Shown here: positions 1 through 64,000 of the stretch, piece by piece
Position numbering within the stretch: position 1 is the first letter of the stretch
How the letters are laid out: each line of letters opens with the position of its first letter
Notes under the pieces: model-generated
Told to the model about the DNA's origin: nothing
Databases searched by the model: none
What the model saw: only the letters and a program-made list of their open reading frames with translations
From: Sulfolobus sp. S-194
GTDB lineage: Archaea; Thermoproteota; Thermoprotei_A; Sulfolobales; Sulfolobaceae
Direction: 5' to 3'
NCBI RefSeq assembly: GCF_012222305.1
Contig: NZ_CP035730.1
Span: 2,259,501-2,323,500 of the forward strand
Length of the DNA: 64,000 bases
Position numbers and translations under genes: made by a program

Positions 1-3000
1 TAAATACATTATTGGGAAAGCGTTATCACTCTGTGGTAACAATTGACCACCTCTAGATGGTGGCATGTATGATATATTAGCCCAGTTGTTCAATATACTA
101 TACTTTACTTGCGGAGAATCTGGGGTCATACCTCTAAAGTTTGGTAAAGCTTGAGCTGAAACCACTACCCAAGCTGCACCAGGTCTAGTTGCATTATCTA
201 AGAATGCTATGGCTGTTAATGTAGTCCTTAGTCCTCCAGACCATGGTTCATTAACAGCTTCAAATTGTACAAAATCACCGCTTTGAATTCCCATACTTTT
301 CACATAAGGATCAGCAGAACTTAACATAACTGGAGTATATGGCATTATTGCAGTCAGCCATGGTACATTAAAACTCCATGAATGGTAAGTCCTATCATGT
401 CTCCTTACAAAGAATGTTAATGGGTATTCATTTAAGTCAATACCATCAGAAGTAATTTCTGATTTCCACGCAGGAGGTGGATAATAGCCTCCGAATGGTC
501 TATGATAATCAAGTAAATTCTTAGCTAAAGCTTGACCATATGAATCACTGGGTAAGACACTTTTAACTAAAAATTGCGAGTTACCAGTTTTCAGATAGAA
601 ATAGTAATAAGCCGCATTATATCCTTGCCATTTCCCAGCAGCAGCCAATCTGAACTTCTGTAAATATTCTAAGTAAATCCTATGAACATAGGGCAAACCA
701 ATTGGCCCGTAGGCTCCAGGCATATAAGCACCCCAACCCTTGAAGTAGAACATGTTTACGTTTCTCATATACCTTATTGATGGTGGTAAGACATAAACTG
801 CTCCTCCTTTTCCGACCTTCACAAATCCTGGGTTAATATCCTCTAATGTCATTTGTCCGGCTGCATACTTTGTTATTATATTTTGAAGCATTTGTTTTAA
901 TTTAGGCTGGAATTTAACTGGAATTCTAAAGTAATGTTCAATACCACTAGACCTTTGATTAGCGGCAATCTTATAGGTTGGAGCTGTTGAGAAGTTTTGT
1001 CCTTGAGGTACGCTATTTAATATTTGATTTATAACATCTTGTTGATTGGCACCATTGGGTACAAAAGACGCATATAGCTTTAGTTGTTGAGGATTAGGTG
1101 ACTGTTTACCTTCAGCATCTGTAAGTATGTACTCAAAGTTACTTCCGTAGCCAGCTATTAAAATTCCGCCCTTTAAAATAAACATACCAGATGATATTAA
1201 TCCGGGCTGACCTTGTTGTAATATTGTTGTCCCAGTTACTGGGTCGTGAATAGTTACTGGGCTAATTAATGGTAAACCAGTTACAGGATCTTGTGTCGTA
1301 TAATGTGGATTCTTAGTTGGATCAATAGTATTACTTTGATTTGGATATATTCTTAAGAGCCATGCTAATGTTAATAAGAAATCACCAGCACTTAAAACTG
1401 GATACATTGCTGGTAACACTGGCCAGTTTAATGAATCAGATGGTCCTTGAGGTAAGCTGGTTGGTCTATCGAAGGTAGAATGAAAACCATAAATTTCTAG
1501 GAAGGATAAGTCTGGAATTACTAAATCTACTACATTATTTGTCTCTTGCATAAATAAATCTATACTTATCGTGAATGGAATAATATAATTTCCATTATTA
1601 TCTTTCTCTGTTACTTTCTGTAAAAGATCTGTTAGAGTATAAGCATTATTCCAGTAAGGTGCTGTAATATACCACATCATTGCTTGAACAGTATAAGGAA
1701 CGACTTGATTTGGATATTTATTCATAAAATATGTTGTATACGCAACAGCGCTAATTGATCTTTGAGTTGTTAACGGAATTTCCCAACTATATCCTCTATC
1801 TACTAGTAGAGGTCTTCCAGTCTTATAAATTACCAAATCATCCGGACCATCTGGGAATCCATAAGGACCAGCACCAACTATTTCTACGTTTTTAATATCT
1901 ACAGTACCGTCATTATAAATGTATTCTGTCTTTAGGAATCCAGACCTAGTCTTAGGGAATGTTAAATTACTTCCTTGAATTGCACTTGTAATGTCTGGAT
2001 CTAAAGTTGGTGTATTAGCTAGTGGATGAGGAGGTACTGCATGACCTGGGAAATAGTGAGGATATGGATACTTATATAGGTCAGCACCCGGATTGTCCCA
2101 TGCACCTATTACTAAGACTAAATAATAATACGCTGCGGCACTCATAAAACCATTAGCATGCGCGGCTAATCCTCTCATAAAATAAATTGAGACCGGTCTT
2201 CCCACAACGTGATCGTGATATCTACCCAAGTAGTCTATCCATTTAGCTGGCTCATAAATAGATTTCTGGAATGCTACGGTAGCTATTTCATTGGCTATCC
2301 TAACAATAGTATTATGCGGTATTCCAGTAACATCAGCTACATTTAAAACACCATATTGAGGAGATTGTTGATAGGGTGTGTATGGATCATAATTCAATAG
2401 TTCAGCTCTAAACAGTTCAAAAGCAGTAGTTACTGTTAGTGTAATAGTCTCATTACTACCTAAAGCTTTAGGAACAGTAACTTGAATTGCAGGAACCTTT
2501 ACAACTTGCCCGTTCTTTAACTTGTATGGTACTTGGATTATTTGACTTTGCATTGAAGAAGGTAATTCGTCTAAAGTTAGAATTGGAAATACTCCTTTTT
2601 GCCATGGAGTATCTACATAAGAATAAACATTACCATCACTTCCCATAATAGCCTCTAACCATGGATGTGATGAAGAATATTCTTCATTTGATACTGGCAT
2701 TCTTAAATGCAAGCCTACATTATTACCAGCTGTAGGATCGGTTGGGTCTAAACAATCACCATTTTGAGGATTGGGGTTAACTATTACTAACCATGATAAG
2801 TTTGTATAATATCTTAAGAATTCCTCATCAACATGTGGAAATACAGCAGTTTGCGGAATATCACCAAACTGGGGTAATTGAACTACTTGCCCATTTGGAG
2901 TCACTGTCTGCATTATTAATTGCCCAGATGAAGGATCATAAGCTGGAGAAACTGGTTGTAACGTTTGCGGGTTAAGAACAGGGCTTCCTTGACCTGTCGA

Positions 3001-3948
3001 TGCTAAATAAGCCTTATATACATAATAATGGAAATCCACTAATGCCCTTATCCATCCCATAGCCAATGCTCCATCAGTAGCTGGATTTATAAACAAATGT
3101 TCATCAGAAACTGAATAAAATCCAAATCTTTCTGGGGCTATTGTGACTACCTTACCTCCGTTTTCTCTTATTCTAGCGATAATCCTCCTCATCCAGTTAG
3201 GGAAATGATCTCCAGCTAATCCGGCTAATATGAAATATTGGGCCCTTTCTTCATCTGGCCCGGCATATTCCCATACTGGGGCACCTGTTACATAAACTCC
3301 AGCAGTATAAACGTTCATTGAACAGAAGCCACCATGTGCTCCAGAATTTGCTGTTCCATAATTACCTGCGAAAAACCCAGCAGTTATTCCAGGGATTAGT
3401 TGATCTCTTCCTTGGAAGAAAGCTAAAGCATGCGGATTTTCTTCCCTAATTTTCAATAATCCAGAAAAGTTACCTATTCCTAACTGTTGTGGTGATAAAC
3501 CTAGTTTACTCCAACTAGATGCATTTGCACCATTTATAATTATATCATAAGCAGTATCATAGTCTATTGCAATCCACTTGCCAGATCCACGATCACTGGC
3601 CCTTAACAGCGGAAATCTTAGTCTTGCTGGAGCGAAATAGTAATATACGTCTGAAGCACCTCTTGGACAAACTCCTCCATCATTGATATGCCATCCTATT
3701 GTGCCAGTTATAAATCTAGGAAAACCTTGTGGTGTTCTAACAATTTCTAATGAACACCTACCAAGACATTGGAAACAATTACCATAAACTACTTCATCAT
3801 TAGGGTAATTTAGTGTATAAGTGAAATCTTCCTGGCCTCTGAATACTTTATCTATTACTGAACCACCCTCGAGTAAAATCGCTGTTGTTAAAGCTGTAAT
3901 ACCAGATAGTTTCAGAAAATCTCTTCGCGTTAGTTTTAAATTACTCAT
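1..3948 (-). CDS. Tat-exported molybdopterin oxidoreductase (partial, C-terminus beyond left edge)
   Basis: The frame is open from an ATG at 3948 to base 1, giving at least 1316 residues with no stop, so the C-terminus lies outside the window. The N-terminus has a twin-arginine signal (RRDFLK at residues 8-13, then a hydrophobic stretch), so the folded enzyme should be exported. C58, C61, C65 and C94 form the [4Fe-4S] site of DMSO-reductase-family enzymes. A later NSGAHGGFC segment (Cys near residue 209) sits where PsrA/TtrA/SreA-like enzymes carry the Mo ligand, suggesting Cys ligation. It is clearly longer than typical SreA or TtrA (about 1000 residues). The TPR protein lies upstream on the same strand and the NrfD-like protein is divergent; a membrane anchor and redox role in sulfur-compound metabolism is inferred. 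The substrate (sulfur, polysulfide, sulfite, tetrathionate or other) cannot be decided. Confidence 0.88.
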
Positions 3949-3973
3949 TTCAATCGTAATGTTGTTAAATTAA

Positions 3974-3988
3974 CTAATTATTTATACC
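3974..3988 (-). promoter_or_regulatory. TATA-like promoter of the molybdoenzyme gene
   Basis: Read on the minus strand the block is GGTATAAATAATTAG, a good archaeal TATA element about 30-40 bases before the ATG at 3948. It lies in the 81-base gap after the TPR gene, so the oxidoreductase may have its own promoter instead of relying on read-through. Confidence 0.45.
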
Positions 3989-4029
3989 TTCACTTCAGTT
4001 TAGTAATATGTATGATCAGAAATAAAAAA

Positions 4030-4920
4030 TTAGACTAAATCTTCTAGCTCCTTTCTAGTATCTGGATCTAACTTAACAGCTTTAGTTGCAAATTCCTTAG
4101 CCTTAGCTAAATCACCCAGTTCTTTCATTACTCTAGCCTTTAACGTGTAATATCTGCCTTTTTCTTCAAGACTAATAGCCTTATCAATAAACATATTAGC
4201 ATCTTTATGTAAGCCTAGCATATAATAAGAGAGAGCAACGTGATAATACATATCTGCACTAGGGGATAATCGCAATGCGATTTTAAACTCTGCTAAAGCC
4301 AATTTATAGAATCCAGTCTCAAAATATATCTTTCCCTTAAGAAAATGAAGATCAACATTATTTTTATCAACGTCCAAAGCTTTATTTATCTCTGATAATG
4401 CGTCCATTTTTAGGCCAACGTTATAATAGCACATAGCCTTCATTACTCTAGCCTCAATATTTTTAGGATTCATCGAAATAACGTCATTTAAATAAACTAG
4501 AGCATTTTCGTAATCTTCCTTAGAAAAGAGAATCTTAGCTTTTAAAAACTTATAATCGTAACTAATGGGTAAAATATCGAGAGACTTGTCAACATAGTTT
4601 AGCGCTTTATTCAAATCCCCTTCTTCAAAATAGTATTGAGCTAATATATAATAAAGTGCATGACTTAAAGGATACTTATTTATTCCTTCCTCTATACTTT
4701 TTATAGCATCTTCTTTCTTACCTAAACCTTTATAACATTCGAATTTGATATAATAACTCTCTAACCTATCTACACTACTAACTTCTTTTATTGCGTCTTC
4801 ATATTTACCTAGTTTATAAAGCAGAAAACCCCTAAGAAGCTTCGTATCGTCATCATCGCCCTTTAATTCTTTTATTGCGTCTTCATATTTACCTTGCTCT
4901 ATTAGTTCTTCAATGTTCAC
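4030..4920 (-). CDS. TPR-repeat protein
   Basis: The 296-residue protein consists almost wholly of 34-residue tetratricopeptide units (for example the YEDAIKEL and GKYEDAIKE helices near residues 12-48, then units to about residue 285). No signal peptide or membrane segment is seen, so it should be cytoplasmic. TPR proteins are protein-binding scaffolds. Its place directly upstream of the large molybdoenzyme, on the same strand with an 81-base gap, suggests an assembly or chaperone-like partner, but that is inference from position only. Two near-identical segments (YEDAIKE twice within the first 46 residues) suggest recent repeat growth. Confidence 0.85.
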   Translation of the reverse strand: MNIEELIEQGKYEDAIKELKGDDDDTKLLRGFLLYKLGKYEDAIKEVSSVDRLESYYIKFECYKGLGKKEDAIKSIEEGINKYPLSHALYYILAQYYFEEGDLNKALNYVDKSLDILPISYDYKFLKAKILFSKEDYENALVYLNDVISMNPKNIEARVMKAMCYYNVGLKMDALSEINKALDVDKNNVDLHFLKGKIYFETGFYKLALAEFKIALRLSPSADMYYHVALSYYMLGLHKDANMFIDKAISLEEKGRYYTLKARVMKELGDLAKAKEFATKAVKLDPDTRKELEDLV

Positions 4921-5034
4921 AACTTAACTTTTTCATTTAAGATTAAAAAGATAGCTAATATGCACGATTATTCATATTACAAAAGTGAAGTGAATGTTTA
5001 TTTAAAAAATAAATTAATCTTCGAATGAATAGAA

Positions 5035-6102
5035 ATGGGTCAGTTTACAGCTCCAGCACCTCCCCCTTACGGAATACAAGCACCGATACAGCAGATAAAC
5101 GAATATCCTTTATGGGGAACAGAAGTAGCATTAGCATTATATTTTACTGAAGTCGCTGGTATGCTAATGGCTATAATAGGTGCTTTAGAGCTAACGGGAA
5201 AGTATCCTAGTATGGCTAAGAAAGGTGCTCCTACTATATTTGTATCAACGATATTAGCATTTGCCTTCTTTGCATATGATTTAGGAAGACCGTTAGCTGC
5301 AACGTCTTCTCCAATTGAGGCTTTAGTAAACTTCTCTCACTCCTGGATGGCTAGAGGTATAATATTTGTCTCAGGCTTACTATTATTTTCCTTACTGTAT
5401 ATGTTCTCCATATTCCTAAAATTACCGCAAAAATTAGCTAGGAGTACAAGAATTATATTTGCAGTTCTTGGAATGTTATTCGGAATATTCGCAACAACAT
5501 ATAGTGGTTTTGAATTTGCAGCTACTACGGGAATTCCATTTTGGAATAATGCCGGTATACCACTATTATTCTTAGCTGGTGGTGTTTTCGTAGGTTCTGG
5601 AATTGGTTACATTTTAGCATTTGTAACTAAAGGTGAAGAAGGAATAATGGCAAGAAGACTTATGGCAAAACTTTTAGCCTTCTCCGGAATTGCAGAATTA
5701 GCCTCATGGTTCTTATTCCTAGCAACTGTGAACTTTATTTATGTATTTGATGAAATAGCGTATGATTATTTACTATCACAAAGTGCATTTTATATAGATC
5801 TAACACTCTCTGCTCTTGCTGTAATAATCTCTGGAGGAGGAACTCTTGCCCTTTCATTTAGAATGATGTCTATGCCAAAAGAAGCGAGTAAATCATTAGG
5901 TGAGATAAAACCAGCGGATTTACCAACAGCCGTAAAGTATGCAATTCTAGTAGCAGCTGTTTTCGCAATAGTTGCCGCATATCTAACTAGAGCCGATATA
6001 CTGTTTGCTGGACAATATGCGTATCAAGTTGCACCAATGACACCTTTCCAGATAGTAAGTAATCAACCAATACCAGTAGGAAGTTTTGGCTGGAGAGGTT
6101 AG
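5035..6102 (+). CDS. NrfD/PsrC-like membrane anchor subunit
   Basis: The 355-residue protein has about nine hydrophobic helices, starting with VALALYFTEVAGMLMAIIGAL. The pattern fits the NrfD/PsrC/SreC family: quinone-reactive membrane anchors of molybdenum and Fe-S oxidoreductases. It is divergently transcribed from the molybdoenzyme and TPR genes, the likely partners. No separate ferredoxin-type electron-transfer subunit (SreB/TtrB-like) occurs in the window; one may lie beyond the left edge. A T-rich run follows the stop (about 6115-6150) and probably ends transcription. Assignment to one named complex is not possible. Confidence 0.78.
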   Translation: MGQFTAPAPPPYGIQAPIQQINEYPLWGTEVALALYFTEVAGMLMAIIGALELTGKYPSMAKKGAPTIFVSTILAFAFFAYDLGRPLAATSSPIEALVNFSHSWMARGIIFVSGLLLFSLLYMFSIFLKLPQKLARSTRIIFAVLGMLFGIFATTYSGFEFAATTGIPFWNNAGIPLLFLAGGVFVGSGIGYILAFVTKGEEGIMARRLMAKLLAFSGIAELASWFLFLATVNFIYVFDEIAYDYLLSQSAFYIDLTLSALAVIISGGGTLALSFRMMSMPKEASKSLGEIKPADLPTAVKYAILVAAVFAIVAAYLTRADILFAGQYAYQVAPMTPFQIVSNQPIPVGSFGWRG

Positions 6103-6222
6103 AAATAAAAACAAAGTTATTTTTAATTCTTTTCTTTTTTTCTATTATATTATTAATTATTAACAAACTGTTTTAAAAATAAAGTTTTTAAACCCTTATA
6201 TTAAATATTTTATAGTAAAAAA

Positions 6223-6981
6223 ATGGTAGGAATACCTCTCATAATTTCTGATTTCCTTCTCTTTTTATTAAAAGAAGGTATGATACTCTCAAGTCTAAAG
6301 AACATAGATCCATCGGTCCTTGAAGTAATATCCAGATTTAAATTACATTTTCTAGTTTTATTATCGGCAAAAAGTTCAATAAAAGAATTAAAAATACTCT
6401 CTAAGTTAACTATAATAGGGCCCTTGTCTTCATATAAACTTTCGCAAGAACTAGGAATGCCGTCAGCAACAGCATGGAGAATTTTAAAGAAACTTTGTAA
6501 GGAAGGGTATGTACAAAAAGGAGAAAAGAGCTTTAGCATAACACCGAAAGGACTTGCTATTCTCTTCAAAAATTATCATGACGATAAAATACGAAAAGTT
6601 GTGGCTAAAAGACTAAAGGAAATTTGGAATTATGAAGGTAGCGTAGACGAAATTTACTGCTTGCTTAAGGATATGGTTGATTTAATTGATAAAGGAAAGA
6701 TAGATATTAAAAATATTTGTCTTAATTATCCAGCCTCACTAGCAGGATTTTTATACCCTCTTGCTAGAGAATTGTCTGAAGAAACAAAAAAAGTAATAGC
6801 ACATTATATGCTAAAAACCTTCCCTTCAACTAATTTAACTCCCTATTGTAGAGGAATAATATCATTTGATAATAGAGCTATTCCGTATCTTATAGCTGTA
6901 GAATGTAAAGTTGAAGGAATAAAATTAAACCATTATTGTGAACTATTACAAAAATTGTATAATAAAAATTCTATAAGTTGA
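6223..6981 (+). CDS. Winged-helix transcriptional regulator
   Basis: This 252-residue protein carries a winged helix-turn-helix around residues 62-115 (LSSYKLSQELGMPSATAWR is the helix-turn-helix, followed by a wing ending in SITPKGLAIL). The remaining C-terminal half is a helical domain with several cysteines and no motif I recognise. A TATA-like run at about 6195-6212 lies 20-30 bases before the ATG, so the transcript is probably leaderless, which supports this start. It follows the NrfD-like gene on the same strand after 120 bases, so it might regulate the molybdoenzyme locus; that is only a positional guess. Confidence 0.7.
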   Translation: MVGIPLIISDFLLFLLKEGMILSSLKNIDPSVLEVISRFKLHFLVLLSAKSSIKELKILSKLTIIGPLSSYKLSQELGMPSATAWRILKKLCKEGYVQKGEKSFSITPKGLAILFKNYHDDKIRKVVAKRLKEIWNYEGSVDEIYCLLKDMVDLIDKGKIDIKNICLNYPASLAGFLYPLARELSEETKKVIAHYMLKTFPSTNLTPYCRGIISFDNRAIPYLIAVECKVEGIKLNHYCELLQKLYNKNSIS

Positions 6982-7009
6982 AATAAAAAAGGAAATTTTT
7001 TCTTAAAAT

Positions 7010-7351
7010 TTATTTAGCTATTTCTCCTAGTACTTTAAATATTTCGTTAAAGTCTGCTTCACTAAGTTTAACAAAAACTCCGTAGTTGCCCATTACACAT
7101 ACAGCATAATCTCCTGCAGCTACTGCCCAACCAAGTAATGGCGACCAATTCATTCCACTAATTTTCGTAAATGCCTCAGCTTCTATAGCTCCCATCATCG
7201 AATTTGCAGCACACATCTTAGCTACCATTTCAGCTAATTCCTTAGTTAATGGTCCCTTGTACTCAACTAGTTTACCGTCTGCAGTGAAATGACCCGCAGC
7301 TATTGCTCCTTTTAGCTTCATTAACCTGTCGAGTTTTTCGGAGACAGACAT
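7010..7351 (-). CDS. DUF2173 (roadblock-like) protein
   Basis: The 113-residue protein starting MSVSEKLDRLMKLKGAIAAG matches the DUF2173 family, small cytoplasmic proteins of a roadblock/LC7-like fold that are frequent in sulfur-oxidising prokaryotes. Its function is not established. An upstream in-frame ATG at 7417 adds 22 residues (MLLKCFSQK...) of unlikely composition, and the ATG at 7351 starts the conserved part, so the shorter form is preferred. It sits alone, convergent with the upstream regulator gene. Confidence 0.72.
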   Translation of the reverse strand: MSVSEKLDRLMKLKGAIAAGHFTADGKLVEYKGPLTKELAEMVAKMCAANSMMGAIEAEAFTKISGMNWSPLLGWAVAAGDYAVCVMGNYGVFVKLSEADFNEIFKVLGEIAK

Positions 7352-7604
7352 ATTTCTCTGATTTAAATTATATCTATCATATATATAAGATTTTTGTGAA
7401 AAACATTTTAATAACATATTAAACTTGATTTTTGAAATGTTTAAATTATTATGATTAACATATTAAAAGCCGTTAAAGGAAATTTAAAGAAGATAAATAA
7501 TGTAAATAGAAAAAATTATAAGGAAAATTATTATATTGAATATTTATTAAATAAAGAAATTTCCTATACTCAATCATTTAAAAGAAAGGATCTAAATAAG
7601 TATT

Positions 7605-7898
7605 GTGAAACTAGACGAAATAAAAAGGATGAGAGAAATTGGAGAAGAATATGAAAAGCTTCTTGATAGCTTACTCAATCTTATTTTCCAGAAAGCATCA
7701 AATTGCTTAGCCTTAGAGTTGGATGATTCCCTTACACCAATATTTGCTACAACACAAGTAAAAACACCGAATAGTTTACTTGCTTTCCCTTACAAATGCA
7801 ATGGAAAAATAGGTTACATAGTAATAACTGAAGATGGAAAATTAGTGTTTGAGGATGAAGAAGGAAATATAATACAGATTGGAGATATAAACATATGA
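7605..7898 (+). CDS. Hypothetical protein coupled to the SMP-30 gene
   Basis: The 97-residue protein begins at GTG 7605, with a helical N-terminus and a beta-rich C-terminus (GKIGYIVITEDGKLVFEDEEG). I do not recognise a family. Its stop overlaps the start of the SMP-30-like gene by four bases (ATGA), so the two are probably translated together. A longer overlapping frame at 7451-7654 is low-complexity and is not considered coding. Confidence 0.6.
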   Translation: MKLDEIKRMREIGEEYEKLLDSLLNLIFQKASNCLALELDDSLTPIFATTQVKTPNSLLAFPYKCNGKIGYIVITEDGKLVFEDEEGNIIQIGDINI

Positions 7899-8710
7899 AA
7901 AAAGTTACGGAATTTAAGGGAAAATTATTTGAAGGACCCGTATGGGTTAAAGACACACTTTATTTTGTGGACATCACTAGGGGTGAAATACATAGTATAA
8001 AGGAAAATCAACATAAAGTGATAAGGCTAACTTCATATGTAAGTTCAATACAACCAAGGAAAAAAGGGGGTTTAATTGCAACATCTGGGAAAGGATTTTA
8101 TATAATAGAAAATAATACGATCAGACTTCTATATGAAGTTGAAAATTGGGATGAAAGAAATAGGTTCAATGACGGAAAATGTGACTTTATGGGAAGGTAT
8201 TGGGTAGGGACTATGAACTTGGAGGAAAAGTATCCAACCGGTGCACTATACGTATTAGACCTTAATGCAAAGCTTAGAAAGATTTTAGATGGAGTCACTA
8301 TATCGAATGGATTAGCGTGGAGTTTAGATAATAAAAAGTTTTATTATATAGATTCTCCTACAAAGAAAATATACGTATTTGATTTTGACCTAATGAAAGG
8401 TGAGATATCAAATAGAAACACTTTGATAGATCTTTCTTCATATCCTGGGATACCAGATGGAATGGCAATTGATTCTGAAGGGATGTTATGGGTAGCTCTA
8501 TATGGTGGAGGAAGAGTACTAAGAGTTACTGAAGGTAGAGTATTAGAAGAAATAAAAGTTCCAGCGTCACACGTGACTTCAGTAACATTTGGAGATTCAG
8601 ATTTAAAAACACTTTACATAACAACTGCAAATGAGGAAGAAAATGGAGGGTATATTTATTCTGAAATAGTTGGCATTAAGGGAGTGGAAACTTACTACTG
8701 TGAATTCTAA
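7895..8710 (+). CDS. SMP-30/gluconolactonase-family protein
   Basis: The 271-residue protein has the six-bladed beta-propeller pattern of the SMP-30/regucalcin/gluconolactonase family. Expected metal ligands are visible: Glu13 in LFEGPVW, Asn in ISNGLAW, and Asp in GIPDGMAID; FNDGKCDFMGRYWVGTM is also diagnostic. Family members hydrolyse sugar lactones, and in Sulfolobales a role in the non-phosphorylated Entner-Doudoroff pathway (gluconolactone to gluconate) is plausible, but substrate is not readable from sequence. It is translationally coupled to the small upstream gene and overlaps the convergent LOG-family gene by four bases. Confidence 0.82.
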   Translation: MKKVTEFKGKLFEGPVWVKDTLYFVDITRGEIHSIKENQHKVIRLTSYVSSIQPRKKGGLIATSGKGFYIIENNTIRLLYEVENWDERNRFNDGKCDFMGRYWVGTMNLEEKYPTGALYVLDLNAKLRKILDGVTISNGLAWSLDNKKFYYIDSPTKKIYVFDFDLMKGEISNRNTLIDLSSYPGIPDGMAIDSEGMLWVALYGGGRVLRVTEGRVLEEIKVPASHVTSVTFGDSDLKTLYITTANEEENGGYIYSEIVGIKGVETYYCEF

Positions 8711-9237
8711 CCAAAGTTAGGTCTTCTTTTTTCTACATTTTCGTTGCATATTGCATAGGCCATCTTAGTCTCGTCATCAAAATATTTTATCTTGACTACT
8801 TGCCTATTATCAAAGTATTCCGGGTACGCTTGCTTCAAATTATCTGTTGAAAGACCCGTATCGCATAGACTATAAACAGATTTTCCCATAGCATATGCCA
8901 TAAATAGCTCAATTTGAGTACCGACACCTCCACCAAGGCTAACTAAAACATCGGAAGATCTAACAAGCATTACTGATCTGCATCTAAATTCGCATCCCGT
9001 ATATACTTTAATAACCTCGTCTGGAATTTTCACATCTTCTCTCTCTATAGGAAGAAAAAGGACTACTGGTAATCCTTTATTTAGAGCCTCATCTACCACA
9101 ATCTTCATTAATCCCCAATAACCACCTAAAAGCAATCTAACATTTTTACAGCTCGACAGTGTGTCTACAAATCTTTTAGCCCTTTCCTTTAATTCTTCTG
9201 AGACTTCTCCACTGTGAGCAGCTATGCCGATTTGCAT
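8707..9237 (-). CDS. LOG-family (TIGR00725-like) protein
   Basis: The 176-residue Rossmann-like protein contains LGGYWGLMKIVVDEAL and LGGGVGTQIELFMAYAMGK, corresponding to the two glycine-rich nucleotide-binding motifs of the SLOG/LOG superfamily (PGGxGTxxE in classical LOG phosphoribohydrolases, here LGGGVGTQIE). Classical members release cytokinin-type bases from nucleotides. TIGR00725-type archaeal members have no proven substrate. A 39-residue membrane ORF lies directly upstream on the same strand. Confidence 0.75.
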   Translation of the reverse strand: MQIGIAAHSGEVSEELKERAKRFVDTLSSCKNVRLLLGGYWGLMKIVVDEALNKGLPVVLFLPIEREDVKIPDEVIKVYTGCEFRCRSVMLVRSSDVLVSLGGGVGTQIELFMAYAMGKSVYSLCDTGLSTDNLKQAYPEYFDNRQVVKIKYFDDETKMAYAICNENVEKRRPNFG

Positions 9238-9239
9238 AA

Positions 9240-9359
9240 TTACGTATGAGCCAAAGCCGGTAATATTTTTATCAGAACTAGAATAATTCCTATAAGTACA
9301 CCGATTTCAACCAGCAATATTGTTATACTCCAATCCTCCCCTTCATCTTTTTGACTCAT
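9240..9359 (-). CDS. Small single-pass membrane protein, 39 aa
   Basis: ATG at 9359 and TAA at 9240-9242 give a 39-residue protein: a charged N-terminus (MSQKDEGEDW), then one hydrophobic helix of about 22 residues (ITILLVEIGVLIGIILVLIK) and a short tail. It ends two bases before the start of the LOG-family gene on the same strand, so the two could form a unit. An acidic head plus a clean transmembrane helix is better than chance for such a short frame. No family is recognised. Confidence 0.5.
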   Translation of the reverse strand: MSQKDEGEDWSITILLVEIGVLIGIILVLIKILPALAHT

Positions 9360-9391
9360 ATATTTTAATTCAAGGGGGTAAATTATAAATT

Positions 9392-10084
9392 ATGTGCAGA
9401 ATGTTGGCTTATATAGGCGAAAAGGAGAAGCTTAAAAAACTTGCAGAATGTTTGATAGCTTCCTCTAAAGATGACCCCATTACACATGATGTACATTCTG
9501 ATGGTTGGGGTATAGTGGCTTTTCAAGGGGATGAAATAATTTACTATCGTAGTGTAAACCCTGTCTTTAAAGAGAGAGAAAAACTCATGAATATCATAGA
9601 TTCTTTAAAGAATGCTAAAGTAATAATTCACGCTAGATTAGCTACCGATAAGTCATTAGTAGCATCCTATCTATCTCATCCATATATGGAAAGTAATGAG
9701 AAAGAAATATTCTTCATTGCCCATAATGGTAGTGTTGATAAACAGTTACTAGGTGAGGCTTTAGGAATAAATCCCAAACTTATGGTTGACTCTGAGTTAA
9801 TTGGGAAGTATATACAGAAAGAAGGAATAGAAAGAGTTAAAGACCTGATTAAGTATACTAAATCTGCCTTAAACTTACTAATACTATACATAGATAGAGA
9901 AAGTAGAAAGTCTCACGTATACTATTTTAACTACTACAATAAGGATTACATAAGAAGTAAAGGAATTCCAGAAGAGTATTATAAAATGTATATCGGTGAG
10001 AGTTACGTTTTCTCTTCTTCGTTAGTTTATAGTGGTTGTGAAAAGATAAAAGAGGCTGAATTTGGAGAACTAAAAGAACTCTAA
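9392..10084 (+). CDS. Class II glutamine amidotransferase (YafJ-like)
   Basis: The 230-residue protein begins MCRMLAYIG, placing the nucleophilic cysteine of Ntn-type class II glutaminase domains at position 2, exposed after Met removal. Further family motifs are HSDGWGIVAF, ARLATDKSL and FIAHNGSVD. These domains release ammonia from glutamine. Stand-alone members such as YafJ have no defined acceptor, and there is no synthase partner nearby. The ATG is required because Cys2 must be N-terminal. Confidence 0.85.
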   Translation: MCRMLAYIGEKEKLKKLAECLIASSKDDPITHDVHSDGWGIVAFQGDEIIYYRSVNPVFKEREKLMNIIDSLKNAKVIIHARLATDKSLVASYLSHPYMESNEKEIFFIAHNGSVDKQLLGEALGINPKLMVDSELIGKYIQKEGIERVKDLIKYTKSALNLLILYIDRESRKSHVYYFNYYNKDYIRSKGIPEEYYKMYIGESYVFSSSLVYSGCEKIKEAEFGELKEL

Positions 10085-10132
10085 TTTTTTATTCTTACAA
10101 TTAATCCTACTATTAATGATGAGTAGGGACCT

Positions 10133-10378
10133 CTAAGATTGGTGAAGAGAACTTACCCGTCTGACAATAATTTGATAAAATCTTAGCATGGCAGACATAA
10201 TAAGTAAAATAACTGCTAATGGAATTAATGCTATATTTATTAAAAAGAAAGTAGAATCGGATGCTATTAAAAACGGTAAAAATAGAATCATTAATTTCTC
10301 TAATGAGAGTAATCTTAAAGAAATAAGCAATAAGAAAAGTAATGCATTATTCGTAGCCTTATTAATTTTTCTTAACAT
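10133..10378 (-). CDS. Small hydrophobic membrane protein, 81 aa
   Basis: The 81-residue frame has two hydrophobic segments (residues about 12-40 and 45-65) with basic ends, typical of a small integral membrane protein. A Shine-Dalgarno-like GAGGT lies seven bases before its ATG at 10378, which favours this strand over an overlapping plus-strand frame (10188-10403) of unlikely lysine/asparagine-rich composition. Function unknown. Confidence 0.5.
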   Translation of the reverse strand: MLRKINKATNNALLFLLLISLRLLSLEKLMILFLPFLIASDSTFFLINIALIPLAVILLIMSAMLRFYQIIVRRVSSLHQS

Positions 10379-10635
10379 TATATCTACCTCTTTCCTGCAG
10401 TAATAAATTTAATCCAAGGTTGGTAATGCTTTATTTGCGGAATTAATAAGTTAAAAAAGTCCATAATATCACTCACTCGTTATTTATTCATATATAGCAA
10501 TGAATTATCAAATAAAAGATATATGGGCGATTCATGTTTCCATTGCGAATTCAATTTGTTTCTCTAAAAATAGATAAGAATAATTGATTCTACATCTTCG
10601 ATAATACTAATAAGAGACGAGCGTGAGGTAATATC

Positions 10636-10845
10636 ATGGAAACCATAACAATTGACGAGAAAGCCCTCTACGACACTCCACTTAATGAGGGCGTGAAGGA
10701 GCTTGGACAAAACCTCACACTCCTCCCCAATCCGGAAAACGCATTATTAAACAAATCGGTCAAGGAGATCGAAGATATATTATATCTTAGACTCCAAATT
10801 CATTTTACAAAAATAATTACAGGGCATAATTATCTATTATCTTGA
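10636..10845 (+). CDS. Unrecognised small ORF at edge of transposon remnants
   Basis: A 69-residue frame has a GAGGTAAT ribosome-binding-like site just before its ATG. Residues 1-48 (METITIDEKALYDTPLNEG and following) look like real protein with more balanced codons than the surroundings. The last 20 residues look like read-through of AT-rich DNA. It could be the surviving N-terminus of a gene cut by the neighbouring transposon remnant. No family recognised. Confidence 0.35.
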   Translation: METITIDEKALYDTPLNEGVKELGQNLTLLPNPENALLNKSVKEIEDILYLRLQIHFTKIITGHNYLLS

Positions 10846-10944
10846 AAATTTTGTAATTAGAGAAAAAGTTAAGGTAGATGGAGTGGTATTACTTTAGGGC
10901 AGAAACACTTGAAAATATCAGACTACATCTACCCTAAACTACGT

Positions 10945-11471
10945 GTGCAAATCGAGGAAAAATTATTTTCCATCATAAACTTCAAGGGAAGAAGTCAAGA
11001 AAACACTTGTAACAGCAGCACTAACAAAAGATTCCGTAGAAAACAAGGCAAAAGAGTTTAGCATATCACCACAAACAGCAAGAAACTACGTGAAAGAACA
11101 ACCACAAGTAATAGAACAAATACTAAACGTGACCAAAACAATCAAGCAACTAAGCGAAAGAAAACGCGTAAAAATAGTAATAGACCGGACATCAATAACA
11201 ATGGAAAACCAGTAGAAGGACTAAGCGGATCAGAAAAAAGGCCACGCGTAGAATTACACGACAACAAGGGAAAAACACTAATACTAGCATTCACACGCAT
11301 AGAATGACTAGACTAGAGATAGTTGAAAACCTAATACAACAAATACTAGCATTAGGCCTAGTAGCACTAGATGCCGGATTCTACTCAGTAGACGTAATCA
11401 ACTACTTATCAAGGTTTAACTTCATCATCGGAGTACACGTCAGTATGGGAATCTCATTTATTGCAAGATAA
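10945..11471 (+). pseudogene. ISH3/IS4-like transposase remnant (frameshifted)
   Basis: Three successive frames together read like one DDE transposase: a helical N-terminal part (LVTAALTKDSVENKAKEF), a segment at the first catalytic region (RVKIVIDRTS), and, after an internal stop and shifts, ALDAGFYSVDVINYLSRF, the second Asp region. The C-terminal region with the catalytic Glu is absent. Several frameshifts and stops show it is dead. The family is inferred from the motif pattern of Sulfolobus ISC elements grouped in ISH3/IS4. Confidence 0.65.
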
Positions 11472-11621
11472 ATTAAAACTTAGAATAAATTGAATTTAAC
11501 ACAGTAATTTACGATAAAATATTATATATTTCAGCCTATTATAACTAATAAATAATATTTTCTCTTGAATATACTAGAGATATACAATTTATTCAACGCC
11601 GACAGAAGAGGAAGCATAGAA

Positions 11622-11935
11622 TCAGCCGGACTTAAGGGAAAAACACTTCCTTGATAACACCCTACCCCTTTTACCTCTTGAACTACGCGATAACTCAAGC
11701 CCCTCCAAGAGAGATTCGCAAAACTCCCACAACCTAACCCTCCTCCAAGAACGAACCATAAACCAAACATTCAAAATAAGAAAGAAGAACGAGAACCAAC
11801 TCCTTCCTAACATCACAACTCCTACTCCTAATCCTAAACTCCTCCAAAGAACGAAAAGCAGTCTCAACACCCCACCTACACCTATACATCTCAGCCAAAA
11901 CAACAGCCCCTTGAACATCAACCTCACCCTATATA
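11622..11935 (-). pseudogene. C-terminal part of an ISH3-like transposase, cut off by IS110 insertion
   Basis: Read on the minus strand this contains AEMYRCRWGVETAFRSLEEF, the C-terminal Y-R-W-x-ETxFR signature carrying the catalytic Glu of IS4/ISH3-type DDE transposases, then RKELVLVLLSYFECLVY. One frameshift leads into VRLWEFCESLLEGLEL near the end. Its upstream part is found at 13150-13878 on the same strand, on the other side of the IS110 element, so both belong to one split gene. Confidence 0.72.
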
Positions 11936-11944
11936 GGTTTATTA

Positions 11945-12105
11945 GTCGGGGAGAGTAATATTCTCCTCAGCTGGGGAAAAATGGTCGATCTCGTAACTGA
12001 AGCAAAGTCTTCGGGTGAGGGCGTGACGAACCCCTACCGTCGGACTGAACATTGTGAAAATATTCACGAATATAGGTGTGACAAAGGGGTAGGGGTAATT
12101 GGAAT
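11945..12105 (+). other. Structured GC-rich leader of the IS110 element (candidate bridge-RNA region)
   Basis: Nested complementarity is visible: GGAGA/TCTCC around a GTAATAT loop (11950-11965), CCCCTAC near 12031 pairing with GTAGGGG near 12090, and GTGAA-AATA-TTCAC (about 12054-12067) inside it. IS110-family elements such as IS621 encode a non-coding bridge RNA in an end region. Here the region overlaps the N-terminal extension of the transposase frame, which precedes the conserved GIDVSK. An RNA product is inferred, not shown. Confidence 0.35.
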
Positions 12106-13052
12106 AGACGTATCAAAAGAACACTTGGTAACAAGTAAGGGGAGGGTGAGGAAATACGAGAACAACAAAGAGGGATATGAAGAGATACTTGAAATGAAAC
12201 CTTGTACAATAGTCCTAGAACCTATGGGAGTTTACGCAATAAGGCCTTCACAATACTTCAAGGAGAAAGGAATAAAAGTACTACAGGTTAGTCCAAACAT
12301 GTTATCAAGAGAAAAGGAGTTTAGGGGGAAGAAAACAGATTTTTACGATGCTGAAAAACTAGAAAACATGGTTGATAAGGCAAAGGAGTACGAGTATAAC
12401 CCCTTAAGAGAACTAGTAACACTCTACCTCTTCCTAAAGGACATAGAGACGAAATACAAGAATAGGCTGAAGAGGGCATTATTCCTAGTAAGCGACAACA
12501 ACAAGATAAGCAAGGAAAGGTTAGAAAAACTCGCAATGGGTGACTTTACACAAGAAGAACTATACCAACTAGAATACACACCAATAGTAGTTGAAGAAAT
12601 CAAAGTCCTAGCAAAAACACTCCTAGAAACGCAAGAGAGGTTGAAGGAGGTTAGGAGGATGATTGAGGGGCAAGTTCCTCAAGACCATGTCCTATTGACG
12701 ATACCAGGTGTTGGGAGGCTTGCAGCTGGTATTATTATTGGTGTTGTTGGTGATGTTAGGCGTTTTCCTAAGCCAGAGTCATTTGTTGCTTATTGTGGTC
12801 TAGATCCCGTAGTGGAGAGGAGTGGAAGGGCTGTGGTAAGTAGGGGGATTTCCAAGAGGGGTAATAAGTACTTGCGTAGCTTGTTCTACTTTTTGGCTGA
12901 GGAATTATTCTAGGAACCCAACCTTGTTGAAGTTTTATGAGACACACAAGGATAGGTTGAAGGGTAAGAAGTTGTATGTCGCTTTGGCTAGGAAGTTGGC
13001 AAGGGTTGTTTGGAGTGTTTGGTATAATAATAGGCCTTATGAGGCCAAGTGA
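11981..13052 (+). pseudogene. IS110-family transposase, frameshifted near C-terminus
   Basis: The first 310 residues (11981-12913) hold the DEDD/RuvC-like domain (GVIGIDVSK near residue 40, VLEPMGVY, GKKTDFYDAEKL) and the Transposase_20 domain (LTIPGVGRLAAGIIIG, FVAYCGLDP, ISKRGNKYLRS). The frame then hits a stop at 12911. A one-base shift after 12902 continues with NYSRNPTLLKFYETHKDR to a natural stop at 13050-13052, 49 residues that match normal IS110 C-termini. Whether the shift kills activity is unclear because the catalytic domains are intact. ATG 11981 and an in-frame GTG near 12023 are alternative starts. Confidence 0.82.
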
Positions 13053-13075
13053 TTAAAGAGGCCTCCCCTTGATCA

Positions 13076-13102
13076 CCACGTGGGTTGAAAGGACTCACGT
13101 GG
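13076..13102. repeat. Perfect hairpin at IS110 3' end
   Basis: CCACGTG at 13076-13082 is the reverse complement of CACGTGG at 13096-13102, with a 13-base loop. It lies in the non-coding 3' end of the IS110 element, next to GGCCTTATGAGGCC (13033-13046). It may be a transcript terminator or part of an end-recognition structure. Confidence 0.55.
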
Positions 13103-13149
13103 CAATGTTAGTTGACACTATGCTTGAAGTTTGACCGAAAGGTTTATTA

Positions 13150-13878
13150 CTGAACGCCCCTAACCAAAAACCCCACAACCTTACCATCCCCCCTCTTAAG
13201 CACAATTAAATAAGCACCAGAATCATGCCTCACACACAAGAAACCAACATACTTCACCCCGGCGTAATTAACATCAACTTGCTTAAGCCTCTTCTCATAC
13301 TTCCTATACATTTGAACCTTAGCAGCTATAACAAAGTCCACACCCAACTCCAAGAGAAACTTGATCACATACAGCAAACTCCCTATCTGCAAAGACCATG
13401 ACAAGTCTAAGCCCCTCTTTATCCAGTTCTTCTTTAAGGACTTGCATTACTTTTTGAAGTCCTCGGCTATTCTCTTTATTGTTATTGGTAGGACTTCTAG
13501 GAAGGCTTTTTTTCTTCCTAATATTGTTGCTTGGGCTAGTCCCCAGCTAGTCCCCTTATTTGGTCTACTTAATAGTGTTTTATCCTTGTGGTATTGTGGT
13601 ATTGAGTGTAGGTCTATTGTTACTCTTCTATCCCTAGTTTCTCTTAATGCTTTCTTTCCCAATTCCTTGATTGCTTTTCTCACGTCTTCAACATTGATGT
13701 GGTTCAAGGCTCTTCTTCCCTCGTTTCCTAGTCTTGTCAAGTATGTTCCCCTAGCTTTAAGTAAGGCCTTGAGGAGTTGTTTAGGGAAAAGTATTATAGG
13801 GAGAGTTGAGTAAATTATCTTGAGGGCGGACCTGGCGAAGTCCCTATTGGTTTGCTTGACCCATTTTGTCTTAGGCAT
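13150..13878 (-). pseudogene. N-terminal and central part of ISH3-like transposase (split by IS110)
   Basis: From ATG 13878 the frame reads MPKTKWVKQTNRDFARSALK, then VTIDLHSIPQYHKDKTLL (first Asp region) up to a stop at 13447. A shift continues it with VLKEELDKEGLRLVMVFADREF (second Asp region), and another shift gives GVDFVIAAKVQMYRKYEKRL. The C-terminal Glu region is at 11622-11935, displaced by the IS110 insertion. At least two frameshifts plus the insertion make it a pseudogene. Confidence 0.72.
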
Positions 13879-13979
13879 ATGATTAGGTCCACCCTCACTT
13901 ATACAAACTTTTCTACAAAAATTAGCATAAACCAGAATTTTTATGTATTTTATTCATCTCGTTTTTTACGCGAAAAAAG

Positions 13980-14419
13980 AGATTCCCATACTGACGTGAA
14001 AAAGGTTGGAATACATAGAAATCTTGATGGAGATTACACTGCAAAATCAAGAGGCAAAAAAGCAAAATTCAGACTAATAATATATCGTGGTAAAGACAAG
14101 AAGTACTTGGCTAAAGGGACAAACCTAGACGTAAATAGGAGTATGGTTATAAAGTGGTATAACAAGGTTAGGACACCAATAGAGAATGCAAGTTAATTAA
14201 GTCTTTCCTAATCTTCACATCATCAAGGAGTTGGCTATTCCGCCTCTTCGTCCTAGCAATGCTAATCTATACTTGCTCCTCAAGGGGACAACGAGCAAGG
14301 AAGACTTCCGCTTACTCTTGATTATCTTGTTTTTACAAGATAATATTACAATAATTCAAGAATATTTAGTTAAACTATTTGATACACTTTTTAATTCACT
14401 TGAATTATTTTCGGGTTGA
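13980..14419 (+). pseudogene. C-terminal half of another ISH3-like transposase
   Basis: The plus strand encodes GDYTAKSRGKKAKFRLIIYR, then WYNKVRTPIENAS near the catalytic Glu region, and after frame changes SRSWLFRLFVLAMLIYT and LLLKGTTSKEDFRLLLIILF, ending at 14419. This resembles the C-terminal third of Sulfolobus ISC-type DDE transposases. It differs from the 11622-13878 copy. Its last 180 bases recur at 37150-37333. Confidence 0.6.
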
Positions 14420-14440
14420 TGAATTTGGGGTCTAGGGATT
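14255..14440 (+). repeat. Transposon 3' end, copy 1 (direct repeat with 37150-37333)
   Basis: From AGCAATG through the T-rich stretch to GATGAATTTGGGGTCTAGGG this segment matches 37150-37333 with few differences. It covers the last codons of the transposase remnant and the element's right end, so the common GGGGTCTAGGGA marks the probable terminus of this IS type. Confidence 0.75.
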
Positions 14441-14937
14441 AAAGTTATAAAGAGTCCTCATAACATATATCCATCTCTTAGTCGAAGCTTTTCTCCCCCT
14501 TAACTTACTTTTGATAGAAAACATTTCATGTTATTAGCTAACAGCCCTTAACAATTTTATTGATTTATAAGTCTATTATAACAATCTTAAATTACAAATA
14601 GCTATGATTACTATAAACTAATTCAGTTGAAACTCATGTTATAAAAGATATTATACTAAGAATTACATCATCCATTTTCTTCACTACTTCATGTGTAATC
14701 TCGTATTTTTTAGCTATTTCGCTCGGCAATTTAGTTTCTATAAACATTTTCCCATCCTTTTTCCCAAATTGTTATCCTAAGCGGAAGATCAAGTCTTACC
14801 TCTATCTTCTACTGCATTAACAAAGTTCCTACCCTAGGATAAGCGTTTCCCCTAATCCTTTAGTATTTTTCAAAATTCAGTGAGGGAAAACTAAATTAGC
14901 ACATTGTTTTAATAACCTCTTTGCATAGTTTATACGT
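14441..14937. other. Intergenic stretch without a convincing gene
   Basis: AT-rich DNA between transposon remnants. The only frame of note is a 37-residue minus-strand one starting at ATG 14747 (MFIETKLPSEIAKKYEI), with amphipathic helical character. It looks like the tail of a lost gene, not a complete one. No promoter, RNA gene or repeat was recognised. Confidence 0.5.
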
Positions 14938-15087
14938 ATGAAGACTGGATTAGTTAAGAAGGATAACAGAAGTTACACTTATATAGAGTTTGAGAACGAG
15001 GAGGAGATAGATAAGTTCTTTGATGAGGTTGAAAAGAAGGCTAATCTCTCCCGTAAGTCTTCTTATGAGGCCCGATCTTCCAAATGA
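14938..15087 (+). CDS. Small charged hypothetical protein, 49 aa
   Basis: ATG 14938 to TGA 15085-15087 encodes a 49-residue charged protein (MKTGLVKKDNRSYTYIEF, then EEIDKFFDEVEKK), a short strand followed by an amphipathic helix. It lies tail-to-tail with a split RelE-like gene. It could be an antitoxin-like remnant or a truncated gene. No family is recognised. Confidence 0.35.
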   Translation: MKTGLVKKDNRSYTYIEFENEEEIDKFFDEVEKKANLSRKSSYEARSSK

Positions 15088-15090
15088 AAA

Positions 15091-15539
15091 CTACGCAGTT
15101 TTTGAGTCCACGCTATAAAGTATTCTTATACCCTTCGTAACTTCTATGGAGAACATCTGATTCCAGAAAATACCACTTCCTAATTTTTCTCTAGCATAAG
15201 CTAAAGGATCTCTGATAGCATTTATCGGAAAATCCTTGTAGTGAATAGTTATTTCAAAAGATATCATAGATATTTATACTATATTTCATCTCAAAGAGAA
15301 CAAATTTATCAGTATTAGATGAAAATTTTATACAATAAAATCGTATTTATTTAAAAACTATTTCAACGTAAGATTTTTACGTAAAATGCTACTCTGATTA
15401 GAAGTTTCAAGGTTTCTCTAATACTTTTCCTAACCTTAGGGTTAGGAAACACTTTAGCTATATAATTCTGAAAATCCTCTACACTCATTTCCTTTCTGGA
15501 ACTTCTCATAATCCTTAACTTCCATTCCTTGCAGACCAT
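15091..15539 (-). pseudogene. Small RelE/ParE-like gene interrupted by a MITE
   Basis: Two 58-residue frames (15363-15539 and 15091-15267) flank and partly run into the 176-bp element at 15216-15391. Removing the element and one 6-base target duplication (182 bases) gives one uninterrupted 88-residue protein, passing through ETLKLLIRDPLAYAREKLG and ending FSIEVTKGIRILYSVDSKTA. The RILYSVD ending and size resemble RelE/ParE toxins, but the resemblance is weak and the usual last strands seem missing. The restored frame is direct evidence of a gene broken by transposition. Confidence 0.65.
15216..15391. mobile_element. 176-bp MITE, copy 1
   Basis: The element starts TAGCATTT and ends AAATGCTA (perfect 8-base inverted ends, with weaker inverted similarity to about 30 bases) and has no coding capacity. 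CTCTGA flanks it at 15210-15215 and 15392-15397 as the target duplication. A copy of identical length is at 35877-36052 with about 14 mismatches. It resembles in type the SM-class non-autonomous elements known from Sulfolobus. The parent IS is not in the window. Confidence 0.85.
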
Positions 15540-15606
15540 GATAAAAGATATAGAAGGGAGATTTAAAATCTTTATCTTTTCATATGTTATTTCATTAGAA
15601 ATAATA

Positions 15607-16110
15607 TTAATGAGTAATATAATATGCAGTTAACAGAAGTAGAAAGCCAGTAAAAATCGCTAAACCGTTAACAAAGGGATTGTCATACCTATAGTGTGCT
15701 AATGCAAATCTTCTCCACTTTCCCCTCTTCTTCACATAAATCCCAGATTCAGTAAACATATCAAGAAACATGTGTGTTGGCCCTACCATTACCCCCGCAA
15801 CTATCGTTTGCAAAAAGAGAATATGAAGACTAACAGCAGTATAGTAGTGATATAATAGTAAAATTATGGGTAGTACAGTTACTAAACCCCATAATACTGA
15901 CCTGGGATAAGTATGAGTCAACGGCGTCCTTACAGGAACATAACCACCCCTAGTTACTATTTCCCTATGCCCCAACCCATCAATCAAAGAATTACCCAAA
16001 ACAGAAGAATATGCTGCTATGAAAAAATTTACAAAAAAACCATTAGAAAGAAAAGCCAAAACAAACGACAAAACCCCAACCGAAAAAACATAATGTGTCC
16101 TCAACTTCAC
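15607..16110 (-). CDS. DUF1286 membrane protein
   Basis: The 167-residue protein starts MKLRTHYVFSVGVLSFVLAF and has four hydrophobic segments with conserved polar motifs between them (LIDGLGHRE, TPLTHTYPRSVLWG, GPTHMFLDMFTESGIY). This is the DUF1286 pattern, common in Sulfolobales genomes and plasmids and related to YdjM-type membrane-bound metal-dependent hydrolases. The histidine/aspartate motifs are intact. The substrate is unknown. Confidence 0.75.
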   Translation of the reverse strand: MKLRTHYVFSVGVLSFVLAFLSNGFFVNFFIAAYSSVLGNSLIDGLGHREIVTRGGYVPVRTPLTHTYPRSVLWGLVTVLPIILLLYHYYTAVSLHILFLQTIVAGVMVGPTHMFLDMFTESGIYVKKRGKWRRFALAHYRYDNPFVNGLAIFTGFLLLLTAYYITH

Positions 16111-16141
16111 GAAATAGAATATATAAAAAAGGTATTTAAAT

Positions 16142-16816
16142 TTAGTTACTAGAATATTTCTTTACTAATTCATAAAATTCTCTAAATTCTCCTCCTTTAT
16201 AGACATTAAACTCAGCAGTTTTCAAAACGCCAGTTACAAACTCTTTACTAATCTTCATTGGCAAATTTTTAACAATATAATCTGCAGCTATTTCTAAGTT
16301 TTCTTTAATGATATTTATCCCCTCCATATATGCATTAATGACTTTATCCTCTCGTGAATTTATATGAATCCCACAACTTCCTGGAACGTTAAGTAGATCT
16401 TCAAATGCTTCTCCTTTCCCTAATGCAGACGATAATGTTGCAGCATTAATTTGATTATTTTTTAACATATTTACAAGTTGCATCATATCATCAGAGTATA
16501 CTAGTTCGGCCTTAACCTTTTTTAGATCTATTACAGCTCTTATTAAAACGTCAGCTGCACTCCCCTTTCTCCAAACTCCTATTTTACCCTCTGTTAGCTT
16601 AGGTGAAATTAACATTAACTTCTTTACGGTAATAAAATCAATCCTTAGCCCTCTTTTTGCTAATGAAACTGTAGAATCAACTACAGCATCAACATCTTTT
16701 CCACCTTCTTTTCCGAAAATTATTTCTATATCTTTATTCTTCATTTGATATGCTAATAAAGGATAGGATACTGGGCCTGGAGCAGCTAATATTCTAATTT
16801 TATTCTGAGAATTCAT
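16142..16816 (-). CDS. DUF3834-like periplasmic-binding-protein-fold protein
   Basis: The 224-residue protein (IRILAAPGPVSYPLLAYQM at the N-terminus; IGVWRKGSAADVLIRAVIDL; then a two-domain alternation) looks like a type 2 solute-binding fold similar to ABC sulfonate/nitrate binding proteins but without signal peptide. It resembles the Sulfolobales DUF3834 family. A cytoplasmic ligand-binding role is likely, ligand unknown. It diverges from the MFS gene that follows. Confidence 0.6.
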   Translation of the reverse strand: MNSQNKIRILAAPGPVSYPLLAYQMKNKDIEIIFGKEGGKDVDAVVDSTVSLAKRGLRIDFITVKKLMLISPKLTEGKIGVWRKGSAADVLIRAVIDLKKVKAELVYSDDMMQLVNMLKNNQINAATLSSALGKGEAFEDLLNVPGSCGIHINSREDKVINAYMEGINIIKENLEIAADYIVKNLPMKISKEFVTGVLKTAEFNVYKGGEFREFYELVKKYSSN

Positions 16817-16906
16817 GAGTTTCTATGAAACTACTTTTCTTAAATGTTTTTATTAGAAAAATTAACGAGAACTAAACTTAAATATAGCGAGATAAATTAC
16901 ACTTTT

Positions 16907-18091
16907 ATGCAAAAAAAGGATATATCATTTCTTCATGCATTATTAATTATTATTCCTTTGACTATTGCGATAAGGGCTTCTAACAATATGCTAATGACAA
17001 CGATTCCCCTTGTGACTAAATACATATTTAATTTTAGCGAAAGCGAAATCGGAATTATTTCAGCCCTAACTTCGCTGTTTACGTTCATTGGGAGTGGTAT
17101 AATCAACTCTAAATTGAAACGTGACATGAGGAAAAAAGTTTTTAGAATATCTGCTATCGTCTATGCTATACTCTTACCTCTCTTCTATTTAGCATCACCA
17201 ATCACTATTTGGATTTTATCAGCTTTAGCTGGAATTGTTCTGGGCATACTTATGCCCAATATTATTACTTATGCCGGGTTATTAAAAGATAGAAGGCAGA
17301 GGGAAAGAGTACTGTCGATTTATACGTTAGCATTATCAGCAAGTTTAGTAATTGGACCAGCAATTGAGTCCTGGATATTAAGCTCCTTTTCACTCCTAGA
17401 AGTTTTCTTATTCTTTGCCCCATTCTCAATTCTTTCTGGAGTGATATCGTTCTTTGTAGATTTCCCAGAAGAAAGAAATGATGGTAAAAGGGCAAAAGTC
17501 TTCGAAAATCCAGGGTTTATAACAGCAGTTATTAATATCTTAACATATAATATAGTTTTCTCAATACTTCTTGCTTTTGCAGGAATATATGCAAAATCGA
17601 CTTTTAACATCTCTTACTCTTCTGTTACCCTAATCTTCTCAGCTTTCTTTTTAACCTCATTCCTTTCTAGACTTTATCTTTCTATTAGACCTGCAGAAAG
17701 GCTATGGCATTATATGTCTTTTGCAATATCAATAACAACACTAGGTTTAGTATTTATTTCAATTTTACCATCAAACTTAGTTCTCTTTACAGTAGCTCTC
17801 TTGCTTCTAGGAATTCCTCATGGAATAACATATCCCTTATCCATTATTTCTATAAGTAGAACTTTCTTACCAGAAGAAAGAAATGAGGCTAATAGTATCT
17901 TCTTTGCCATTATGATGTTAATAGGCATAGTAACTCCTACAATATCGGGCTTCGTAATTGAGATAATTGGATTTAGAACTACTTTAACTTTCATAATTCC
18001 TATAATTCTCTCGCTTCTTGTCTTGTTGAGACGTTATGTTAAATATGTTGATACTCAGATTGATAAAACCCATATGAATATAGCTAAATAA
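16907..18091 (+). CDS. Major facilitator superfamily transporter
   Basis: About twelve hydrophobic helices are seen, with the MFS loop patterns KLKRDMRKKVFRISA and KDRRQRERVL after helices 2 and 4. An upstream in-frame ATG at 16844 would add 21 residues, but a TATA-like AACTTAAATATA ends about 20 bases before the ATG at 16907 and that Met directly precedes helix 1, so a leaderless start at 16907 (394 residues) is preferred. Substrate not identifiable. Confidence 0.82.
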   Translation: MQKKDISFLHALLIIIPLTIAIRASNNMLMTTIPLVTKYIFNFSESEIGIISALTSLFTFIGSGIINSKLKRDMRKKVFRISAIVYAILLPLFYLASPITIWILSALAGIVLGILMPNIITYAGLLKDRRQRERVLSIYTLALSASLVIGPAIESWILSSFSLLEVFLFFAPFSILSGVISFFVDFPEERNDGKRAKVFENPGFITAVINILTYNIVFSILLAFAGIYAKSTFNISYSSVTLIFSAFFLTSFLSRLYLSIRPAERLWHYMSFAISITTLGLVFISILPSNLVLFTVALLLLGIPHGITYPLSIISISRTFLPEERNEANSIFFAIMMLIGIVTPTISGFVIEIIGFRTTLTFIIPIILSLLVLLRRYVKYVDTQIDKTHMNIAK

Positions 18092-18140
18092 CTTTAGAAA
18101 ACAGAATAGGGTGAAGTAGTTCTATAATTTTGTTCTTCAA

Positions 18141-19235
18141 TTACGACCTTAATGTTTTCTGTCTGTTTAGCAGAGAAAAAAGTATAAAACCTAATATAGC
18201 AGATATTAGACCAAATTCTCTATATACAGGTGTTGAAAGTAATAAAGAGAAAACAAAACTGCCTAGGAGCCCAGATAAGGCTTTTCCAGTATATAGAAGT
18301 GCATTGTTCGAGGTAGAATATTTTTCACCAAATATGTCTCCAGATATTGAAAAGTAAAGTGTTATAAGTGAACCGCCAAAGAATCCAATTACTAACACTG
18401 AGGCTAATATAACATTAAAAGAAAATAGTAGGCTTCCCAGTACCATCATAGAGAGTGTTAAGATTAAAGTTCTATATCTTCCTAGTAGGTCTGAAATATA
18501 CCCTAAGATTGGTCTACTTATCCCGCTTAATAAAGGAAATATTGTAATTAAGAATAGCGTATTTTCCTTTCCTATTACAGAAAGTGATGACGAATATATG
18601 GTTAAGGGGACTGCACTTAATGCAAATGATAGATAAATTAACCACCATCTACCTTCCTTTATTATTCTACTTGGTTTTTCTCCTCTAACTGTGGTTGGAT
18701 ATTCTACAAAATTTAATAAAAATGATAATGATACTACTTCTACTAGCCCAATGATCAACATTACTAGCCTATAATCTTGGTATGGATAAATAAAGGGATT
18801 CACTATTGATGCGCCTAGACCGAAACCCAAGGATACGAAACCAGTAGCAAATCCTCTGGTCTTACTAAACCATTTTACAGCTAAATTTGCCGCAATTCCA
18901 TACAAGATCCCTTCTCCTATACTTCCCAAAGACCAAAAGAAATAGAACTCGTAAATGTTATTTGAAAATGAAGTCCCTAAGAATCCTATTGCTGAGAGTA
19001 TTGACGATATTATTCCAATACCTTTAGGTCCTTTATAATCAGCTATACTTCCTCCAATTATTTGAAATGTCGTAGAAAAGAATGTAAATAGAGTGAAAGC
19101 TACTTCTATTTCTGGTATCGTGGAATTTAATCCTTTAACTAAGTGAGGTAGAAACGCATTCCAAGAATATTGGTATAAGGAATTAAATGACATGATAATG
19201 AATCCAATTATTAAAAATTTTCTTTTCACAGTCAC
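18141..19235 (-). CDS. Major facilitator superfamily transporter (oxalate/formate antiporter-like)
   Basis: The 364-residue protein begins at GTG 19235 (MTVKRKFLIIGFIIMSF) and has about eleven to twelve helices. DYKGPKGIGIIS and GSIGEGILYGIAAN match the OFA-like MFS branch. It is convergent with the other MFS gene, about 50 bases from its stop, but the two are only distantly alike. A TATA-like stretch at 19245-19258 lies between its start and a small divergent ORF. Substrate unknown. Confidence 0.8.
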   Translation of the reverse strand: MTVKRKFLIIGFIIMSFNSLYQYSWNAFLPHLVKGLNSTIPEIEVAFTLFTFFSTTFQIIGGSIADYKGPKGIGIISSILSAIGFLGTSFSNNIYEFYFFWSLGSIGEGILYGIAANLAVKWFSKTRGFATGFVSLGFGLGASIVNPFIYPYQDYRLVMLIIGLVEVVSLSFLLNFVEYPTTVRGEKPSRIIKEGRWWLIYLSFALSAVPLTIYSSSLSVIGKENTLFLITIFPLLSGISRPILGYISDLLGRYRTLILTLSMMVLGSLLFSFNVILASVLVIGFFGGSLITLYFSISGDIFGEKYSTSNNALLYTGKALSGLLGSFVFSLLLSTPVYREFGLISAILGFILFSLLNRQKTLRS

Positions 19236-19279
19236 ACTTGTTGAAATAATTATTTATATTTCTTTAGCCGATAGAGGTT

Positions 19280-19408
19280 GTGGGTTATAAATCTAGGCTC
19301 TATCATCTAGGCAAATGGAATTTGTTAAGATATAGGTATAATCTAATAATAAGTAAAAAATTCGCCTTGAAGATTGCTAGAAAGAGATGGAAAGAGAGAT
19401 ATTTGTGA
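19280..19408 (+). CDS. Possible small basic protein, 42 aa
   Basis: GTG 19280 to TGA 19406-19408 encodes 42 residues rich in Arg, Lys and aromatics (KSRLYHLGKWNLLRYRYNL, then ARKRWKERYL). A TATA-like ATTTATATT at 19247-19260 lies 20-30 bases before the GTG, as expected for a leaderless gene. The composition suggests nucleic-acid binding. Without homologues it stays tentative. Confidence 0.38.
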   Translation: MGYKSRLYHLGKWNLLRYRYNLIISKKFALKIARKRWKERYL

Positions 19409-19425
19409 GTTTCATTAATTAACAT

Positions 19426-19944
19426 ATGCTAGTTGAAATTTATCTTAACCTTTTAGAGTTTAAAAATTCTATTTCCAATTATATTCTAGAGAACGAAGAA
19501 AATGGATGGAATAAAATTAGAGGTTTCGAGGGTGAATATTATTATAAAGAATTTAGTGGATATGCTATTTTAGTTTCAGCTAATTTTCCTCTTCAAAAGG
19601 GATATGTTTTCGAGCATTTAAAAGTTAATAAGCTCAGAGAAATTCTTGATCAGCCTGGAAAAGTTAAGTATTATTTAACGTTAGATATTTCTAATAATGC
19701 ACTAACTACTACTGAAGAAGATTGTCTTGATACTTTCCCTGGTATAGATGTCGTTAACGGTATGTTAAAAGATTTTCAGTTCTTTAGAGATGAATGTTGC
19801 GTTAGAATAATTACACAAATGGATACTATTGATGATTTTCCTAATGCGTTAAATAGGATAATTAATGGATTTCAACTTTATTACTCAATAGTTAACCTTC
19901 AAGAACAAATAGCTATAAATTATGTTAAGAATTATATTAATTAA
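19426..19944 (+). CDS. Hypothetical protein, 172 aa
   Basis: This soluble 172-residue protein has mixed alpha/beta composition, a CC pair (RDECCVRII) and no recognisable motif. It begins 17 bases after the small basic ORF, with which it may share a transcript. I cannot assign a family. Confidence 0.6.
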   Translation: MLVEIYLNLLEFKNSISNYILENEENGWNKIRGFEGEYYYKEFSGYAILVSANFPLQKGYVFEHLKVNKLREILDQPGKVKYYLTLDISNNALTTTEEDCLDTFPGIDVVNGMLKDFQFFRDECCVRIITQMDTIDDFPNALNRIINGFQLYYSIVNLQEQIAINYVKNYIN

Positions 19945-20301
19945 AGAATACTTACATGTTAGGTCTTTAACAAACCTTGAGCAGTAATTTAAGGGATTTT
20001 TTCTTTACTCAAAAACTAGAATGTTTATTCATAAATAAACAAATAGAAGGTTAAATGAAAAATAATTCTATACTTACTACTAGAATTTTTTAAGACTTTT
20101 TAATTAGCTCAAAAACAAAAGATAGTCCACTATTTTTTTAACTCAATTTTTTACAATCGCGAGAGTAACTAAGTTGGTATTAATACTCTTTTTTACATAA
20201 ATGTGTATATTTATTTTTGTGAATATAAAAAATAGAAAGTATGTTATCAGATTAAACTTTTGAGAAGAAAAACTTTTTAATAACAAAGTTAAATAATCAT
20301 T
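19945..20301. other. Intergenic region before doxD: T-rich terminators and a palindrome
   Basis: No gene is visible. Several T-tracts (about 19996-20003, 20088-20104, 20132-20140) resemble archaeal intrinsic terminators. A palindrome GTTTATTC/ATAAATAAAC lies at 20023-20040. Near the right end CTTTTTAATAA at 20273-20283 is the likely TATA element of doxD. Confidence 0.5.
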
Positions 20302-20313
20302 TTGGGAATTGAA

Positions 20314-20856
20314 ATGTCTAAGATAAACTTTAACGAAGGAAATGCAACAAGATTGGAGTATATATGGCCGATAAGATTTGCCGTGGGATGGATGTTCTTC
20401 GATGGAGGTATAAGAAAAGCTATATTAAAACCGGCTAAACTAGACCCTAATTCTTCTTCGTTTGTAGGAGGAAAACTAGTTAACTTCCTACCCCACGCAG
20501 GACCTTTTAAACCGTTTTTATTAATGACTTTAGAGAATCATGCATTAAATGTGACCTTCTTAACAATATTCAGTTACATAGAGATTCTAGCAGGTCTATT
20601 CTTAGTTATAGGACTTTTGACTAGACTAGCTGCCTTTGGTGCAGCTGTAATGGCTATTGGTATGGCTCCAGCCTACTGGTTAGGTTCAACATGTGAGGAT
20701 GAGTGGCAAATTGGTTCATTACTAACTGCTGGTGCTATAGTAGTTATGTTAACTGGTGCTGGTAGGGTTTGGGGACTGGACTATTTCCTCTACAAGAAGT
20801 TTGGTGATAGGGGTATTGCTAATGTTCCGTTATTAAAGTGGATTAAATTATGGTGA
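20314..20856 (+). CDS. doxD: Thiosulfate:quinone oxidoreductase subunit DoxD
   Basis: The 180-residue protein matches DoxD of Acidianus ambivalens: [18 protein letters not shown], then [21 protein letters not shown] and four hydrophobic helices. With DoxA it forms the TQO complex that oxidises thiosulfate to tetrathionate on the outer membrane face and reduces caldariella quinone. An in-frame TTG at 20302 is nearer the TATA-predicted transcript start, but ATG 20314 begins MSKINFNEG as in homologues and is preferred. doxA follows six bases later. Confidence 0.92.
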
Positions 20857-20862
20857 GGAAAA

Positions 20863-21369
20863 ATGAACAAAGTAGCAATTGTTGGAATTATTTTTGCATT
20901 ATTCACAGTAGGTTGGATATTAGGTACTGGGCAGTGGGCATATGGAAACGTTGTAGGACCTCTATTTAATAACTCTAAGCTTCCAAAACTTAATGTCACC
21001 TATATTACAGCATATAATACTCCGCAAGGCCTATGCCTAATAATGAATATCACTGATATCGATGGTCCTGATGCATATCCAGCATCTGCTCCTCTAATGG
21101 AAATATCTAATGGGACTTGGCACATTTTCCTAAACTCTTCCCAGATTGCTAATGATACAGTAAAGATAATTCAAGCACCATGGAATGCGAATAAAAAGGA
21201 CTCTGTTAATTGGTACTCTGGCTTTATAGTTGTTTTAGGAAGTGAAGGACAATTCCATCTGCTAATAAAGGGACTACATTTATCTCCAGGCAAGTATGAA
21301 GTAAAAATATATACTCCAGCAATAAGTCCAAGCAGGCAAGCTGTTGCTTACTTCATGATAAGTAGTTGA
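20863..21369 (+). CDS. doxA: Thiosulfate:quinone oxidoreductase subunit DoxA
   Basis: The 168-residue protein has one N-terminal membrane helix ([18 protein letters not shown]) and a beta-rich extracytoplasmic domain with several N-glycosylation-type sequons (NVT, NIT, NGT, NSS, NDT), as in DoxA of Acidianus. It is the second TQO subunit. It sits six bases behind doxD in one operon. Confidence 0.9.
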
Positions 21370-21404
21370 AGATAGTTTAAATTTTTCTTTTTGTATTTTC
21401 TTTT

Positions 21405-22799
21405 ATGGAAAATTATTCTAAGGAGATACGAGAGAGGGCTTCTCAAATTTATTCTGATGGAGGTATTTTAGGTTTATTAAAGCGAGGCAATAAGTTAATC
21501 GGAATTGTAAAAGATATTGATATTTATAGGGTTGAGTATGATCTATCTCTAAATAAAGGAAAGTGCGAGTGTAGGCTAGGGGAAAACTGTGAGCATATTT
21601 ATGCAATTAAGATAAGTTATGAAAGAAGTGAGTATGTAGATTTTGATAGTTTAGAAAATAAGATCATAGGATTAAATAAGAGAGAACTTCTTGGCATTTT
21701 AGTTACTTTAATAGAAAAATTCCCAATGATTGCTAATTATATTTATCCCGTCGAGAATGCTAAATACTTCTTAGAAAGATATATAAATCTGATAAAGCAA
21801 AACCCGGGGGAAAATGTTGTTAACTCATTTACTGATTTTCTTGTAAATAATAGAGAAAAAATTAATAAAGATGACATTTTTGTTATTCTTGATACTATTG
21901 CGTCTTGTAAAAGTAAATGCTTCTATAATTTTATCACAGAAAAACCATATGACGAGAGTTTAATGAGAACTTTAGCTAATATATTATTAGAGAAAGAAGT
22001 TAAAGATGATGATATCAAAAAATTAGAGAAAATTATTGGAAAAGATAAATATGGTAATCTCGATACTTTTATTTTAACTTTACTCGATAGAGAGGATATA
22101 AGGAAACTAATGGATATTAGAATTTATCTAAATGCTTTGATCAGAAGAGGCGATAAAGATAAAATATTAAAATTGCTTCAGACTGATGTAATTTCTAAGG
22201 AAGAGAAATTTAATATTCTTCTTCAAACCGATGAGAAAGAAGCTTTAGAATTTGCAAAAATCAATATGCTTTATTCAAGTCTTTTCAATTACTATTACAA
22301 CTTAGGCGAATTCTCACAAGCATTAGAGAATTTAAAGAAAATGATAGAACTTAAAGATATTATTGGTATAAACAATCATAAAGATAAAATATTACCTCTC
22401 ATAAAAGGTAATCTTGATCTAATCAGATCTTTATATGAGTTATCTAAGGATAATGTAATCCTCTATCCTCTTCTTATCGATTTATATGATTTAGCATCTG
22501 GTTCTTTAAAATATGACATCGCAGTTACAGTAATGGATAAGTTTCTTTCCTTAAAAGATTACTGTCCAGATGTAATAAGGATAGTAGGAGAACAAAGGAA
22601 GGAGAAGTTAAGCTATATTGTACAACATTTAACCGAAGAACTTGTGGAAAGAAAAAGATACGAAGACGTAATACAATGTCTAAAAGTTGCTAGAAAATAT
22701 ATGACTATTGAAGATTTCAATAATTTATTATCACAAATAAAAGAGAATTACAAAAGAAAGAGACAACTCGTTAGTCTTATAAATAAATATTTATCATAA
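21405..22799 (+). CDS. SWIM zinc-finger protein with helical repeats
   Basis: The 464-residue protein has an N-terminal SWIM-type finger, CxCx6CxH (CECRLGENCEHIYAIK, about residues 57-72), followed by some 390 residues of helical, TPR-like character rich in Leu/Lys/Asp. SWIM fingers bind DNA or proteins. Family function is unknown. The gene starts 35 bases after doxA behind its own TATA-like AGTTTAAATT, so it is likely separate from TQO. Confidence 0.7.
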   Translation: MENYSKEIRERASQIYSDGGILGLLKRGNKLIGIVKDIDIYRVEYDLSLNKGKCECRLGENCEHIYAIKISYERSEYVDFDSLENKIIGLNKRELLGILVTLIEKFPMIANYIYPVENAKYFLERYINLIKQNPGENVVNSFTDFLVNNREKINKDDIFVILDTIASCKSKCFYNFITEKPYDESLMRTLANILLEKEVKDDDIKKLEKIIGKDKYGNLDTFILTLLDREDIRKLMDIRIYLNALIRRGDKDKILKLLQTDVISKEEKFNILLQTDEKEALEFAKINMLYSSLFNYYYNLGEFSQALENLKKMIELKDIIGINNHKDKILPLIKGNLDLIRSLYELSKDNVILYPLLIDLYDLASGSLKYDIAVTVMDKFLSLKDYCPDVIRIVGEQRKEKLSYIVQHLTEELVERKRYEDVIQCLKVARKYMTIEDFNNLLSQIKENYKRKRQLVSLINKYLS

Positions 22800-22978
22800 T
22801 ACTTCCTATTTTATTTAAGATTATTTTTATTTAGATGGCTAAACAGTTTAAAAATTTGTACTGAAAAGGTGCATTTATAATTAAATAATTTAAGATTATA
22901 GATTTATTTTAGTGAGTTCAAAAAGGACTTTAAAACAGTTAATTTTATTTTTCGTGTATTGGGGGTTCATATGAAGAA

Positions 22979-24571
22979 ATGTCCCAAGAGAAAAGATCTC
23001 TATTCTTAAGAGAGAGTTCTGGTCTAGTAAGAGAAGTTAGCCCCTGGGCATCAATGTCAGCAACTTTCGGATTAGTAACCGGTGGTGTTCCAATTCTTAT
23101 AATCTCATGGCTTTTTACAGCACCAGGGGCAAATTGGGTATTAGCTTTCTTACTAGCTTTACCCCCAACTTTAGGAATGGCATTTCTTTTTTATATAGCC
23201 GGAGTTTCAATGCCTAGGGCTGGAGGAGATTATGTTTTTAATAGTAGAGCTGTTCATCCGGTAATAGGTTTCGTGAATTATTGGGGTTTATTTATAGGTT
23301 TTGCACTTTCTTTAGGGTATTATAGTTACTTAGCCGCACAATGGTTCGCATATCTATTTTCTGGTATTGGATTAGCCTATAATAATCAATACTTTCTAAA
23401 TATAGGTAATTTCTTAGGAACTACTCAAGCTGAAGTAATCTTGGGAACGGTTGTAGTTATAATTTCAACGGCTTTAGCCATGATACCTAGATTCCAGTGG
23501 AAGTTTGTGCTATGGGGAGGTATAATTTCCCTTATATCCAGTATCATAATGTTTATTGCATTAGCTCAAATAAGTCCATCCCAGTTTGCTCTAGCCTTAA
23601 GTAAGAATGCTGGGATACCGAATGCCTATAATGAGGTTATCCATGATGCGGAAAGTAATGGATTAACATTTTATCCAACTTTGTATGCTTCATTTTTAGC
23701 ATTACCAGTAATTTGGTATTATTATACATGGTATAATTTACCGGCTTCATGGTCTGGAGAAATGAAAAGACCGAAAATGAATGTACTTTATTCAATAATA
23801 CTAGCGATACTAATAATATCAGCATACTATATTTTAATAGTATACTTCAGCGAGAAAGCTTTTGGCGCCTCTTTCCTTACTTCATGGAGTTATATATCAT
23901 ATAATGGTATTAACGACACTGTTTATAGCACTTTAAGTAATATAGGAGACTTTATACCGTATTTTGCATTTATTGTAAATCACAGTTTACCGCTATTCAT
24001 TATAATGTTTATAGCACTATGGTTGCCAAACTTTTATAGTAACCCACCATTAGTTGTAGCACTTGTAAGATATCTATTCGCATGGTCTTTTGATAGAGTT
24101 ATGCCTTCATGGTTAGCTGATGTTAATGATAGATTTAAGTCTCCATTAAAGGCTACAATATTAGTTGGTATTTTAGGTGAAATTGGAGTATTACTTTATG
24201 CATTTAACACTCCAGTAGCGATTGTAGATACTACTGTAGTCTTTGAAATAGGATATGCACTTTTCGCAATATCAACTGCGTTAATGCCGTTTGTAAGAAA
24301 AGATTTATATAAAAGAACTGTCCAACATAAATGGAACATTTCTGGTATTCCAGTTATATCAATAATTGGCTTCGCTGTTTTCGGTTTTCTGATTTGGGTG
24401 CTAACTCTCACTTGGAATAATCCAGTGCTATTACCAGTGAACTCTGTAACTATACTCTCCCTAGCAGTGATATATGGATCCGGAATTCTAATATATGTTT
24501 TAGGTTACCTACTGAACAGAAGAAACGGAATAGACCTTAATTTACTATTTAATGAAGTTCCGCCAGAATAA
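22979..24571 (+). CDS. APC-superfamily amino acid permease
   Basis: The 530-residue integral membrane protein has about twelve to thirteen helices. The N-terminal region [21 protein letters not shown] and [20 protein letters not shown] are typical of archaeal APC transporters. The substrate is not determinable. A 12-codon upstream frame ([12 protein letters not shown]) starts at ATG 22970 and runs across the permease start in another frame; GGGGGTTCAT precedes both ATGs. Confidence 0.85.
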
Positions 24572-24603
24572 ATTTTTTATATTTATATTTCATTTTTTAA
24601 TAC

Positions 24604-26466
24604 ATGAATTTACTGATTTTATTTTCAATTGCAATTTCCATGCTATTAGTGATGTTCTATGCTATCTATGAAGTGAAGAATTGGAGAAGTGATAGGAGAG
24701 TTTTAGTTGCTATTTATATAGAAGGAATGATGCTAGTAATGAATCTAGGAGCGTATTTTTATCTTTTACTTCATGATCTTTTTGTATTTCTTGTAATAAA
24801 TGGAGCTTATATGATATTTGGTCTTTATGCTATCCTTAATATTAAATCAATATCAAGAAATATAGTATACATGCTGTTCTCCTTATTTATGATTATTTCT
24901 GAAGTATTTATGGGTTCACTATTTTATATTCTTCAAACTGGTTTACCAGCAAACCTTGATTCCTCTATAGAGAATCCTTGGTTTGTCACAGTAATGATTG
25001 CTGAAATGATTTTTACATTAGTAGTATCTCTTAAGAGACTCGATAAGACGTTAAGAAATTATCTTATAAGCTTACTTTTACTAATGCCTTGGTTTCCAGT
25101 TATTTTGTCAAATTATGCCTTCTTATTCTCTTCGATAATAATGATAGGTACTACTATACTAGTTTACGAGACTTTATATAATCAGAGATTAAGGGCAACT
25201 CAAGAGACTTTTACCACGTTAGAATTAATGAGTATATTTACACTTATGATGATTGGAGGGTTTATATATTTTCTAGTATCTTCCCTTACTGTTTACGACG
25301 TTTCGATGCTAGTTGCAATGGTTTGGTTTGTTTATAGGACTGTTGCAGGACCTAATCCGAGAAAAGGAAACTATCTAAGAGATGCAAAGATTGCATTCTC
25401 AATAATTTTTCTGACATTTATTATGGAATTCTTCATGGGCGGCGTTTTAGATTTCGTTATGGGTGTATTTTCCCCAGGTATTCAAGGCTTTATTTCTTCA
25501 CTTAACTTACCATGGACCGGGAATATACTTTGGGATGGTATTGATATAATAGGCAGCATATTAGCGAGCACTTGGTTCTTAATAATGATGGGAATAGAAA
25601 TGGGATTCTTGGCTTTTAAGAAAATTTTAGAGATTAGAGTAAGGGAAGTTAAAGTAAGAATGGCTTTAATGATATTGGCCTATGTAATATATTCAATATA
25701 TATACCTAGTTTCTCCCCCTTATCATCCTCATTACCATATATACCGTACATGTGGAGCATGGGTATTGGAACTATGGCTCCAGTGAGTAATTCCGTCTTA
25801 TTAGGTTTAGTGGGAACTTACATTATTTACGCGATTCTTTCATTCCTATTTGGATCAAGAAATTTATGCGCTGTTACGTGCACAGCCCCACTAATGTATC
25901 AAGGTACCTTTTATGACTCACTTAAGGTTTATAATAGGACATCTAAAGTTGGTAGGAAATTGTTAACTAGTAAGAGTAAATATTACCGACCAGTAGCCTT
26001 ATTCGTTTCTATTCTTGTTCTAATTGCAGCAATAATATCTTACTTAAATAACCTAGGAATAATATCTTTTACAATTTTTAATACTGATATTACTGTTCTA
26101 ATTTATTTCATTTGGTTCGACATTATGTGGTATTTACTATTCATCTCAATACCCTTCTTAGGTACTTTTGCATGTGTAACTTCTGGCTATTGTTATTGGG
26201 GAGTTTTCAATCAAGCAATAAGCAGGATAGGACTCTTTAGACTTAAGGTGAAAAACCCAAAGCAATGCATAGAATGTAAGACTGTAGATTGTGCAAATGC
26301 CTGCCCAGTAGGTCTTACTGATATGAGAGGCGAGTTTATTAAAAAAGGCGAATTTAGGTCAATAAAGTGTGTTGGAATTGGAGAATGTATTGATGCATGC
26401 CCCTATAACAACATATTTATTTATGATGTCAGAAATTGGATTAAAGAAAGATTTAGAGGGAAGTAA
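24604..26466 (+). CDS. Polytopic membrane protein with C-terminal ferredoxin domain
   Basis: This 620-residue protein has about fourteen helices over residues 1-540 and a ferredoxin-like tail with C555, C558, C563, C567 followed by Pro, then C589, C595, C599 followed by Pro. The second motif lacks one of the usual four Cys, so one intact [4Fe-4S] cluster and one incomplete site are expected. The membrane part has two Glu-containing repeats (SEVFMG around E100, MEFFMGG around E275), each followed by an EM motif (E134, E332). It is probably a membrane redox protein passing electrons between cytoplasm and quinone; family not recognised. Its 3' end overlaps the next gene by 44 bases. Confidence 0.72.
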   Translation: MNLLILFSIAISMLLVMFYAIYEVKNWRSDRRVLVAIYIEGMMLVMNLGAYFYLLLHDLFVFLVINGAYMIFGLYAILNIKSISRNIVYMLFSLFMIISEVFMGSLFYILQTGLPANLDSSIENPWFVTVMIAEMIFTLVVSLKRLDKTLRNYLISLLLLMPWFPVILSNYAFLFSSIIMIGTTILVYETLYNQRLRATQETFTTLELMSIFTLMMIGGFIYFLVSSLTVYDVSMLVAMVWFVYRTVAGPNPRKGNYLRDAKIAFSIIFLTFIMEFFMGGVLDFVMGVFSPGIQGFISSLNLPWTGNILWDGIDIIGSILASTWFLIMMGIEMGFLAFKKILEIRVREVKVRMALMILAYVIYSIYIPSFSPLSSSLPYIPYMWSMGIGTMAPVSNSVLLGLVGTYIIYAILSFLFGSRNLCAVTCTAPLMYQGTFYDSLKVYNRTSKVGRKLLTSKSKYYRPVALFVSILVLIAAIISYLNNLGIISFTIFNTDITVLIYFIWFDIMWYLLFISIPFLGTFACVTSGYCYWGVFNQAISRIGLFRLKVKNPKQCIECKTVDCANACPVGLTDMRGEFIKKGEFRSIKCVGIGECIDACPYNNIFIYDVRNWIKERFRGK

Positions 26467-27235
26467 AATTTTTCCTCTGATTTTCACTCTTTCCCTACTA
26501 GCTACTATAATGGTTGCTATTATAGTTTATACTATTTATTCTGTTTCCTATAAAATAAAATCTGAAATTGGCTTATTCTTCGCATTTTTTGTATTAATAA
26601 TGATGATTACAATGTTTATTGGAGCAATAGTTTATTTACTTTCACCTTCTAACATCTCATTGGCTGAGGCAATTATCATAAATAATGCTTCTATGCTTAT
26701 TCTATTAGTTTATCTATTTATAAATGCAAAAAAACTAACTTCCAATAGAGATTTTTCTAAGATTCATATATTCTCACTTTCAATTCTTACGGTACTAAAC
26801 GAGATACTCATGGGAGGAGCATTTAGCTTAGCTTACTTTGGCATAAAATACTTTTTAACTTTCTATTCAGCGTTTTTAACTACCCTAAATTCATACTGGT
26901 TTTTCTATCCAATGATGGCTGAAATGTTAGCCTTATATTTAATTGATTATTTAAAATCAAGAGTAAATAAAGAATTATTTGCTTTAATTGGAATAACAAC
27001 ATTTCCTCCAACCATATTTAACTTTTCTCAGTGGATATACTCTAGTATATTTATTGACGTCATCCTTTCCTTAATAGGTATAATGAATTCAAAAGGCTTA
27101 TGGAGATATCTCTACATAGTAACTGTAATAAGTATAATTTCAACATTATTTATACCAACTTTTTTTGATATCATAATTATTATAGATATGATATTATACT
27201 ATGTGTATTTACTGAATAGGAGTAAGGTATCTTAA
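26423..27235 (+). CDS. Membrane protein related to the upstream ferredoxin-tailed protein
   Basis: From ATG 26423 it encodes 270 residues with seven to eight helices. NEILMGGAF (E127) and MAEMLAL (E167), followed by FPPTIFNFSQWIYSSI, match SEVFMGSLF, IAEMIFTL and FPVILSNYAFLFSSI of the preceding protein, so this is a paralogue of its N-terminal part without the ferredoxin tail. A longer frame from 26369 would extend deep into the ferredoxin motif of the upstream gene and is unlikely. The two genes are translationally linked and probably form one complex. Confidence 0.68.
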   Translation: MMSEIGLKKDLEGSKIFPLIFTLSLLATIMVAIIVYTIYSVSYKIKSEIGLFFAFFVLIMMITMFIGAIVYLLSPSNISLAEAIIINNASMLILLVYLFINAKKLTSNRDFSKIHIFSLSILTVLNEILMGGAFSLAYFGIKYFLTFYSAFLTTLNSYWFFYPMMAEMLALYLIDYLKSRVNKELFALIGITTFPPTIFNFSQWIYSSIFIDVILSLIGIMNSKGLWRYLYIVTVISIISTLFIPTFFDIIIIIDMILYYVYLLNRSKVS

Positions 27236-28762
27236 TAACTCCCTCTCATAAACTACACTCAGTAATCTTCCACTATCATCAACAATGACAACTACGGGCT
27301 CTTCAGTTTCTCTGAAAACTCTTAAAACATCTATTACTTTGCTTTTCTTTTCCAATATTTTAACCTCGTTCTTATAAATATCACAAACTTTTAGAATTTC
27401 ATAATCACTTGGGTCAATTTCCAGTAACTGACTTACTGAAATATAACCTAAAGGTCTAAAATTATCATCGACAATTACTATAGCTCTATAACCTCTTTCA
27501 TTAATTATTCCTATTGCTTCTCTTAATGTTTGATAGCAATTTACCACAGTTTGATTTTTAATAATGCTTAAAACAGGTTGCTGAAGATTAATTCTATTTT
27601 CTTGAATTTTTGGCTTTCCAAATTTCATTCTAAATAAAAGGGGTAAGACTAGGCTGGAAAACGCAATAGCTAAGGAGGAGAAAGAGTATTGATATGGCGT
27701 TATTAGATTAGAAGTAAGGGCAGAAATTAATAACGAAACATCCACTCCACCTTTCATTGAAGTTCCAAGTCCGTTTATTACTGGATCTATTTCTTGAATT
27801 TTCGCTGAAATTAGACCAGCAAGGAATTTAGATCCTATAGTCACGAGAAAAGTGACTAAGGAAAGAAAAAGTAGTGTTGGAGAAATTTTTACGAAGTATA
27901 AGCCTATACTTACAAAAAACAGAGGTTCAAAAAAGCCATATGTGAAAGCTCTCAATCTCTCTATTAAATACGGTCTATCCTTTAGGTAATCCCTCAATAA
28001 GAAACCTAAAAATAATGCTGTAATAGCAGAGTTGAAACCTAATACTTCTGCTACATAACCTATAATAAATATAACAGATACTATTGTAGCAAATTCTATT
28101 TCTCTGACCTTTACGTAACCCTCAATTAACTCTAATAGTTTAGCAATCTTACCACCACCTAGGAATATAAAAACTACAACAAGTAATATACTGATTATAT
28201 CTAATAATTGAAATTTTGAAAATATTGCGAAAAGAACAACTGCAACTATTTCATTTAAAACTGACTGATAAAATAATGCTAACCCTATTTTCTGCTTGGA
28301 TATCCCTAGATCTATTAATAATCTAGTTAAAGGACCAGCACTAGTCATAGCTAAAGGAATTACTAAGAGCAGTGAAAAAGTCCTGAAATACAAAAGTAAA
28401 ATACTTATTATCAATATTGGTAATGATAACTCAATAAGAAAAGAAAAATAATCTTTACTTTCAACTTTTAATTTCTCACCTAATTCTTCTGCCCCAGCTA
28501 AAAAGAGAAGAAATACTATACCAAGTGACGTTATAAAAGAGATTATAATATTAATTTTAACTAAATTAAGCACACCTGGACCAAGTATAATTCCCACAAT
28601 TATAGGACCTACGAATCTAACTAGATTAAGTCTACTAAATGCTTCCTCGGCTAATTTAGCTAATATTAGCATAATTCCTAAATATAACAAACTATCTACT
28701 AGGAGAGACACGATAAGGTATTTTTCATTACTAGTTAAAACATTATCTGTTATTTTTAACAT
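27209..28762 (-). CDS. CPA2-type cation/proton antiporter with two CBS domains
   Basis: The 517-residue protein has an N-terminal twelve-helix Na+/H+ exchanger domain (FVGPIIVGIILGPGVLNL, LLFLAGAEELGEKL, MTSAGPLTRLL) of the Kef/NapA type, then a cytoplasmic CBS pair from about residue 400 (TLREAIGIINERGYRAIVIV and VIDVLRVFRETEEPVVVIV). CBS pairs usually bind adenine nucleotides and gate transport. It should serve pH or ion balance. It overlaps the convergent membrane gene by 27 bases. Confidence 0.85.
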   Translation of the reverse strand: MLKITDNVLTSNEKYLIVSLLVDSLLYLGIMLILAKLAEEAFSRLNLVRFVGPIIVGIILGPGVLNLVKINIIISFITSLGIVFLLFLAGAEELGEKLKVESKDYFSFLIELSLPILIISILLLYFRTFSLLLVIPLAMTSAGPLTRLLIDLGISKQKIGLALFYQSVLNEIVAVVLFAIFSKFQLLDIISILLVVVFIFLGGGKIAKLLELIEGYVKVREIEFATIVSVIFIIGYVAEVLGFNSAITALFLGFLLRDYLKDRPYLIERLRAFTYGFFEPLFFVSIGLYFVKISPTLLFLSLVTFLVTIGSKFLAGLISAKIQEIDPVINGLGTSMKGGVDVSLLISALTSNLITPYQYSFSSLAIAFSSLVLPLLFRMKFGKPKIQENRINLQQPVLSIIKNQTVVNCYQTLREAIGIINERGYRAIVIVDDNFRPLGYISVSQLLEIDPSDYEILKVCDIYKNEVKILEKKSKVIDVLRVFRETEEPVVVIVDDSGRLLSVVYERELLRYLTPIQ

Positions 28763-28832
28763 AGTTTAATTTAGGACTATATTAATAATTATAATACTTA
28801 TTTATTTACTTGATAATAGTTTATTTATATGT

Positions 28833-29534
28833 ATGGAATTAGAATATAATTTCGAAACAAATGCTTCTAAAGATGTTATTTTAGAATATATTTCAAATCC
28901 AGAAAATTTACTGAAATATGTTCCTGCATTTAAAAGTCTAAAGAAGATCGATGAGGATAAATGGGAATTGGAGGTTAAATGGCTATTTACAATTAAACTT
29001 AAAGTGAAAAGAATTATTGGAACAGATGAAGTTACATATACTATTGAGAAGACTGAAGGATTGATAAAAATATCATCGTCTCTAAGATATGTGATTTTAA
29101 CTCCTAAAAACAGAAATACTATACTTAAGATTATCTTCTCTTATGAAGGACCGTTTGAAAGTATAGCTAAGAAACAGACTGAAGAGTATTATAGAAGAGG
29201 AGTTGAAATATTTAAACATGACCTTGAGAGACTAGAGGGAAAGCATTTAAATACACAGAGAATCATAACAAAATTTGATATATTAAATATGAGAACTATA
29301 TTTGCAAAAGAAATAAAAAAGAGTGAAATTGAAGATATTTTAACTAGAGCTATGATAGAAAGTGTGAACTCTAGGGTATTAGTAATATTAAGCGATAACA
29401 AAACAATTGTTGAACTTATATTTGAAAACGGATCTTTAGAAGATTCAAAAGGAGATATAAATAATTTAGGAGAAAACATTAGGATTTTAATGAAAAGCTC
29501 TCAAACCGTGGAAACTAAAAATAGGACCTCATAA
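28833..29534 (+). CDS. DUF3211-like SRPBCC ligand-binding protein
   Basis: Residues 1-140 (MELEYNFETNASKDVILEYI, LLKYVPAFKSL, then alternating strands and a long C-terminal helix) match the helix-grip SRPBCC fold of the Sulfolobales DUF3211 family; one Sulfolobus tokodaii member has been crystallised. The C-terminal 90 residues form a second, unrecognised domain. Such proteins bind hydrophobic ligands. The ligand is unknown. It overlaps the small convergent gene by six bases. Confidence 0.65.
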   Translation: MELEYNFETNASKDVILEYISNPENLLKYVPAFKSLKKIDEDKWELEVKWLFTIKLKVKRIIGTDEVTYTIEKTEGLIKISSSLRYVILTPKNRNTILKIIFSYEGPFESIAKKQTEEYYRRGVEIFKHDLERLEGKHLNTQRIITKFDILNMRTIFAKEIKKSEIEDILTRAMIESVNSRVLVILSDNKTIVELIFENGSLEDSKGDINNLGENIRILMKSSQTVETKNRTS

Positions 29535-29678
29535 GAGATAAGCTAACGGATCCTCATATTTTCTCTTTTTCAAAGTATTATAGTATTCTGGATACTCATT
29601 TTTTAAATATTCATCAGGCAACTTGGCCAAGTCATACATAATAATTTGTTGCTCATAATTCTTTTTCTTTGCTAGCAT
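29529..29678 (-). CDS. Small hypothetical protein, 49 aa
   Basis: ATG 29678 preceded by AAGGTGATAAA, a near-ideal archaeal ribosome-binding site, opens a 49-codon frame ending at TGA 29529-29531. The product is hydrophilic and tyrosine-rich (YDLAKLPDEYLKNEYPEYY). The strong RBS and protein-like composition support it despite its length. Function unknown. Confidence 0.6.
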   Translation of the reverse strand: MLAKKKNYEQQIIMYDLAKLPDEYLKNEYPEYYNTLKKRKYEDPLAYLL

Positions 29679-29918
29679 TTTATCACCTTAATATACTTGT
29701 ATTCGAAGATTTAAAAAATCTACTCCATCATTTTAACATCATTAAACTTTTCAATCTTTGTATAAACATACTATATAAAGCCAATTAAATAATACTTGAG
29801 ATAAATAAAGAAAAGTAGAGCTTTTTGAAATTCTTTTGTATACAAAGAGCTTATATTTTTGTGTTCATGAAGCTAACTGTATAGTAATACTTTAAAATTC
29901 TCATAATTATCTTGACAC

Positions 29919-30098
29919 ATGAGAAGAACCATAATAGCCTTACTATTTTCTCTTTCTTTTTCAAGTCTTATAAGCAGTAACTTAAATGCAGAGGGCAATT
30001 ACGTTATCTTTAACACTAATTTTATGGTGAATTTTTGTATTACGTTTTTACCTACTTTTATTTTAACATATTATTTCGTAAGAAAAATATTAACCTAA
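29919..30098 (+). CDS. Small membrane protein, 59 aa
   Basis: ATG 29919 to TAA 30096-30098 encodes 59 residues: a signal-anchor-like N-terminus (MRRTIIALLFSLSFSSLI), a short loop, and a C-terminal helix (FCITFLPTFILTYYFV) ending in basic residues. CTTTAAAATT about 20-28 bases upstream could be its TATA box. It overlaps the stop of the convergent membrane gene by nine bases. Confidence 0.45.
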   Translation: MRRTIIALLFSLSFSSLISSNLNAEGNYVIFNTNFMVNFCITFLPTFILTYYFVRKILT

Positions 30099-30809
30099 AA
30101 TCCATTCTTTCTCATTTAATTTAGAGATTAAGAAACTTTTCACAAGATCAAAATGAGCATTTAAAAGCTCCTTGAACTTTTTATTTCTCATATCTTTCAC
30201 GTAATATTCTATTTCAATAATTATACCAACCCTACCTTTATTTATAGCATATATCGTTATAAAATCATGAAAAAGTATACCAGAATTATTACTTATTAAC
30301 TCAAGATATATTTTATACGGAGATAAACGAAGATCCGATTTTAAAACGCTTATATATGAATCCTTAACACTTAACTCGTAAATTAGATTAGATGCAGTAA
30401 CACTAAAAGCGAAGGCATATTTAGATTTTCTATGAGTAAAATAAATATAAAAAACTAATAATATTGATATTATAGTTACCAATCCAATTTTCGCATTTAT
30501 AAATAATATAGAAAAAAGAACAATATAGATAATCACTGTCTTAAAACTTACATTCTTACTTAATTCTAATCCTAATAAATATGAGAAAGGTAAAAGAGAA
30601 ACTGAGATCAAATAAAATATTTTAAATGATAGGATAATGAGGGTTACGAAGATTATATTAAAGATTATTAAAGGTAGAATTGAAGGTATAGTAATTGTTA
30701 TTTGATCTGGATTTTCATATAAGGGTTTAATGACACTTATTTTTGACATAAACTCCTGATGACTAAAATAAATATTCTTCTCATTGACAACATTCCATGG
30801 CAATGACAT
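30090..30809 (-). CDS. Hypothetical membrane protein, 239 aa
   Basis: Four hydrophobic helices lie at about residues 45-130 (LPLIIFNIIFVTLIILSFKI onward), between a soluble N-terminal piece and a C-terminal domain of about 100 residues. No motif was recognised. It lies immediately upstream of thiC's 3' end in a different transcription unit. Confidence 0.55.
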   Translation of the reverse strand: MSLPWNVVNEKNIYFSHQEFMSKISVIKPLYENPDQITITIPSILPLIIFNIIFVTLIILSFKIFYLISVSLLPFSYLLGLELSKNVSFKTVIIYIVLFSILFINAKIGLVTIISILLVFYIYFTHRKSKYAFAFSVTASNLIYELSVKDSYISVLKSDLRLSPYKIYLELISNNSGILFHDFITIYAINKGRVGIIIEIEYYVKDMRNKKFKELLNAHFDLVKSFLISKLNEKEWILG

Positions 30810-30853
30810 ATTTAAGAGAGTAAGTTGAGAAAGTGATTAAATTATTTTCGATT

Positions 30854-32143
30854 CTAGTCATTAATTTTCCTAACTTGATCCATAGCCCACATCATTGGAC
30901 AATATCCACCACACATGGTACATGCCCTAATTTTCGGTTTGCCAAATTGTGTATAGACTTTCATAGCCCTTTCTGGATCTATTAATGACGATATCATTTT
31001 TTCCCATTCCAGTTTTCCTCTATAATAGCTTACTATGTCATCCCATTTCCTAACTTTTTTACCTAGTTTGACAACGTCTCCAGTATGAGCGGCAATTCTA
31101 TAAGCTATAGCTCCTTCTTCAACTTGTTCAATAGTTGGTAACCCTAAGTGCTCAGCTGGGGTTAGATAACATAATAAGTCAACACCACTTGCCGAAGCAA
31201 TTGCTGCACCTATAGCCGAAGCAATATGATCATAAGGTGCACTAACATCTATTGGTAAAGGACCTAGAACATAATAAGGAACACCACCAGTAAGCTTTTT
31301 CATTAACCTCACATCCCATGCTATCTCATTTAGAGGAACGTGACCTGGCCCCTCTACCATTACTTGAACTCCTTTCTCAAGTGCACTCTTTACTAGCCTT
31401 GCCGATTCTAATAGTTCTCCAATTTGGAACTCGTCATGAGCGTCTCCAGTAGCTCCAGGTCTTAAGGCATCTCCCAAAGAGATTACAGCATCATATTCCT
31501 TAAACATTTCTAACACGTAATCCCAGTTCTTTCTATATGGATTCTCAGCATTATTATGAATCATCCATCCTACTATCATATCTCCTCCTCTAGATACTAT
31601 AGGGATTATTCTGTTGCTTTTCAGAGCCTTTATAGCCAAATCCTTTGTTAAACCCGCATGAATCGTCATAAAAGCGACTCCATCTTTTAAATGTTTTTCT
31701 ATAGCATCTAACAAATTATCTTCTGTGAAATATGCTCCACCAGATTTATGCTTAAAAGATTCTATAAAAACTTGATAAACTGGAACAGTACCTACTGGTA
31801 GCTCGGAGTGCTCTATTATTTCCCTTCTAATTAAATCTAAATCTCCCCCAGTCGATAAGTCCATTAATGTATCTCCCCATTTGTTTGCAATTTTCACCTT
31901 TTCTAATTCCATATGAAGATTGACAACTTCACTAGATGTTCCTAGGTTTATATTAATTTTAGTTGTTAAACCCTTTCCTATTGCAACGATCTTTTTAGAA
32001 GGGTGTTTTTCATTTCTAAGTAGCACAATTTTTCCTTCTGCTATTCTTTTCCTAACTTTTTCTGGTTGAACTCTCTCAATTAGACTTATCTTTTTCATTT
32101 CATCAGTTATAATACCTTTTCTCGCATCATCAATTATTGCCAT
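30854..32143 (-). CDS. thiC: Phosphomethylpyrimidine synthase ThiC
   Basis: The 429-residue protein is a full-length archaeal ThiC. Diagnostic segments include [44 protein letters not shown] and [18 protein letters not shown], and the C-terminal cluster motif CTMCGGYC (CxxCxxxC), which binds the radical-SAM [4Fe-4S]. It converts AIR to HMP phosphate in thiamine synthesis. No other thi gene is adjacent and no riboswitch is seen in the 109 bases before its start, which it shares divergently with the dehydrogenase gene. Confidence 0.95.
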
Positions 32144-32252
32144 AAAAAAATATCAAAAAAGTTACTTATAAACCTTATTATATTCAGTTTATGTACTAAC
32201 TTTACATTTTTCTGTGATAAAGCTTAATTAGTAGTAATAGATATCAAAATTC

Positions 32253-33491
32253 ATGATTGTCGTTATAGGTTCTGGTCCTGCTGGAATATATGGTGCATTT
32301 ACGGCTTCTGCTTTAGGAGAGAAAGTTAAACTTATAGAAGAAAAAGAAAGGTTAGGTGGAACTTGTGTTTTATATGGCTGTATTCCTTCAAAAGCAATGT
32401 TGCATCCACTTTATTTAAAGTATTCTTTAGAGAGACTAGGAAGGAAAATTGATTTTAGTTACGAAGAACTGATGAAGCTTGCACAAGACGCAATTTCAAG
32501 GATTTCAAAGGGAGTTGAGTACATGCTAGAGAGTTATGGTGTTGAAGTTATTCATGGTAGAGGAATACTTAAGAGCAAAGAAGTTGAAGTATCTGGTCAA
32601 ACATTATATCCTGAGAAAGTATTGGTAGCAACTGGGACTTTAAAACCAGAAATTAATGGCACTATAGCTTCAGATGATTTACCATATCTTAACAGGGAGT
32701 TTAATTCAGTAACCGTAATTGGTGGCGGTGTAGGGGGTATTGAATATGGTTGGTTGTTACACAAAATAGGGAAAGAAGTGCATATAGTAGAGAAAGAAAA
32801 TTTACTTTTACCGAAACATGATATGGATTTAAGAAATTATGTAACTAATCACTTTAAGAGAATTGGAGTTAAACTTCATTTAGGAGTAGAGGCTAAGATA
32901 GAGAATAATAAAGTTAAACTCTCAAATGGAGAAGAAATTACGAGTGATATTATTTTAATGAGTTTTGGAAGAAAACCTAATCTTACTGGGGTAGAAAGTC
33001 TACCTCATGATTATTGGATAAAGGTTAATGAATACATGGAAACTCCAGTAAAAGACATTTACGCTGCTGGTGATGTAACTGGTTCATTTACAGCACATGA
33101 GGCAATACATAAAGGATATATAGCTGGGATTAATATGAAAGGAATTAAAAGACCTTATGATAGTTCTGCTGTTCCAAAGGTTATTTACACATCACCACAA
33201 ATTGCTTACGTCGGAAATACGAATAGTGGTAGATGTATGAAAATGGAATTTTCTGGATTAGCTAGAGCTATTGCAGAAAAGGAGACTGAAGGATTTTTAA
33301 AAATCTGTGTAGAGGATGAAAGAATAATAGGTGGTGTTGCCTTTTCAGAAAGGGCTGAAGAAATTATCTCTTTTTTGGCTTTAGGGATTAAGTTTAAGGG
33401 AAGTTTAGATGAACTTCTTGATTTCCAGTATCCACATCCTTCTTATCTTGAAATGATATGGGAAATTTTAAGAAAAATTAAGTGGGGATAA
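32253..33491 (+). CDS. Dihydrolipoamide dehydrogenase-like flavoprotein
   Basis: The 412-residue protein has the FAD motif GSGPAGIYG, the redox pair GGTCVLYGCIPSKAM (CxxxxC), an NAD-binding GGGVGGIEYG at about residue 157, YAAGDVTG, and a C-terminal HPSYLE like the catalytic His-Glu of lipoamide dehydrogenases. A second, different homologue lies at 45154-46467 in the sulfur cluster. With no 2-oxoacid dehydrogenase E1/E2 genes in the window, it may oxidise lipoyl groups of LbpA/GcvH proteins. That is inference. Confidence 0.82.
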   Translation: MIVVIGSGPAGIYGAFTASALGEKVKLIEEKERLGGTCVLYGCIPSKAMLHPLYLKYSLERLGRKIDFSYEELMKLAQDAISRISKGVEYMLESYGVEVIHGRGILKSKEVEVSGQTLYPEKVLVATGTLKPEINGTIASDDLPYLNREFNSVTVIGGGVGGIEYGWLLHKIGKEVHIVEKENLLLPKHDMDLRNYVTNHFKRIGVKLHLGVEAKIENNKVKLSNGEEITSDIILMSFGRKPNLTGVESLPHDYWIKVNEYMETPVKDIYAAGDVTGSFTAHEAIHKGYIAGINMKGIKRPYDSSAVPKVIYTSPQIAYVGNTNSGRCMKMEFSGLARAIAEKETEGFLKICVEDERIIGGVAFSERAEEIISFLALGIKFKGSLDELLDFQYPHPSYLEMIWEILRKIKWG

Positions 33492-34425
33492 GGATCTTTT
33501 TCTCATCTAATTCTTTCAAAAATAGTGCATTTTGATAAACTTCATTCTCATCAAACCGTAGTTCATTAATAAGTTTTTTACTTACACTACAATCGTACAC
33601 AGTACCTTCATATTTTAATAGACCTCTTATTTCTTTTGGCATAACAGACTTAACAATGCTTTTCGGAATTGGTATGTAAATTCCTTTTTTACCTAATGCT
33701 TTCGTATAAATCTCAAAAAACTTCTCAAGAGCTACTTTTTCACACTCAGTAGCATAGAAATATAATAGCATAGGTTTTTCCTCAATTAGCCTTAATATCA
33801 TTTTACCTATATTATTTGCACTGATTGGCATAAAAGATATGCCAGATTTTGGAATAATACCTAGCTTTGCTAACCTATACATAGTTACAAATTGAATATG
33901 AGCCGAGTATTTTCCATATACAAGGGTTGGTCTAATAATAACAAGAGGAAAATTCCCTTTTGCTATTGAATAAACAACTTTCTCCCCTTCTAGTTTGGTT
34001 TTTTCAAAAGATGATTGAGGATTTAGACCTTCACCAAGCTCTTTTTCAATCTTAACTTCTCCAGTTATCCCGTAAGTGGATCCGCTAGTATGAATAAAAA
34101 TAGGTTTGTTGCCTACCTCTTTTATTATACTCGCTATAGTTTTTGGGACTTCTACATTAGAAATATATAGTGTTTTTTCATCACCATATATTTCCCCAAT
34201 AAAATTGATAATCACATCACTCTTTTTCACTTCTTCTCTTAATCTTTCCGTATCTGACAAGATGTCTAGTTTAATTAATTTAACTCCTTTTCCTTCAAGC
34301 TTTTCATAATAAACTTTCTTTACCGGATTAAGATTTCTATAAGTGGCTATCACTTCGTGTTCTGAAGATAAGACTTCAGCTACATGAGTTGCTATGAAAC
34401 CTAAACCAGTAATAAGTATTCTCAT
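33478..34425 (-). CDS. Atypical NAD-dependent epimerase/dehydratase (SDR)
   Basis: The 315-residue protein has a Rossmann nucleotide motif (ITGLGFIATHVAEVL), then NFIGE and SGSTYG, as in extended/atypical SDRs. The usual catalytic YxxxK is FEKTK (F140, K144): the tyrosine is replaced by phenylalanine. Such proteins often lack classical activity and act as NAD(P)-binding or quinone-related accessory proteins. It overlaps the convergent flavoprotein gene by 14 bases and is followed upstream by a wHTH regulator on the same strand. Confidence 0.72.
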   Translation of the reverse strand: MRILITGLGFIATHVAEVLSSEHEVIATYRNLNPVKKVYYEKLEGKGVKLIKLDILSDTERLREEVKKSDVIINFIGEIYGDEKTLYISNVEVPKTIASIIKEVGNKPIFIHTSGSTYGITGEVKIEKELGEGLNPQSSFEKTKLEGEKVVYSIAKGNFPLVIIRPTLVYGKYSAHIQFVTMYRLAKLGIIPKSGISFMPISANNIGKMILRLIEEKPMLLYFYATECEKVALEKFFEIYTKALGKKGIYIPIPKSIVKSVMPKEIRGLLKYEGTVYDCSVSKKLINELRFDENEVYQNALFLKELDEKKILIPT

Positions 34426-34466
34426 AAATTAAAGTGAAAATGAAAAAATAAAATGTTGTGTCCTAA

Positions 34467-34850
34467 TCATTGTTGTTGTTTTCCTAATTCCTTAGGAATT
34501 AATTGCCCGAAGAGTTCGGCACATCTCTTGAAATCATTAACTATTTTCTCTATTAATCTCTCGGTTGGTATAGCCTTATAGATATATCTAGGTCTGCCTC
34601 CCTTAGAAGATGAATCTTTTACTCTCTCAACAAAACCTAAAGATACTAGTTTGTTTACACTTCTGTTGATAGAGGCTTTAGATAACTTCAACATTTCTGC
34701 TAATGAATCCTCATTCTTTCCTTCACTGTTTAATAAAACCTTTAGTACCTGAAAATCCGTATCTGAAATATCATAGCAAAAACTTAAAGCCTCTATTATT
34801 CCTACTTCTTTGCCACTAGGTAGTCTTATTTTAGTTACTTCTAATTCCAT
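34467..34850 (-). CDS. wHTH regulator with two conserved cysteines (paralogue 1)
   Basis: The 127-residue protein has a winged helix ([20 protein letters not shown], wing at [10 protein letters not shown]) between C25 (FCYDISDT) and C110 (DFKRCAELF). It is strongly similar to the regulator at 54786-55172 and more weakly to that at 54020-54349, all keeping both Cys. A TATTTAAACTATA box about 15-30 bases before the ATG suggests leaderless transcription. A redox or persulfide switch is inferred from the cysteines and the sulfur gene context. Confidence 0.78.
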
Positions 34851-35434
34851 ACTTAATCATGATATATAGTTTAAATACAAGTATTTAAATCTTTGTATTT
34901 TAAGCAAATAGATTACCCAAGTATTAAAACCTAATCTTCACATTTCTAATTATTAAAAAGAATAATACTATTACCAAAAATATAAATATACTCGAGCTAC
35001 ATGAGTATTACTTTAATTGCTTTAAAATTTCTTTTTTGACAATTAGACATTTCTGTATAGAACTTTCCTTAAAGGAGACTCTTATTAACACTAGTTAACA
35101 TCAAAAGGCTTATTTATAGTACAGCTAAAGTAATAAAATTAACATCAACAACAATTAATTCCTTCAGTATACTATTATCTGCAGAACATATAACTATGAA
35201 TTACCTTAAGAATTAGAATAAAAAGAATTAGAATAAAGAGTAAATGTATTATTAACTATTGATATGTCGAAATATTCCTCAATAAATATAAATAATAAGA
35301 TCATAAATATTAACAGCCAATGCTAAAGTAGGTAAAACTACAGTATTAATACGCATTCCCATATAACAGAAGGGATCTTAAACCATAATTTAACAATATT
35401 TAATTTTTATGTTATCAAATAAATAGCTATAATA
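34851..35434. other. Intergenic stretch, no gene seen
   Basis: A very AT-rich 580-base region between the wHTH gene and the broken SDR gene. Apart from the wHTH promoter at its left end, no frame, RNA gene or repeat was recognised. Its length and composition suggest decayed sequence. Confidence 0.55.
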
Positions 35435-35752
35435 TTAAACTGAATGAGTTAAATTATCTATTCTACCTCCATCAGCAACAATCACTTGTCCAGTCATATA
35501 TCTAGCTTTTTCACTTGCTAGAAATACTATAATATTGGTTATATCCTCAGGTTTTCCAGTTGTATGAAGCACGGTTTTATATCTAAATAACTCTCTTAGT
35601 TTTTCTTTCTCTTCACCACTATTAATACCTAAAGTCATATCAGTTTCAATCCAACCGGGGGGTGTTCTCAAACAGTCATCTTATTCGATAATTAGTAGTA
35701 AAATTATATTTTGTTAGAATTTTTCTTAAATAATCATCTCGATCTAGGGATA

Positions 35753-36963
35753 ATGGAATTAGAACGCACAATACGTTTCTTGAGAAAATTTATGTGCAAG
35801 AGTTACGAGATTTACGTGAGGGTTAGCGAGATGAACCTCGTAACCCTTGCACAATTAATACTTCTGATTCTAAGAATAGCATTTATCGGAAAATCCTTGC
35901 CTTGAATAATTATTTCAAAAGATATCATAGATATTTATACTATATTTCATCTCAAAGAGAATAAATTTATCACTATTAGATGAAAATCTTATACAATAGA
36001 ATCATATTCGTTTAAAAACCATTTCAACGTAGGATTTTTACTTAAAATGCTACTAAGAAATTTAAACTTTAAGCCGAGAGAACACAAGTTGGAAGACCTT
36101 GCATATGCAATATCAGCATACTTAATAGGAGTACAAGCTATCAAACTCGGAATACCACCATCAACATTATACTACTACACCAAAAAATTGGTGATAAAGA
36201 GAAGAAAAGAAAAAAGACCACATGCCCATCATGCAACTCAAACAAAGTAATAAAAAACGGATCATCAAAAGGAAAAACAAAATTCAAGTGCAAAACGTGT
36301 GGAAGAACGTTTTATCAGACACCTAATCACAAGATGAGTAGAGAACAAAAGGAGAGAATCTTGAAAGAGTACTTGAACAAGATTAGTATGAGGGGAATAG
36401 CAAAGGTTGAAGGAAAACCGTTAACTACAGTTTACAGCCTAATAAAGAGAAAAGGAATAGAGAGATACGTTAATCTATTAGTACTACAAGAACAACTAAG
36501 GAGCTTTACCGCAAAAGTCACGGTGATTGACGAGAGTTGGACTTACCTTAGGGTTAGACATGGTCCCAAGAGGGAGAACTTGTGGATTTAGAATGCTTTA
36601 GCTAATGACGCTCCCTTCTTTACTCCGGGTAATAGGGATTATGATACTTTTCGCTTTCTATTGAGTTCTCTGCCTAAGAATAAGGTTAATTATACTGATG
36701 ATTACCTTGTTTATCAAGTTCTTGATAATCATATTGCGAGCAAAAAGTACACTTACACCGTGGAGAGTTACCACTCTTACTGTAGGGCCCACTTGGCGAG
36801 ATTTGCTAGAGACACTAGGGCTGTGAGCAAGAGTGAGAAGATGGTTGATTATAGTCTTGCCTTGTTGAACGTCATTTATCCCGTAATCTATTCAAGGGAG
36901 ATGACTACCTTAAATGAGACTTACTGGAAGGGAGTACAGAATATTAGAAAGAATCTGATATAA
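35753..36963 (+). pseudogene. IS1-family transposase (disrupted)
   Basis: Pieces in order: MELERTIRFLRKFM and VTLAQLILLIL, the MITE (35877-36052), then RNLNFKPREHKLEDLAYAI, a shift near 36220 into the zinc finger CPSC...CKTC (about 36222-36302), a helix-turn-helix, VIDESWTYLRVRHGPKREN, a stop at 36589, and the C-terminal YTVESYHSYCRAHLARFARD to 36963. Removing the MITE and one CTAAGAA restores the N-terminal frame. The frameshift, stop and MITE make it inactive. Confidence 0.82.
35877..36052. mobile_element. 176-bp MITE, copy 2
   Basis: Begins TAGCATTT and ends AAATGCTA, exactly as copy 1 at 15216-15391 and of the same length, with about 92% identity by eye. A perfect 7-base duplication CTAAGAA flanks it at 35870-35876 and 36053-36059. 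It sits inside the IS1-family transposase gene. Confidence 0.88.
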
Positions 36964-37149
36964 TTTCACTACATGTTCTCGAATAAGATGACTACACGAG
37001 AACACTCTCCAACCAGGCGCCACAGCGTTAACTCTTATTCCATATTTTCCTAACTCAAAGGCTAATCTTCTGGTTAATATTATAACTCCAGCTTTTGTAA
37101 TAGCATAAAATGTAGTACCTTCGGCAGCAGTCCCAATACCAGCATTACT

Positions 37150-37333
37150 AGCAATGTTAATCCATACTTACTCCTCAAGGGGACAACGAGCAAGGAAGAC
37201 TTCCGCTTACTCCTAATCGTCTTGTTTTTACAAGATAATATTACAATAATTCAAGAATATTTAGTTAAACTATTTGATACACTTTTTAATTCATTTGAAT
37301 TATTTTGGGGTGATGAATTTGGGGTCTAGGGAG
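37150..37333 (+). repeat. Transposon 3' end, copy 2
   Basis: This segment is nearly identical to 14255-14440 and ends in the same GATGAATTTGGGGTCTAGGG. It abuts the broken SDR gene directly, with no transposase body, so it is a solo end left by deletion or recombination. Confidence 0.75.
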
Positions 37334-37538
37334 ATAAGCTATCAAAGCTTCATAAAAAGCTACAAATAATTTTCTATTGGTTTACAGCTAAATACTAGCC
37401 TTTAAATCTCTCAAGTAAAAATCTGCGTAAAGGGCTTAAAAGTACTCAGCATAATTTTTTAACATAGCTTATTTTGATATTAGGGAAAATTATATGGAAT
37501 TATGACTTGACACGCGTTAAAATTATTATTGCCGAATC

Positions 37539-38000
37539 ATGTTTATCTCTGTGGAAGGAATCCTGGTTGAGGAGAATAAGGTAAAAGATGAGAAAGAAAA
37601 GAAAAAATTAGAAGAAGAGGGCTACAAGGTAGTAAAAGTTAAACAAAATCAAAATATTATAAAAGTTTTTGAGGAGGATAAAACCATATTTTCTTGCGAT
37701 AAGGACGAGATAATATTCAGGGTTTCTCTGTTTAACTCAACCCTCTGCAGAATAATCATTACAGAGAAAATAACTACAGTAGTTATTTTTTCAAGCAAAA
37801 GAGTACAAACATTTACTTTTAGAATTCAAAGGGATACTTCTCTAAGGGGTCTAAGAAAAAATTATATTAAAGCCAAATCTTATCAAGAGTTTGCTACTTC
37901 ATATATACAATTCTTAAAGGAGAATAATGATGATACAGTAATTGAATGGCTAAAAGAGTTCATGAAAAAGAAAGAGAATGAGGAGAAAAAACGATACTAA
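37539..38000 (+). CDS. Hypothetical protein, 153 aa
   Basis: The protein is highly charged, with a Lys/Glu-rich segment (KVKDEKEKKKLEEEGYKVV) likely helical, a middle beta-rich part containing three Cys, and a charged C-terminal helix. No family recognised. It is convergent with the sHdr operon, with two bases between stops. Confidence 0.5.
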   Translation: MFISVEGILVEENKVKDEKEKKKLEEEGYKVVKVKQNQNIIKVFEEDKTIFSCDKDEIIFRVSLFNSTLCRIIITEKITTVVIFSSKRVQTFTFRIQRDTSLRGLRKNYIKAKSYQEFATSYIQFLKENNDDTVIEWLKEFMKKKENEEKKRY

Positions 38001-38002
38001 AT

Positions 38003-38922
38003 TTACAAATACCTCTTTAACACCGTCATTGGATTTGTCAAGTTGGCATTTAATAATGCTTCTTCTGGAGAATGACCAAATGCAAAAGCTAGTAATTGGC
38101 TAAAGTAAACTACTGGAATTCTTAAATCTTCACCATAAATTTCAGCAATTTTATTCATATTAGTTTCAAAAGCAACTCCACCTAATGGGCAATCAACTAT
38201 TAATAATTCGGCACCATTCCTTCTAGCTTCTTTAAGAATTCTAGCTTCTAAGTTTAATGCAACATTTATATCAGAGTAAACGTGGGGACCACCACAGCAC
38301 ATTGTTTTTGCCTCAAATGGAACTACTTCAGCACCAGTAGCTTCTAGTAGTTTATCCATGAAGAATGGTCTTTCTGGATCATCTTTTATCTTCATATATC
38401 CAGTAAGAATGTATTGCTTTGGTCTTGCATATAGACAACCATAATATGGTGCAACTTTTAATCCATTTAATGATCTCTTTACTCTGGCCTTGACTCCTTC
38501 TGGTCCTACAGTATTATATATAAACTCTACAGCATGGATCATCAAGAGTTTCATATCATAACCTTTTTCACCCATCTTTTCTAGATACGCATTAACCTTC
38601 TCCCTTAATTTCGGATATTTTGTCATATAATAGTGGGTTCTTGATAAGGAGTAATGGCAACCCGGACATGCCGACATTACAGTATCTGCACCCATTTGTC
38701 TTGCTAGTGATAAATTCCTTGCCGGTAATAATAAACCAGCCATAGTATTTACGTTCTTTACTTCTAATGCGCCACAACAGTTATAGTCCTCGATTTTCTC
38801 GTATTCTAAACCTAAGTCCTTAGCAACTAATGCTAATGATACATCATAAGGCTTACCCATACCGTCCAGTGAACACCCTGGATAAAATGCTACTTTACCA
38901 TAAGGATTATTGATTCTGATAC

Positions 38923-38926
<4 letters not shown>
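38003..38926 (-). CDS. hdrB2: sHdr subunit HdrB2 (cysteine-rich CCG protein)
   Basis: The 307-residue protein has two CCG-type modules: [30 protein letters not shown], and [26 protein letters not shown]. In heterodisulfide reductases these bind non-cubane [4Fe-4S] clusters that split disulfides; the third Cys of the second module (CxxC) is reduced to a single Cys here. It is the last gene of the C1-B1-A-H-C2-B2 series, with GAGGTGAG before its ATG and a four-base overlap with hdrC2. The sHdr complex oxidises protein-bound sulfane sulfur in the cytoplasm. Confidence 0.9.
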
Positions 38927-39601
<675 letters not shown>

Positions 39602-39615
<14 letters not shown>

Positions 39616-40330
39616 ATTTGATCACCTTAATAAAGGGTTTTAACCCGAGAACTAAAGCTGTAGTTGTGAGGTGCGTGGGGAGTAGCCCCGCAGCTTTTTT
39701 ATCAATTGCAAGATGAGTTGTATAATCTAAGAGTCTAACATACGCATAAACCAAAAAAACGGAAGTTGGATAATAATTACCAGTATCTAAACCAAAAATA
39801 TCTAAAACTGATTTCAACTCAGATAAAGCCTTAAAGAATTCATCCTCATTTTTAAGCGTAGTATTATCTTTTAGTACGTAAGTGATTGACCCAGTATTTC
39901 TCTCTTTATTCCAGATCCATCTGGTCCAAAGAGGATATTTTTCAGGTTCAAGGAAATGAATTATTTCTTTAGCCATATCTTCGATATCCTTTTTGTTTCC
40001 TCCTTTTATAAGAGAGGAAAATTCTTCAACTCTCTCATTATATGATCTAGATGTATCTTTTAAGACAGAATATGCTTTAGATAATTCAGGTAAGGGAGTA
40101 TGAGAAATTACATTATTGACATATTTCTTTGCATAAAATATAACTTCGAATAATTTTCTTACATCCTCTTCATTTTTTATATCAAAATTCTTAAGAAAAT
40201 CAGTCTTCATTTTCATTGAATCTAAAATAAGAGATAGGGATTTCTTTGGATCAGATACAGTATTATTTATATCCTTATCTAACATTGCATTAAAAATATC
40301 TTTTACATAATCAACATTTAAAAAAATCAT
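39602..40330 (-). CDS. hdrH: sHdr-associated protein HdrH
   Basis: The 242-residue soluble helical protein has no cofactor motif, but its position between hdrA and hdrC2 is that of sHdrH in type I shdr clusters (C1-B1-A-H-C2-B2), where its role is unknown. It starts one base after the hdrA stop. The last 35 codons are unusually G+C-rich and contain two hairpins (39635-39646 and 39654-39697), suggesting an overlapping RNA or an inserted sequence. Confidence 0.8.
39635..39700 (+). other. GC-rich double hairpin inside the 3' end of hdrH
   Basis: On the plus strand GGGTTTTAACCC (39635-39646) is a palindrome. AAAGCTG (39654-39660) pairs with CAGCTTT (39691-39697), enclosing a GGGG-AGTAG-CCCC hairpin and followed by a T-run. 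The structure stands out against the AT-rich surroundings. It could be an antisense RNA, a terminator-like signal, or the scar of an IS200/IS605-type right end. Confidence 0.35.
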
Positions 40331-40331
40331 G

Positions 40332-41429
40332 TTAATGATGAGCCACCTCAGCAGTAGCTACCTTTACTGGTTCCTCCCATGTGCCCTTCATAATATATTC
40401 ATAAGCTTTCATTGCTGCTGCATATCCCTCAGTTATGGAATCTGAAATAGTCTTAGGCCCAGTTATTGCACCAGCTAAGAATATTCCTTTCTTAGTTGAT
40501 TGGACTGGTAATCTATCTGGATCTAACGGCTTAACGAAACCATGCTCTTCAAACTCCAATCCCAATATCTTAGCCACTTGTTTTGAACCCAATCCAAGCT
40601 CCATTCCATTAGCCAATATTACCATGTCATAAGGCACAGTCAGCGCCCTATTCAAGTTCATCGTATCTTCTCCCTTTATTATGACAGTGTCGTTAGGACC
40701 TCTCATGAACTCTGAAATTCTACCTCTAATATAACCAACCCTGTAATCTAGTTGCGATTTCCAGTATAATTTGTCCTCCATTAGACCATAAGTTCTTATA
40801 TCCATGTAGTAGATGTGAACTACCGCATCTGGAATCCTCTGTTTGATCTCCATAGCTTGCTTTATTGACACAGCACAACATACTCTTGAGCAATAAGTAT
40901 TTCCTACAGTAGCGTCTCTAGAACCTACACATAATAATATTGCAACTCTTTTTGGTGGCGTACCCTTAGTAGTAACTAATCTATTTTCTGAAAGCATGCC
41001 TTCAATATCAGAGATTTGATAAATATTTGGTATTATCCCATAACCGTACTCATATTTTCTCCTAGAATCAAAATGCTCAAAACCTGAAGCGGCTATAATT
41101 GCATTCACTTTTTCTGTAGTAATTTTTCCGCTCTTATCCTTAATATTTATAGTAAATCCATTACCCTCTTGTTTTACACTATCAACTATACTTTCTAGGT
41201 AGATTTTAACATTTTTATTTTCTTGAACTGATTTAATTAGAGGATCAATTACTTCTGAGGCGGGCCTTAATTCTGGGAATAATAGGCTATACTTCAATCT
41301 TTTTGGAGTACCACCAAGAAAAGCTTCTCTCTCTACTAAAACTACGTTAATACCTAAATTAGCTAATTCTTTTGTAGCAGATAATCCAGCTGGACCAGCT
41401 CCAATTACGAGAACTTTTTCACCAGCCAT
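40332..41429 (-). CDS. hdrA: sHdr subunit HdrA (FAD flavoprotein)
   Basis: The 365-residue protein has the FAD Rossmann motif VIGAGPAGLSATKEL, followed by a cysteine region (CVGSRDATVG, YCSRVCCAVS) that binds a [4Fe-4S] cluster, and a second FAD segment GIFLAGAITGP. It lacks the C-terminal ferredoxin domain of methanogen HdrA, as is normal for sHdrA. GGTGAAAAA precedes the ATG. It is the central electron-handling subunit and lies between hdrB1 and hdrH in one operon. Confidence 0.92.
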   Translation of the reverse strand: MAGEKVLVIGAGPAGLSATKELANLGINVVLVEREAFLGGTPKRLKYSLLFPELRPASEVIDPLIKSVQENKNVKIYLESIVDSVKQEGNGFTINIKDKSGKITTEKVNAIIAASGFEHFDSRRKYEYGYGIIPNIYQISDIEGMLSENRLVTTKGTPPKRVAILLCVGSRDATVGNTYCSRVCCAVSIKQAMEIKQRIPDAVVHIYYMDIRTYGLMEDKLYWKSQLDYRVGYIRGRISEFMRGPNDTVIIKGEDTMNLNRALTVPYDMVILANGMELGLGSKQVAKILGLEFEEHGFVKPLDPDRLPVQSTKKGIFLAGAITGPKTISDSITEGYAAAMKAYEYIMKGTWEEPVKVATAEVAHH

Positions 41430-41483
41430 TTTTTCACCAACTACATATTAATTAAATAAAAATAATTTAAAAAACTTTGCTTT

Positions 41484-42803
41484 TCATTTTTGAACAGCTT
41501 GCTCACCTTTATACCATTTCACTCTGTCTGGTAAAGCTAAGTAGAAGTCAATCTTTCTATGTGGTTTGTATAAGTATTCTGGCTGTGCTTTTCCTTCTCT
41601 TAAGTCTGCTAAGTACTGTAAGAATTGTTCTTTATATTCATCGACTGGTACACCAACTCTTCTTAAGAAACCTTCAACATCTGTTGCATGCCAATGTATT
41701 TGTCCAATCTTATAGGGATCTGCACCCATCATTATTGCTGCAAATTGCGCATCAGCTAATACTGGTAAGTTATAATTGAAACCATGAGCCTTTCCAGCCC
41801 ACTGACTCTTATCTAAAGTAGTAACACACCCAGTATCTGAGGTTACAAAGATATCAGCATTCCCTTCCTCAACTGCTGGTATAACCTTCTTAAATAGTGC
41901 GAAACTTCTACTGAATTCCCTCTCTGTTAGGATATGTCTAAATCCGAATCCACAGCAATCCCACCAGGTTGAGTAATCCACTAGTTTAGCGCCGAAATTC
42001 TGTACAGTTCCAGATGGGGCTGCTGGTCTTCTACCTTGGAATACTTCGGGATCGTAAACAGTATCCTCTGGAACTAACTTATAAACATGACAAGGAGTAT
42101 GTACAGCTGCCTTAATATTATCTAGATTGTATTTCTTCTGCTGTGCAGCTTTCTTGCTCATTACATATAACCATTCAGAATAATGAACTACCTCTTCTGG
42201 TATTACAATGTCCATATCCAGTTTTCTCATGATTGGTCTAAGTTTGTCTCTTATCTCTTTGTGTAATATTATCATGTTTCTAACTTCTTTATAATGACCA
42301 AATGATGTTCCGCAATGTATTAATGGGAAGTAACCCGTTTCATAAGCTCTCCACATGTTCCTTACATATACTCCTGCCAAGGCTACGGGGTTGGAGGCAC
42401 CAGACGCGTGATAATTCCATCCAGTACACGATGTTTGATGCGGTTCATCTAGGTAATCTATTTCTAACTTATTCATTACCCAGAAAACAGAGGTTGGATA
42501 ACCGGGTATGTGGCCACACTGTCCACAACTCTTATGATGCCATAATTTTGTTGTGGGTATTTTCTTTGGCATTCCATTTAATGTTTGTACCTCAACTGGG
42601 TTATTATTGGGTTTGATGTGATGAACAATTATCTCTCCTTCATCCTCTAACTTGTATAATTCTTCTTTTATATGCTGTAAGCCGTGTGGGGTACTATATC
42701 TATAAATAATCCTTTGATATACTTCATTCCAATCTACGTCATCTGCATAAGGAAAAGCCTCTTTTATCTCCTCATGTAGCTTTTTTTCTTCTTGAGTAAC
42801 CAT
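41484..42803 (-). CDS. hdrB1: sHdr subunit HdrB1
   Basis: The 439-residue protein carries Cys motifs HKSCGQCGHIPG, QTSCTGWNYH, HTPCHVYKL, WDCCGFGF and SDTGCVTTL, a divergent CCG pattern typical of HdrB1 in sulfur oxidisers. The frame is open to 42839, but GGTGGTAAA directly before ATG 42803 (MVTQEEKKLHEE) fixes the start. It lies 54 bases before hdrA. Confidence 0.88.
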   Translation of the reverse strand: MVTQEEKKLHEEIKEAFPYADDVDWNEVYQRIIYRYSTPHGLQHIKEELYKLEDEGEIIVHHIKPNNNPVEVQTLNGMPKKIPTTKLWHHKSCGQCGHIPGYPTSVFWVMNKLEIDYLDEPHQTSCTGWNYHASGASNPVALAGVYVRNMWRAYETGYFPLIHCGTSFGHYKEVRNMIILHKEIRDKLRPIMRKLDMDIVIPEEVVHYSEWLYVMSKKAAQQKKYNLDNIKAAVHTPCHVYKLVPEDTVYDPEVFQGRRPAAPSGTVQNFGAKLVDYSTWWDCCGFGFRHILTEREFSRSFALFKKVIPAVEEGNADIFVTSDTGCVTTLDKSQWAGKAHGFNYNLPVLADAQFAAIMMGADPYKIGQIHWHATDVEGFLRRVGVPVDEYKEQFLQYLADLREGKAQPEYLYKPHRKIDFYLALPDRVKWYKGEQAVQK

Positions 42804-42922
42804 TTTACCACCTTTACATACACCTATGTTTTTTGTCATATATAAATTTTTATTTTAAACATTTTATGAGAACATGTAAATTAGCTAAATTTCAATTAAA
42901 TAATACAAAAAATATTTTTAAC

Positions 42923-43762
42923 TTATAAATCCATCCAATTATCGGGTAATTCATCCTCGTTAAGCTCTCCTTTCATATACTTCTCTTTGATTTCTTCTAA
43001 CTGCTGTTTTCTTTCCTCATACATGTCCATAATCATTTCGTATAAATCTTCATCGACATTCTTTATTGCATCAAGTACACCAGATTCAATAAAGATAGTC
43101 ATTAACTCTACTGCTGTTTGTAATGATGTTTGCCAACCAATATCAGTTCTTTGCATCAAATCAACAGGTACTGCTTTTCTATACACATCCATATTCTTAG
43201 ACTCCTCTACAGCTTGTGGTCCCCAATCTGGGAATGCTTCTGGCTGAATCATGTTTGGTGTCACCTGATTACCAGTAGTCATTACAGTATATAGGACTCT
43301 TCTATACGGTGCTAGAATTTCTTTAGCTGATGGTAAACCAAATTGAACTGCGTATTCTCTAAGTAACATTATTAGCCCAGCGATCTCATTATTAAATGGA
43401 CATCTCATTGAGCAAGTGTAGCATTGTACACAGGCCCAAACTTTCTTATTTACAAACTCCCATATCTTGTCTACTTCATCCCTCATCATGTACTGTATCA
43501 TTTCCCTAGGACCGAAATCGTAGAATTTTGCAGCAGGACATCCCGAGGTACAAACACCACAGTTCAAACATCCTCTTAAATACTCATTAAATCTAAAGTC
43601 AGACTTTACTGCTTGCCAATACTTTATTGCAAGTTCTCTTTCCTCTGGCTTTAAGTTACTTTCAAAATTTCTGAGCTCCTCTGGTTCTACTACTTGGACA
43701 TCATAAGCCATATCCATAACTCTTGGATCATCTGGTAGAGGTATAGCTTTTACAGTTGCCAT
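42923..43762 (-). CDS. hdrC1: sHdr subunit HdrC1 (Fe-S protein)
   Basis: The protein (279 residues from ATG 43762; an upstream TTG at 43765 is less likely) has CLNCGVCTSGCPAAKF and CVQCYTCSMRCP, two [4Fe-4S] motifs of HdrC type. A TTTATAAGTT box about 20-30 bases upstream points to a leaderless promoter for the C1-B1-A-H-C2-B2 operon. Confidence 0.9.
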   Translation of the reverse strand: MATVKAIPLPDDPRVMDMAYDVQVVEPEELRNFESNLKPEERELAIKYWQAVKSDFRFNEYLRGCLNCGVCTSGCPAAKFYDFGPREMIQYMMRDEVDKIWEFVNKKVWACVQCYTCSMRCPFNNEIAGLIMLLREYAVQFGLPSAKEILAPYRRVLYTVMTTGNQVTPNMIQPEAFPDWGPQAVEESKNMDVYRKAVPVDLMQRTDIGWQTSLQTAVELMTIFIESGVLDAIKNVDEDLYEMIMDMYEERKQQLEEIKEKYMKGELNEDELPDNWMDL

Positions 43763-43820
43763 CAAATAAAAGTAGGAAAACTAACTTATAAATTTTGTTA
43801 AAAAAATAAATTAATATCCT

Positions 43821-44060
43821 TTACTTAACCCTCTTTATTAGTATTCTCGTAACTCCACCTTGCTGTTGAATATCGAGAATTTGTTGACCTGTTCTTCTAG
43901 CCCAAGCCTCAATATCTGGCTTAGCTGCTGGATCAGTAGCCAATATCTCTAAAACCTCACCAATTCCAATTTGCTTTATTGCTTTTGCAGTCTCCATTAC
44001 TGGCCCTGGACAATACATTCCCTTAACATCTAATGTTTTTGCAATCTTAATTTCAGCCAT
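43821..44060 (-). CDS. tusA: TusA sulfur-carrier protein
   Basis: The 79-residue protein has the TusA hallmark MYCPGPVMETAKAIKQI with the persulfide Cys in the CPxP motif. TusA takes sulfane sulfur from DsrE3A and delivers it to the sHdr/LbpA system. GAGGTGAT precedes its ATG. It lies ten bases after the dsrE3A stop. Confidence 0.92.
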   Translation of the reverse strand: MAEIKIAKTLDVKGMYCPGPVMETAKAIKQIGIGEVLEILATDPAAKPDIEAWARRTGQQILDIQQQGGVTRILIKRVK

Positions 44061-44070
44061 TCATATCACC

Positions 44071-44496
44071 TCAAATGAATAGAGTTGTTCCTCCTTCTGC
44101 TCTGTCTAAAAACGTTGCAACACCAACTACATCATCTACAAATTCCGCTAAGTCTTCTCTCTTTATTCCGAAGAATTCCATAGTGGTTGAGCACGCAAAC
44201 ACTTTAACTTCTCCAATTTCCTTAGCCTGCTGTACTAGTTGATGCCACATTGGGTATTTCATTTCTTGCATTTTTTGCATCATTATTGGACCCATCTGTT
44301 CGTAGTTCTTATCTATTGGTGCTGGTTGCCTCTGAATTCCTGCTTTAGTTATATTTGTTAATCCCCAAAATGTGAAGAACAAGTTAACTTCGTATCCAGA
44401 TGCTGCAGCACCTGATGTTAAAATTCCAACTGGCATTAACTTATCTATCGTACCAGAGAAGACTATTATTGAGAGTTTTTTCTTTTGCTCAGCCAA
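44071..44496 (-). CDS. dsrE3A: DsrE3A-type sulfurtransferase
   Basis: The 141-residue DsrE/F-fold protein (LSIIVFSGTIDKLMPVGILT, then VKVFACSTTMEFFGI with the conserved sulfur-binding Cys) precedes tusA, the typical dsrE3A-tusA-shdr order. Its start must be TTG 44496, because an in-frame TAA lies four codons upstream and no ATG follows before the conserved strand. TTATATAATTT at about 44531-44543 is the likely TATA box. It moves thiosulfate or persulfide sulfur to TusA. Confidence 0.87.
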   Translation of the reverse strand: MAEQKKKLSIIVFSGTIDKLMPVGILTSGAAASGYEVNLFFTFWGLTNITKAGIQRQPAPIDKNYEQMGPIMMQKMQEMKYPMWHQLVQQAKEIGEVKVFACSTTMEFFGIKREDLAEFVDDVVGVATFLDRAEGGTTLFI

Positions 44497-44766
44497 GGTT
44501 TTTTACCCAAATAATCATTTTTATCTCAAATTATATAAGCTTTTCTCATATTCATTTTTAAAAAAATTTCGTAAGGATTTTCACTTTTATTTAGTATAAA
44601 TTAAACTTAGTTAACCAATAATATCTATTCTAACAGATATTATAATTCTATATTTTCACCATAAAAGAACTATAGCAATATATTTTTTGTCAAAACTTTC
44701 ATTGAGTAAATTTGTTTGATAAAAAATTTAAGTTGGTGTTTAAACTATTATTTAGGAGGATTTAGC
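44497..44766. promoter_or_regulatory. Divergent promoter region of the two sulfur operons
   Basis: This 270-base gap separates dsrE3A (minus) and the DsrE-like gene (plus). Minus: TTATATAATTT at about 44531-44543. Plus: GATAAAAAATTTAAG near 44718-44732, and the strong Shine-Dalgarno AGGAGG at 44755-44760. It is a natural target for the cysteine-bearing wHTH regulators of the window, but no operator could be identified by eye. Confidence 0.55.
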
Positions 44767-45147
44767 ATGAGTGAAGGAGAAAAGAAACAAAAAGTATTGG
44801 TTGTAGTAACCCATGGTCCTGAGGATTTAGATAGGACATATGCCCCATTATTTATGGCTTCAATATCTGCCTCAATGGAATATGAGACTTCAGTGTTCTT
44901 TATGATAAAGGGGCCAAAATTATTAGATAAGAAATGGCAAGAGGAAGAGAGGAAAAAAGGCGGAAATCCATTTATACACTTCTTCGATATGGCAAAAGAA
45001 AATGGAGTTAAAATGTATGTTTGTGTACAGAGTCTTAAAGACATGTGCCACATGAATGAAAGTGATGTAGTAGATGGAGTAGAAATTGTAGGAGGGTCAA
45101 CGTTAATAGATTTACTCTTCGATGCTGATAGAGCGTTATTCTTCTGA
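44767..45147 (+). CDS. DsrE/F-family sulfur-transfer protein
   Basis: From ATG 44767 (seven bases after AGGAGG, which decides the start over an upstream in-frame ATG at 44716) the product has 126 residues. [20 protein letters not shown] begins a DsrE fold, and [12 protein letters not shown] places one Cys at the usual active-site position. It heads a plus-strand operon with the lipoamide dehydrogenase, a hypothetical and a PDO-like protein. It may be the DsrE2B/3B partner of DsrE3A. The exact subgroup is undecided. Confidence 0.82.
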
Positions 45148-45153
45148 CCTAAC

Positions 45154-46467
45154 ATGGAATATGATGTTATAATAATAGGCGGAGGAACAGCAGGATATAC
45201 TGCCGGTGTCATATTAGGAAGAAGAGGTAAAAAAATAGCGGTAGTAGAAAAGGAAAAGTTTGGAGGTACTTGCGTAAATTATGGGTGTGTTCCAAGTATT
45301 TTTTTATCAGATATTTCTTTTTTGTATTCGCGCCTTTCTGAAATAGGCAATTATAAGGGTATTGAAATTAATTTAAAATTAAATAATTTCTTTTCTAAAA
45401 GAGAAGAAATAATAGACTATTTGAGTACAGCGGGTAAGAGACTGATTGAAAATGCTGGTGGAGAGACAATCGAAGGAGAAGGCATAATAAGAGATAATCA
45501 CACAATTGAAGTCAATGGAAGACTACTAACTACTAAAGAAATTATTATTGCTACTGGTTCAAAGCCTAAACCTCCAAGAATAGAAGGTATTGAGAACGCG
45601 ATAAGCGAAGATCAAGTTGTCAGACTTAATGCTATTCCTTCATCTATGGTAATTATTGGCGGAGGAGTTGCTGGTACTGAAATCGCTCAAATATTTGCAA
45701 AATTAGGAACTAAAGTTACTCTTCTAACAAGGAGTAAAATATTAAAAGAGCTTCATGAAGAAACTAGAAAATTAGTTGTTGATTCACTAGAGTTTGATGG
45801 GATAGATATCATAGAGAATTCTAAAATCGAGAAAATATACGAAGAAAAAGTTTATACGAATAAAGGTGTGTTTGACGGAGAAATAATAGTATATGCTACT
45901 GGACGGGAACCAAATTATCCAAAAGGATTTGAAAAATTAAATGTGGAAATTGGAAAGGAAGGAATAATAGTTAATGAAAGAATGCAGACTAACATTAAGA
46001 ATGTCTATGCTATTGGTGATATTGTAAATAAGGAGAAAAAAGTAGCACATGTTGCGTATATGGAGGCAATCATTGCTTCTCTTAACGTTTTAGGTACATG
46101 TGAATATATGGATTATTCTGGAACACCTCAGGTAATCTACACAGATCCACAAATAGGTATAGCGGGAGAGAAAGATAAAGCAGTTAAGTTTCTTAAGTTT
46201 CCTTATAATGCTGATACTAGGGCAATAATAAAAGGATTAAGAGAGGGATTTGGCTTAATAGGAATTGATAAGAACGGGACTATTGTATATTCAGAAATAA
46301 TCGGAGATAATGCTGAGGAGCTTATAAATATAATGGCCCTGGCTATACGCAAGAGAGTTACAATCAGAGATTTAGCTTTTACAATATTCGTTCATCCTTC
46401 CTTAAGTGAGATTCTTGTGAATGCGGCAAGAGGAGAATTTGATTTAGATGTTGACTTATATAAATAA
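45154..46467 (+). CDS. Dihydrolipoamide dehydrogenase-like protein of the sulfur cluster
   Basis: The 437-residue flavoprotein has GGGTAGYTAGVIL (FAD), the redox pair GGTCVNYGCVPS (CxxxxC, but without the lysine that follows in most GCIPSK motifs), the NAD motif GGGVAGTEIAQIF, YAIGDIVN, and the C-terminal FVHPSLSEIL catalytic His-Glu. It starts seven bases after the DsrE-like gene. Its likely job is to reoxidise dihydrolipoyl-LbpA with NAD+. Confidence 0.88.
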   Translation: MEYDVIIIGGGTAGYTAGVILGRRGKKIAVVEKEKFGGTCVNYGCVPSIFLSDISFLYSRLSEIGNYKGIEINLKLNNFFSKREEIIDYLSTAGKRLIENAGGETIEGEGIIRDNHTIEVNGRLLTTKEIIIATGSKPKPPRIEGIENAISEDQVVRLNAIPSSMVIIGGGVAGTEIAQIFAKLGTKVTLLTRSKILKELHEETRKLVVDSLEFDGIDIIENSKIEKIYEEKVYTNKGVFDGEIIVYATGREPNYPKGFEKLNVEIGKEGIIVNERMQTNIKNVYAIGDIVNKEKKVAHVAYMEAIIASLNVLGTCEYMDYSGTPQVIYTDPQIGIAGEKDKAVKFLKFPYNADTRAIIKGLREGFGLIGIDKNGTIVYSEIIGDNAEELINIMALAIRKRVTIRDLAFTIFVHPSLSEILVNAARGEFDLDVDLYK

Positions 46468-46479
46468 TAATGAGAAACC

Positions 46480-46824
46480 ATGTCAAGCCTAGAGGAATAC
46501 TTAAAAAAGAAGGGATTTCAACTCGTTAATGATGGAAAAACAGAAAAAATCATAATGGATGACTATGAGTTCTATATAGAGAATAGCAGTATAAGATTAC
46601 CAATACCTTTACCAACTGGAAAAGAGACACTAGACGATTTAGTTTCCATGGGTATTAAGTACGCAAGAGCGTCAAGAATATCGCAAGGTTTGGGTGCACC
46701 TCTAGAATATGAACTTTCTGGTAATGTATTGTTTATAATAAAGATGTTTAAGGATAGGAAAGATTTAGAAGAAAAGTTAATTAAAGCGTTAGAAGGAATA
46801 GAGAGTTTGAGGTACTTTTTATGA
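46480..46824 (+). CDS. Hypothetical protein of the DsrE-Lpd operon, 114 aa
   Basis: This soluble alpha/beta protein ([20 protein letters not shown], and a middle [17 protein letters not shown]) has no recognised motif and no Cys. It sits 12 bases after the dehydrogenase gene and overlaps the next gene by four bases, so it belongs to the same operon and is probably a partner in sulfur or lipoate handling. Confidence 0.65.
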
Positions 46825-47369
46825 GCTACGATTATATAGTCTCTCAATATTTAGCTTATATAAAGGATATAATACTGGAAGGTTGTAAAGCTGAAGAAAT
46901 ATTCGATTATTTCAAGGATAAGTTAAATATAGTTAATAAAGAAGGTTGTGATAAACCATATATAAAGGTGTACAAAGATGGTAGGTTATATTTCTCATAT
47001 TATGGAATTCCTGCAGTTAATGAGTTTTGGCCCTTTCTAAATGCCTTAGTTAGAATATCTAATAATGTGATACAACTTGATGAAAAAGAAAAAGAATTAG
47101 CATCTAACATTTACGGTAATATAAAATTGTTTGTGACACCAGATTGTACTAAATGCCCTATAACTGCTGAATTATTATATCAACTTCCTATATTTAATAG
47201 CAATATCAGTTTAGAAATTATTGATGTAGCTACCTACGAAGAGTTAGGGAAGAAATATAGAGTTTTGAATGTTCCTAAGATTATATTAAATGAGAAAACA
47301 GAGATACCAGGCAGTTTTCCTCCTACTATAATATTAAAAATGCTAGCTAGGGGTAGCGAACAACATTAA
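46821..47369 (+). CDS. Protein disulfide oxidoreductase (PDO)-like thioredoxin-fold protein
   Basis: The 182-residue protein resembles archaeal two-domain PDO. Residues 47-75 ([20 protein letters not shown]) match the first thioredoxin domain but have no CxxC; the second domain has the active site TPDCTKCP (C109, C112), then [12 protein letters not shown] with the cis-Pro. So only one redox centre remains. It closes the DsrE-Lpd operon, which suggests a role in reducing persulfides or lipoyl disulfides. Its end overlaps the convergent PIN-like gene by 23 bases. Confidence 0.7.
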
Positions 47370-47664
47370 TTCTCATTTCTTTTGCTATTTTTTCCACATT
47401 TTCATCAGACGTGATTAACTCCGCAGATAATTCTTGAGCAACTAGAAGTGCTTCAGAATCTGCCTCATCTAAACCATAAATTTTAACTGGCTTATGAGAA
47501 TAAGCCCTTATCCAAATTTTATCATAAACTAATGGATTTATTCCTTTTTTTAGAGCCTTAGATAATGTAAGAGTAGTAACGACTAATTTTTTATCTTTAT
47601 ATTTTTCTATTAAATCCTTAAGATAATCTAAGGAGCTAAATGTTATTACTACAAAGTCAGTCAT
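47347..47664 (-). CDS. PIN-like domain protein, short
   Basis: The 105-residue protein ends in [40 protein letters not shown], the C-terminal half pattern of PIN/VapC-like nucleases (acidic residues before the helix and in TSDE). The N-terminal half is short and lacks a clear first Asp. It may be a degenerate PIN protein. No antitoxin gene is adjacent. Confidence 0.5.
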
Positions 47665-47695
47665 AATTAAACTATATAAATAAATATGTTAATAA

Positions 47696-50038
<2,343 letters not shown>

Positions 50039-50039
50039 T

Positions 50040-50858
50040 TCAGACCATCTTCTTTAAATCTTCAAGTTTAATCTCTTCTCCCTCTTTGAAAATTGATTTC
50101 CTAAATACTCTTATCATTGGAGGAGTGTTATAACCTAATACAACTTCAATAAATGAAGTTCCACAAATAGGTTTATTAGATAGTACTTTAAATGAAGCTA
50201 TAAATTCCCAGTTTCTTATTAACCCTTTCTTTCCTTCAAACATTATTAAATTTTTTCTCTTAACCTTGTAAGGATAACCTAGACTAAAATCTAGAAAAGA
50301 TAAGGAACCGTCCCAATCTCCAATTATTCCCCCATAACAAGCGTAAGGAAAACTCGTGTTTAACAATCCACCACAACAACCTACACCGTAATAATTCCCA
50401 GCCTCAGAATAATCTAAAACCCTAACATCAAAGTAATCCTTTTCAACATTTACAACTTGAGCTACAGAAGAACTTCTATACCTTTTTATTGAAGGAAATT
50501 TAATTCTAATACCTTCTATGTGTGCATGCTTAAAATCACCAGCAGTATAAGGTGATTCTAAAAATTTACCAATTTTTTCACCTTCCTTTATCTCATTACC
50601 CTCCTCTAGATAAGGCTCCACGTGAAGAACCTTTATTCTCTTCCCATTACTGTTTATATACATTACTACGTCATAGTCTATTTTCGTATACTTATTAGGT
50701 CTACCAATTTTAACTTTCTCTATTTTTTCTATAATACCAGAAAATGGTGAATAAAAATCCTCTTGATCCGGAGAACTAAGATCAATAGCCTTTATCTTAA
50801 CGTGTGATGGAAAACCACTAGAGAAAAAACTTAAAAGACTACCTTTTAAGATCTTCAT
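50040..50858 (-). CDS. M23-like hybrid-motif barrel protein of the lipoate operon
   Basis: The 272-residue protein has an N-terminal half like LytM/M23 (duplicated hybrid motif) folds: SHVKIKAIDLSSP (H19, D26), FYSPFSGIIEKIEKV, VLHVEPYLEEGNEIKEGEKI and KHAHIEG (H111, H113). This barrel is also related to lipoyl/biotinyl domains. The second half (YYGVGCCGGL, SFPYACYGGIIGDWD) is cysteine-rich and unrecognised. There is no signal peptide, so a cell-wall peptidase role is unlikely. It overlaps the radical SAM gene by four bases. A scaffold or hydrolase acting on the lipoate carrier is inferred. Confidence 0.6.
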   Translation of the reverse strand: MKILKGSLLSFFSSGFPSHVKIKAIDLSSPDQEDFYSPFSGIIEKIEKVKIGRPNKYTKIDYDVVMYINSNGKRIKVLHVEPYLEEGNEIKEGEKIGKFLESPYTAGDFKHAHIEGIRIKFPSIKRYRSSSVAQVVNVEKDYFDVRVLDYSEAGNYYGVGCCGGLLNTSFPYACYGGIIGDWDGSLSFLDFSLGYPYKVKRKNLIMFEGKKGLIRNWEFIASFKVLSNKPICGTSFIEVVLGYNTPPMIRVFRKSIFKEGEEIKLEDLKKMV

Positions 50859-51913
50859 TGCTTTTGCTCGAAGTGCTTTATTAGCGTAGGAAGTCTACTT
50901 TGCTTTATGGCTTGTAATGTTTTTTCTCTTGAAGGATACCATGGTATGTTCCTAAATTCCATGTTAGGTCTTTCATTAGAGTAGGGCCTATTACAACCGG
51001 GGCAACCAGAGGTCATAAATGCTGGAGCTAGCTCATCAATTGACAAGTCACTCGGAATATCAATATCTAATAAGATGCCTTTTTCATCGAACTTAAATGC
51101 TGAATAATCCACTAAATCATTTTCTATTAACCATCTTGCTATTTGCATTCTCCTATAAACATTAACGGGGGCTGGCTTTACTTTCTCCATAGGAGTTCCT
51201 TGTTCTGGATAAAACGCAAACAATGTGATTTTTGCACCTCTTGAATGAGCATACCACATGATGTCTACAGCTTCTTTTTCAGTTTCTCCTAAACCAATAA
51301 TAAGGTGTATTCCAGCATTTCCTTTTCCAAATACTTCAACTGCCTCATCAATACCCTGTAGATATCTTTCCCAACTATGCATACTCCTAACTTTTTTACC
51401 TCTAGTTTCTTCAAACACTCTTTTACTAGCTGCATCTATGGCAACGTCAACCATATCTCCTCCAGCTTTTCTCATCTCTATTAAATGATGTTTAAATGTG
51501 TAAGTTGGTGTTATTAATTCTGAGATAGATAATTCAATTTCAGCCTCTCTTATTCTTCTCGTGATTTCTATAGAATCTTGTGCAGCCCTAGGATGGGCCA
51601 ATTGTCCTATACATATCCTTTGTAAACCATATCTTGGATCTCCTTGTCTCTCCTTGATTTTCTTTATTACATCATCCAATCTGCGTAATGGCCATTCTAC
51701 CCTTATTAGTGTCTTACACTCAGGACCTTGAGCTACTTCTCTAGCTTGCCCACAATAAGAACAATTGGCTTTACATCCATCTGGATAGTACTGTAGTAAG
51801 TTTATTGTTGTATTTAGTGCATTATGTAAAAAAACACCCGGACTAAAACCTAAGACCATATCTGCGCCAAAACTTAGTCTTACCCAATCTGGACTACTTA
51901 TCATTCTTAACAT
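50855..51913 (-). CDS. LipS-type radical SAM lipoate synthase subunit (352 aa)
   Basis: GCKANCSYCGQ gives the radical-SAM CxxxCxxC near residue 47-54, and the layout (LGETEKEAVDIMWYAHSRGA, FAFYPEQGTPM) resembles BioB-like enzymes. A further C-terminal motif SGCPGCNRPYSNERP could hold an auxiliary cluster donating sulfur. In archaea and many sulfur oxidisers two such proteins, LipS1 and LipS2, together insert both sulfurs into octanoyl groups. The partner lies directly upstream (one base away). Which one is S1 or S2 is not decided here. Confidence 0.82.
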   Translation of the reverse strand: MLRMISSPDWVRLSFGADMVLGFSPGVFLHNALNTTINLLQYYPDGCKANCSYCGQAREVAQGPECKTLIRVEWPLRRLDDVIKKIKERQGDPRYGLQRICIGQLAHPRAAQDSIEITRRIREAEIELSISELITPTYTFKHHLIEMRKAGGDMVDVAIDAASKRVFEETRGKKVRSMHSWERYLQGIDEAVEVFGKGNAGIHLIIGLGETEKEAVDIMWYAHSRGAKITLFAFYPEQGTPMEKVKPAPVNVYRRMQIARWLIENDLVDYSAFKFDEKGILLDIDIPSDLSIDELAPAFMTSGCPGCNRPYSNERPNMEFRNIPWYPSREKTLQAIKQSRLPTLIKHFEQKQ

Positions 51914-52804
51914 TTAAATCACCCCTAAAACATCAAAAATAACATTTCCACAACATGCATTACTAAAAATAATTTCCCTTTTATTTCTTGCATATGGAAT
52001 AACCTCTTCTTCTGGGAAGGCTATTCCGTCAATATCATAATCTACTGCAAATCTATCAACCTCAAGATAAGAAGAACCTCTTGGCCTTGCACAACCTAAC
52101 ATAACTGGAACCGAGAATTCGTCTCTAGCTTTCCTCAATGCTGCTATCAGCTCTTGTGGAGTAGGCTGTCTTGTAGTTCTAGTTCCTATTAATGGCATTA
52201 AGCCAACTATAATTACTGTATCTGGGTTAACTTCCTTCAAAAGTTCTATCGCATGCAAATCTCCATCAATTCCTTTTTTGCTCAAACCCACAATTACGTG
52301 TGGTGCAATTTTTATTCCAACTGACTTCAAATACTTAAATGAATTTAGATAATCATCCACGGTAAAAGGTTGTTTCAGTATTTCTCTTATAGTTTCATTA
52401 TCACCAACCATATCAAGTAATGCTATCTTTACTCCAGCTATCGCAAATTTTTCTGCTATTTCGGGATTTCTAACAACGCCCGTATGTGCAATGAAAGTTA
52501 ATTTATCTGCATAATTACTCAATAAATCTGAATAACGCCAAATTGGTACTTCTCCTCTAACAGACGAGCCTCCAGATAATACTAGTCCCTTATGTCCTTC
52601 TTTTATGACTTTTTCTAAAACATTTTTCATTTTCTCTTTAGTTGATGCGTCTTCCATTCCTTCTAAAATACGTCTATTACAATGATTACAATTAAAAGCA
52701 CATGCTGTTCCAGTTACTGATACCATTTTCCAACCGTTCTCTGAATTAAGATAGTCTGTCTCATATTTCTTTAATGCTGGTGCATAAAGATATAATTTTC
52801 TCAT
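51914..52804 (-). CDS. LipS-type radical SAM lipoate synthase subunit (296 aa)
   Basis: ACAFNCNHCNRRIL carries the CxxxCxxC SAM-cluster motif, with GLVLSGGSSVRGEVP after it and NACCGNVIFDVLG at the C-terminus as a possible auxiliary cluster ligand. It is the second half of the LipS1/LipS2 pair, overlapping the lipoate ligase gene by four bases upstream and touching the other LipS gene downstream. Confidence 0.82.
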   Translation of the reverse strand: MRKLYLYAPALKKYETDYLNSENGWKMVSVTGTACAFNCNHCNRRILEGMEDASTKEKMKNVLEKVIKEGHKGLVLSGGSSVRGEVPIWRYSDLLSNYADKLTFIAHTGVVRNPEIAEKFAIAGVKIALLDMVGDNETIREILKQPFTVDDYLNSFKYLKSVGIKIAPHVIVGLSKKGIDGDLHAIELLKEVNPDTVIIVGLMPLIGTRTTRQPTPQELIAALRKARDEFSVPVMLGCARPRGSSYLEVDRFAVDYDIDGIAFPEEEVIPYARNKREIIFSNACCGNVIFDVLGVI

Positions 52805-53835
52805 TTTGATAGAACCTCCTTAAATAAATTGATAAGGTCATCAGCGGTTATGCCAATCATCTTAACGCCTTTATACCAATCTTTAATTTCTCTTTCTATA
52901 TCCTCGACTCTAGACCATTTTAGTCTTGCCTCTAAATCATAAATTGCTCTTCTAGGCTCTACGAAGAAATCTCCAGTTATGAGCACAGCTTCTATCATTT
53001 TATCTCCAGCCATTTTAACCTGAAGTTTAATAAGACCTCCTTGGAATTTCTTCTCAATATACTTAATATCACCTTCAAGTGATTTCCTCAGATTATATAT
53101 CCAATCCAGAGAGGAATATTTCATTCTAAGTTCCGAAATTAAACTCTTTTCATCTTCTGTGTAAGTTGAGTCCTCTAATTTTACGTTTAAAGATTCTTCA
53201 AAAGACTGCTTTGCTAAACTTATAATTTGACTCATCTCCACGTTATTACCTAATTCCCTATTTACCCATGTCAGTCTATCTCTAAAGTCCTTAGCTAATT
53301 TATCTCTTAATTTCTCTGATGTAAGCCTTAATACAGAAACCATTGATTCAGCATCAAAATCTACTAGAATAGTTCCAGTAACTGCTATATATTTACCTTG
53401 AGAAAAGGCTCCAATACCAGAGATTTTTCTACCATTTACTTCTACGTCGTTTTTAGGTCTGAAATTAGCCTTTATACCAAGTTTTTCTAAGGTTTTTATT
53501 ACACCTTCAGCTCCTCTTTTTATTGCCTCTTCTGGAGTATAACCGAGATGTGATGCTTCTGCATAAATTTCCCAGCCTAATTGTTCTTTTCCCATTATAA
53601 TTGCGCCTCCACCAGTAGGTCTTCTTCCTATATCCCAACCTCTTTTCTTCACTTCATCTATATTGACTTCTTGCTCTACAGCTTGATGATACCCAATTAA
53701 AACGGCTGTTGGATCAAATATTACAAACCTAAGAATAGGTGGTACGCCGTTACTTACACTCTCTAATAGTGCTTCTTCTCCAGCCAGTATTAAATCCTGA
53801 GGTCCTCGCTCTACAATAAATCTAAATGTAGTCAT
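52801..53835 (-). CDS. Lipoate-protein ligase, sLpl(AB)-type, copy 1
   Basis: The 344-residue protein combines the ligase domain (RRPTGGGAIIMGKEQLGWEIY lipoyl-AMP loop; KNDVEVNGRKISGIGAFSQG; YIAVTGTIL) with a C-terminal LplB-like accessory domain (GITADDLINLFKEVLSK). It attaches lipoate or octanoate to the lysine of LbpA/GcvH. It heads the operon of LipS pair, M23-like and deacylase genes. A paralogue is at 57684-58778. Confidence 0.88.
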   Translation of the reverse strand: MTTFRFIVERGPQDLILAGEEALLESVSNGVPPILRFVIFDPTAVLIGYHQAVEQEVNIDEVKKRGWDIGRRPTGGGAIIMGKEQLGWEIYAEASHLGYTPEEAIKRGAEGVIKTLEKLGIKANFRPKNDVEVNGRKISGIGAFSQGKYIAVTGTILVDFDAESMVSVLRLTSEKLRDKLAKDFRDRLTWVNRELGNNVEMSQIISLAKQSFEESLNVKLEDSTYTEDEKSLISELRMKYSSLDWIYNLRKSLEGDIKYIEKKFQGGLIKLQVKMAGDKMIEAVLITGDFFVEPRRAIYDLEARLKWSRVEDIEREIKDWYKGVKMIGITADDLINLFKEVLSK

Positions 53836-54019
53836 CCTTAAGAAATAAAGTTATTTTATTTATTTAAAGATTTCTATTAGGAGAAAACTGAGATAATTTA
53901 CAGAAATAAAGAAAACCATAAGAGAAGAAAATTGCTTTATAACCTTTAATTTTTTTAAATAACCCTTAACGTTTTAAACTTTGAGAAATTTTTAAATATT
54001 AAAAAAGATAAGGTATTTT
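53836..54019. promoter_or_regulatory. Divergent promoter region, lipoate operon / wHTH gene
   Basis: The gap between the ligase gene (minus) and a wHTH gene (plus) is AT-rich. On the plus side TTTTTAAATATTAAAAAA ends at about 54006, fitting a TATA box for ATG 54020. On the minus side TAAATAAATAAAATAAC just before 53835 may serve the lipoate operon. Self-control and operon control by the wHTH protein are plausible. Confidence 0.45.
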
Positions 54020-54349
54020 ATGATGAAAGAAAAACTAGAGTCCAAAAAAGATGAAATTAGATGTTGTTATAAAATTACGGATACAGATGTAGCCGTTTTA
54101 CTAAAGATGGTAGAAATAGAGAAACCTATAACCTCAGAAGAGTTAGCTGACATTTTCAAGCTAAGTAAGACTACTGTGGAAAATAGCTTAAAGAAATTAA
54201 TAGAGTTAGGTCTTGTTGTTAGGACTAAAACAGAAGGAAAGAAAATTGGAAGACCAAAGTACTACTATTCTATCTCAACAAATATTCTAGAGAAAATAAG
54301 AACTGACTTGCTTAATTGCGCAAAAAGAATGGAGTTAGCAGCTACCTAG
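54020..54349 (+). CDS. wHTH regulator with conserved cysteines (paralogue 2)
   Basis: The 109-residue protein has a winged helix (SEELADIFKLSKTTVENSLK; wing GRPKYYYS) between C15/C16 (CCYKITDT) and C100 (DLLNCAKRM). Spacing between the outer Cys is 84-85 residues as in the other two paralogues. It diverges from the lipoate operon and overlaps the convergent tusA-like gene by 15 bases. Likely a sulfur- or redox-responsive repressor, by inference. Confidence 0.78.
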   Translation: MMKEKLESKKDEIRCCYKITDTDVAVLLKMVEIEKPITSEELADIFKLSKTTVENSLKKLIELGLVVRTKTEGKKIGRPKYYYSISTNILEKIRTDLLNCAKRMELAAT

Positions 54350-54592
54350 TTTAACGTCTTTAATTTCTTTACTATCTTCTCCTTTTTCAATAATCATTAG
54401 ATAGACACCACTTTGATTTGTAAGTTCTATAATTTTACAATTCATTAATTTTATTGCTTCTGTAATCATATCAACACATTTAGGGTCTTTAAATAATACC
54501 TTTACAGACCCAGATTTAATACTCATTAATTTGGCTACTGTTTTCATAAAAGGCTCAGGGCATTCTGCATTAGTTGCATCAATAACTTCCAT
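54335..54592 (-). CDS. TusA-family sulfur carrier, second copy
   Basis: The 85-residue protein has ATNAECPEPFMKTVAKLM with the CPxP persulfide cysteine, then the TusA beta-alpha-beta pattern and two extra Cys (KCVDM, NCKII) plus a C-terminal Cys. It is less like TusA at 43821 and may serve a different acceptor, for example the regulators or molybdenum cofactor sulfuration. Confidence 0.8.
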   Translation of the reverse strand: MEVIDATNAECPEPFMKTVAKLMSIKSGSVKVLFKDPKCVDMITEAIKLMNCKIIELTNQSGVYLMIIEKGEDSKEIKDVKLGSC

Positions 54593-54637
54593 AACTTACA
54601 TTAAGAGTGCAAACTTAAAAATGTATTTACTTTTTTA

Positions 54638-54811
54638 ATGAATATGAAGGTCGTATGCCCAGTATGCAATAGGCTATTTGAAGCTGAATGCACACCCTAT
54701 AAGGTAACGTTTAATGAGATTGTATATTATTTTGACACGGAGATATGTCAATTGGCTTTTATGAGAGAGCCAGAAAAATTTGTTTTTAACTGCCAAAAGA
54801 AGAACGAATAA
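54638..54811 (+). CDS. YHS-like metal-binding mini-protein, 57 aa
   Basis: ATG 54638 (or 54644) to TAA 54809-54811 encodes 57 residues with VVCPVCNRLFEAE, TFNEIVYYFDTEIC and FMREPEKFVFNC. The CPVC start, the YYFDTEIC core and the final REPEKF are the YHS/TRASH pattern of metal-binding domains. ACTTAAAAATGTATTT about 20 bases upstream is a likely TATA box. It overlaps the convergent wHTH gene by 26 bases. It may bind a metal for the nearby sulfur system. Confidence 0.75.
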   Translation: MNMKVVCPVCNRLFEAECTPYKVTFNEIVYYFDTEICQLAFMREPEKFVFNCQKKNE

Positions 54812-55172
54812 ATGAAGGCAAAGTATTGATAAACATTTCTGAACATTTCTTAAAATCTTCAGTAAGTTTTTTCACTAATTCTTCTTTATCTAGAGCTTTG
54901 TAGAGGTATTTTGGTCTTCCACCTTTATTTGATTGAACTTTTTCTCTCTCAATAAAACCTAAAGAAACTAGTTTATTGAGACTTCTATTTACAGAAGCTT
55001 TAGATAATTTTAGCATTTCTACTAATTCGTCTTCTGTTATAGTTTTCTTTTCAATAACTGTTTGTAATACTTTAAACTCTGTATCTGAAATATCATAACA
55101 AAAAGCTAATGCATCTATTAATTTAGCCTCTTTTCCTGAGGGCAAGGTTATTCTTTCTGTTTCTAGTTGCAT
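54786..55172 (-). CDS. wHTH regulator with two conserved cysteines (paralogue 3)
   Basis: From ATG 55172 the product has 128 residues with C25 (FCYDISDT) and C110 (DFKKCSEMF), exactly the positions of paralogue 1, to which it is very similar ([31 protein letters not shown]). A longer frame from 55211 runs through the TATA box TTTAAATATA, so the ATG at 55172 is preferred as a leaderless start. Probable thiol-based sensor for sulfur genes. Confidence 0.8.
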   Translation of the reverse strand: MQLETERITLPSGKEAKLIDALAFCYDISDTEFKVLQTVIEKKTITEDELVEMLKLSKASVNRSLNKLVSLGFIEREKVQSNKGGRPKYLYKALDKEELVKKLTEDFKKCSEMFINTLPSFIRSSFGS

Positions 55173-55235
55173 ATAAAATATTTCATAAATCATATATTTA
55201 AATTTTATCAAAAAAAGTTTTTTAGCAAAAAGAGA

Positions 55236-55592
55236 TTAAGCCCAATAACCTTTGTTAATATCCTCTATTTTTGTAAAAAGGGCAATTTGAAAATACCTAA
55301 AAGCTTCTATTGTAAATTTTATAGCATTTTGATCATCAAACTGAGATATTTTATTTATAAGCTCATCAAAAAACCTAGATAAATCATTATAAGTTGCCTT
55401 ATCTAAATCTGGGTACTGTGATAGGTCTAACGCTTTTATTATTTCATCCTTTGTTTTAGCACTCTTAACCTTATCATAAATAACCATTACTATCCCTCTT
55501 CCTCCTTGTTTACCGAACAATGCTTCTTGCGGATTTCTCAGCCATCTAGCATATGTTGCAGCTAATTTCTTAGCCTCGTTTTCAATAGACAC
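55236..55592 (-). CDS. Conserved-looking helical hypothetical protein, 118 aa
   Basis: This all-helical soluble protein (NEAKKLAATYARWLRNPQEAL, GRGIVMVIYDKVKSAKTKDE) has no catalytic motif I recognise. It diverges from the queC gene with a 37-base gap. Function unknown. Confidence 0.6.
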   Translation of the reverse strand: MSIENEAKKLAATYARWLRNPQEALFGKQGGRGIVMVIYDKVKSAKTKDEIIKALDLSQYPDLDKATYNDLSRFFDELINKISQFDDQNAIKFTIEAFRYFQIALFTKIEDINKGYWA

Positions 55593-55629
55593 AATTTATA
55601 ATTAGAATAAAAAGTATTAAAATATAATT

Positions 55630-56238
55630 ATGAAAGCATTACTTTTAATGTCTGGTGGACTAGACTCTTCTTCAGCTGCTTATTACTACACAAAAAAAGG
55701 ATTTGATTTTGATTGCTTGTTCATAAACTATGGACAAAGATCAGCAAGAATGCAATTAATAAGCAGTAAAACTATTTGTGAAAAATTAAATAAGAAGTTA
55801 TTAGTAGCTGATATAAGAAAAATTAGAGAATTATTTGTATCTGATAGCTGGTTAAAGCCACATGAACCAATAACGCATAGAAATTTAGTAATAATACCAA
55901 TTGCGATTGCTTTTGCTAAAGAAAAAGGATATGAAGAGATTATAATTGCGAGTGTTAAGGAAGATTGTGAATATGAACAAAATAGAATAGAGATCATTAA
56001 AGAACTAAAAAATTTAGGAGAAATTCTAAGAATAAAAGTGTCAACACCTTTTGCTGGTATTCCAAAGTCACTTCTACTTAAGTTAGGTGTTTCAGCTGGG
56101 TTAGATCCTTCCTTAACTTATTCTTGCCTTTTAGGACATAAATATCATTGTGGGCAATGCAGTCAATGTTTGAAAAGAAAAGAAGCGTTTAAAAGTGCAA
56201 ATATCCAAGATCCTACAAAATACCTAAATCTTTCTTAA
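55630..56238 (+). CDS. queC: 7-cyano-7-deazaguanine synthase-like protein (QueC/ExsB)
   Basis: The 202-residue protein has the PP-loop LMSGGLDSSSAAYYY and the zinc motif YSCLLGHKYHCGQCSQCLKR (four Cys) of QueC. QueC makes preQ0, the precursor of archaeosine in tRNA. It is slightly shorter than typical QueC (about 220-230), and the fit to other ExsB-like PP-loop enzymes cannot be excluded. It overlaps the convergent HAD-like gene by 15 bases. Confidence 0.82.
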   Translation: MKALLLMSGGLDSSSAAYYYTKKGFDFDCLFINYGQRSARMQLISSKTICEKLNKKLLVADIRKIRELFVSDSWLKPHEPITHRNLVIIPIAIAFAKEKGYEEIIIASVKEDCEYEQNRIEIIKELKNLGEILRIKVSTPFAGIPKSLLLKLGVSAGLDPSLTYSCLLGHKYHCGQCSQCLKRKEAFKSANIQDPTKYLNLS

Positions 56239-56706
56239 TCTTTTTAGAGAATTAATTAAGGAAGATATATCCTTAGTAATTAAATACGGACTGTACCTAG
56301 AACAGTCAATAAATCTTTCTATGCATATTACCTTTATTCTTGAATCATAAAACCTTGCTGAAAGCAAATCTAATGGAGATGAACCAATTGTTATCACATT
56401 TAATGGATCCCAGTTAGTCCTTCTAAATAATTCTTCATAAGGAGCTTTTGAAGGCTTAGTCTTTCCATTATTACTAATAAAGGGAAAATTAAGCTCTAGT
56501 TTTTTAACTATCTCTTTTGTAGTTTTTTCATTATATGGAGAAAGTAAATAGATCTCATCGCCTATATTTAATAGTTCTTTCCAATCCTCAAATGTTTCAG
56601 TTGTAATAGGAATATCTGTTGTAGGTGTACCCTTGTAGATATTATATAAAACATCAGTTAGGTCTATCTTTAAGATTACTCCATCGATCCAAACGGCGTA
56701 TTTCAT
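56224..56706 (-). CDS. Degenerate HAD-like protein
   Basis: The 160-residue protein has a HAD-superfamily layout: WIDGVIL in place of DxDGT/V, LLSPYNEKT (motif II), KPSKAPYEELFRRT and IGSSPLDLLSARF (motif III/IV region GDSxxD). The first Asp is preserved (D8) but the second acid is Gly/Val-like, and the motif IV acid is single. It may be a weak phosphatase or a binding protein. Confidence 0.55.
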   Translation of the reverse strand: MKYAVWIDGVILKIDLTDVLYNIYKGTPTTDIPITTETFEDWKELLNIGDEIYLLSPYNEKTTKEIVKKLELNFPFISNNGKTKPSKAPYEELFRRTNWDPLNVITIGSSPLDLLSARFYDSRIKVICIERFIDCSRYSPYLITKDISSLINSLKRLRKI

Positions 56707-56752
56707 TAATTAATAATAAAAGTTAATAAGATTAAATTTTATACTTTAACTC

Positions 56753-57163
56753 ATGCAAGTAGAAGGTTTTGAATTTCCAGATGAGCTTTATTACTACCCA
56801 GAAGAACATGTATGGGTAAAAATTGAAGGGGATATAGTCACTGTAGGTGTAACATCTCTTGGCCAATATATGGCTGGCAAAATATTTCAGGTTACAACTA
56901 AAAATAAAGGGGAAAAAGTAACTTCTAAAAGTGTAATTTTCACATTAGAATCTGCCAAGTGGATTGGAAAATTTAGATTACCCATAGAAGGAGAAATAGT
57001 TGATATTAATGAGGAAGTTATAAAGAACCCAACTCTAATTAATGAAAAACCATATGAGGCATGGATAGTTAAAATAAAAGGAAACATAAGGAGGGAAAAA
57101 CTACTCCCAGCATCTGAGGCTGTTAAAATATTTGAAAATGACGTTAAAAGAGTAATTAGATAA
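56753..57163 (+). CDS. lbpA: Lipoate-binding protein (LbpA/GcvH-like), copy 1
   Basis: The 136-residue GcvH-fold protein has EEHVWVKIEGDIVTVGVT, a lipoyl-lysine loop TLESAKWIGKFRLPI, and PYEAWIVKIKG. LbpA carries lipoate that accepts sulfur during sHdr catalysis. No glycine-cleavage genes are present, so an LbpA role is preferred. It precedes the second copy by 72 bases on the same strand. Confidence 0.85.
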   Translation: MQVEGFEFPDELYYYPEEHVWVKIEGDIVTVGVTSLGQYMAGKIFQVTTKNKGEKVTSKSVIFTLESAKWIGKFRLPIEGEIVDINEEVIKNPTLINEKPYEAWIVKIKGNIRREKLLPASEAVKIFENDVKRVIR

Positions 57164-57235
57164 TTAATTTAAATTTCTTTTTCGAGCAAAACATTTTTAT
57201 TATATTTCTTAGATATAGTAAAGAGAGGGTTAAGT

Positions 57236-57682
57236 ATGGCAAATGTCTCAAATTGTGAAATCCCAGAAAATTTATTATATTTCATAGAAGGTAAGAATAC
57301 TGTATGGGCAAAACAAGAAGCCCCAGATATTATAGTTGTAGGAATAACCGATATTGCACAAACAATGGCTGGTAAGGTAGTTAAGGTTAGATTAAAGAAA
57401 AAGGGAACTAAAGTTGAAAGGGGTAAACCAGTAGCTACAATGGAGAGCGGAAAATGGGCTGGACCAGTCCCAGCACCAGCAAGTGGAGAAATTATTGATG
57501 TAAACCCAGATGTAGAGAAAAACCCAGTTTTAGTTAATCAAGATCCATATGGAAAAGGATGGTTAGTAAAGATGAAAGTTAACAATCCAGAAGAGCTCAA
57601 GCAATTAGTTACTGGAAGTGCAGCAGTATCTAAATTAACTGAACTAATTAATAGTGAGAAATTACAGTGCAAGAGGCTATAA
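57236..57682 (+). CDS. lbpA: Lipoate-binding protein LbpA, copy 2
   Basis: The 148-residue protein has NTVWAKQEAPDIIVVGITDI, the lipoyl lysine in TMESGKWAGPVPAPASGEII, and VLVNQDPYGKGWLVKMK, which is closest to LbpA2 proteins of sulfur oxidisers. It ends one base before the ATG of the second lipoate ligase, which strongly suggests carrier and ligase work together. Confidence 0.88.
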   Translation: MANVSNCEIPENLLYFIEGKNTVWAKQEAPDIIVVGITDIAQTMAGKVVKVRLKKKGTKVERGKPVATMESGKWAGPVPAPASGEIIDVNPDVEKNPVLVNQDPYGKGWLVKMKVNNPEELKQLVTGSAAVSKLTELINSEKLQCKRL

Positions 57683-57683
57683 A

Positions 57684-58778
57684 ATGAGTTGGAGATTTGT
57701 CTCTCTCCCTCCTCAAGATGGCTATCACATGGTAACATCTTTTGTGGCTGTAGCTGATTATGTCTCAAGAGGAGGGAAAAACACACTTCTAGTTTTTTAC
57801 TCCGATAAACCTTTTGTTAATGTTGGAGTTCATCAAGAAGTATGGCTAGAAGTAAACCTTGAATTTACTAAGAAAATGGGTATTCCAGTAGTTAGAAGAG
57901 ATCTTGGTGGTGGAACAGTAGTTATTACACCTGGAGAACATGATTACTTTATTGTTGTTAAAGCTGATGAAACACCTTCTAGTCCTAAAGCACTTTATGA
58001 AAAATACCTTACCCCAGTTGTAAATGTGTTAAAATCTTACGGTATTAACGCACAGCTTAGAGATCAAGATATAGTAGTAAATGGAAAGAAAATAAGTGGA
58101 AATGGTGCAATGACCTATAATAAGGCAGTTGTTATTACTGGTAATATTTTACTTAGCCTTGATGTGGATTTAATAAGTAAATGTATAAGGGTTCCAACAG
58201 AAAAGTTTAGGGATAAAATGGCTAAAGAAATGAGTGACTGGTTAACAAGCCTAGAAAAAGAATTAGGATATATTCCACCTAGAGAAGAAATTAATAAAAA
58301 GCTAAAAGAAGAATTTGAAAAATCTTTAGGAGTTAATTTTGAAGAGGCTAATTTAACACCAGAGGAAATAGAACTTTGGGACAAATTAGCTAAAGAGAAA
58401 ATGAATGAAGAGTGGATTTATTACAAAGATAATAGACATCCAGAATTACATACAGAAAGATGTGTTAAAATTAATAGTGCAGTCGCTTTATGTCACCTAG
58501 ATTATAAAGCAAGAAAACTAGTTAGGATTACAATAAAGATAGTAAATAAGAAATTTGATGAAGTTTCTATTTCGGGTGACTTCTTTATAATGTCTCCAAA
58601 AGACTTTTTAGAGGATTTAGAAGATTCGTTGAAAGGAGCTAGTGCCGCTGATTTTGAAAAAGTTATAAGAAAAGTGTTTGAAGAGAAGAAACCAGTAATA
58701 TTTGGTTTTACCGCAGACGATCTAGTTAATGCATTTAAAGAAATCTTAAATAAACCAGAAGTTCAAGAAGTTATATAG
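57684..58778 (+). CDS. Lipoate-protein ligase, sLpl(AB)-type, copy 2
   Basis: From ATG 57684 the protein has 364 residues (an upstream in-frame start at 57654 lies inside lbpA). It has VGVHQEVWLEVNLEF, RRDLGGGTVVITPGEHDYF, IVVNGKKISGNGAMTY and a C-terminal LplB-like domain ending FTADDLVNAFKEILNK, parallel to copy 1 at 52801-53835. It is likely dedicated to the two adjacent LbpA proteins. It overlaps the convergent CBS gene by eight bases. Confidence 0.87.
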   Translation: MSWRFVSLPPQDGYHMVTSFVAVADYVSRGGKNTLLVFYSDKPFVNVGVHQEVWLEVNLEFTKKMGIPVVRRDLGGGTVVITPGEHDYFIVVKADETPSSPKALYEKYLTPVVNVLKSYGINAQLRDQDIVVNGKKISGNGAMTYNKAVVITGNILLSLDVDLISKCIRVPTEKFRDKMAKEMSDWLTSLEKELGYIPPREEINKKLKEEFEKSLGVNFEEANLTPEEIELWDKLAKEKMNEEWIYYKDNRHPELHTERCVKINSAVALCHLDYKARKLVRITIKIVNKKFDEVSISGDFFIMSPKDFLEDLEDSLKGASAADFEKVIRKVFEEKKPVIFGFTADDLVNAFKEILNKPEVQEVI

Positions 58779-59490
58779 ATAAGACAGCTAATATTTCTCT
58801 TTCACCTACACTTCCTAATAACGATAAAGCATCTACAACAGGAAGGAACCCTATGTTTTTCTCAGCCATGAGTAATCTAGCAGTCTCTAGAGATGAATCT
58901 GGAGTAACTTTGTAGACATTTAGTGTCATATATCCTTCAGCTTTAACGCTTGTTAAGTCCCTTTTTGCTAATAAGGCTCTTCCTATATCTTTTGCAGATA
59001 TTATCCCTATAGGTCTTTTTTCATCTACTATTACTGCATGCCTTTGCCAGTAAGATTTCATAAAATCAGCAATGTCTGATAGTTTTGTTTCTTTAGTTGC
59101 AACTAGAGGATCAACATTCATTACGTCCCCTACTTTCACTTCACTCTTAACTTTACAGTGTCTAATTAAGTCCCTTTCAGTAACAATTCCAACAATTCTA
59201 ACTCCATCACCCACAACTAATGAGCCTATTCCTTCACTTGTCATAATTCTACATGCCTCTTTTATGTCTGAAGTAGGTGTTATGAAAACAATATCCCTAT
59301 TCATTATATCTTCTACAGTCCCATCAATTTTTCTCCAGTTGTAAATAATATCACGTATAGTTATAATTCCATCTTTCTCAACTAGAAGTCTTCTTATGTT
59401 GTTATTAACCATAATTTCCAGAGCTTTAAAAATAGAAGTACCTTTAGTTACATAAATCACATCTTTTGTCATAATATCCTTGACCAACAT
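58771..59490 (-). CDS. Four-CBS-domain protein
   Basis: The 239-residue protein consists of four CBS units with typical starts: VKDIMTKDVIYV, VEDIMNRDIVFI, VGDVMNVDPLVA and AEGYMTLNVYKV. CBS pairs bind AMP, ATP or S-adenosyl compounds and act as energy or ligand sensors. There is no attached enzyme domain. It begins inside the stop of a 44-residue protein (ATGA-type overlap), so the two are co-translated. Confidence 0.82.
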   Translation of the reverse strand: MLVKDIMTKDVIYVTKGTSIFKALEIMVNNNIRRLLVEKDGIITIRDIIYNWRKIDGTVEDIMNRDIVFITPTSDIKEACRIMTSEGIGSLVVGDGVRIVGIVTERDLIRHCKVKSEVKVGDVMNVDPLVATKETKLSDIADFMKSYWQRHAVIVDEKRPIGIISAKDIGRALLAKRDLTSVKAEGYMTLNVYKVTPDSSLETARLLMAEKNIGFLPVVDALSLLGSVGEREILAVLSI

Positions 59491-59624
59491 CAGATAGCCC
59501 TCTGTGGATTCACACCGTGAGCTCTAAAACATTCTTCTACTGATATATATTTCCATAATGCCTCTGGTTTATAACATTCTAATGCTGGATTCTCTGTTTC
59601 TTTCTGTTGTTGAGTAACCATCAT
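59490..59624 (-). CDS. Small two-cysteine protein, 44 aa, coupled to CBS gene
   Basis: ATG 59624 (or 59621) to TGA 59490-59492 encodes 44 residues (MMVTQQQKETENPALECYKP, then ALWKYISVEECFRAHGVNPQ) with C17 and C32. Its stop overlaps the CBS start by one base. The composition is protein-like with conserved-looking aromatics. Function unknown; a redox- or metal-binding partner of the CBS protein is possible. Confidence 0.6.
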   Translation of the reverse strand: MMVTQQQKETENPALECYKPEALWKYISVEECFRAHGVNPQRAI

Positions 59625-59675
59625 GTTAAATCCCAGATAACATTATATTTTAAAAAAGAAAAAAAATTTACTCAT

Positions 59676-60125
59676 ATGAAAGTAAAAGTTGGAAACCTCG
59701 ATTTAGAGATTGTTGGCGAAATTGAACTTAATGGAAAGACTTATAAGATTGTTGAAGTACCTAGTGCTGACGACTTTAAGGGATTTCCTCCCTCATGGGA
59801 AACAATAAAAAATTCCATGCTTAGCTGGAGACCTTATTTTAAGGGAAAGATGTTAGATGTTGATGGAAAACTAATTCCTATAGTTAATGATGAATACGTA
59901 TTATATCTTGATGAGGAAATGTACGAGTTACTTTTAGATTTGTATTATACTTTTAAGGCCAACAAACCTCCTATTGAAGTGAATGTTAGTACAGTAGTTA
60001 CAAGACAAATAGAGAATTATGAGGCGAAACTAAATAGAAATTTAGATCCAGAAGAGAAAACACATTTATATTTAAGATATTCAATCGAATTAGCAATCTT
60101 AAAGGATATAGGGATGATATCATGA
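59676..60125 (+). CDS. Hypothetical protein upstream of OsmC-like gene, 149 aa
   Basis: From ATG 59676 (the upstream frame from 59607 overlaps the divergent small gene and has poor composition) the protein has 149 residues, with a beta-rich N-terminus (VKVGNLDLEIVGEIELNGKT) and a helical C-terminus. No family recognised. It overlaps the OsmC-like gene by four bases. Confidence 0.6.
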   Translation: MKVKVGNLDLEIVGEIELNGKTYKIVEVPSADDFKGFPPSWETIKNSMLSWRPYFKGKMLDVDGKLIPIVNDEYVLYLDEEMYELLLDLYYTFKANKPPIEVNVSTVVTRQIENYEAKLNRNLDPEEKTHLYLRYSIELAILKDIGMIS

Positions 60126-60532
60126 TAACCTTTACAGCTGAAGGAACTTTAGAGGGGGATAAAGTAAGAGTAAGCGTAAAAGATACTGAATTTATTATAG
60201 GCTTACTCGGTTCCGATTATCCAACACCAGAAGAAGTTTTACTTGCTTCAGCCTTATCTTGTCTCATGCTAACAGTTTACTATGTTGCTAATGAAAAAGG
60301 GCTAAGAATTGAGAAGATGAACGGATATATTGAAGGAAATCTAGATCCTAAAGGCTTTCAAGGTGATCCTAATATTCCTCCAGGTTTTCTTGATATATCT
60401 TATGAAATTGAGGTAAAAACTGATAATAAAGAATTATTGGAAAAAGTTTTAGAAGAATCTGAGAGAAGATGCCCTCTTAAAGACACACTTACAAGAAGTA
60501 TTAAAGTTAATGTAAAATGGAAGGTAATTTAA
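60122..60532 (+). CDS. OsmC/Ohr-family protein
   Basis: The 136-residue protein shows the OsmC fold with both conserved cysteines (LLASALSCLMLTVYYVA and SERRCPLKDTL). OsmC/Ohr proteins reduce organic hydroperoxides using dihydrolipoamide as donor. Lipoate dependence of Ohr makes its presence beside LbpA and lipoate genes notable. It is translationally coupled to the preceding gene. Confidence 0.82.
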   Translation: MITFTAEGTLEGDKVRVSVKDTEFIIGLLGSDYPTPEEVLLASALSCLMLTVYYVANEKGLRIEKMNGYIEGNLDPKGFQGDPNIPPGFLDISYEIEVKTDNKELLEKVLEESERRCPLKDTLTRSIKVNVKWKVI

Positions 60533-60564
60533 AACTTTTTAATTTAAAAAATTAAATTATAATT

Positions 60565-60897
60565 ATGATGGTAGAAGAAGAGCTACTTAAACCAGGAGAG
60601 GCTCAACTTAAAGAAATGCAACCATATATTTTCGATCTCATAGATCAATTAAATAGTATATTAGTACAAAATGAAGATTTACTAACACAAAACGGGCTTG
60701 CAAGAAGAATATCAGTAACTCTCTCTATAATGACACTCCACAGATATAACCCAGATATTTTCATGAAAGAGGTATGGGATGACGTTCTACAGATACTAGA
60801 AGAACTAAAAAAGATACCACAAGTTGCTAATCAACTAAATGATTTACTCGCTGACATAGAAAAATTAAACGAACTTAAAAAACAATCTGGAATATAA
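60565..60897 (+). CDS. Helical hypothetical protein (DUF1641-like character)
   Basis: This 110-residue all-helical acidic protein (MQPYIFDLIDQLNSILVQNE, EVWDDVLQILEELKKIP) resembles in composition the DUF1641-like modules of the protein at 47711-49063, but no diagnostic motif is seen. It follows the OsmC-like gene by 32 bases. Function unknown. Confidence 0.5.
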   Translation: MMVEEELLKPGEAQLKEMQPYIFDLIDQLNSILVQNEDLLTQNGLARRISVTLSIMTLHRYNPDIFMKEVWDDVLQILEELKKIPQVANQLNDLLADIEKLNELKKQSGI

Positions 60898-61016
60898 TTT
60901 TTTTAATTCTCTTCTTATTTTATTTAATTTAATTAAACTCCACTAACTAAGGATCCTTTTATTACTAAAATTTAAGGAATAATACTTATTAGTATCTTTG
61001 AATATATTTATTTACG

Positions 61017-62228
61017 ATGTGGCGTAAAAGAATTACGACAAGCGAAAAAACAATTAATTTCCTAAAAGTCTTTGGTCCTGCATGGCTTGTCATGATGGCT
61101 GACATGGATGCCAGTAGCATTATAGGTGCAGCACAGACTGGTGCCGTATATAATTACGGATTTATCTGGATCCTTCTACTTTTAGTAATTCCACTTTATA
61201 TTATTCAAGAGACCTCTGGTAGAATTGGAGTTGCCACAGGTAAAGGTTTGGGAGAAGTAATTAGAGAAAATTACAGTAAAAGAGTTGCAGCAATAATGGC
61301 ATTACCTATGGCAATAACAGACGCATTTACATACGCTATAGAATACATGGGAATAGCCATAGGATTTGAGGTTCTAGGAATTCCATTAATTATAAGTATT
61401 CCGGCTATTTTTATTGTCCACATTCTAATAGTTACGAAACAGAAATACGTAGAAGCAGAAAGAGTTCTTTTAGGCATATCACTAGCCCTAATAGTCGGGC
61501 TTACAGCTACCCTATTTTTACGAGGAGTAAAAGATTATTCACCTATTTATTTTAAACCCTCTCCTCTATTCTTTTTTCTCATTGCAGCTAATGTAGGGGC
61601 AGTAATAATGCCATTCATGTTATATTTCCAGGCTTCAGCTACAGCGATTAAACTAAAGGAGATTGATGCAATAGAATATAAATCACAAGTTATTAGACAC
61701 ATGAGGAGAGAGACATTACTTGGAGCAATAGCAACTGAAATTTTAATGGTGATTGTAGAGATGACATTTGCTGGAATAAAAAACGCTTCTGACCCATCAG
61801 TTTTTGCCAGTGCTTCCCAATTGGCAACTGTAATGACTCCAATAGCCGGTGATTTTTCTCCAATAGTTTTCTCCATAGGACTAATAAGTGCTGGATTCCT
61901 TGCATTAGTTGTAATTTCTTTAGGTAGTGCTTGGGGAGTTGTTGAAGCACTTGGGATCCCAAAAAGGAGTGCTTGGAAAATATATGTTATTGAAAGTATA
62001 CCAGCAGTTATAGTTACTTTACTATTACCTCCATCCATGCTAATAAATACAATACTTGATCTCTTAGTATTCTTCGTTTATGCCTTAATAGGACCAATAA
62101 TAATCCTTGGAATAATCTCAAGAAATAAAAAGATCATGGGCAAATATTATTCTAGTGGAATAAGGTTAATTGCTTACTGGATATCTGCAATAATTATACT
62201 TTCAATTGCAATTATTGCAACTTTTTAA
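61017..62228 (+). CDS. Divergent NRAMP-family metal transporter
   Basis: The 403-residue protein has about eleven helices. The TM1 region GPAWLVMMADMDASSIIGAA replaces the usual DPGN with DMDA, and the TM6 region IMPFMLYFQASA has lost the His of MPHN. These are the metal-binding positions, so metal preference should differ from classical Mn/Fe NRAMP (compare the NRMT Mg2+ branch). It overlaps the convergent peptidase by 17 bases. Confidence 0.75.
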   Translation: MWRKRITTSEKTINFLKVFGPAWLVMMADMDASSIIGAAQTGAVYNYGFIWILLLLVIPLYIIQETSGRIGVATGKGLGEVIRENYSKRVAAIMALPMAITDAFTYAIEYMGIAIGFEVLGIPLIISIPAIFIVHILIVTKQKYVEAERVLLGISLALIVGLTATLFLRGVKDYSPIYFKPSPLFFFLIAANVGAVIMPFMLYFQASATAIKLKEIDAIEYKSQVIRHMRRETLLGAIATEILMVIVEMTFAGIKNASDPSVFASASQLATVMTPIAGDFSPIVFSIGLISAGFLALVVISLGSAWGVVEALGIPKRSAWKIYVIESIPAVIVTLLLPPSMLINTILDLLVFFVYALIGPIIILGIISRNKKIMGKYYSSGIRLIAYWISAIIILSIAIIATF

Positions 62229-63291
62229 ATGTAGATGTTAAACCTAAGGGTATTATACTTCCTTTCCTTTCCTTTATTTCAAATCCTTGTTGCTTAGCAC
62301 AATCAAAAAATATTTTATCTAATTCTTCCTTGGTAATGTTGTCCATTTTCTCTAACATTTTTCTTAGTCCTTGTATCATCTCTTTTAGGTATATCTTATC
62401 TTCGTTTAATGGAATATCCTTATCTGAATGATACCAGGGGATTAAATCATCATTATAAAGTACCATTGCAGGATAACCTTCTAAAACATAAGAGAAATGA
62501 TCTGAGAAAGGCGTTGGCATTTCTACTCTTTTTACATTAAAGAAATGAGAAAACTGAAATAAATCTGGAGTAGATGAGAAAACGACCCTATTAGGGAAAA
62601 GAGCATCTAAGGAAATCATAATAAAAGTACCGTCTTTTTTATGTTGAAAAGACCCGTTGCAACATCTTGGGCCTTCCTCAGAGGAAAAGAAAACGAACTT
62701 GAGACCATGGTGCTTTAATTCAACTCTTAACCCCTCTATTATATCCAAGGAAAAGAGATTATCATGATAGCCGCTTAACCAGTGATCTATATGAGCGCCA
62801 ATTACTATATAATCTTCTCCAGGGATAACCTCGACCTCTAAATTATAACTTTCACTGTCTCTCAAATAAGATTTAGAATAAATCTCAACTTCATCGCCGT
62901 CCTTTAAAGGTAATTCAGAAAACACAGCAGGAATCTTTGAACCAACACTTATTCTTCTCAGTTTACCTTGATCGAAAAATACAACACCTTTATAACCTTC
63001 TGCAACTGCCTTATCGTAAAGGTCTTTAACCATAAAAGGATGTGGAGGCATTTCATAATACTTAATCTCCTCACTCACTTTTCCCTTAACGTAGCCAGAA
63101 GTATAGGGAAGAAGAGCTCCCTTTACTTTTTTACCATTTACATAAAACTCGAAGTTTTCAATTACCCATTCTTTGGTCTTTACAGCATATAAAGAACCAC
63201 TAAACCTTTCTTTTAACTTTCTCATAATAAATTTCTCTTTATCACTACCATGGATAATCTCTCCAAGTTGAAAAAACTCTAAAGAAAGCAT
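62212..63291 (-). CDS. M28-like metallopeptidase/aminopeptidase
   Basis: The 359-residue protein has IVIGAHIDHWLSGYHDN (first zinc ligands H, D), FFSSEEGPRCC (catalytic Glu pair) and FSDHFSYVLEGYPAMVLYND with a late His, consistent with family M28. A PA-type insert precedes the catalytic part (FFDQGKLRRISVGSKIPAV). It lacks a signal peptide, so is likely cytoplasmic. Specific substrate unknown. Confidence 0.72.
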   Translation of the reverse strand: MLSLEFFQLGEIIHGSDKEKFIMRKLKERFSGSLYAVKTKEWVIENFEFYVNGKKVKGALLPYTSGYVKGKVSEEIKYYEMPPHPFMVKDLYDKAVAEGYKGVVFFDQGKLRRISVGSKIPAVFSELPLKDGDEVEIYSKSYLRDSESYNLEVEVIPGEDYIVIGAHIDHWLSGYHDNLFSLDIIEGLRVELKHHGLKFVFFSSEEGPRCCNGSFQHKKDGTFIMISLDALFPNRVVFSSTPDLFQFSHFFNVKRVEMPTPFSDHFSYVLEGYPAMVLYNDDLIPWYHSDKDIPLNEDKIYLKEMIQGLRKMLEKMDNITKEELDKIFFDCAKQQGFEIKERKGSIIPLGLTSTFKKLQ

Positions 63292-63315
63292 GAAAAAGTA
63301 AAAGAATTAAAAATA

Positions 63316-63573
63316 TTAACTTTTATTTTCTTCCTTAATAGGCTTGCCTAAAACTGATTGTGGGAATTGAGAGTAAATAACTCCAGCGATTACTAGGAGT
63401 AATGCAACTATATAGCCTACAGTAGCTACTTGTGAAGGTGTTGGTGAGAAACCATTATAGTTTTGTGTCTCGACTATCGCAACAGCAAATATTATTATCA
63501 TTCCTATGATAAATATAATTTTAAATGTTTTATCCAATTTATTCAAATATTCCTGATTTTGAATAACTGCCAT
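63316..63573 (-). CDS. Small two-helix membrane protein next to YeeE
   Basis: From ATG 63573 (GGGGTGA nearby as ribosome-binding site; the upstream frame from 63594 runs into the YeeE stop) the protein has 85 residues with two hydrophobic helices (FKIIFIIGMIIIFAVAIV and VGYIVALLLVIAGVIYS). It is coupled to the YeeE gene and may be an accessory subunit. Confidence 0.65.
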   Translation of the reverse strand: MAVIQNQEYLNKLDKTFKIIFIIGMIIIFAVAIVETQNYNGFSPTPSQVATVGYIVALLLVIAGVIYSQFPQSVLGKPIKEENKS

Positions 63574-63574
63574 T

Positions 63575-64000
63575 TTATTCACCCCTATATACAACTTTTG
63601 CAGTAATTATCATAGCAACCATTACCATCACACCAAACTCTAGACCGCTTATTGACATTTGTAATGCACCACTTAAGATATGGCCAGATGCACATCCACC
63701 AGCCATTCTAGCACCAAACATCATTAATGCAGTTCCACCGAATGAACCTAAAGCTCTAATAGCTTCATTATTACCAAACCTTTTCTCCCAACTTGGTGGT
63801 ATATTTTTTCTGAATGCTGTAAACCTTCTAGTTAAGAATATTGCAGCAAAGAAGGATCCTAAAAGTGTTCCTATATCGCTAAATGGCTCCCAACCAATAC
63901 CCTTGAATACTATTTGACTATATTTAAAGTTTGGAAGGAATAATGCACCAGCCATCCACGAATATGTTGTTGATTCACCAAATATTTGGTGCATAAACAT
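63575..64000 (-). CDS. YeeE/YedE-type sulfur transport protein (partial at right edge)
   Basis: At least 141 residues are visible. [20 protein letters not shown] carries the GCxxGH motif of YeeE/YedE thiosulfate/sulfur-transport proteins, with four helices. A Met codon happens to sit at base 64000, but the frame may continue beyond the window, since family members are longer. Probable uptake of a sulfur compound feeding the sulfur pathway. Confidence 0.78.

Follow-up and report, generated by a model that had tools for sequence, protein, structure and literature searches.

An ISC1229-like IS110 element of Sulfolobus very probably encodes an IS621-type bridge RNA in its leader, overlapping the transposase reading frame

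The window analysed here is a stretch of 64,000 nucleotides of Sulfolobus sp. S-194 (NZ_CP035730.1, positions 2,259,501 to 2,323,500), and coordinates are numbered from its first letter. It contains an IS110 element that is one of 11 full or near-full ISC1229-like copies in this genome. Alignment of the copies with their flanks and with uninterrupted sites places the left end at CC followed by TATATAGG (11928-11930), and the right end at ACTGAACG followed by CC (13149-13158). The CC core is common to both junctions and there is no longer target duplication, as expected of the IS110 group and as judged from the uninterrupted sites of copies L010 and L011 and of a MITE-like target. The exact position of the left core is ambiguous in the window copy, because a third C is present at 11927. 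The element resembles ISC1229 of Saccharolobus solfataricus, a Sulfolobales IS110 element of ~1.23 kb (PMC10883916), a link based on family, size and host group. The features are as follows:

11928-11929 (+): left copy of the core dinucleotide CC (aligned copies, uninterrupted sites)
11930-13158 (+): ISC1229-like IS110 element, right-hand core CC counted in (aligned copies, uninterrupted sites)
11942-11974 (+): 5' stem-loop of the putative bridge RNA, its loop holding AGTAATA (folds; paired changes on both sides)
11981-12913 (+): transposase frame, open from ATG 11981 through the putative bridge RNA, with a frameshift near 12900 in the window copy
11982-12029 (+): predicted target-binding loop (fold, consensus; variable letters match flanks in other copies)
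11989-11998 (+): candidate left target guide, eight variable letters plus CT adjoining a hairpin (family-wide match to own left flanks)
12013-12021 (+): candidate right target guide, whose final GG would pair with the core CC (family-wide match to own right flanks)
12031-12095 (+): predicted donor-binding loop and closing stem (fold, consensus, protein alignment)
12044-12050 (+): candidate left donor guide ACTGAAC, with the letters of the element's right end (sequence match; changes with the right end in subfamily A)
12070-12076 (+): candidate right donor guide ATATAGG, the reverse complement of CCTATAT at 11928-11934 (sequence match; reads ATATAAG in subfamilies B and C, whose core is CT)
13137-13149 (+): BRE/TATA-like box GAAAGGTTTATTA, pointing outward across the junction (similar box in other copies; putative promoter)
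13149-13158 (+): left donor ACTGAACG plus core CC, the element's right end (aligned copies)

Several side observations concern the element ends. By eye, both ends share a direct repeat, GGTTTATTA, and at one locus (L134, G000:C1:1362400-1363000, minus strand) a MITE-like target holds a 24-base scar, CC TATATAGGTTTATTACTGAACG CC, that corresponds to the two element ends fused across this repeat. Many solo right ends, at several places in G000 that match the query only from ~1060 on, stop exactly at the element's right end and have no left part. In L018 and L019, the left end begins with GAGTGTGG in place of its usual letters; this is the reverse complement of CCACACTC, the right target half found at their right ends. 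The right end also contains a strong hairpin (window 13076-13102) with the loop GGGTTGAAAGGA, conserved in 11 copies. This loop resembles the TTGAAAG end of Sulfolobales CRISPR repeats. In ISC1229 of S. solfataricus, most copies of which are decaying, Cbp1 binds the 3' flank and a junction promoter has been considered (PMC10883916); the hairpin could be this reported Cbp1 site.

The transposase shows the Pfam domains DEDD_Tnp_IS110 and Transposase_20, both above their cut-offs, and thus resembles the IS621 enzyme, a DEDD recombinase with a Transposase_20 domain (PMC11208160). Residues D43, E80, D120, D123 and S281 are invariant (alignment A2), which accounts for the DEDD residues of the RuvC-like domain and the conserved serine of Transposase_20. 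Its nearest solved chains are those of ISCro4 and IS621, through the C-terminal part, and an AlphaFold model of the L010 protein (mean pLDDT 80) matched the same two best, with TM-scores near 0.5 and an rmsd above 7. Some copies carry an insert between the donor loop and the transposase, ~1.5 kb long in L112-L115 and L127, and ~50 bases long in L035, L053, L096 and L103. The L113 insert contains a 414-residue frame on the opposite strand that by eye looks like another IS110 recombinase; the short inserts share end letters with it, and L112-L115 occupy more than one site.

That the leader folds, as the original prediction held, was borne out: z-scores of -4.8 and -5.0 were obtained, the latter for 11942-12095, where none of 200 shuffles was as stable. 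The RNAalifold consensus of 27 leaders consists of the 5' stem-loop, the target loop and the donor loop, with 38 pairs. Six of these are maintained in at least one sequence despite changes in both partners, and most paired columns in the two closing stems do not vary. The leader is thus predicted to form a structured left-end RNA with two internal loops, as described for the IS110 group; the guides were found in the left end, and not in the right end where IS1111-group elements have their guide RNA. Nothing in the window attained the gathering score of an Rfam family. By sequence matching, the first loop would pair with both target strands and the second with both donor ends, the latter through seven-letter matches of both guides that vary only between subfamilies. 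In IS621, the RNA likewise lies in the left end with the target loop preceding the donor loop, the left guides have the letters of the top strand, the right guides are complementary, and the core falls within the pairing (PMC11208160). The present element differs in being crenarchaeal and in having CC as its core.

The original prediction had sought the guides elsewhere. It took AGTAATA (11954-11960) as complementary to TATTACT (13145-13151) at the right junction, and ATATAGGT (12070-12077) as equal to the left flank (11931-11938). All these strings are present at those positions, but the supposed flanks both lie within the element, since its ends are CC followed by TATATAGG and ACTGAACG followed by CC. 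AGTAATA is the constant loop of the first stem-loop and stays unchanged in most copies at unrelated sites, the very finding that the prediction had named as its refutation. In L022, L034 and L095 it has become AATAATA, while TATTACT is unchanged in L034 and L095, for which the right ends are known, and by inspection sister subfamilies A and B lack the pairing, with a six-letter complement left in C. As a constant loop that shows no compensation, AGTAATA/TATTACT was therefore rejected as a guide pair. ATATAGG was correctly recognised as a guide, but its partner is the element's own left end and not the insertion site; 'equal' and 'complementary' are indistinguishable there, because CCTATATAGG is self-complementary. 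The order of the guides, thought to be opposite to that of IS621, is in fact the same. Thus, the observation was partly confirmed and the interpretation partly supported; the evidence offered was mostly wrong, and the real target guides had gone unnoticed.

These target guides became apparent from the variable parts of the leader, which comprise a stretch of eight letters plus CT that precedes a GAAG...CTTC hairpin and another of about seven letters that precedes GGCGTGAC, the remainder being much more conserved. On the left, the variable letters correspond to those of the left flank, and on the right to the reverse complement of the right flank. Guides and flanks were compared in 63 leaders with flanks, taken from the family-matching genomes and the window's genome, in which L130 and L059 represent one locus. 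The left test used 53 of these rows, after removal of L130 as a duplicate, of L018, L019, L094, L104 and L126, which have no proper left end, and of L120, L129, L131 and L143, whose guide is unreadable; the right test used the 43 rows with a right end. Collapsing identical pairs left 45 unique left and 39 unique right pairs. Shifts of 0-2 letters (left) and 0-1 letters (right) were allowed, which were chosen after viewing the data and applied equally to swapped pairs. A score of 7 of 8 was reached by 17 of the 45 unique own left pairs versus 95 of 1980 swapped ones, and 5.5 of 7 by 13 of the 39 unique own right pairs versus 88 of 1482 swapped ones, values that none of 20,000 permutations attained in either case. 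When each unique guide was given a single vote (28 left, 21 right), none of 100,000 permutations attained the observed match for either guide. Wrong-strand scoring gave no signal, being reached by 19,740 (left) and 5,852 (right) of 20,000 permutations. Covariation of loops with insertion sites in other copies, the check that had been suggested, thus fails for the AGTAATA loop and succeeds for the guides at 11989-11998 and 12013-12021.

Full left matches adjoining the core occur in L113-L115 (AACCTCAA), L034 (CCCCTTAA) and L118 (CTTGACGT), and in L123 both halves match (7.5 of 8 left, 7 of 7 right). Two target classes match with a two-letter shift. Below the cut remained 28 of the 45 unique left pairs and 26 of the 39 unique right pairs, including the window copy's left guide, which scores 3.5 of 8 and does not fit its present site; its right guide reaches 5 of 7. 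Seven copies were fetched later, of which four were readable: on the left side two of them score 7 of 8 and a third 6.5, and the fourth shows no match (scored by hand).

The donor guides are nearly invariant within ISC1229 and are therefore testable only between subfamilies. Three sister subfamilies, A (G002, G003, G017), B (G021) and C (G011), share the same plan with a CT core, and their transposases are 42-47% identical to that of L010. The change from CC to CT is accompanied by a change of the guide letters that would pair with the core, so that AG replaces GG at the end of both the right target and the right donor guide; the right donor guide reads ATATAAG in B and C and is short in A. 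In subfamily A, ACCGGAAG is found both in the donor loop and at the right end, i.e. the left donor guide and the right end have changed together. Target matching also recurs in part: in G002 (subfamily A), the guide TTGACTTC is accompanied by the left flank CTGACTTC in six of nine copies but not in the other three, and in subfamily C the left side of L193 matches at 11 of 11 letters, whereas L194 has the same guide and no match. A covariance model built from the ISC1229 leaders gave full-length matches to 13 of 14 subfamily A and three of four subfamily B sources outside its training (E 8e-7 to 0.004); it missed L160 and L191 and reached only E 0.11 for subfamily C. As a separate observation, L012, L013 and L017 of ISC1229 and L160 of subfamily A share a MITE-like target, GACACTAT CT CC ACACTC, with similar guides and with cores two letters apart (CC versus CT).

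Copies of the element have a mosaic structure. The window copy (L009) and L010 show one difference in columns 151-700, 15 in the first 150, where the guides are, and more again after 700. Between L010 and L011 there are four differences in the leader and 124 elsewhere, and between L012 and L102 two and 175, respectively. L090 and L092 have a common left flank (99/100) and a mostly common right flank (74/100, without gaps) but different guides. Of the two guides of L090 it is the left one that fits the site (7.5 of 8, shifted by one), and of those of L092 it is the right one, which fits in part (5 of 7). These patterns suggest that leaders have been exchanged between copies by recombination, and apparently half guides as well. 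As a result, the guide found in a copy may not be the one that directed its insertion, which can explain many of the site mismatches. The window copy is itself a mosaic, with a left guide unfit for its present site and a frameshifted transposase, and its left flank ends in the same 16 letters as that of L112, where the guide matches them (7 of 8).

The sequence of the window copy's site has uninterrupted copies elsewhere in the genome. Two uninterrupted occurrences of the L011 site were found, within the 3' portion of a tnpB-like gene that follows a resolvase gene (IS607-like by eye), and another target class lies within a repeat with inverted ends ~120 bases apart. The listed target classes are thus repeated, probably mobile DNA. 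The three interrupted reading frames that surround the window copy had no Pfam match, and no tRNA gene was found at the subfamily A target (12 loci).

Could these matches have arisen without a guide RNA? Chance pairing of short AT-rich words, with the leader hairpins being ordinary untranslated-region structure, had been raised in the original prediction, and it holds for the AGTAATA/TATTACT pair; many single copies also mismatch their site. For the family as a whole it is refuted by the permutations and the negative strand controls; the covariation of the core between subfamilies and the later-fetched copies also speak against it. We give chance very little weight. Alternatively, the recombinase or another protein may find the repeated sites alone, and the likeness between guide and flank may reflect occasional capture of flank DNA into the leader. 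The targets are often repeated mobile DNA, which could attract elements in other ways, but capture of this kind would have to account for two half guides that sit at the IS621 positions, on the strands used by IS621, and end at the core, as well as for core letters that change jointly in guides and target between subfamilies. We therefore consider targeting by protein alone very unlikely. With guide-target matching, fold and core covariation combined, the possibility of an archaeal bridge RNA in an IS110 leader, which was the headline of the original prediction, is well supported, and the leader very probably encodes a bridge RNA of the IS621 type. Such an RNA is expected in kind, since bridge RNAs are predicted in 85.7% of ISfinder IS110-group elements (PMC11208160).

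The family DNA search gave matches in 16 of 31 genomes. Among 229 genomes of the class, the bridge RNA model had hits at 1e-4 in 14, of which 13 belong to the window's family; copy numbers across the family are lower bounds, with 13 candidates scored per genome. A strong match to the model (G138:C51:1222-1369, E 1.2e-33) lies in a genome of another family with ~70 contigs and represents either transfer or contamination. The plasmid and phage collections gave no DNA match, and the viral contigs encode no relative. A peptide-pattern search of named genomes, which reaches close relatives only, found a single relative, in Metallosphaera yellowstonensis.

In 42 of the 43 copies with a right end, this end contains GAAA followed by a TATA-like word, mostly TTTATTA; L123 has TTTAAATA in place of the usual box, which is still TATA-like. 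In a circular form of the element the word would start 27-29 nt before the foot of the 5' stem-loop (40 copies with the distance read), a distance that fits the spacing of archaeal TATA boxes. The RNA would then be made from the circular form only, and the box is placed accordingly. We infer the following cycle: the recombinase would excise the element in circular form, closed at the CC core, which would bring the right-end TATA-like box upstream of the leader, so that transcription could start at the 5' stem-loop; the first internal loop would pair with both target strands around CC and the second with the element's own ends, after which the recombinase would join target and donor. The element ends, the fold, the family-wide agreement between guides and targets and the concerted change of the core with the guides that pair with it were read from the sequence, whereas the cycle itself is deduced. 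The junction promoter of IS621 is sigma-70-like (PMC11208160), in contrast to the putative TATA-like box of the present element.

Another difference is that the bridge RNA of IS621 is located in the non-coding left end (PMC11208160), whereas here the putative bridge RNA overlaps the transposase frame, rather than lying in non-coding DNA as described for the IS110 group. The same transcript therefore seems to be also the mRNA in this clade, since the transposase frame runs through the bridge RNA. A non-coding location is the described arrangement and, as far as known, not a condition of membership of the IS110 group. In 55 of the 63 leaders, 39 of them unique through the right guide, the reading frame was examined by column shuffles, which ignore relatedness. 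An ATG precedes the left guide in 53 of the 55 copies (GTG and ACG in one each). The 39 unique left guides contain no frame-0 stop where 3.5 were expected, and 44 of 5000 shuffles were as low; no stop deficit was found in frames 1 and 2 of the guides. In the right guides there is one frame-0 stop, which by reading is in the degenerate copy L121, where 3.6 were expected (288 of 5000 shuffles as low). Further downstream, frame-0 stops occur in L034, L125 and L121. The 3' arm of the donor stem (12088-12095) doubles as coding sequence at the start of the recombinase fold. In subfamily C the bridge RNA is also open in frame, in subfamily B a separate frame of 42-45 codons is present there in three copies, and by inspection subfamily A has no such frame.

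These data support, short of proof, translation through the guide RNA. The bridge RNA could instead be untranslated, with the recombinase initiating from a non-standard codon where the donor loop ends, while the open frame would be a by-product of conserved RNA letters. In line with this, the transposase of subfamilies A and B starts with an ATG directly after the donor loop, residues 1-36 are predicted to be disordered in the model of the L010 protein, and the stop deficit of the right guides is weak and comes from a shuffle that ignores relatedness. Yet in the 27 leaders of set A1 no further in-frame ATG, GTG or TTG was seen after GTG 12023 before the donor loop ends, and just beyond the loop only L123 has a GTG and a TTG; the nearly constant ATG before the left guide, and the frame-specific absence of stops in the left guides, speak for translation as well. 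An untranslated bridge RNA is a possibility that we take seriously while inclining somewhat against it. Tentatively, as a proposal nearly as likely to be right as wrong, we suggest that in the ISC1229 clade a single transcript serves as both guide RNA and mRNA. From the target loop on, the bridge RNA would encode a disordered N-terminal tail of its own recombinase, natural guides would have to be stop-free coding sequence, folding of the guide or binding of the recombinase would shut off enzyme synthesis, and new targets within a genome would arise by shuffling left and right half guides.

The ISEc21 seekRNA provides a parallel, as its guide RNA is also located upstream of the transposase and natural redirection occurs between relatives (ISEc21/ISMch6). 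In that system the relatives reside in different hosts (PMC11187229), whereas here many guide variants are found in one genome, with half guides apparently exchanged. In the passages of the ISC1229 account considered here, a guide RNA is not mentioned (PMC10883916). Among open-licence PubMed Central papers, we found no description of an ISC1229 bridge RNA or of a bridge RNA within its coding frame, and no report of a guide RNA within the start of its own enzyme's gene.

The omegaRNA of tnpB elements, also a guide RNA, shares sequence with the coding region of its own enzyme, a nuclease, at the 3' end of the gene. The overlap proposed here is at the 5' end and concerns a recombinase. RNA-257 of S. 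solfataricus may be omegaRNA-like, if the ISC1904 gene that it matches is a tnpB gene. The RNA-257 regulatory RNAs correspond to the distal part of the coding region in an ISC1904 transposase gene (PMC3674436), and RNA-257, considered as a transcript of the present leader, was rejected because it derives from ISC1904.

If the coding overlap holds, the ISC1229 clade would have a guide RNA embedded at the start of the gene for its own enzyme. The family would represent a heat-adapted bridge system of archaea in which natural guide-target pairs are numerous, with several in single genomes, so that natural rules of retargeting could be read directly, and ISC1229-like systems may offer thermostable candidates for bridge editing.

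Follow-up and report, generated by a model that had tools for sequence, protein, structure and literature searches.

What function do two neighbouring genes of the acid- and heat-loving archaeon Sulfolobus sp. S-194 fulfil, in whose products a membrane-embedded pattern of Glu and Met recurs three times, once next to a ferredoxin tail? Both genes lie on the + strand of the window, by which we mean the whole stretch of 64,000 nucleotides that was analysed, and all features of them given below are on this strand. Gene A (24604..26466) encodes a protein of 620 residues, composed of two five-helix Met/Glu units and, C-terminal to them, a NapH-like membrane ferredoxin module. Gene S (26423..27235; 270 residues when counted from the ATG at 26423) encodes one full Met/Glu unit and four further predicted helices similar to the beginning of unit 2 of A. 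Where S truly starts is uncertain. The ATG at 26423 falls inside gene A, and the initial annotation had described two overlapping genes; they are indeed neighbours on the + strand, but their overlap is doubtful, since in two sister species in-frame stops separate this ATG from the conserved part of S, so that S probably starts further downstream. Between 26423 and 26510, no start codon for S is conserved within the window's genus and none of ATG, GTG or TTG is present at the expected start position; an unusual initiation codon is possible.

Immediately upstream of A, in the window's genus, lies a gene for an APC-type amino-acid permease (22979-24571, +), and about 3 kb upstream are DoxD and DoxA (20302-21369, +), assigned by NCBIfam equivalogs as subunits of thiosulfate:quinone oxidoreductase. 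The order DoxD-DoxA-SWIM protein-permease-A-S is also found in the sister genomes L201 and L202. In another Sulfolobaceae genus, a permease of the APC type but of a different family lies directly upstream of A (L182:7807-9213, L213:96-1064), and a permease-like gene near A in L217 has no Pfam family match. This neighbourhood may reflect either chance or a link to A, and we do not claim a general one.

To what extent are the three copies equivalent? The initial annotation had singled out three motifs, each followed by a Glu-Met pair, and we recovered all of them at the positions given there: SEVFMG (E100) is followed after 34 residues by AEM (E134) and MEFFMGG (E275) after 57 residues by IEM (E332), both in A, and NEILMGG (E127) after 40 residues by AEM (E167) in S, numbered from the ATG at 26423. 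We compared the segments by profile-profile alignment with hhalign, using profiles built from alignments of A and S with distant relatives, with A split into residues 1-160 and 161-350. Unit 1 matched the S unit with an E-value of 6e-27, unit 2 matched the S unit with 1.9e-8, and units 1 and 2 matched each other with 1.8e-6, each value being that of a single comparison; the Glu/Met columns were aligned in all three cases, whereas 18 control families from the same neighbourhoods reached E-values of at least 0.005. The three segments are therefore homologous. Unit 1 comprises residues 1-142 of A (24604..25029), with the core M13, M43, M46, M70, E100, M103, M131, E134 and M135. Unit 2 covers residues 170-343 (25111..25632), with the core M180, M215, M216, M239, E275, M278, M328, M329, E332 and M333. 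The unit of S lies at 26471..26953, with the core M30, M60, M61, M64, M91, E127, M130, M164, M165, E167 and M168.

AlphaFold2 models, computed for A alone and S alone, had a mean pLDDT of 82 and a pTM of 0.82 for S, and a pLDDT of 72 overall for A, with about 75-92 across residues 1-320 but only about 42-75 in the C-terminal half, which is poorly modelled. In all three units, the models contain five long helices, the last two of which are separated by a short one; in unit 1, the long helices span residues 2-25, 30-56, 59-79, 85-112 and 125-142. The segments are thus equivalent in predicted structure as well, and the lack of equivalence that the initial annotation had named as its refutation did not arise. 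The conserved Met and Glu residues are on average 2.1 residues (A) and 1.8 residues (S) away from the helix midpoints, a closeness that none of 20,000 random placements attained; as this test uses the helices of the models, which share the same alignments, the evidence is not fully independent. In the models, the conserved residues of each unit form one mid-membrane belt rather than a ladder spanning the membrane, so that a transport path is not evident. Together with the concerted loss of Met and Glu in one paralogue described below, the sequence statistics and the predicted helix pattern support the proposal of a duplicated functional unit.

The unit also occurs outside A and S, in two further proteins of the same genome, paralogue C (two units) and S2 (one unit). 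Sequence and fold searches with the Met/Glu unit yielded no supported match in Pfam, NCBIfam or the PDB, the best Foldseek hits against the PDB having E-values of 0.52 (S) and 0.57 (A), with no solved fold matched. A sub-threshold match of S to FixQ, seen in one of ten members, was treated as chance.

What these units might do is best approached through the residues that do not change. In unit 1, the only invariant residues among 40 sequences from two archaeal phyla are five Met and two Glu. The 14 invariant positions of unit 2 are eight Met, three Gly, one Pro, one Leu and one Glu, and the 12 of the S unit are eight Met, two Glu, one Tyr and one Pro; an alignment of S across phyla, with sequences 18-44% identical to the window protein, has 16 invariant positions, including eight Met and two Glu, while M165 is invariant in Sulfolobaceae only. 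Leu, Ile, Val and Phe, which make up the bulk of the unit helices, are almost never invariant, and no unit contains an invariant His. In oxidase subunit I, treated in a like manner, eight of the ten His are invariant; these are the haem and copper ligands of this protein. Met/Glu invariance in the units is thus akin to the usual signature of ligands. Among the proton path, quinone site and metal site considered in the initial annotation, the marked preference for Met speaks for a site that binds a soft metal.

A merely structural role, in which the Met/Glu pattern would serve packing or topology without any cofactor, appears very improbable to us. Met is common in membrane helices and paralogue B manages without the Met/Glu residues, as this explanation would have it, but Met and Glu are almost the only residues that stay invariant in units 1 and S, whose sequences share about 20% identity between phyla; moreover, a buried Glu is costly, and in B the Met/Glu set was lost together. 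We also regard it as unlikely that the core holds a larger cofactor, such as a haem, another porphyrin or an iron centre, ligated by Met and acting as an intramembrane electron carrier. The dense ring of invariant residues at a single membrane depth would suit a bound cofactor, and cytochrome genes adjoin; yet membrane haem proteins nearly always use His, which is not invariant in any of the units, and no haem family was matched in Pfam and NCBIfam searches.

The second half of A provides a clearer family context. The NapH-like membrane ferredoxin module comprises residues 396-620 (25789..26463). In a whole-genome search, A matched TIGR02163 (NapH) with an E-value of 7.9e-10 over model positions 60-250 of 255, scoring 38.7 bits against a cut-off of 213, so that A falls outside the strict NapH family. 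The only proteins of the genome with matches covering the membrane part were B, A, C and a FoxG-like protein, all below the cut-off. Judging from these matches, the C-terminal half of A is a divergent member of the NapH/MauN/NosR membrane-ferredoxin superfamily. The module also aligned with the FoxG-like polyferredoxin family (hhalign, E 1.1e-9), which shares the C-x5-C spacing of A. Pfam and NCBIfam searches with A yielded only ferredoxin families, and PDB sequence searches with A and S only ferredoxin-domain chains. An HgcAB-like match to A (E 2e-6) spans only residues 406-604 and was taken to reflect the shared ferredoxin module.

A contains 11 Cys, every one of which is invariant across A and B. 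Four of them, not mentioned in the initial annotation, belong to the same electron-transfer module and form two pairs, C422-x3-C426 at the end of a membrane helix (25867..25881; C457/C461 in C) and C524-x5-C530 (26173..26193; C550/C556 in C), both of which are predicted by the positive-inside rule to face the cytosol. The other seven, C555, C558, C563, C567, C589, C595 and C599, lie in the C-terminal ferredoxin domain (26266..26415; Pfam Fer4_7, E 1.1e-8). As had been noted from the sequence, this tail lacks one Cys, having seven where a full dicluster ferredoxin has eight. The eighth position, I592 (26377-26379), is Ile, Val or Leu in A and never Cys in A or B, while paralogue C carries Cys there and thus has the complete set of eight. 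In A, one cluster would accordingly have three Cys ligands, and could be either a [3Fe-4S] cluster or a [4Fe-4S] cluster with one additional non-Cys ligand.

The window's genome encodes three A paralogues, namely A, B (483 residues) and C (644 residues), and two S genes, S and S2. In C, the second Glu of unit 1 (E134) is replaced by Asp. In B, the region of unit 1 is absent altogether and the Met/Glu set has been lost, with varied residues at nearly all of its positions, but all 11 Cys have been kept, indicating that the functions of the Met/Glu core and of the iron-sulphur module can be separated. In almost every genome examined, the gene for B (L009:7143-8594) adjoins one for a DUF929 protein and one for a further protein that looks exported.

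These relationships also bear on a reading that we consider possible, though on balance rather doubtful, according to which A and S form an electron-transfer complex: the NapH-like module would link the quinone pool to cytosolic ferredoxin, possibly running electrons in reverse while iron or sulphur is oxidised, and the Met/Glu units would constitute a quinone pocket or a proton path that couples this transfer to the proton gradient. NapH, the best-matching family, and NosR are quinol-linked carriers with the same membrane module (PMC5928378). Also in line with this reading, the fox cluster and the Rieske-cytochrome b operons considered below are electron-transport loci, and the Glu residues are kept, or replaced by Asp in C. 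However, the residues conserved at quinone and proton sites are usually His, Tyr, Arg, Asp or Glu, unlike the eight Met per unit seen here; protons are not carried by Met, and the entire Met/Glu set could be lost in B while the ferredoxin module was retained.

Genes of the A type, with paralogues counted, are present in all 31 Sulfolobaceae genomes (E≤1e-10), and S is present in 27 of them. Sixteen genomes contain the subtype of the window's A (at least 64% identity), all 16 of them together with S, whereas S accompanies A in nine of the 14 genomes that have only a distant subtype of about 50% identity. Elsewhere in the same phylum, A occurs in family f30, with two intact copies and one decayed copy, and in family f52. 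A scan of genome contigs furthermore revealed A in several Thermoplasmata assemblies, where it (L217-L225) is 45-63% identical to Sulfolobaceae A, a high value for a different phylum. In a tree of 56 proteins, B and C each formed a clade with full support, and the Thermoplasmata copies were placed among the Sulfolobaceae A proteins; within the limits set by its long branches, this tree suggests that A was transferred between phyla of acidophiles. Gene decay was seen in two genomes. In one (G019; L204, L203), both A and S are broken, with only a remnant of A itself, while in the other (G147; L205) only a fragment of A is left. A and S, as a candidate complex, are neighbours in two phyla and have decayed together in one genome.

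Ten loci, drawn from three genera of Sulfolobaceae, have the gene for haem-copper oxidase subunit I after A on the same strand. In two genomes of family f30, the order is coxII-coxI-Rieske-cytochrome b-A, with coxII identified only by its sequence clustering with fox subunit II. At two Thermoplasmata loci (L219, L224), genes for a Rieske protein, cytochrome b and a CxCE membrane protein precede A. On six contigs of Thermoplasmata or related origin, an S-like gene adjoins A, and five of these match the S model (E≤6e-7). In Metallosphaera-type and related genomes, relatives of S reside in the fox cluster, between a CxCE protein and a FoxG-like polyferredoxin, as do the S homologues between the genes at the FoxF and FoxG positions in L193, L194 and L209.

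Large membrane proteins with an S-C-x-C-E motif were observed in two settings, the fox cluster and, in Thermoplasmata, the position immediately preceding A (L209:5765-7639, L219:4425-5900, L224:4149-5714, L225:560-2038). Their comparison gave a borderline result, with an hhalign probability of 19% and an E-value of 0.0012, and we do not claim homology between the two groups. In profile comparisons, a further gene adjoining A in L172 was not related to the CxCE proteins.

The co-occurrence of A with oxidases extends beyond the shared loci. A haem-copper oxidase was found in every genome of the phylum sample that has an intact A, and in 7/7 others, as compared to 153 of the 398 genomes of this sample overall, although owing to relatedness these counts represent fewer independent events than they suggest. 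In the genome with only a fragment of A (G147), a search for haem-copper oxidases found none. In the same sample, A is present in about 22 genomes, against 153 with an oxidase; as most oxidase-bearing genomes thus lack A, it is not a general copper-loading factor.

Based on these findings, A and S are probably a hitherto undescribed metal- or cofactor-binding part of the respiratory chain. We favour, with somewhat less than even confidence, the reading that A and S form a membrane redox module in respiration, which would serve the haem-copper-oxidase branch of thermoacidophilic archaea and in which each Met/Glu core would ligate a soft metal, most likely Cu(I). As thioether and carboxylate ligands need no deprotonated His, such a core would be suited to low external pH. 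The cytosol-facing ferredoxin module could then carry electrons between the Met/Glu site and a donor, either a cytosolic one or quinol, with the direction of transfer being part of the proposal, and the copper would be kept reduced and handed on to copper-containing respiratory enzymes, in a mode resembling that of the cupric reductase CcoG, without A being CcoG.

What leads us to copper is the choice of Met and carboxylate, the copper enzymes encoded nearby, the low pH-sensitivity of Met and the precedent of CcoG. Counting against it are the mismatch to TIGR02745, described below, and the fact that the nearer family, NapH, is a proposed quinol oxidiser and not a copper reducer, for which reason a quinone or proton site retains nearly the same probability as a copper site. 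Also counting against it, G019 has kept its oxidases despite its broken A and S. On a broader view, we deem it conceivable, although still distinctly short of probable, that the five-helix unit forms a metal site of Met and Glu within the membrane, of a kind not described before, and that two to three copies of it are connected to a ferredoxin module of the NapH type. The unit would then represent a metal-redox device of acidophile respiration beyond bacterial copper assembly or classical quinol chemistry, one that passed between two archaeal phyla along with the respiratory gene clusters of acidophiles.

In terms of novelty, the C-terminal half of A is a variant of a known module, while the Met/Glu unit falls into none of the families described in the libraries searched, and there is a substantial chance that this unit is itself a new kind of membrane site. 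Should copper indeed be bound in the core, this metal site within the membrane would consist of Met and Glu, without His or Cys. A single membrane unit now links proteins of the fox cluster, an orphan membrane ferredoxin of Sulfolobaceae and the Rieske-cytochrome b operons of Thermoplasmata, with specific candidate residues named for testing. It thereby offers a concrete candidate for copper handling in archaea that respire at pH 1-3, as well as for the uphill drive of electrons in iron-oxidising archaea.

How does this candidate complex, which the initial annotation did not recognise, compare to known systems? Its C-terminal half can now be assigned to a module of the NapH/NosR type and S to the paralogues of a fox protein, while the N-terminal unit is still without a family match. 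Like NapH, MauN and NosR, A combines a membrane module of four helices, in which two Cys motifs lie close to helix ends, with a C-terminal dicluster ferredoxin. In NapH and NosR, which are quinol-linked carriers, the membrane part with its two Cys motifs has been proposed to accept the electrons of quinol (PMC5928378). Unlike these proteins, however, A has CX3C and CX5C motifs without CP in place of two CX3CP motifs, lacks one ferredoxin Cys where they have two complete [4Fe-4S] motifs, and carries about 390 additional N-terminal residues with the Met/Glu units. A second point of reference is CcoG, a membrane iron-sulphur protein that reduces Cu(II) and is encoded beside an oxidase in bacteria (PMC7558416). 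A is likewise a membrane protein with a ferredoxin module, but CcoG has no Met/Glu units, and a whole-genome search with TIGR02745 (CcoG/FixG) returned one unrelated short match and none in A. Conserved Met residues in membrane helices are also known from the methionine ladder of CusA and the Met/His site of CcoA, where they bind Cu(I), and Met ligands have been described as less sensitive to pH (PMC7558416); A and S, in contrast, showed no relation to CusA and CcoA in sequence or fold, and have one mid-membrane Met/Glu belt per unit.

A further relationship is that to the fox cluster, whose published order is foxA-A'-I-B-C-D-E-F-J-G-H (PMC7325606). Judged by gene order only, the S relative of Metallosphaera-type genomes occupies the foxJ position, and the protein at this position is homologous to S. 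The window's S differs from the fox-cluster gene itself in lying beside A, outside the cluster, whose copy in the same genome is S2, 48% identical to S. A, in turn, resembles a fusion of a doubled Met/Glu unit with a FoxG-like module.
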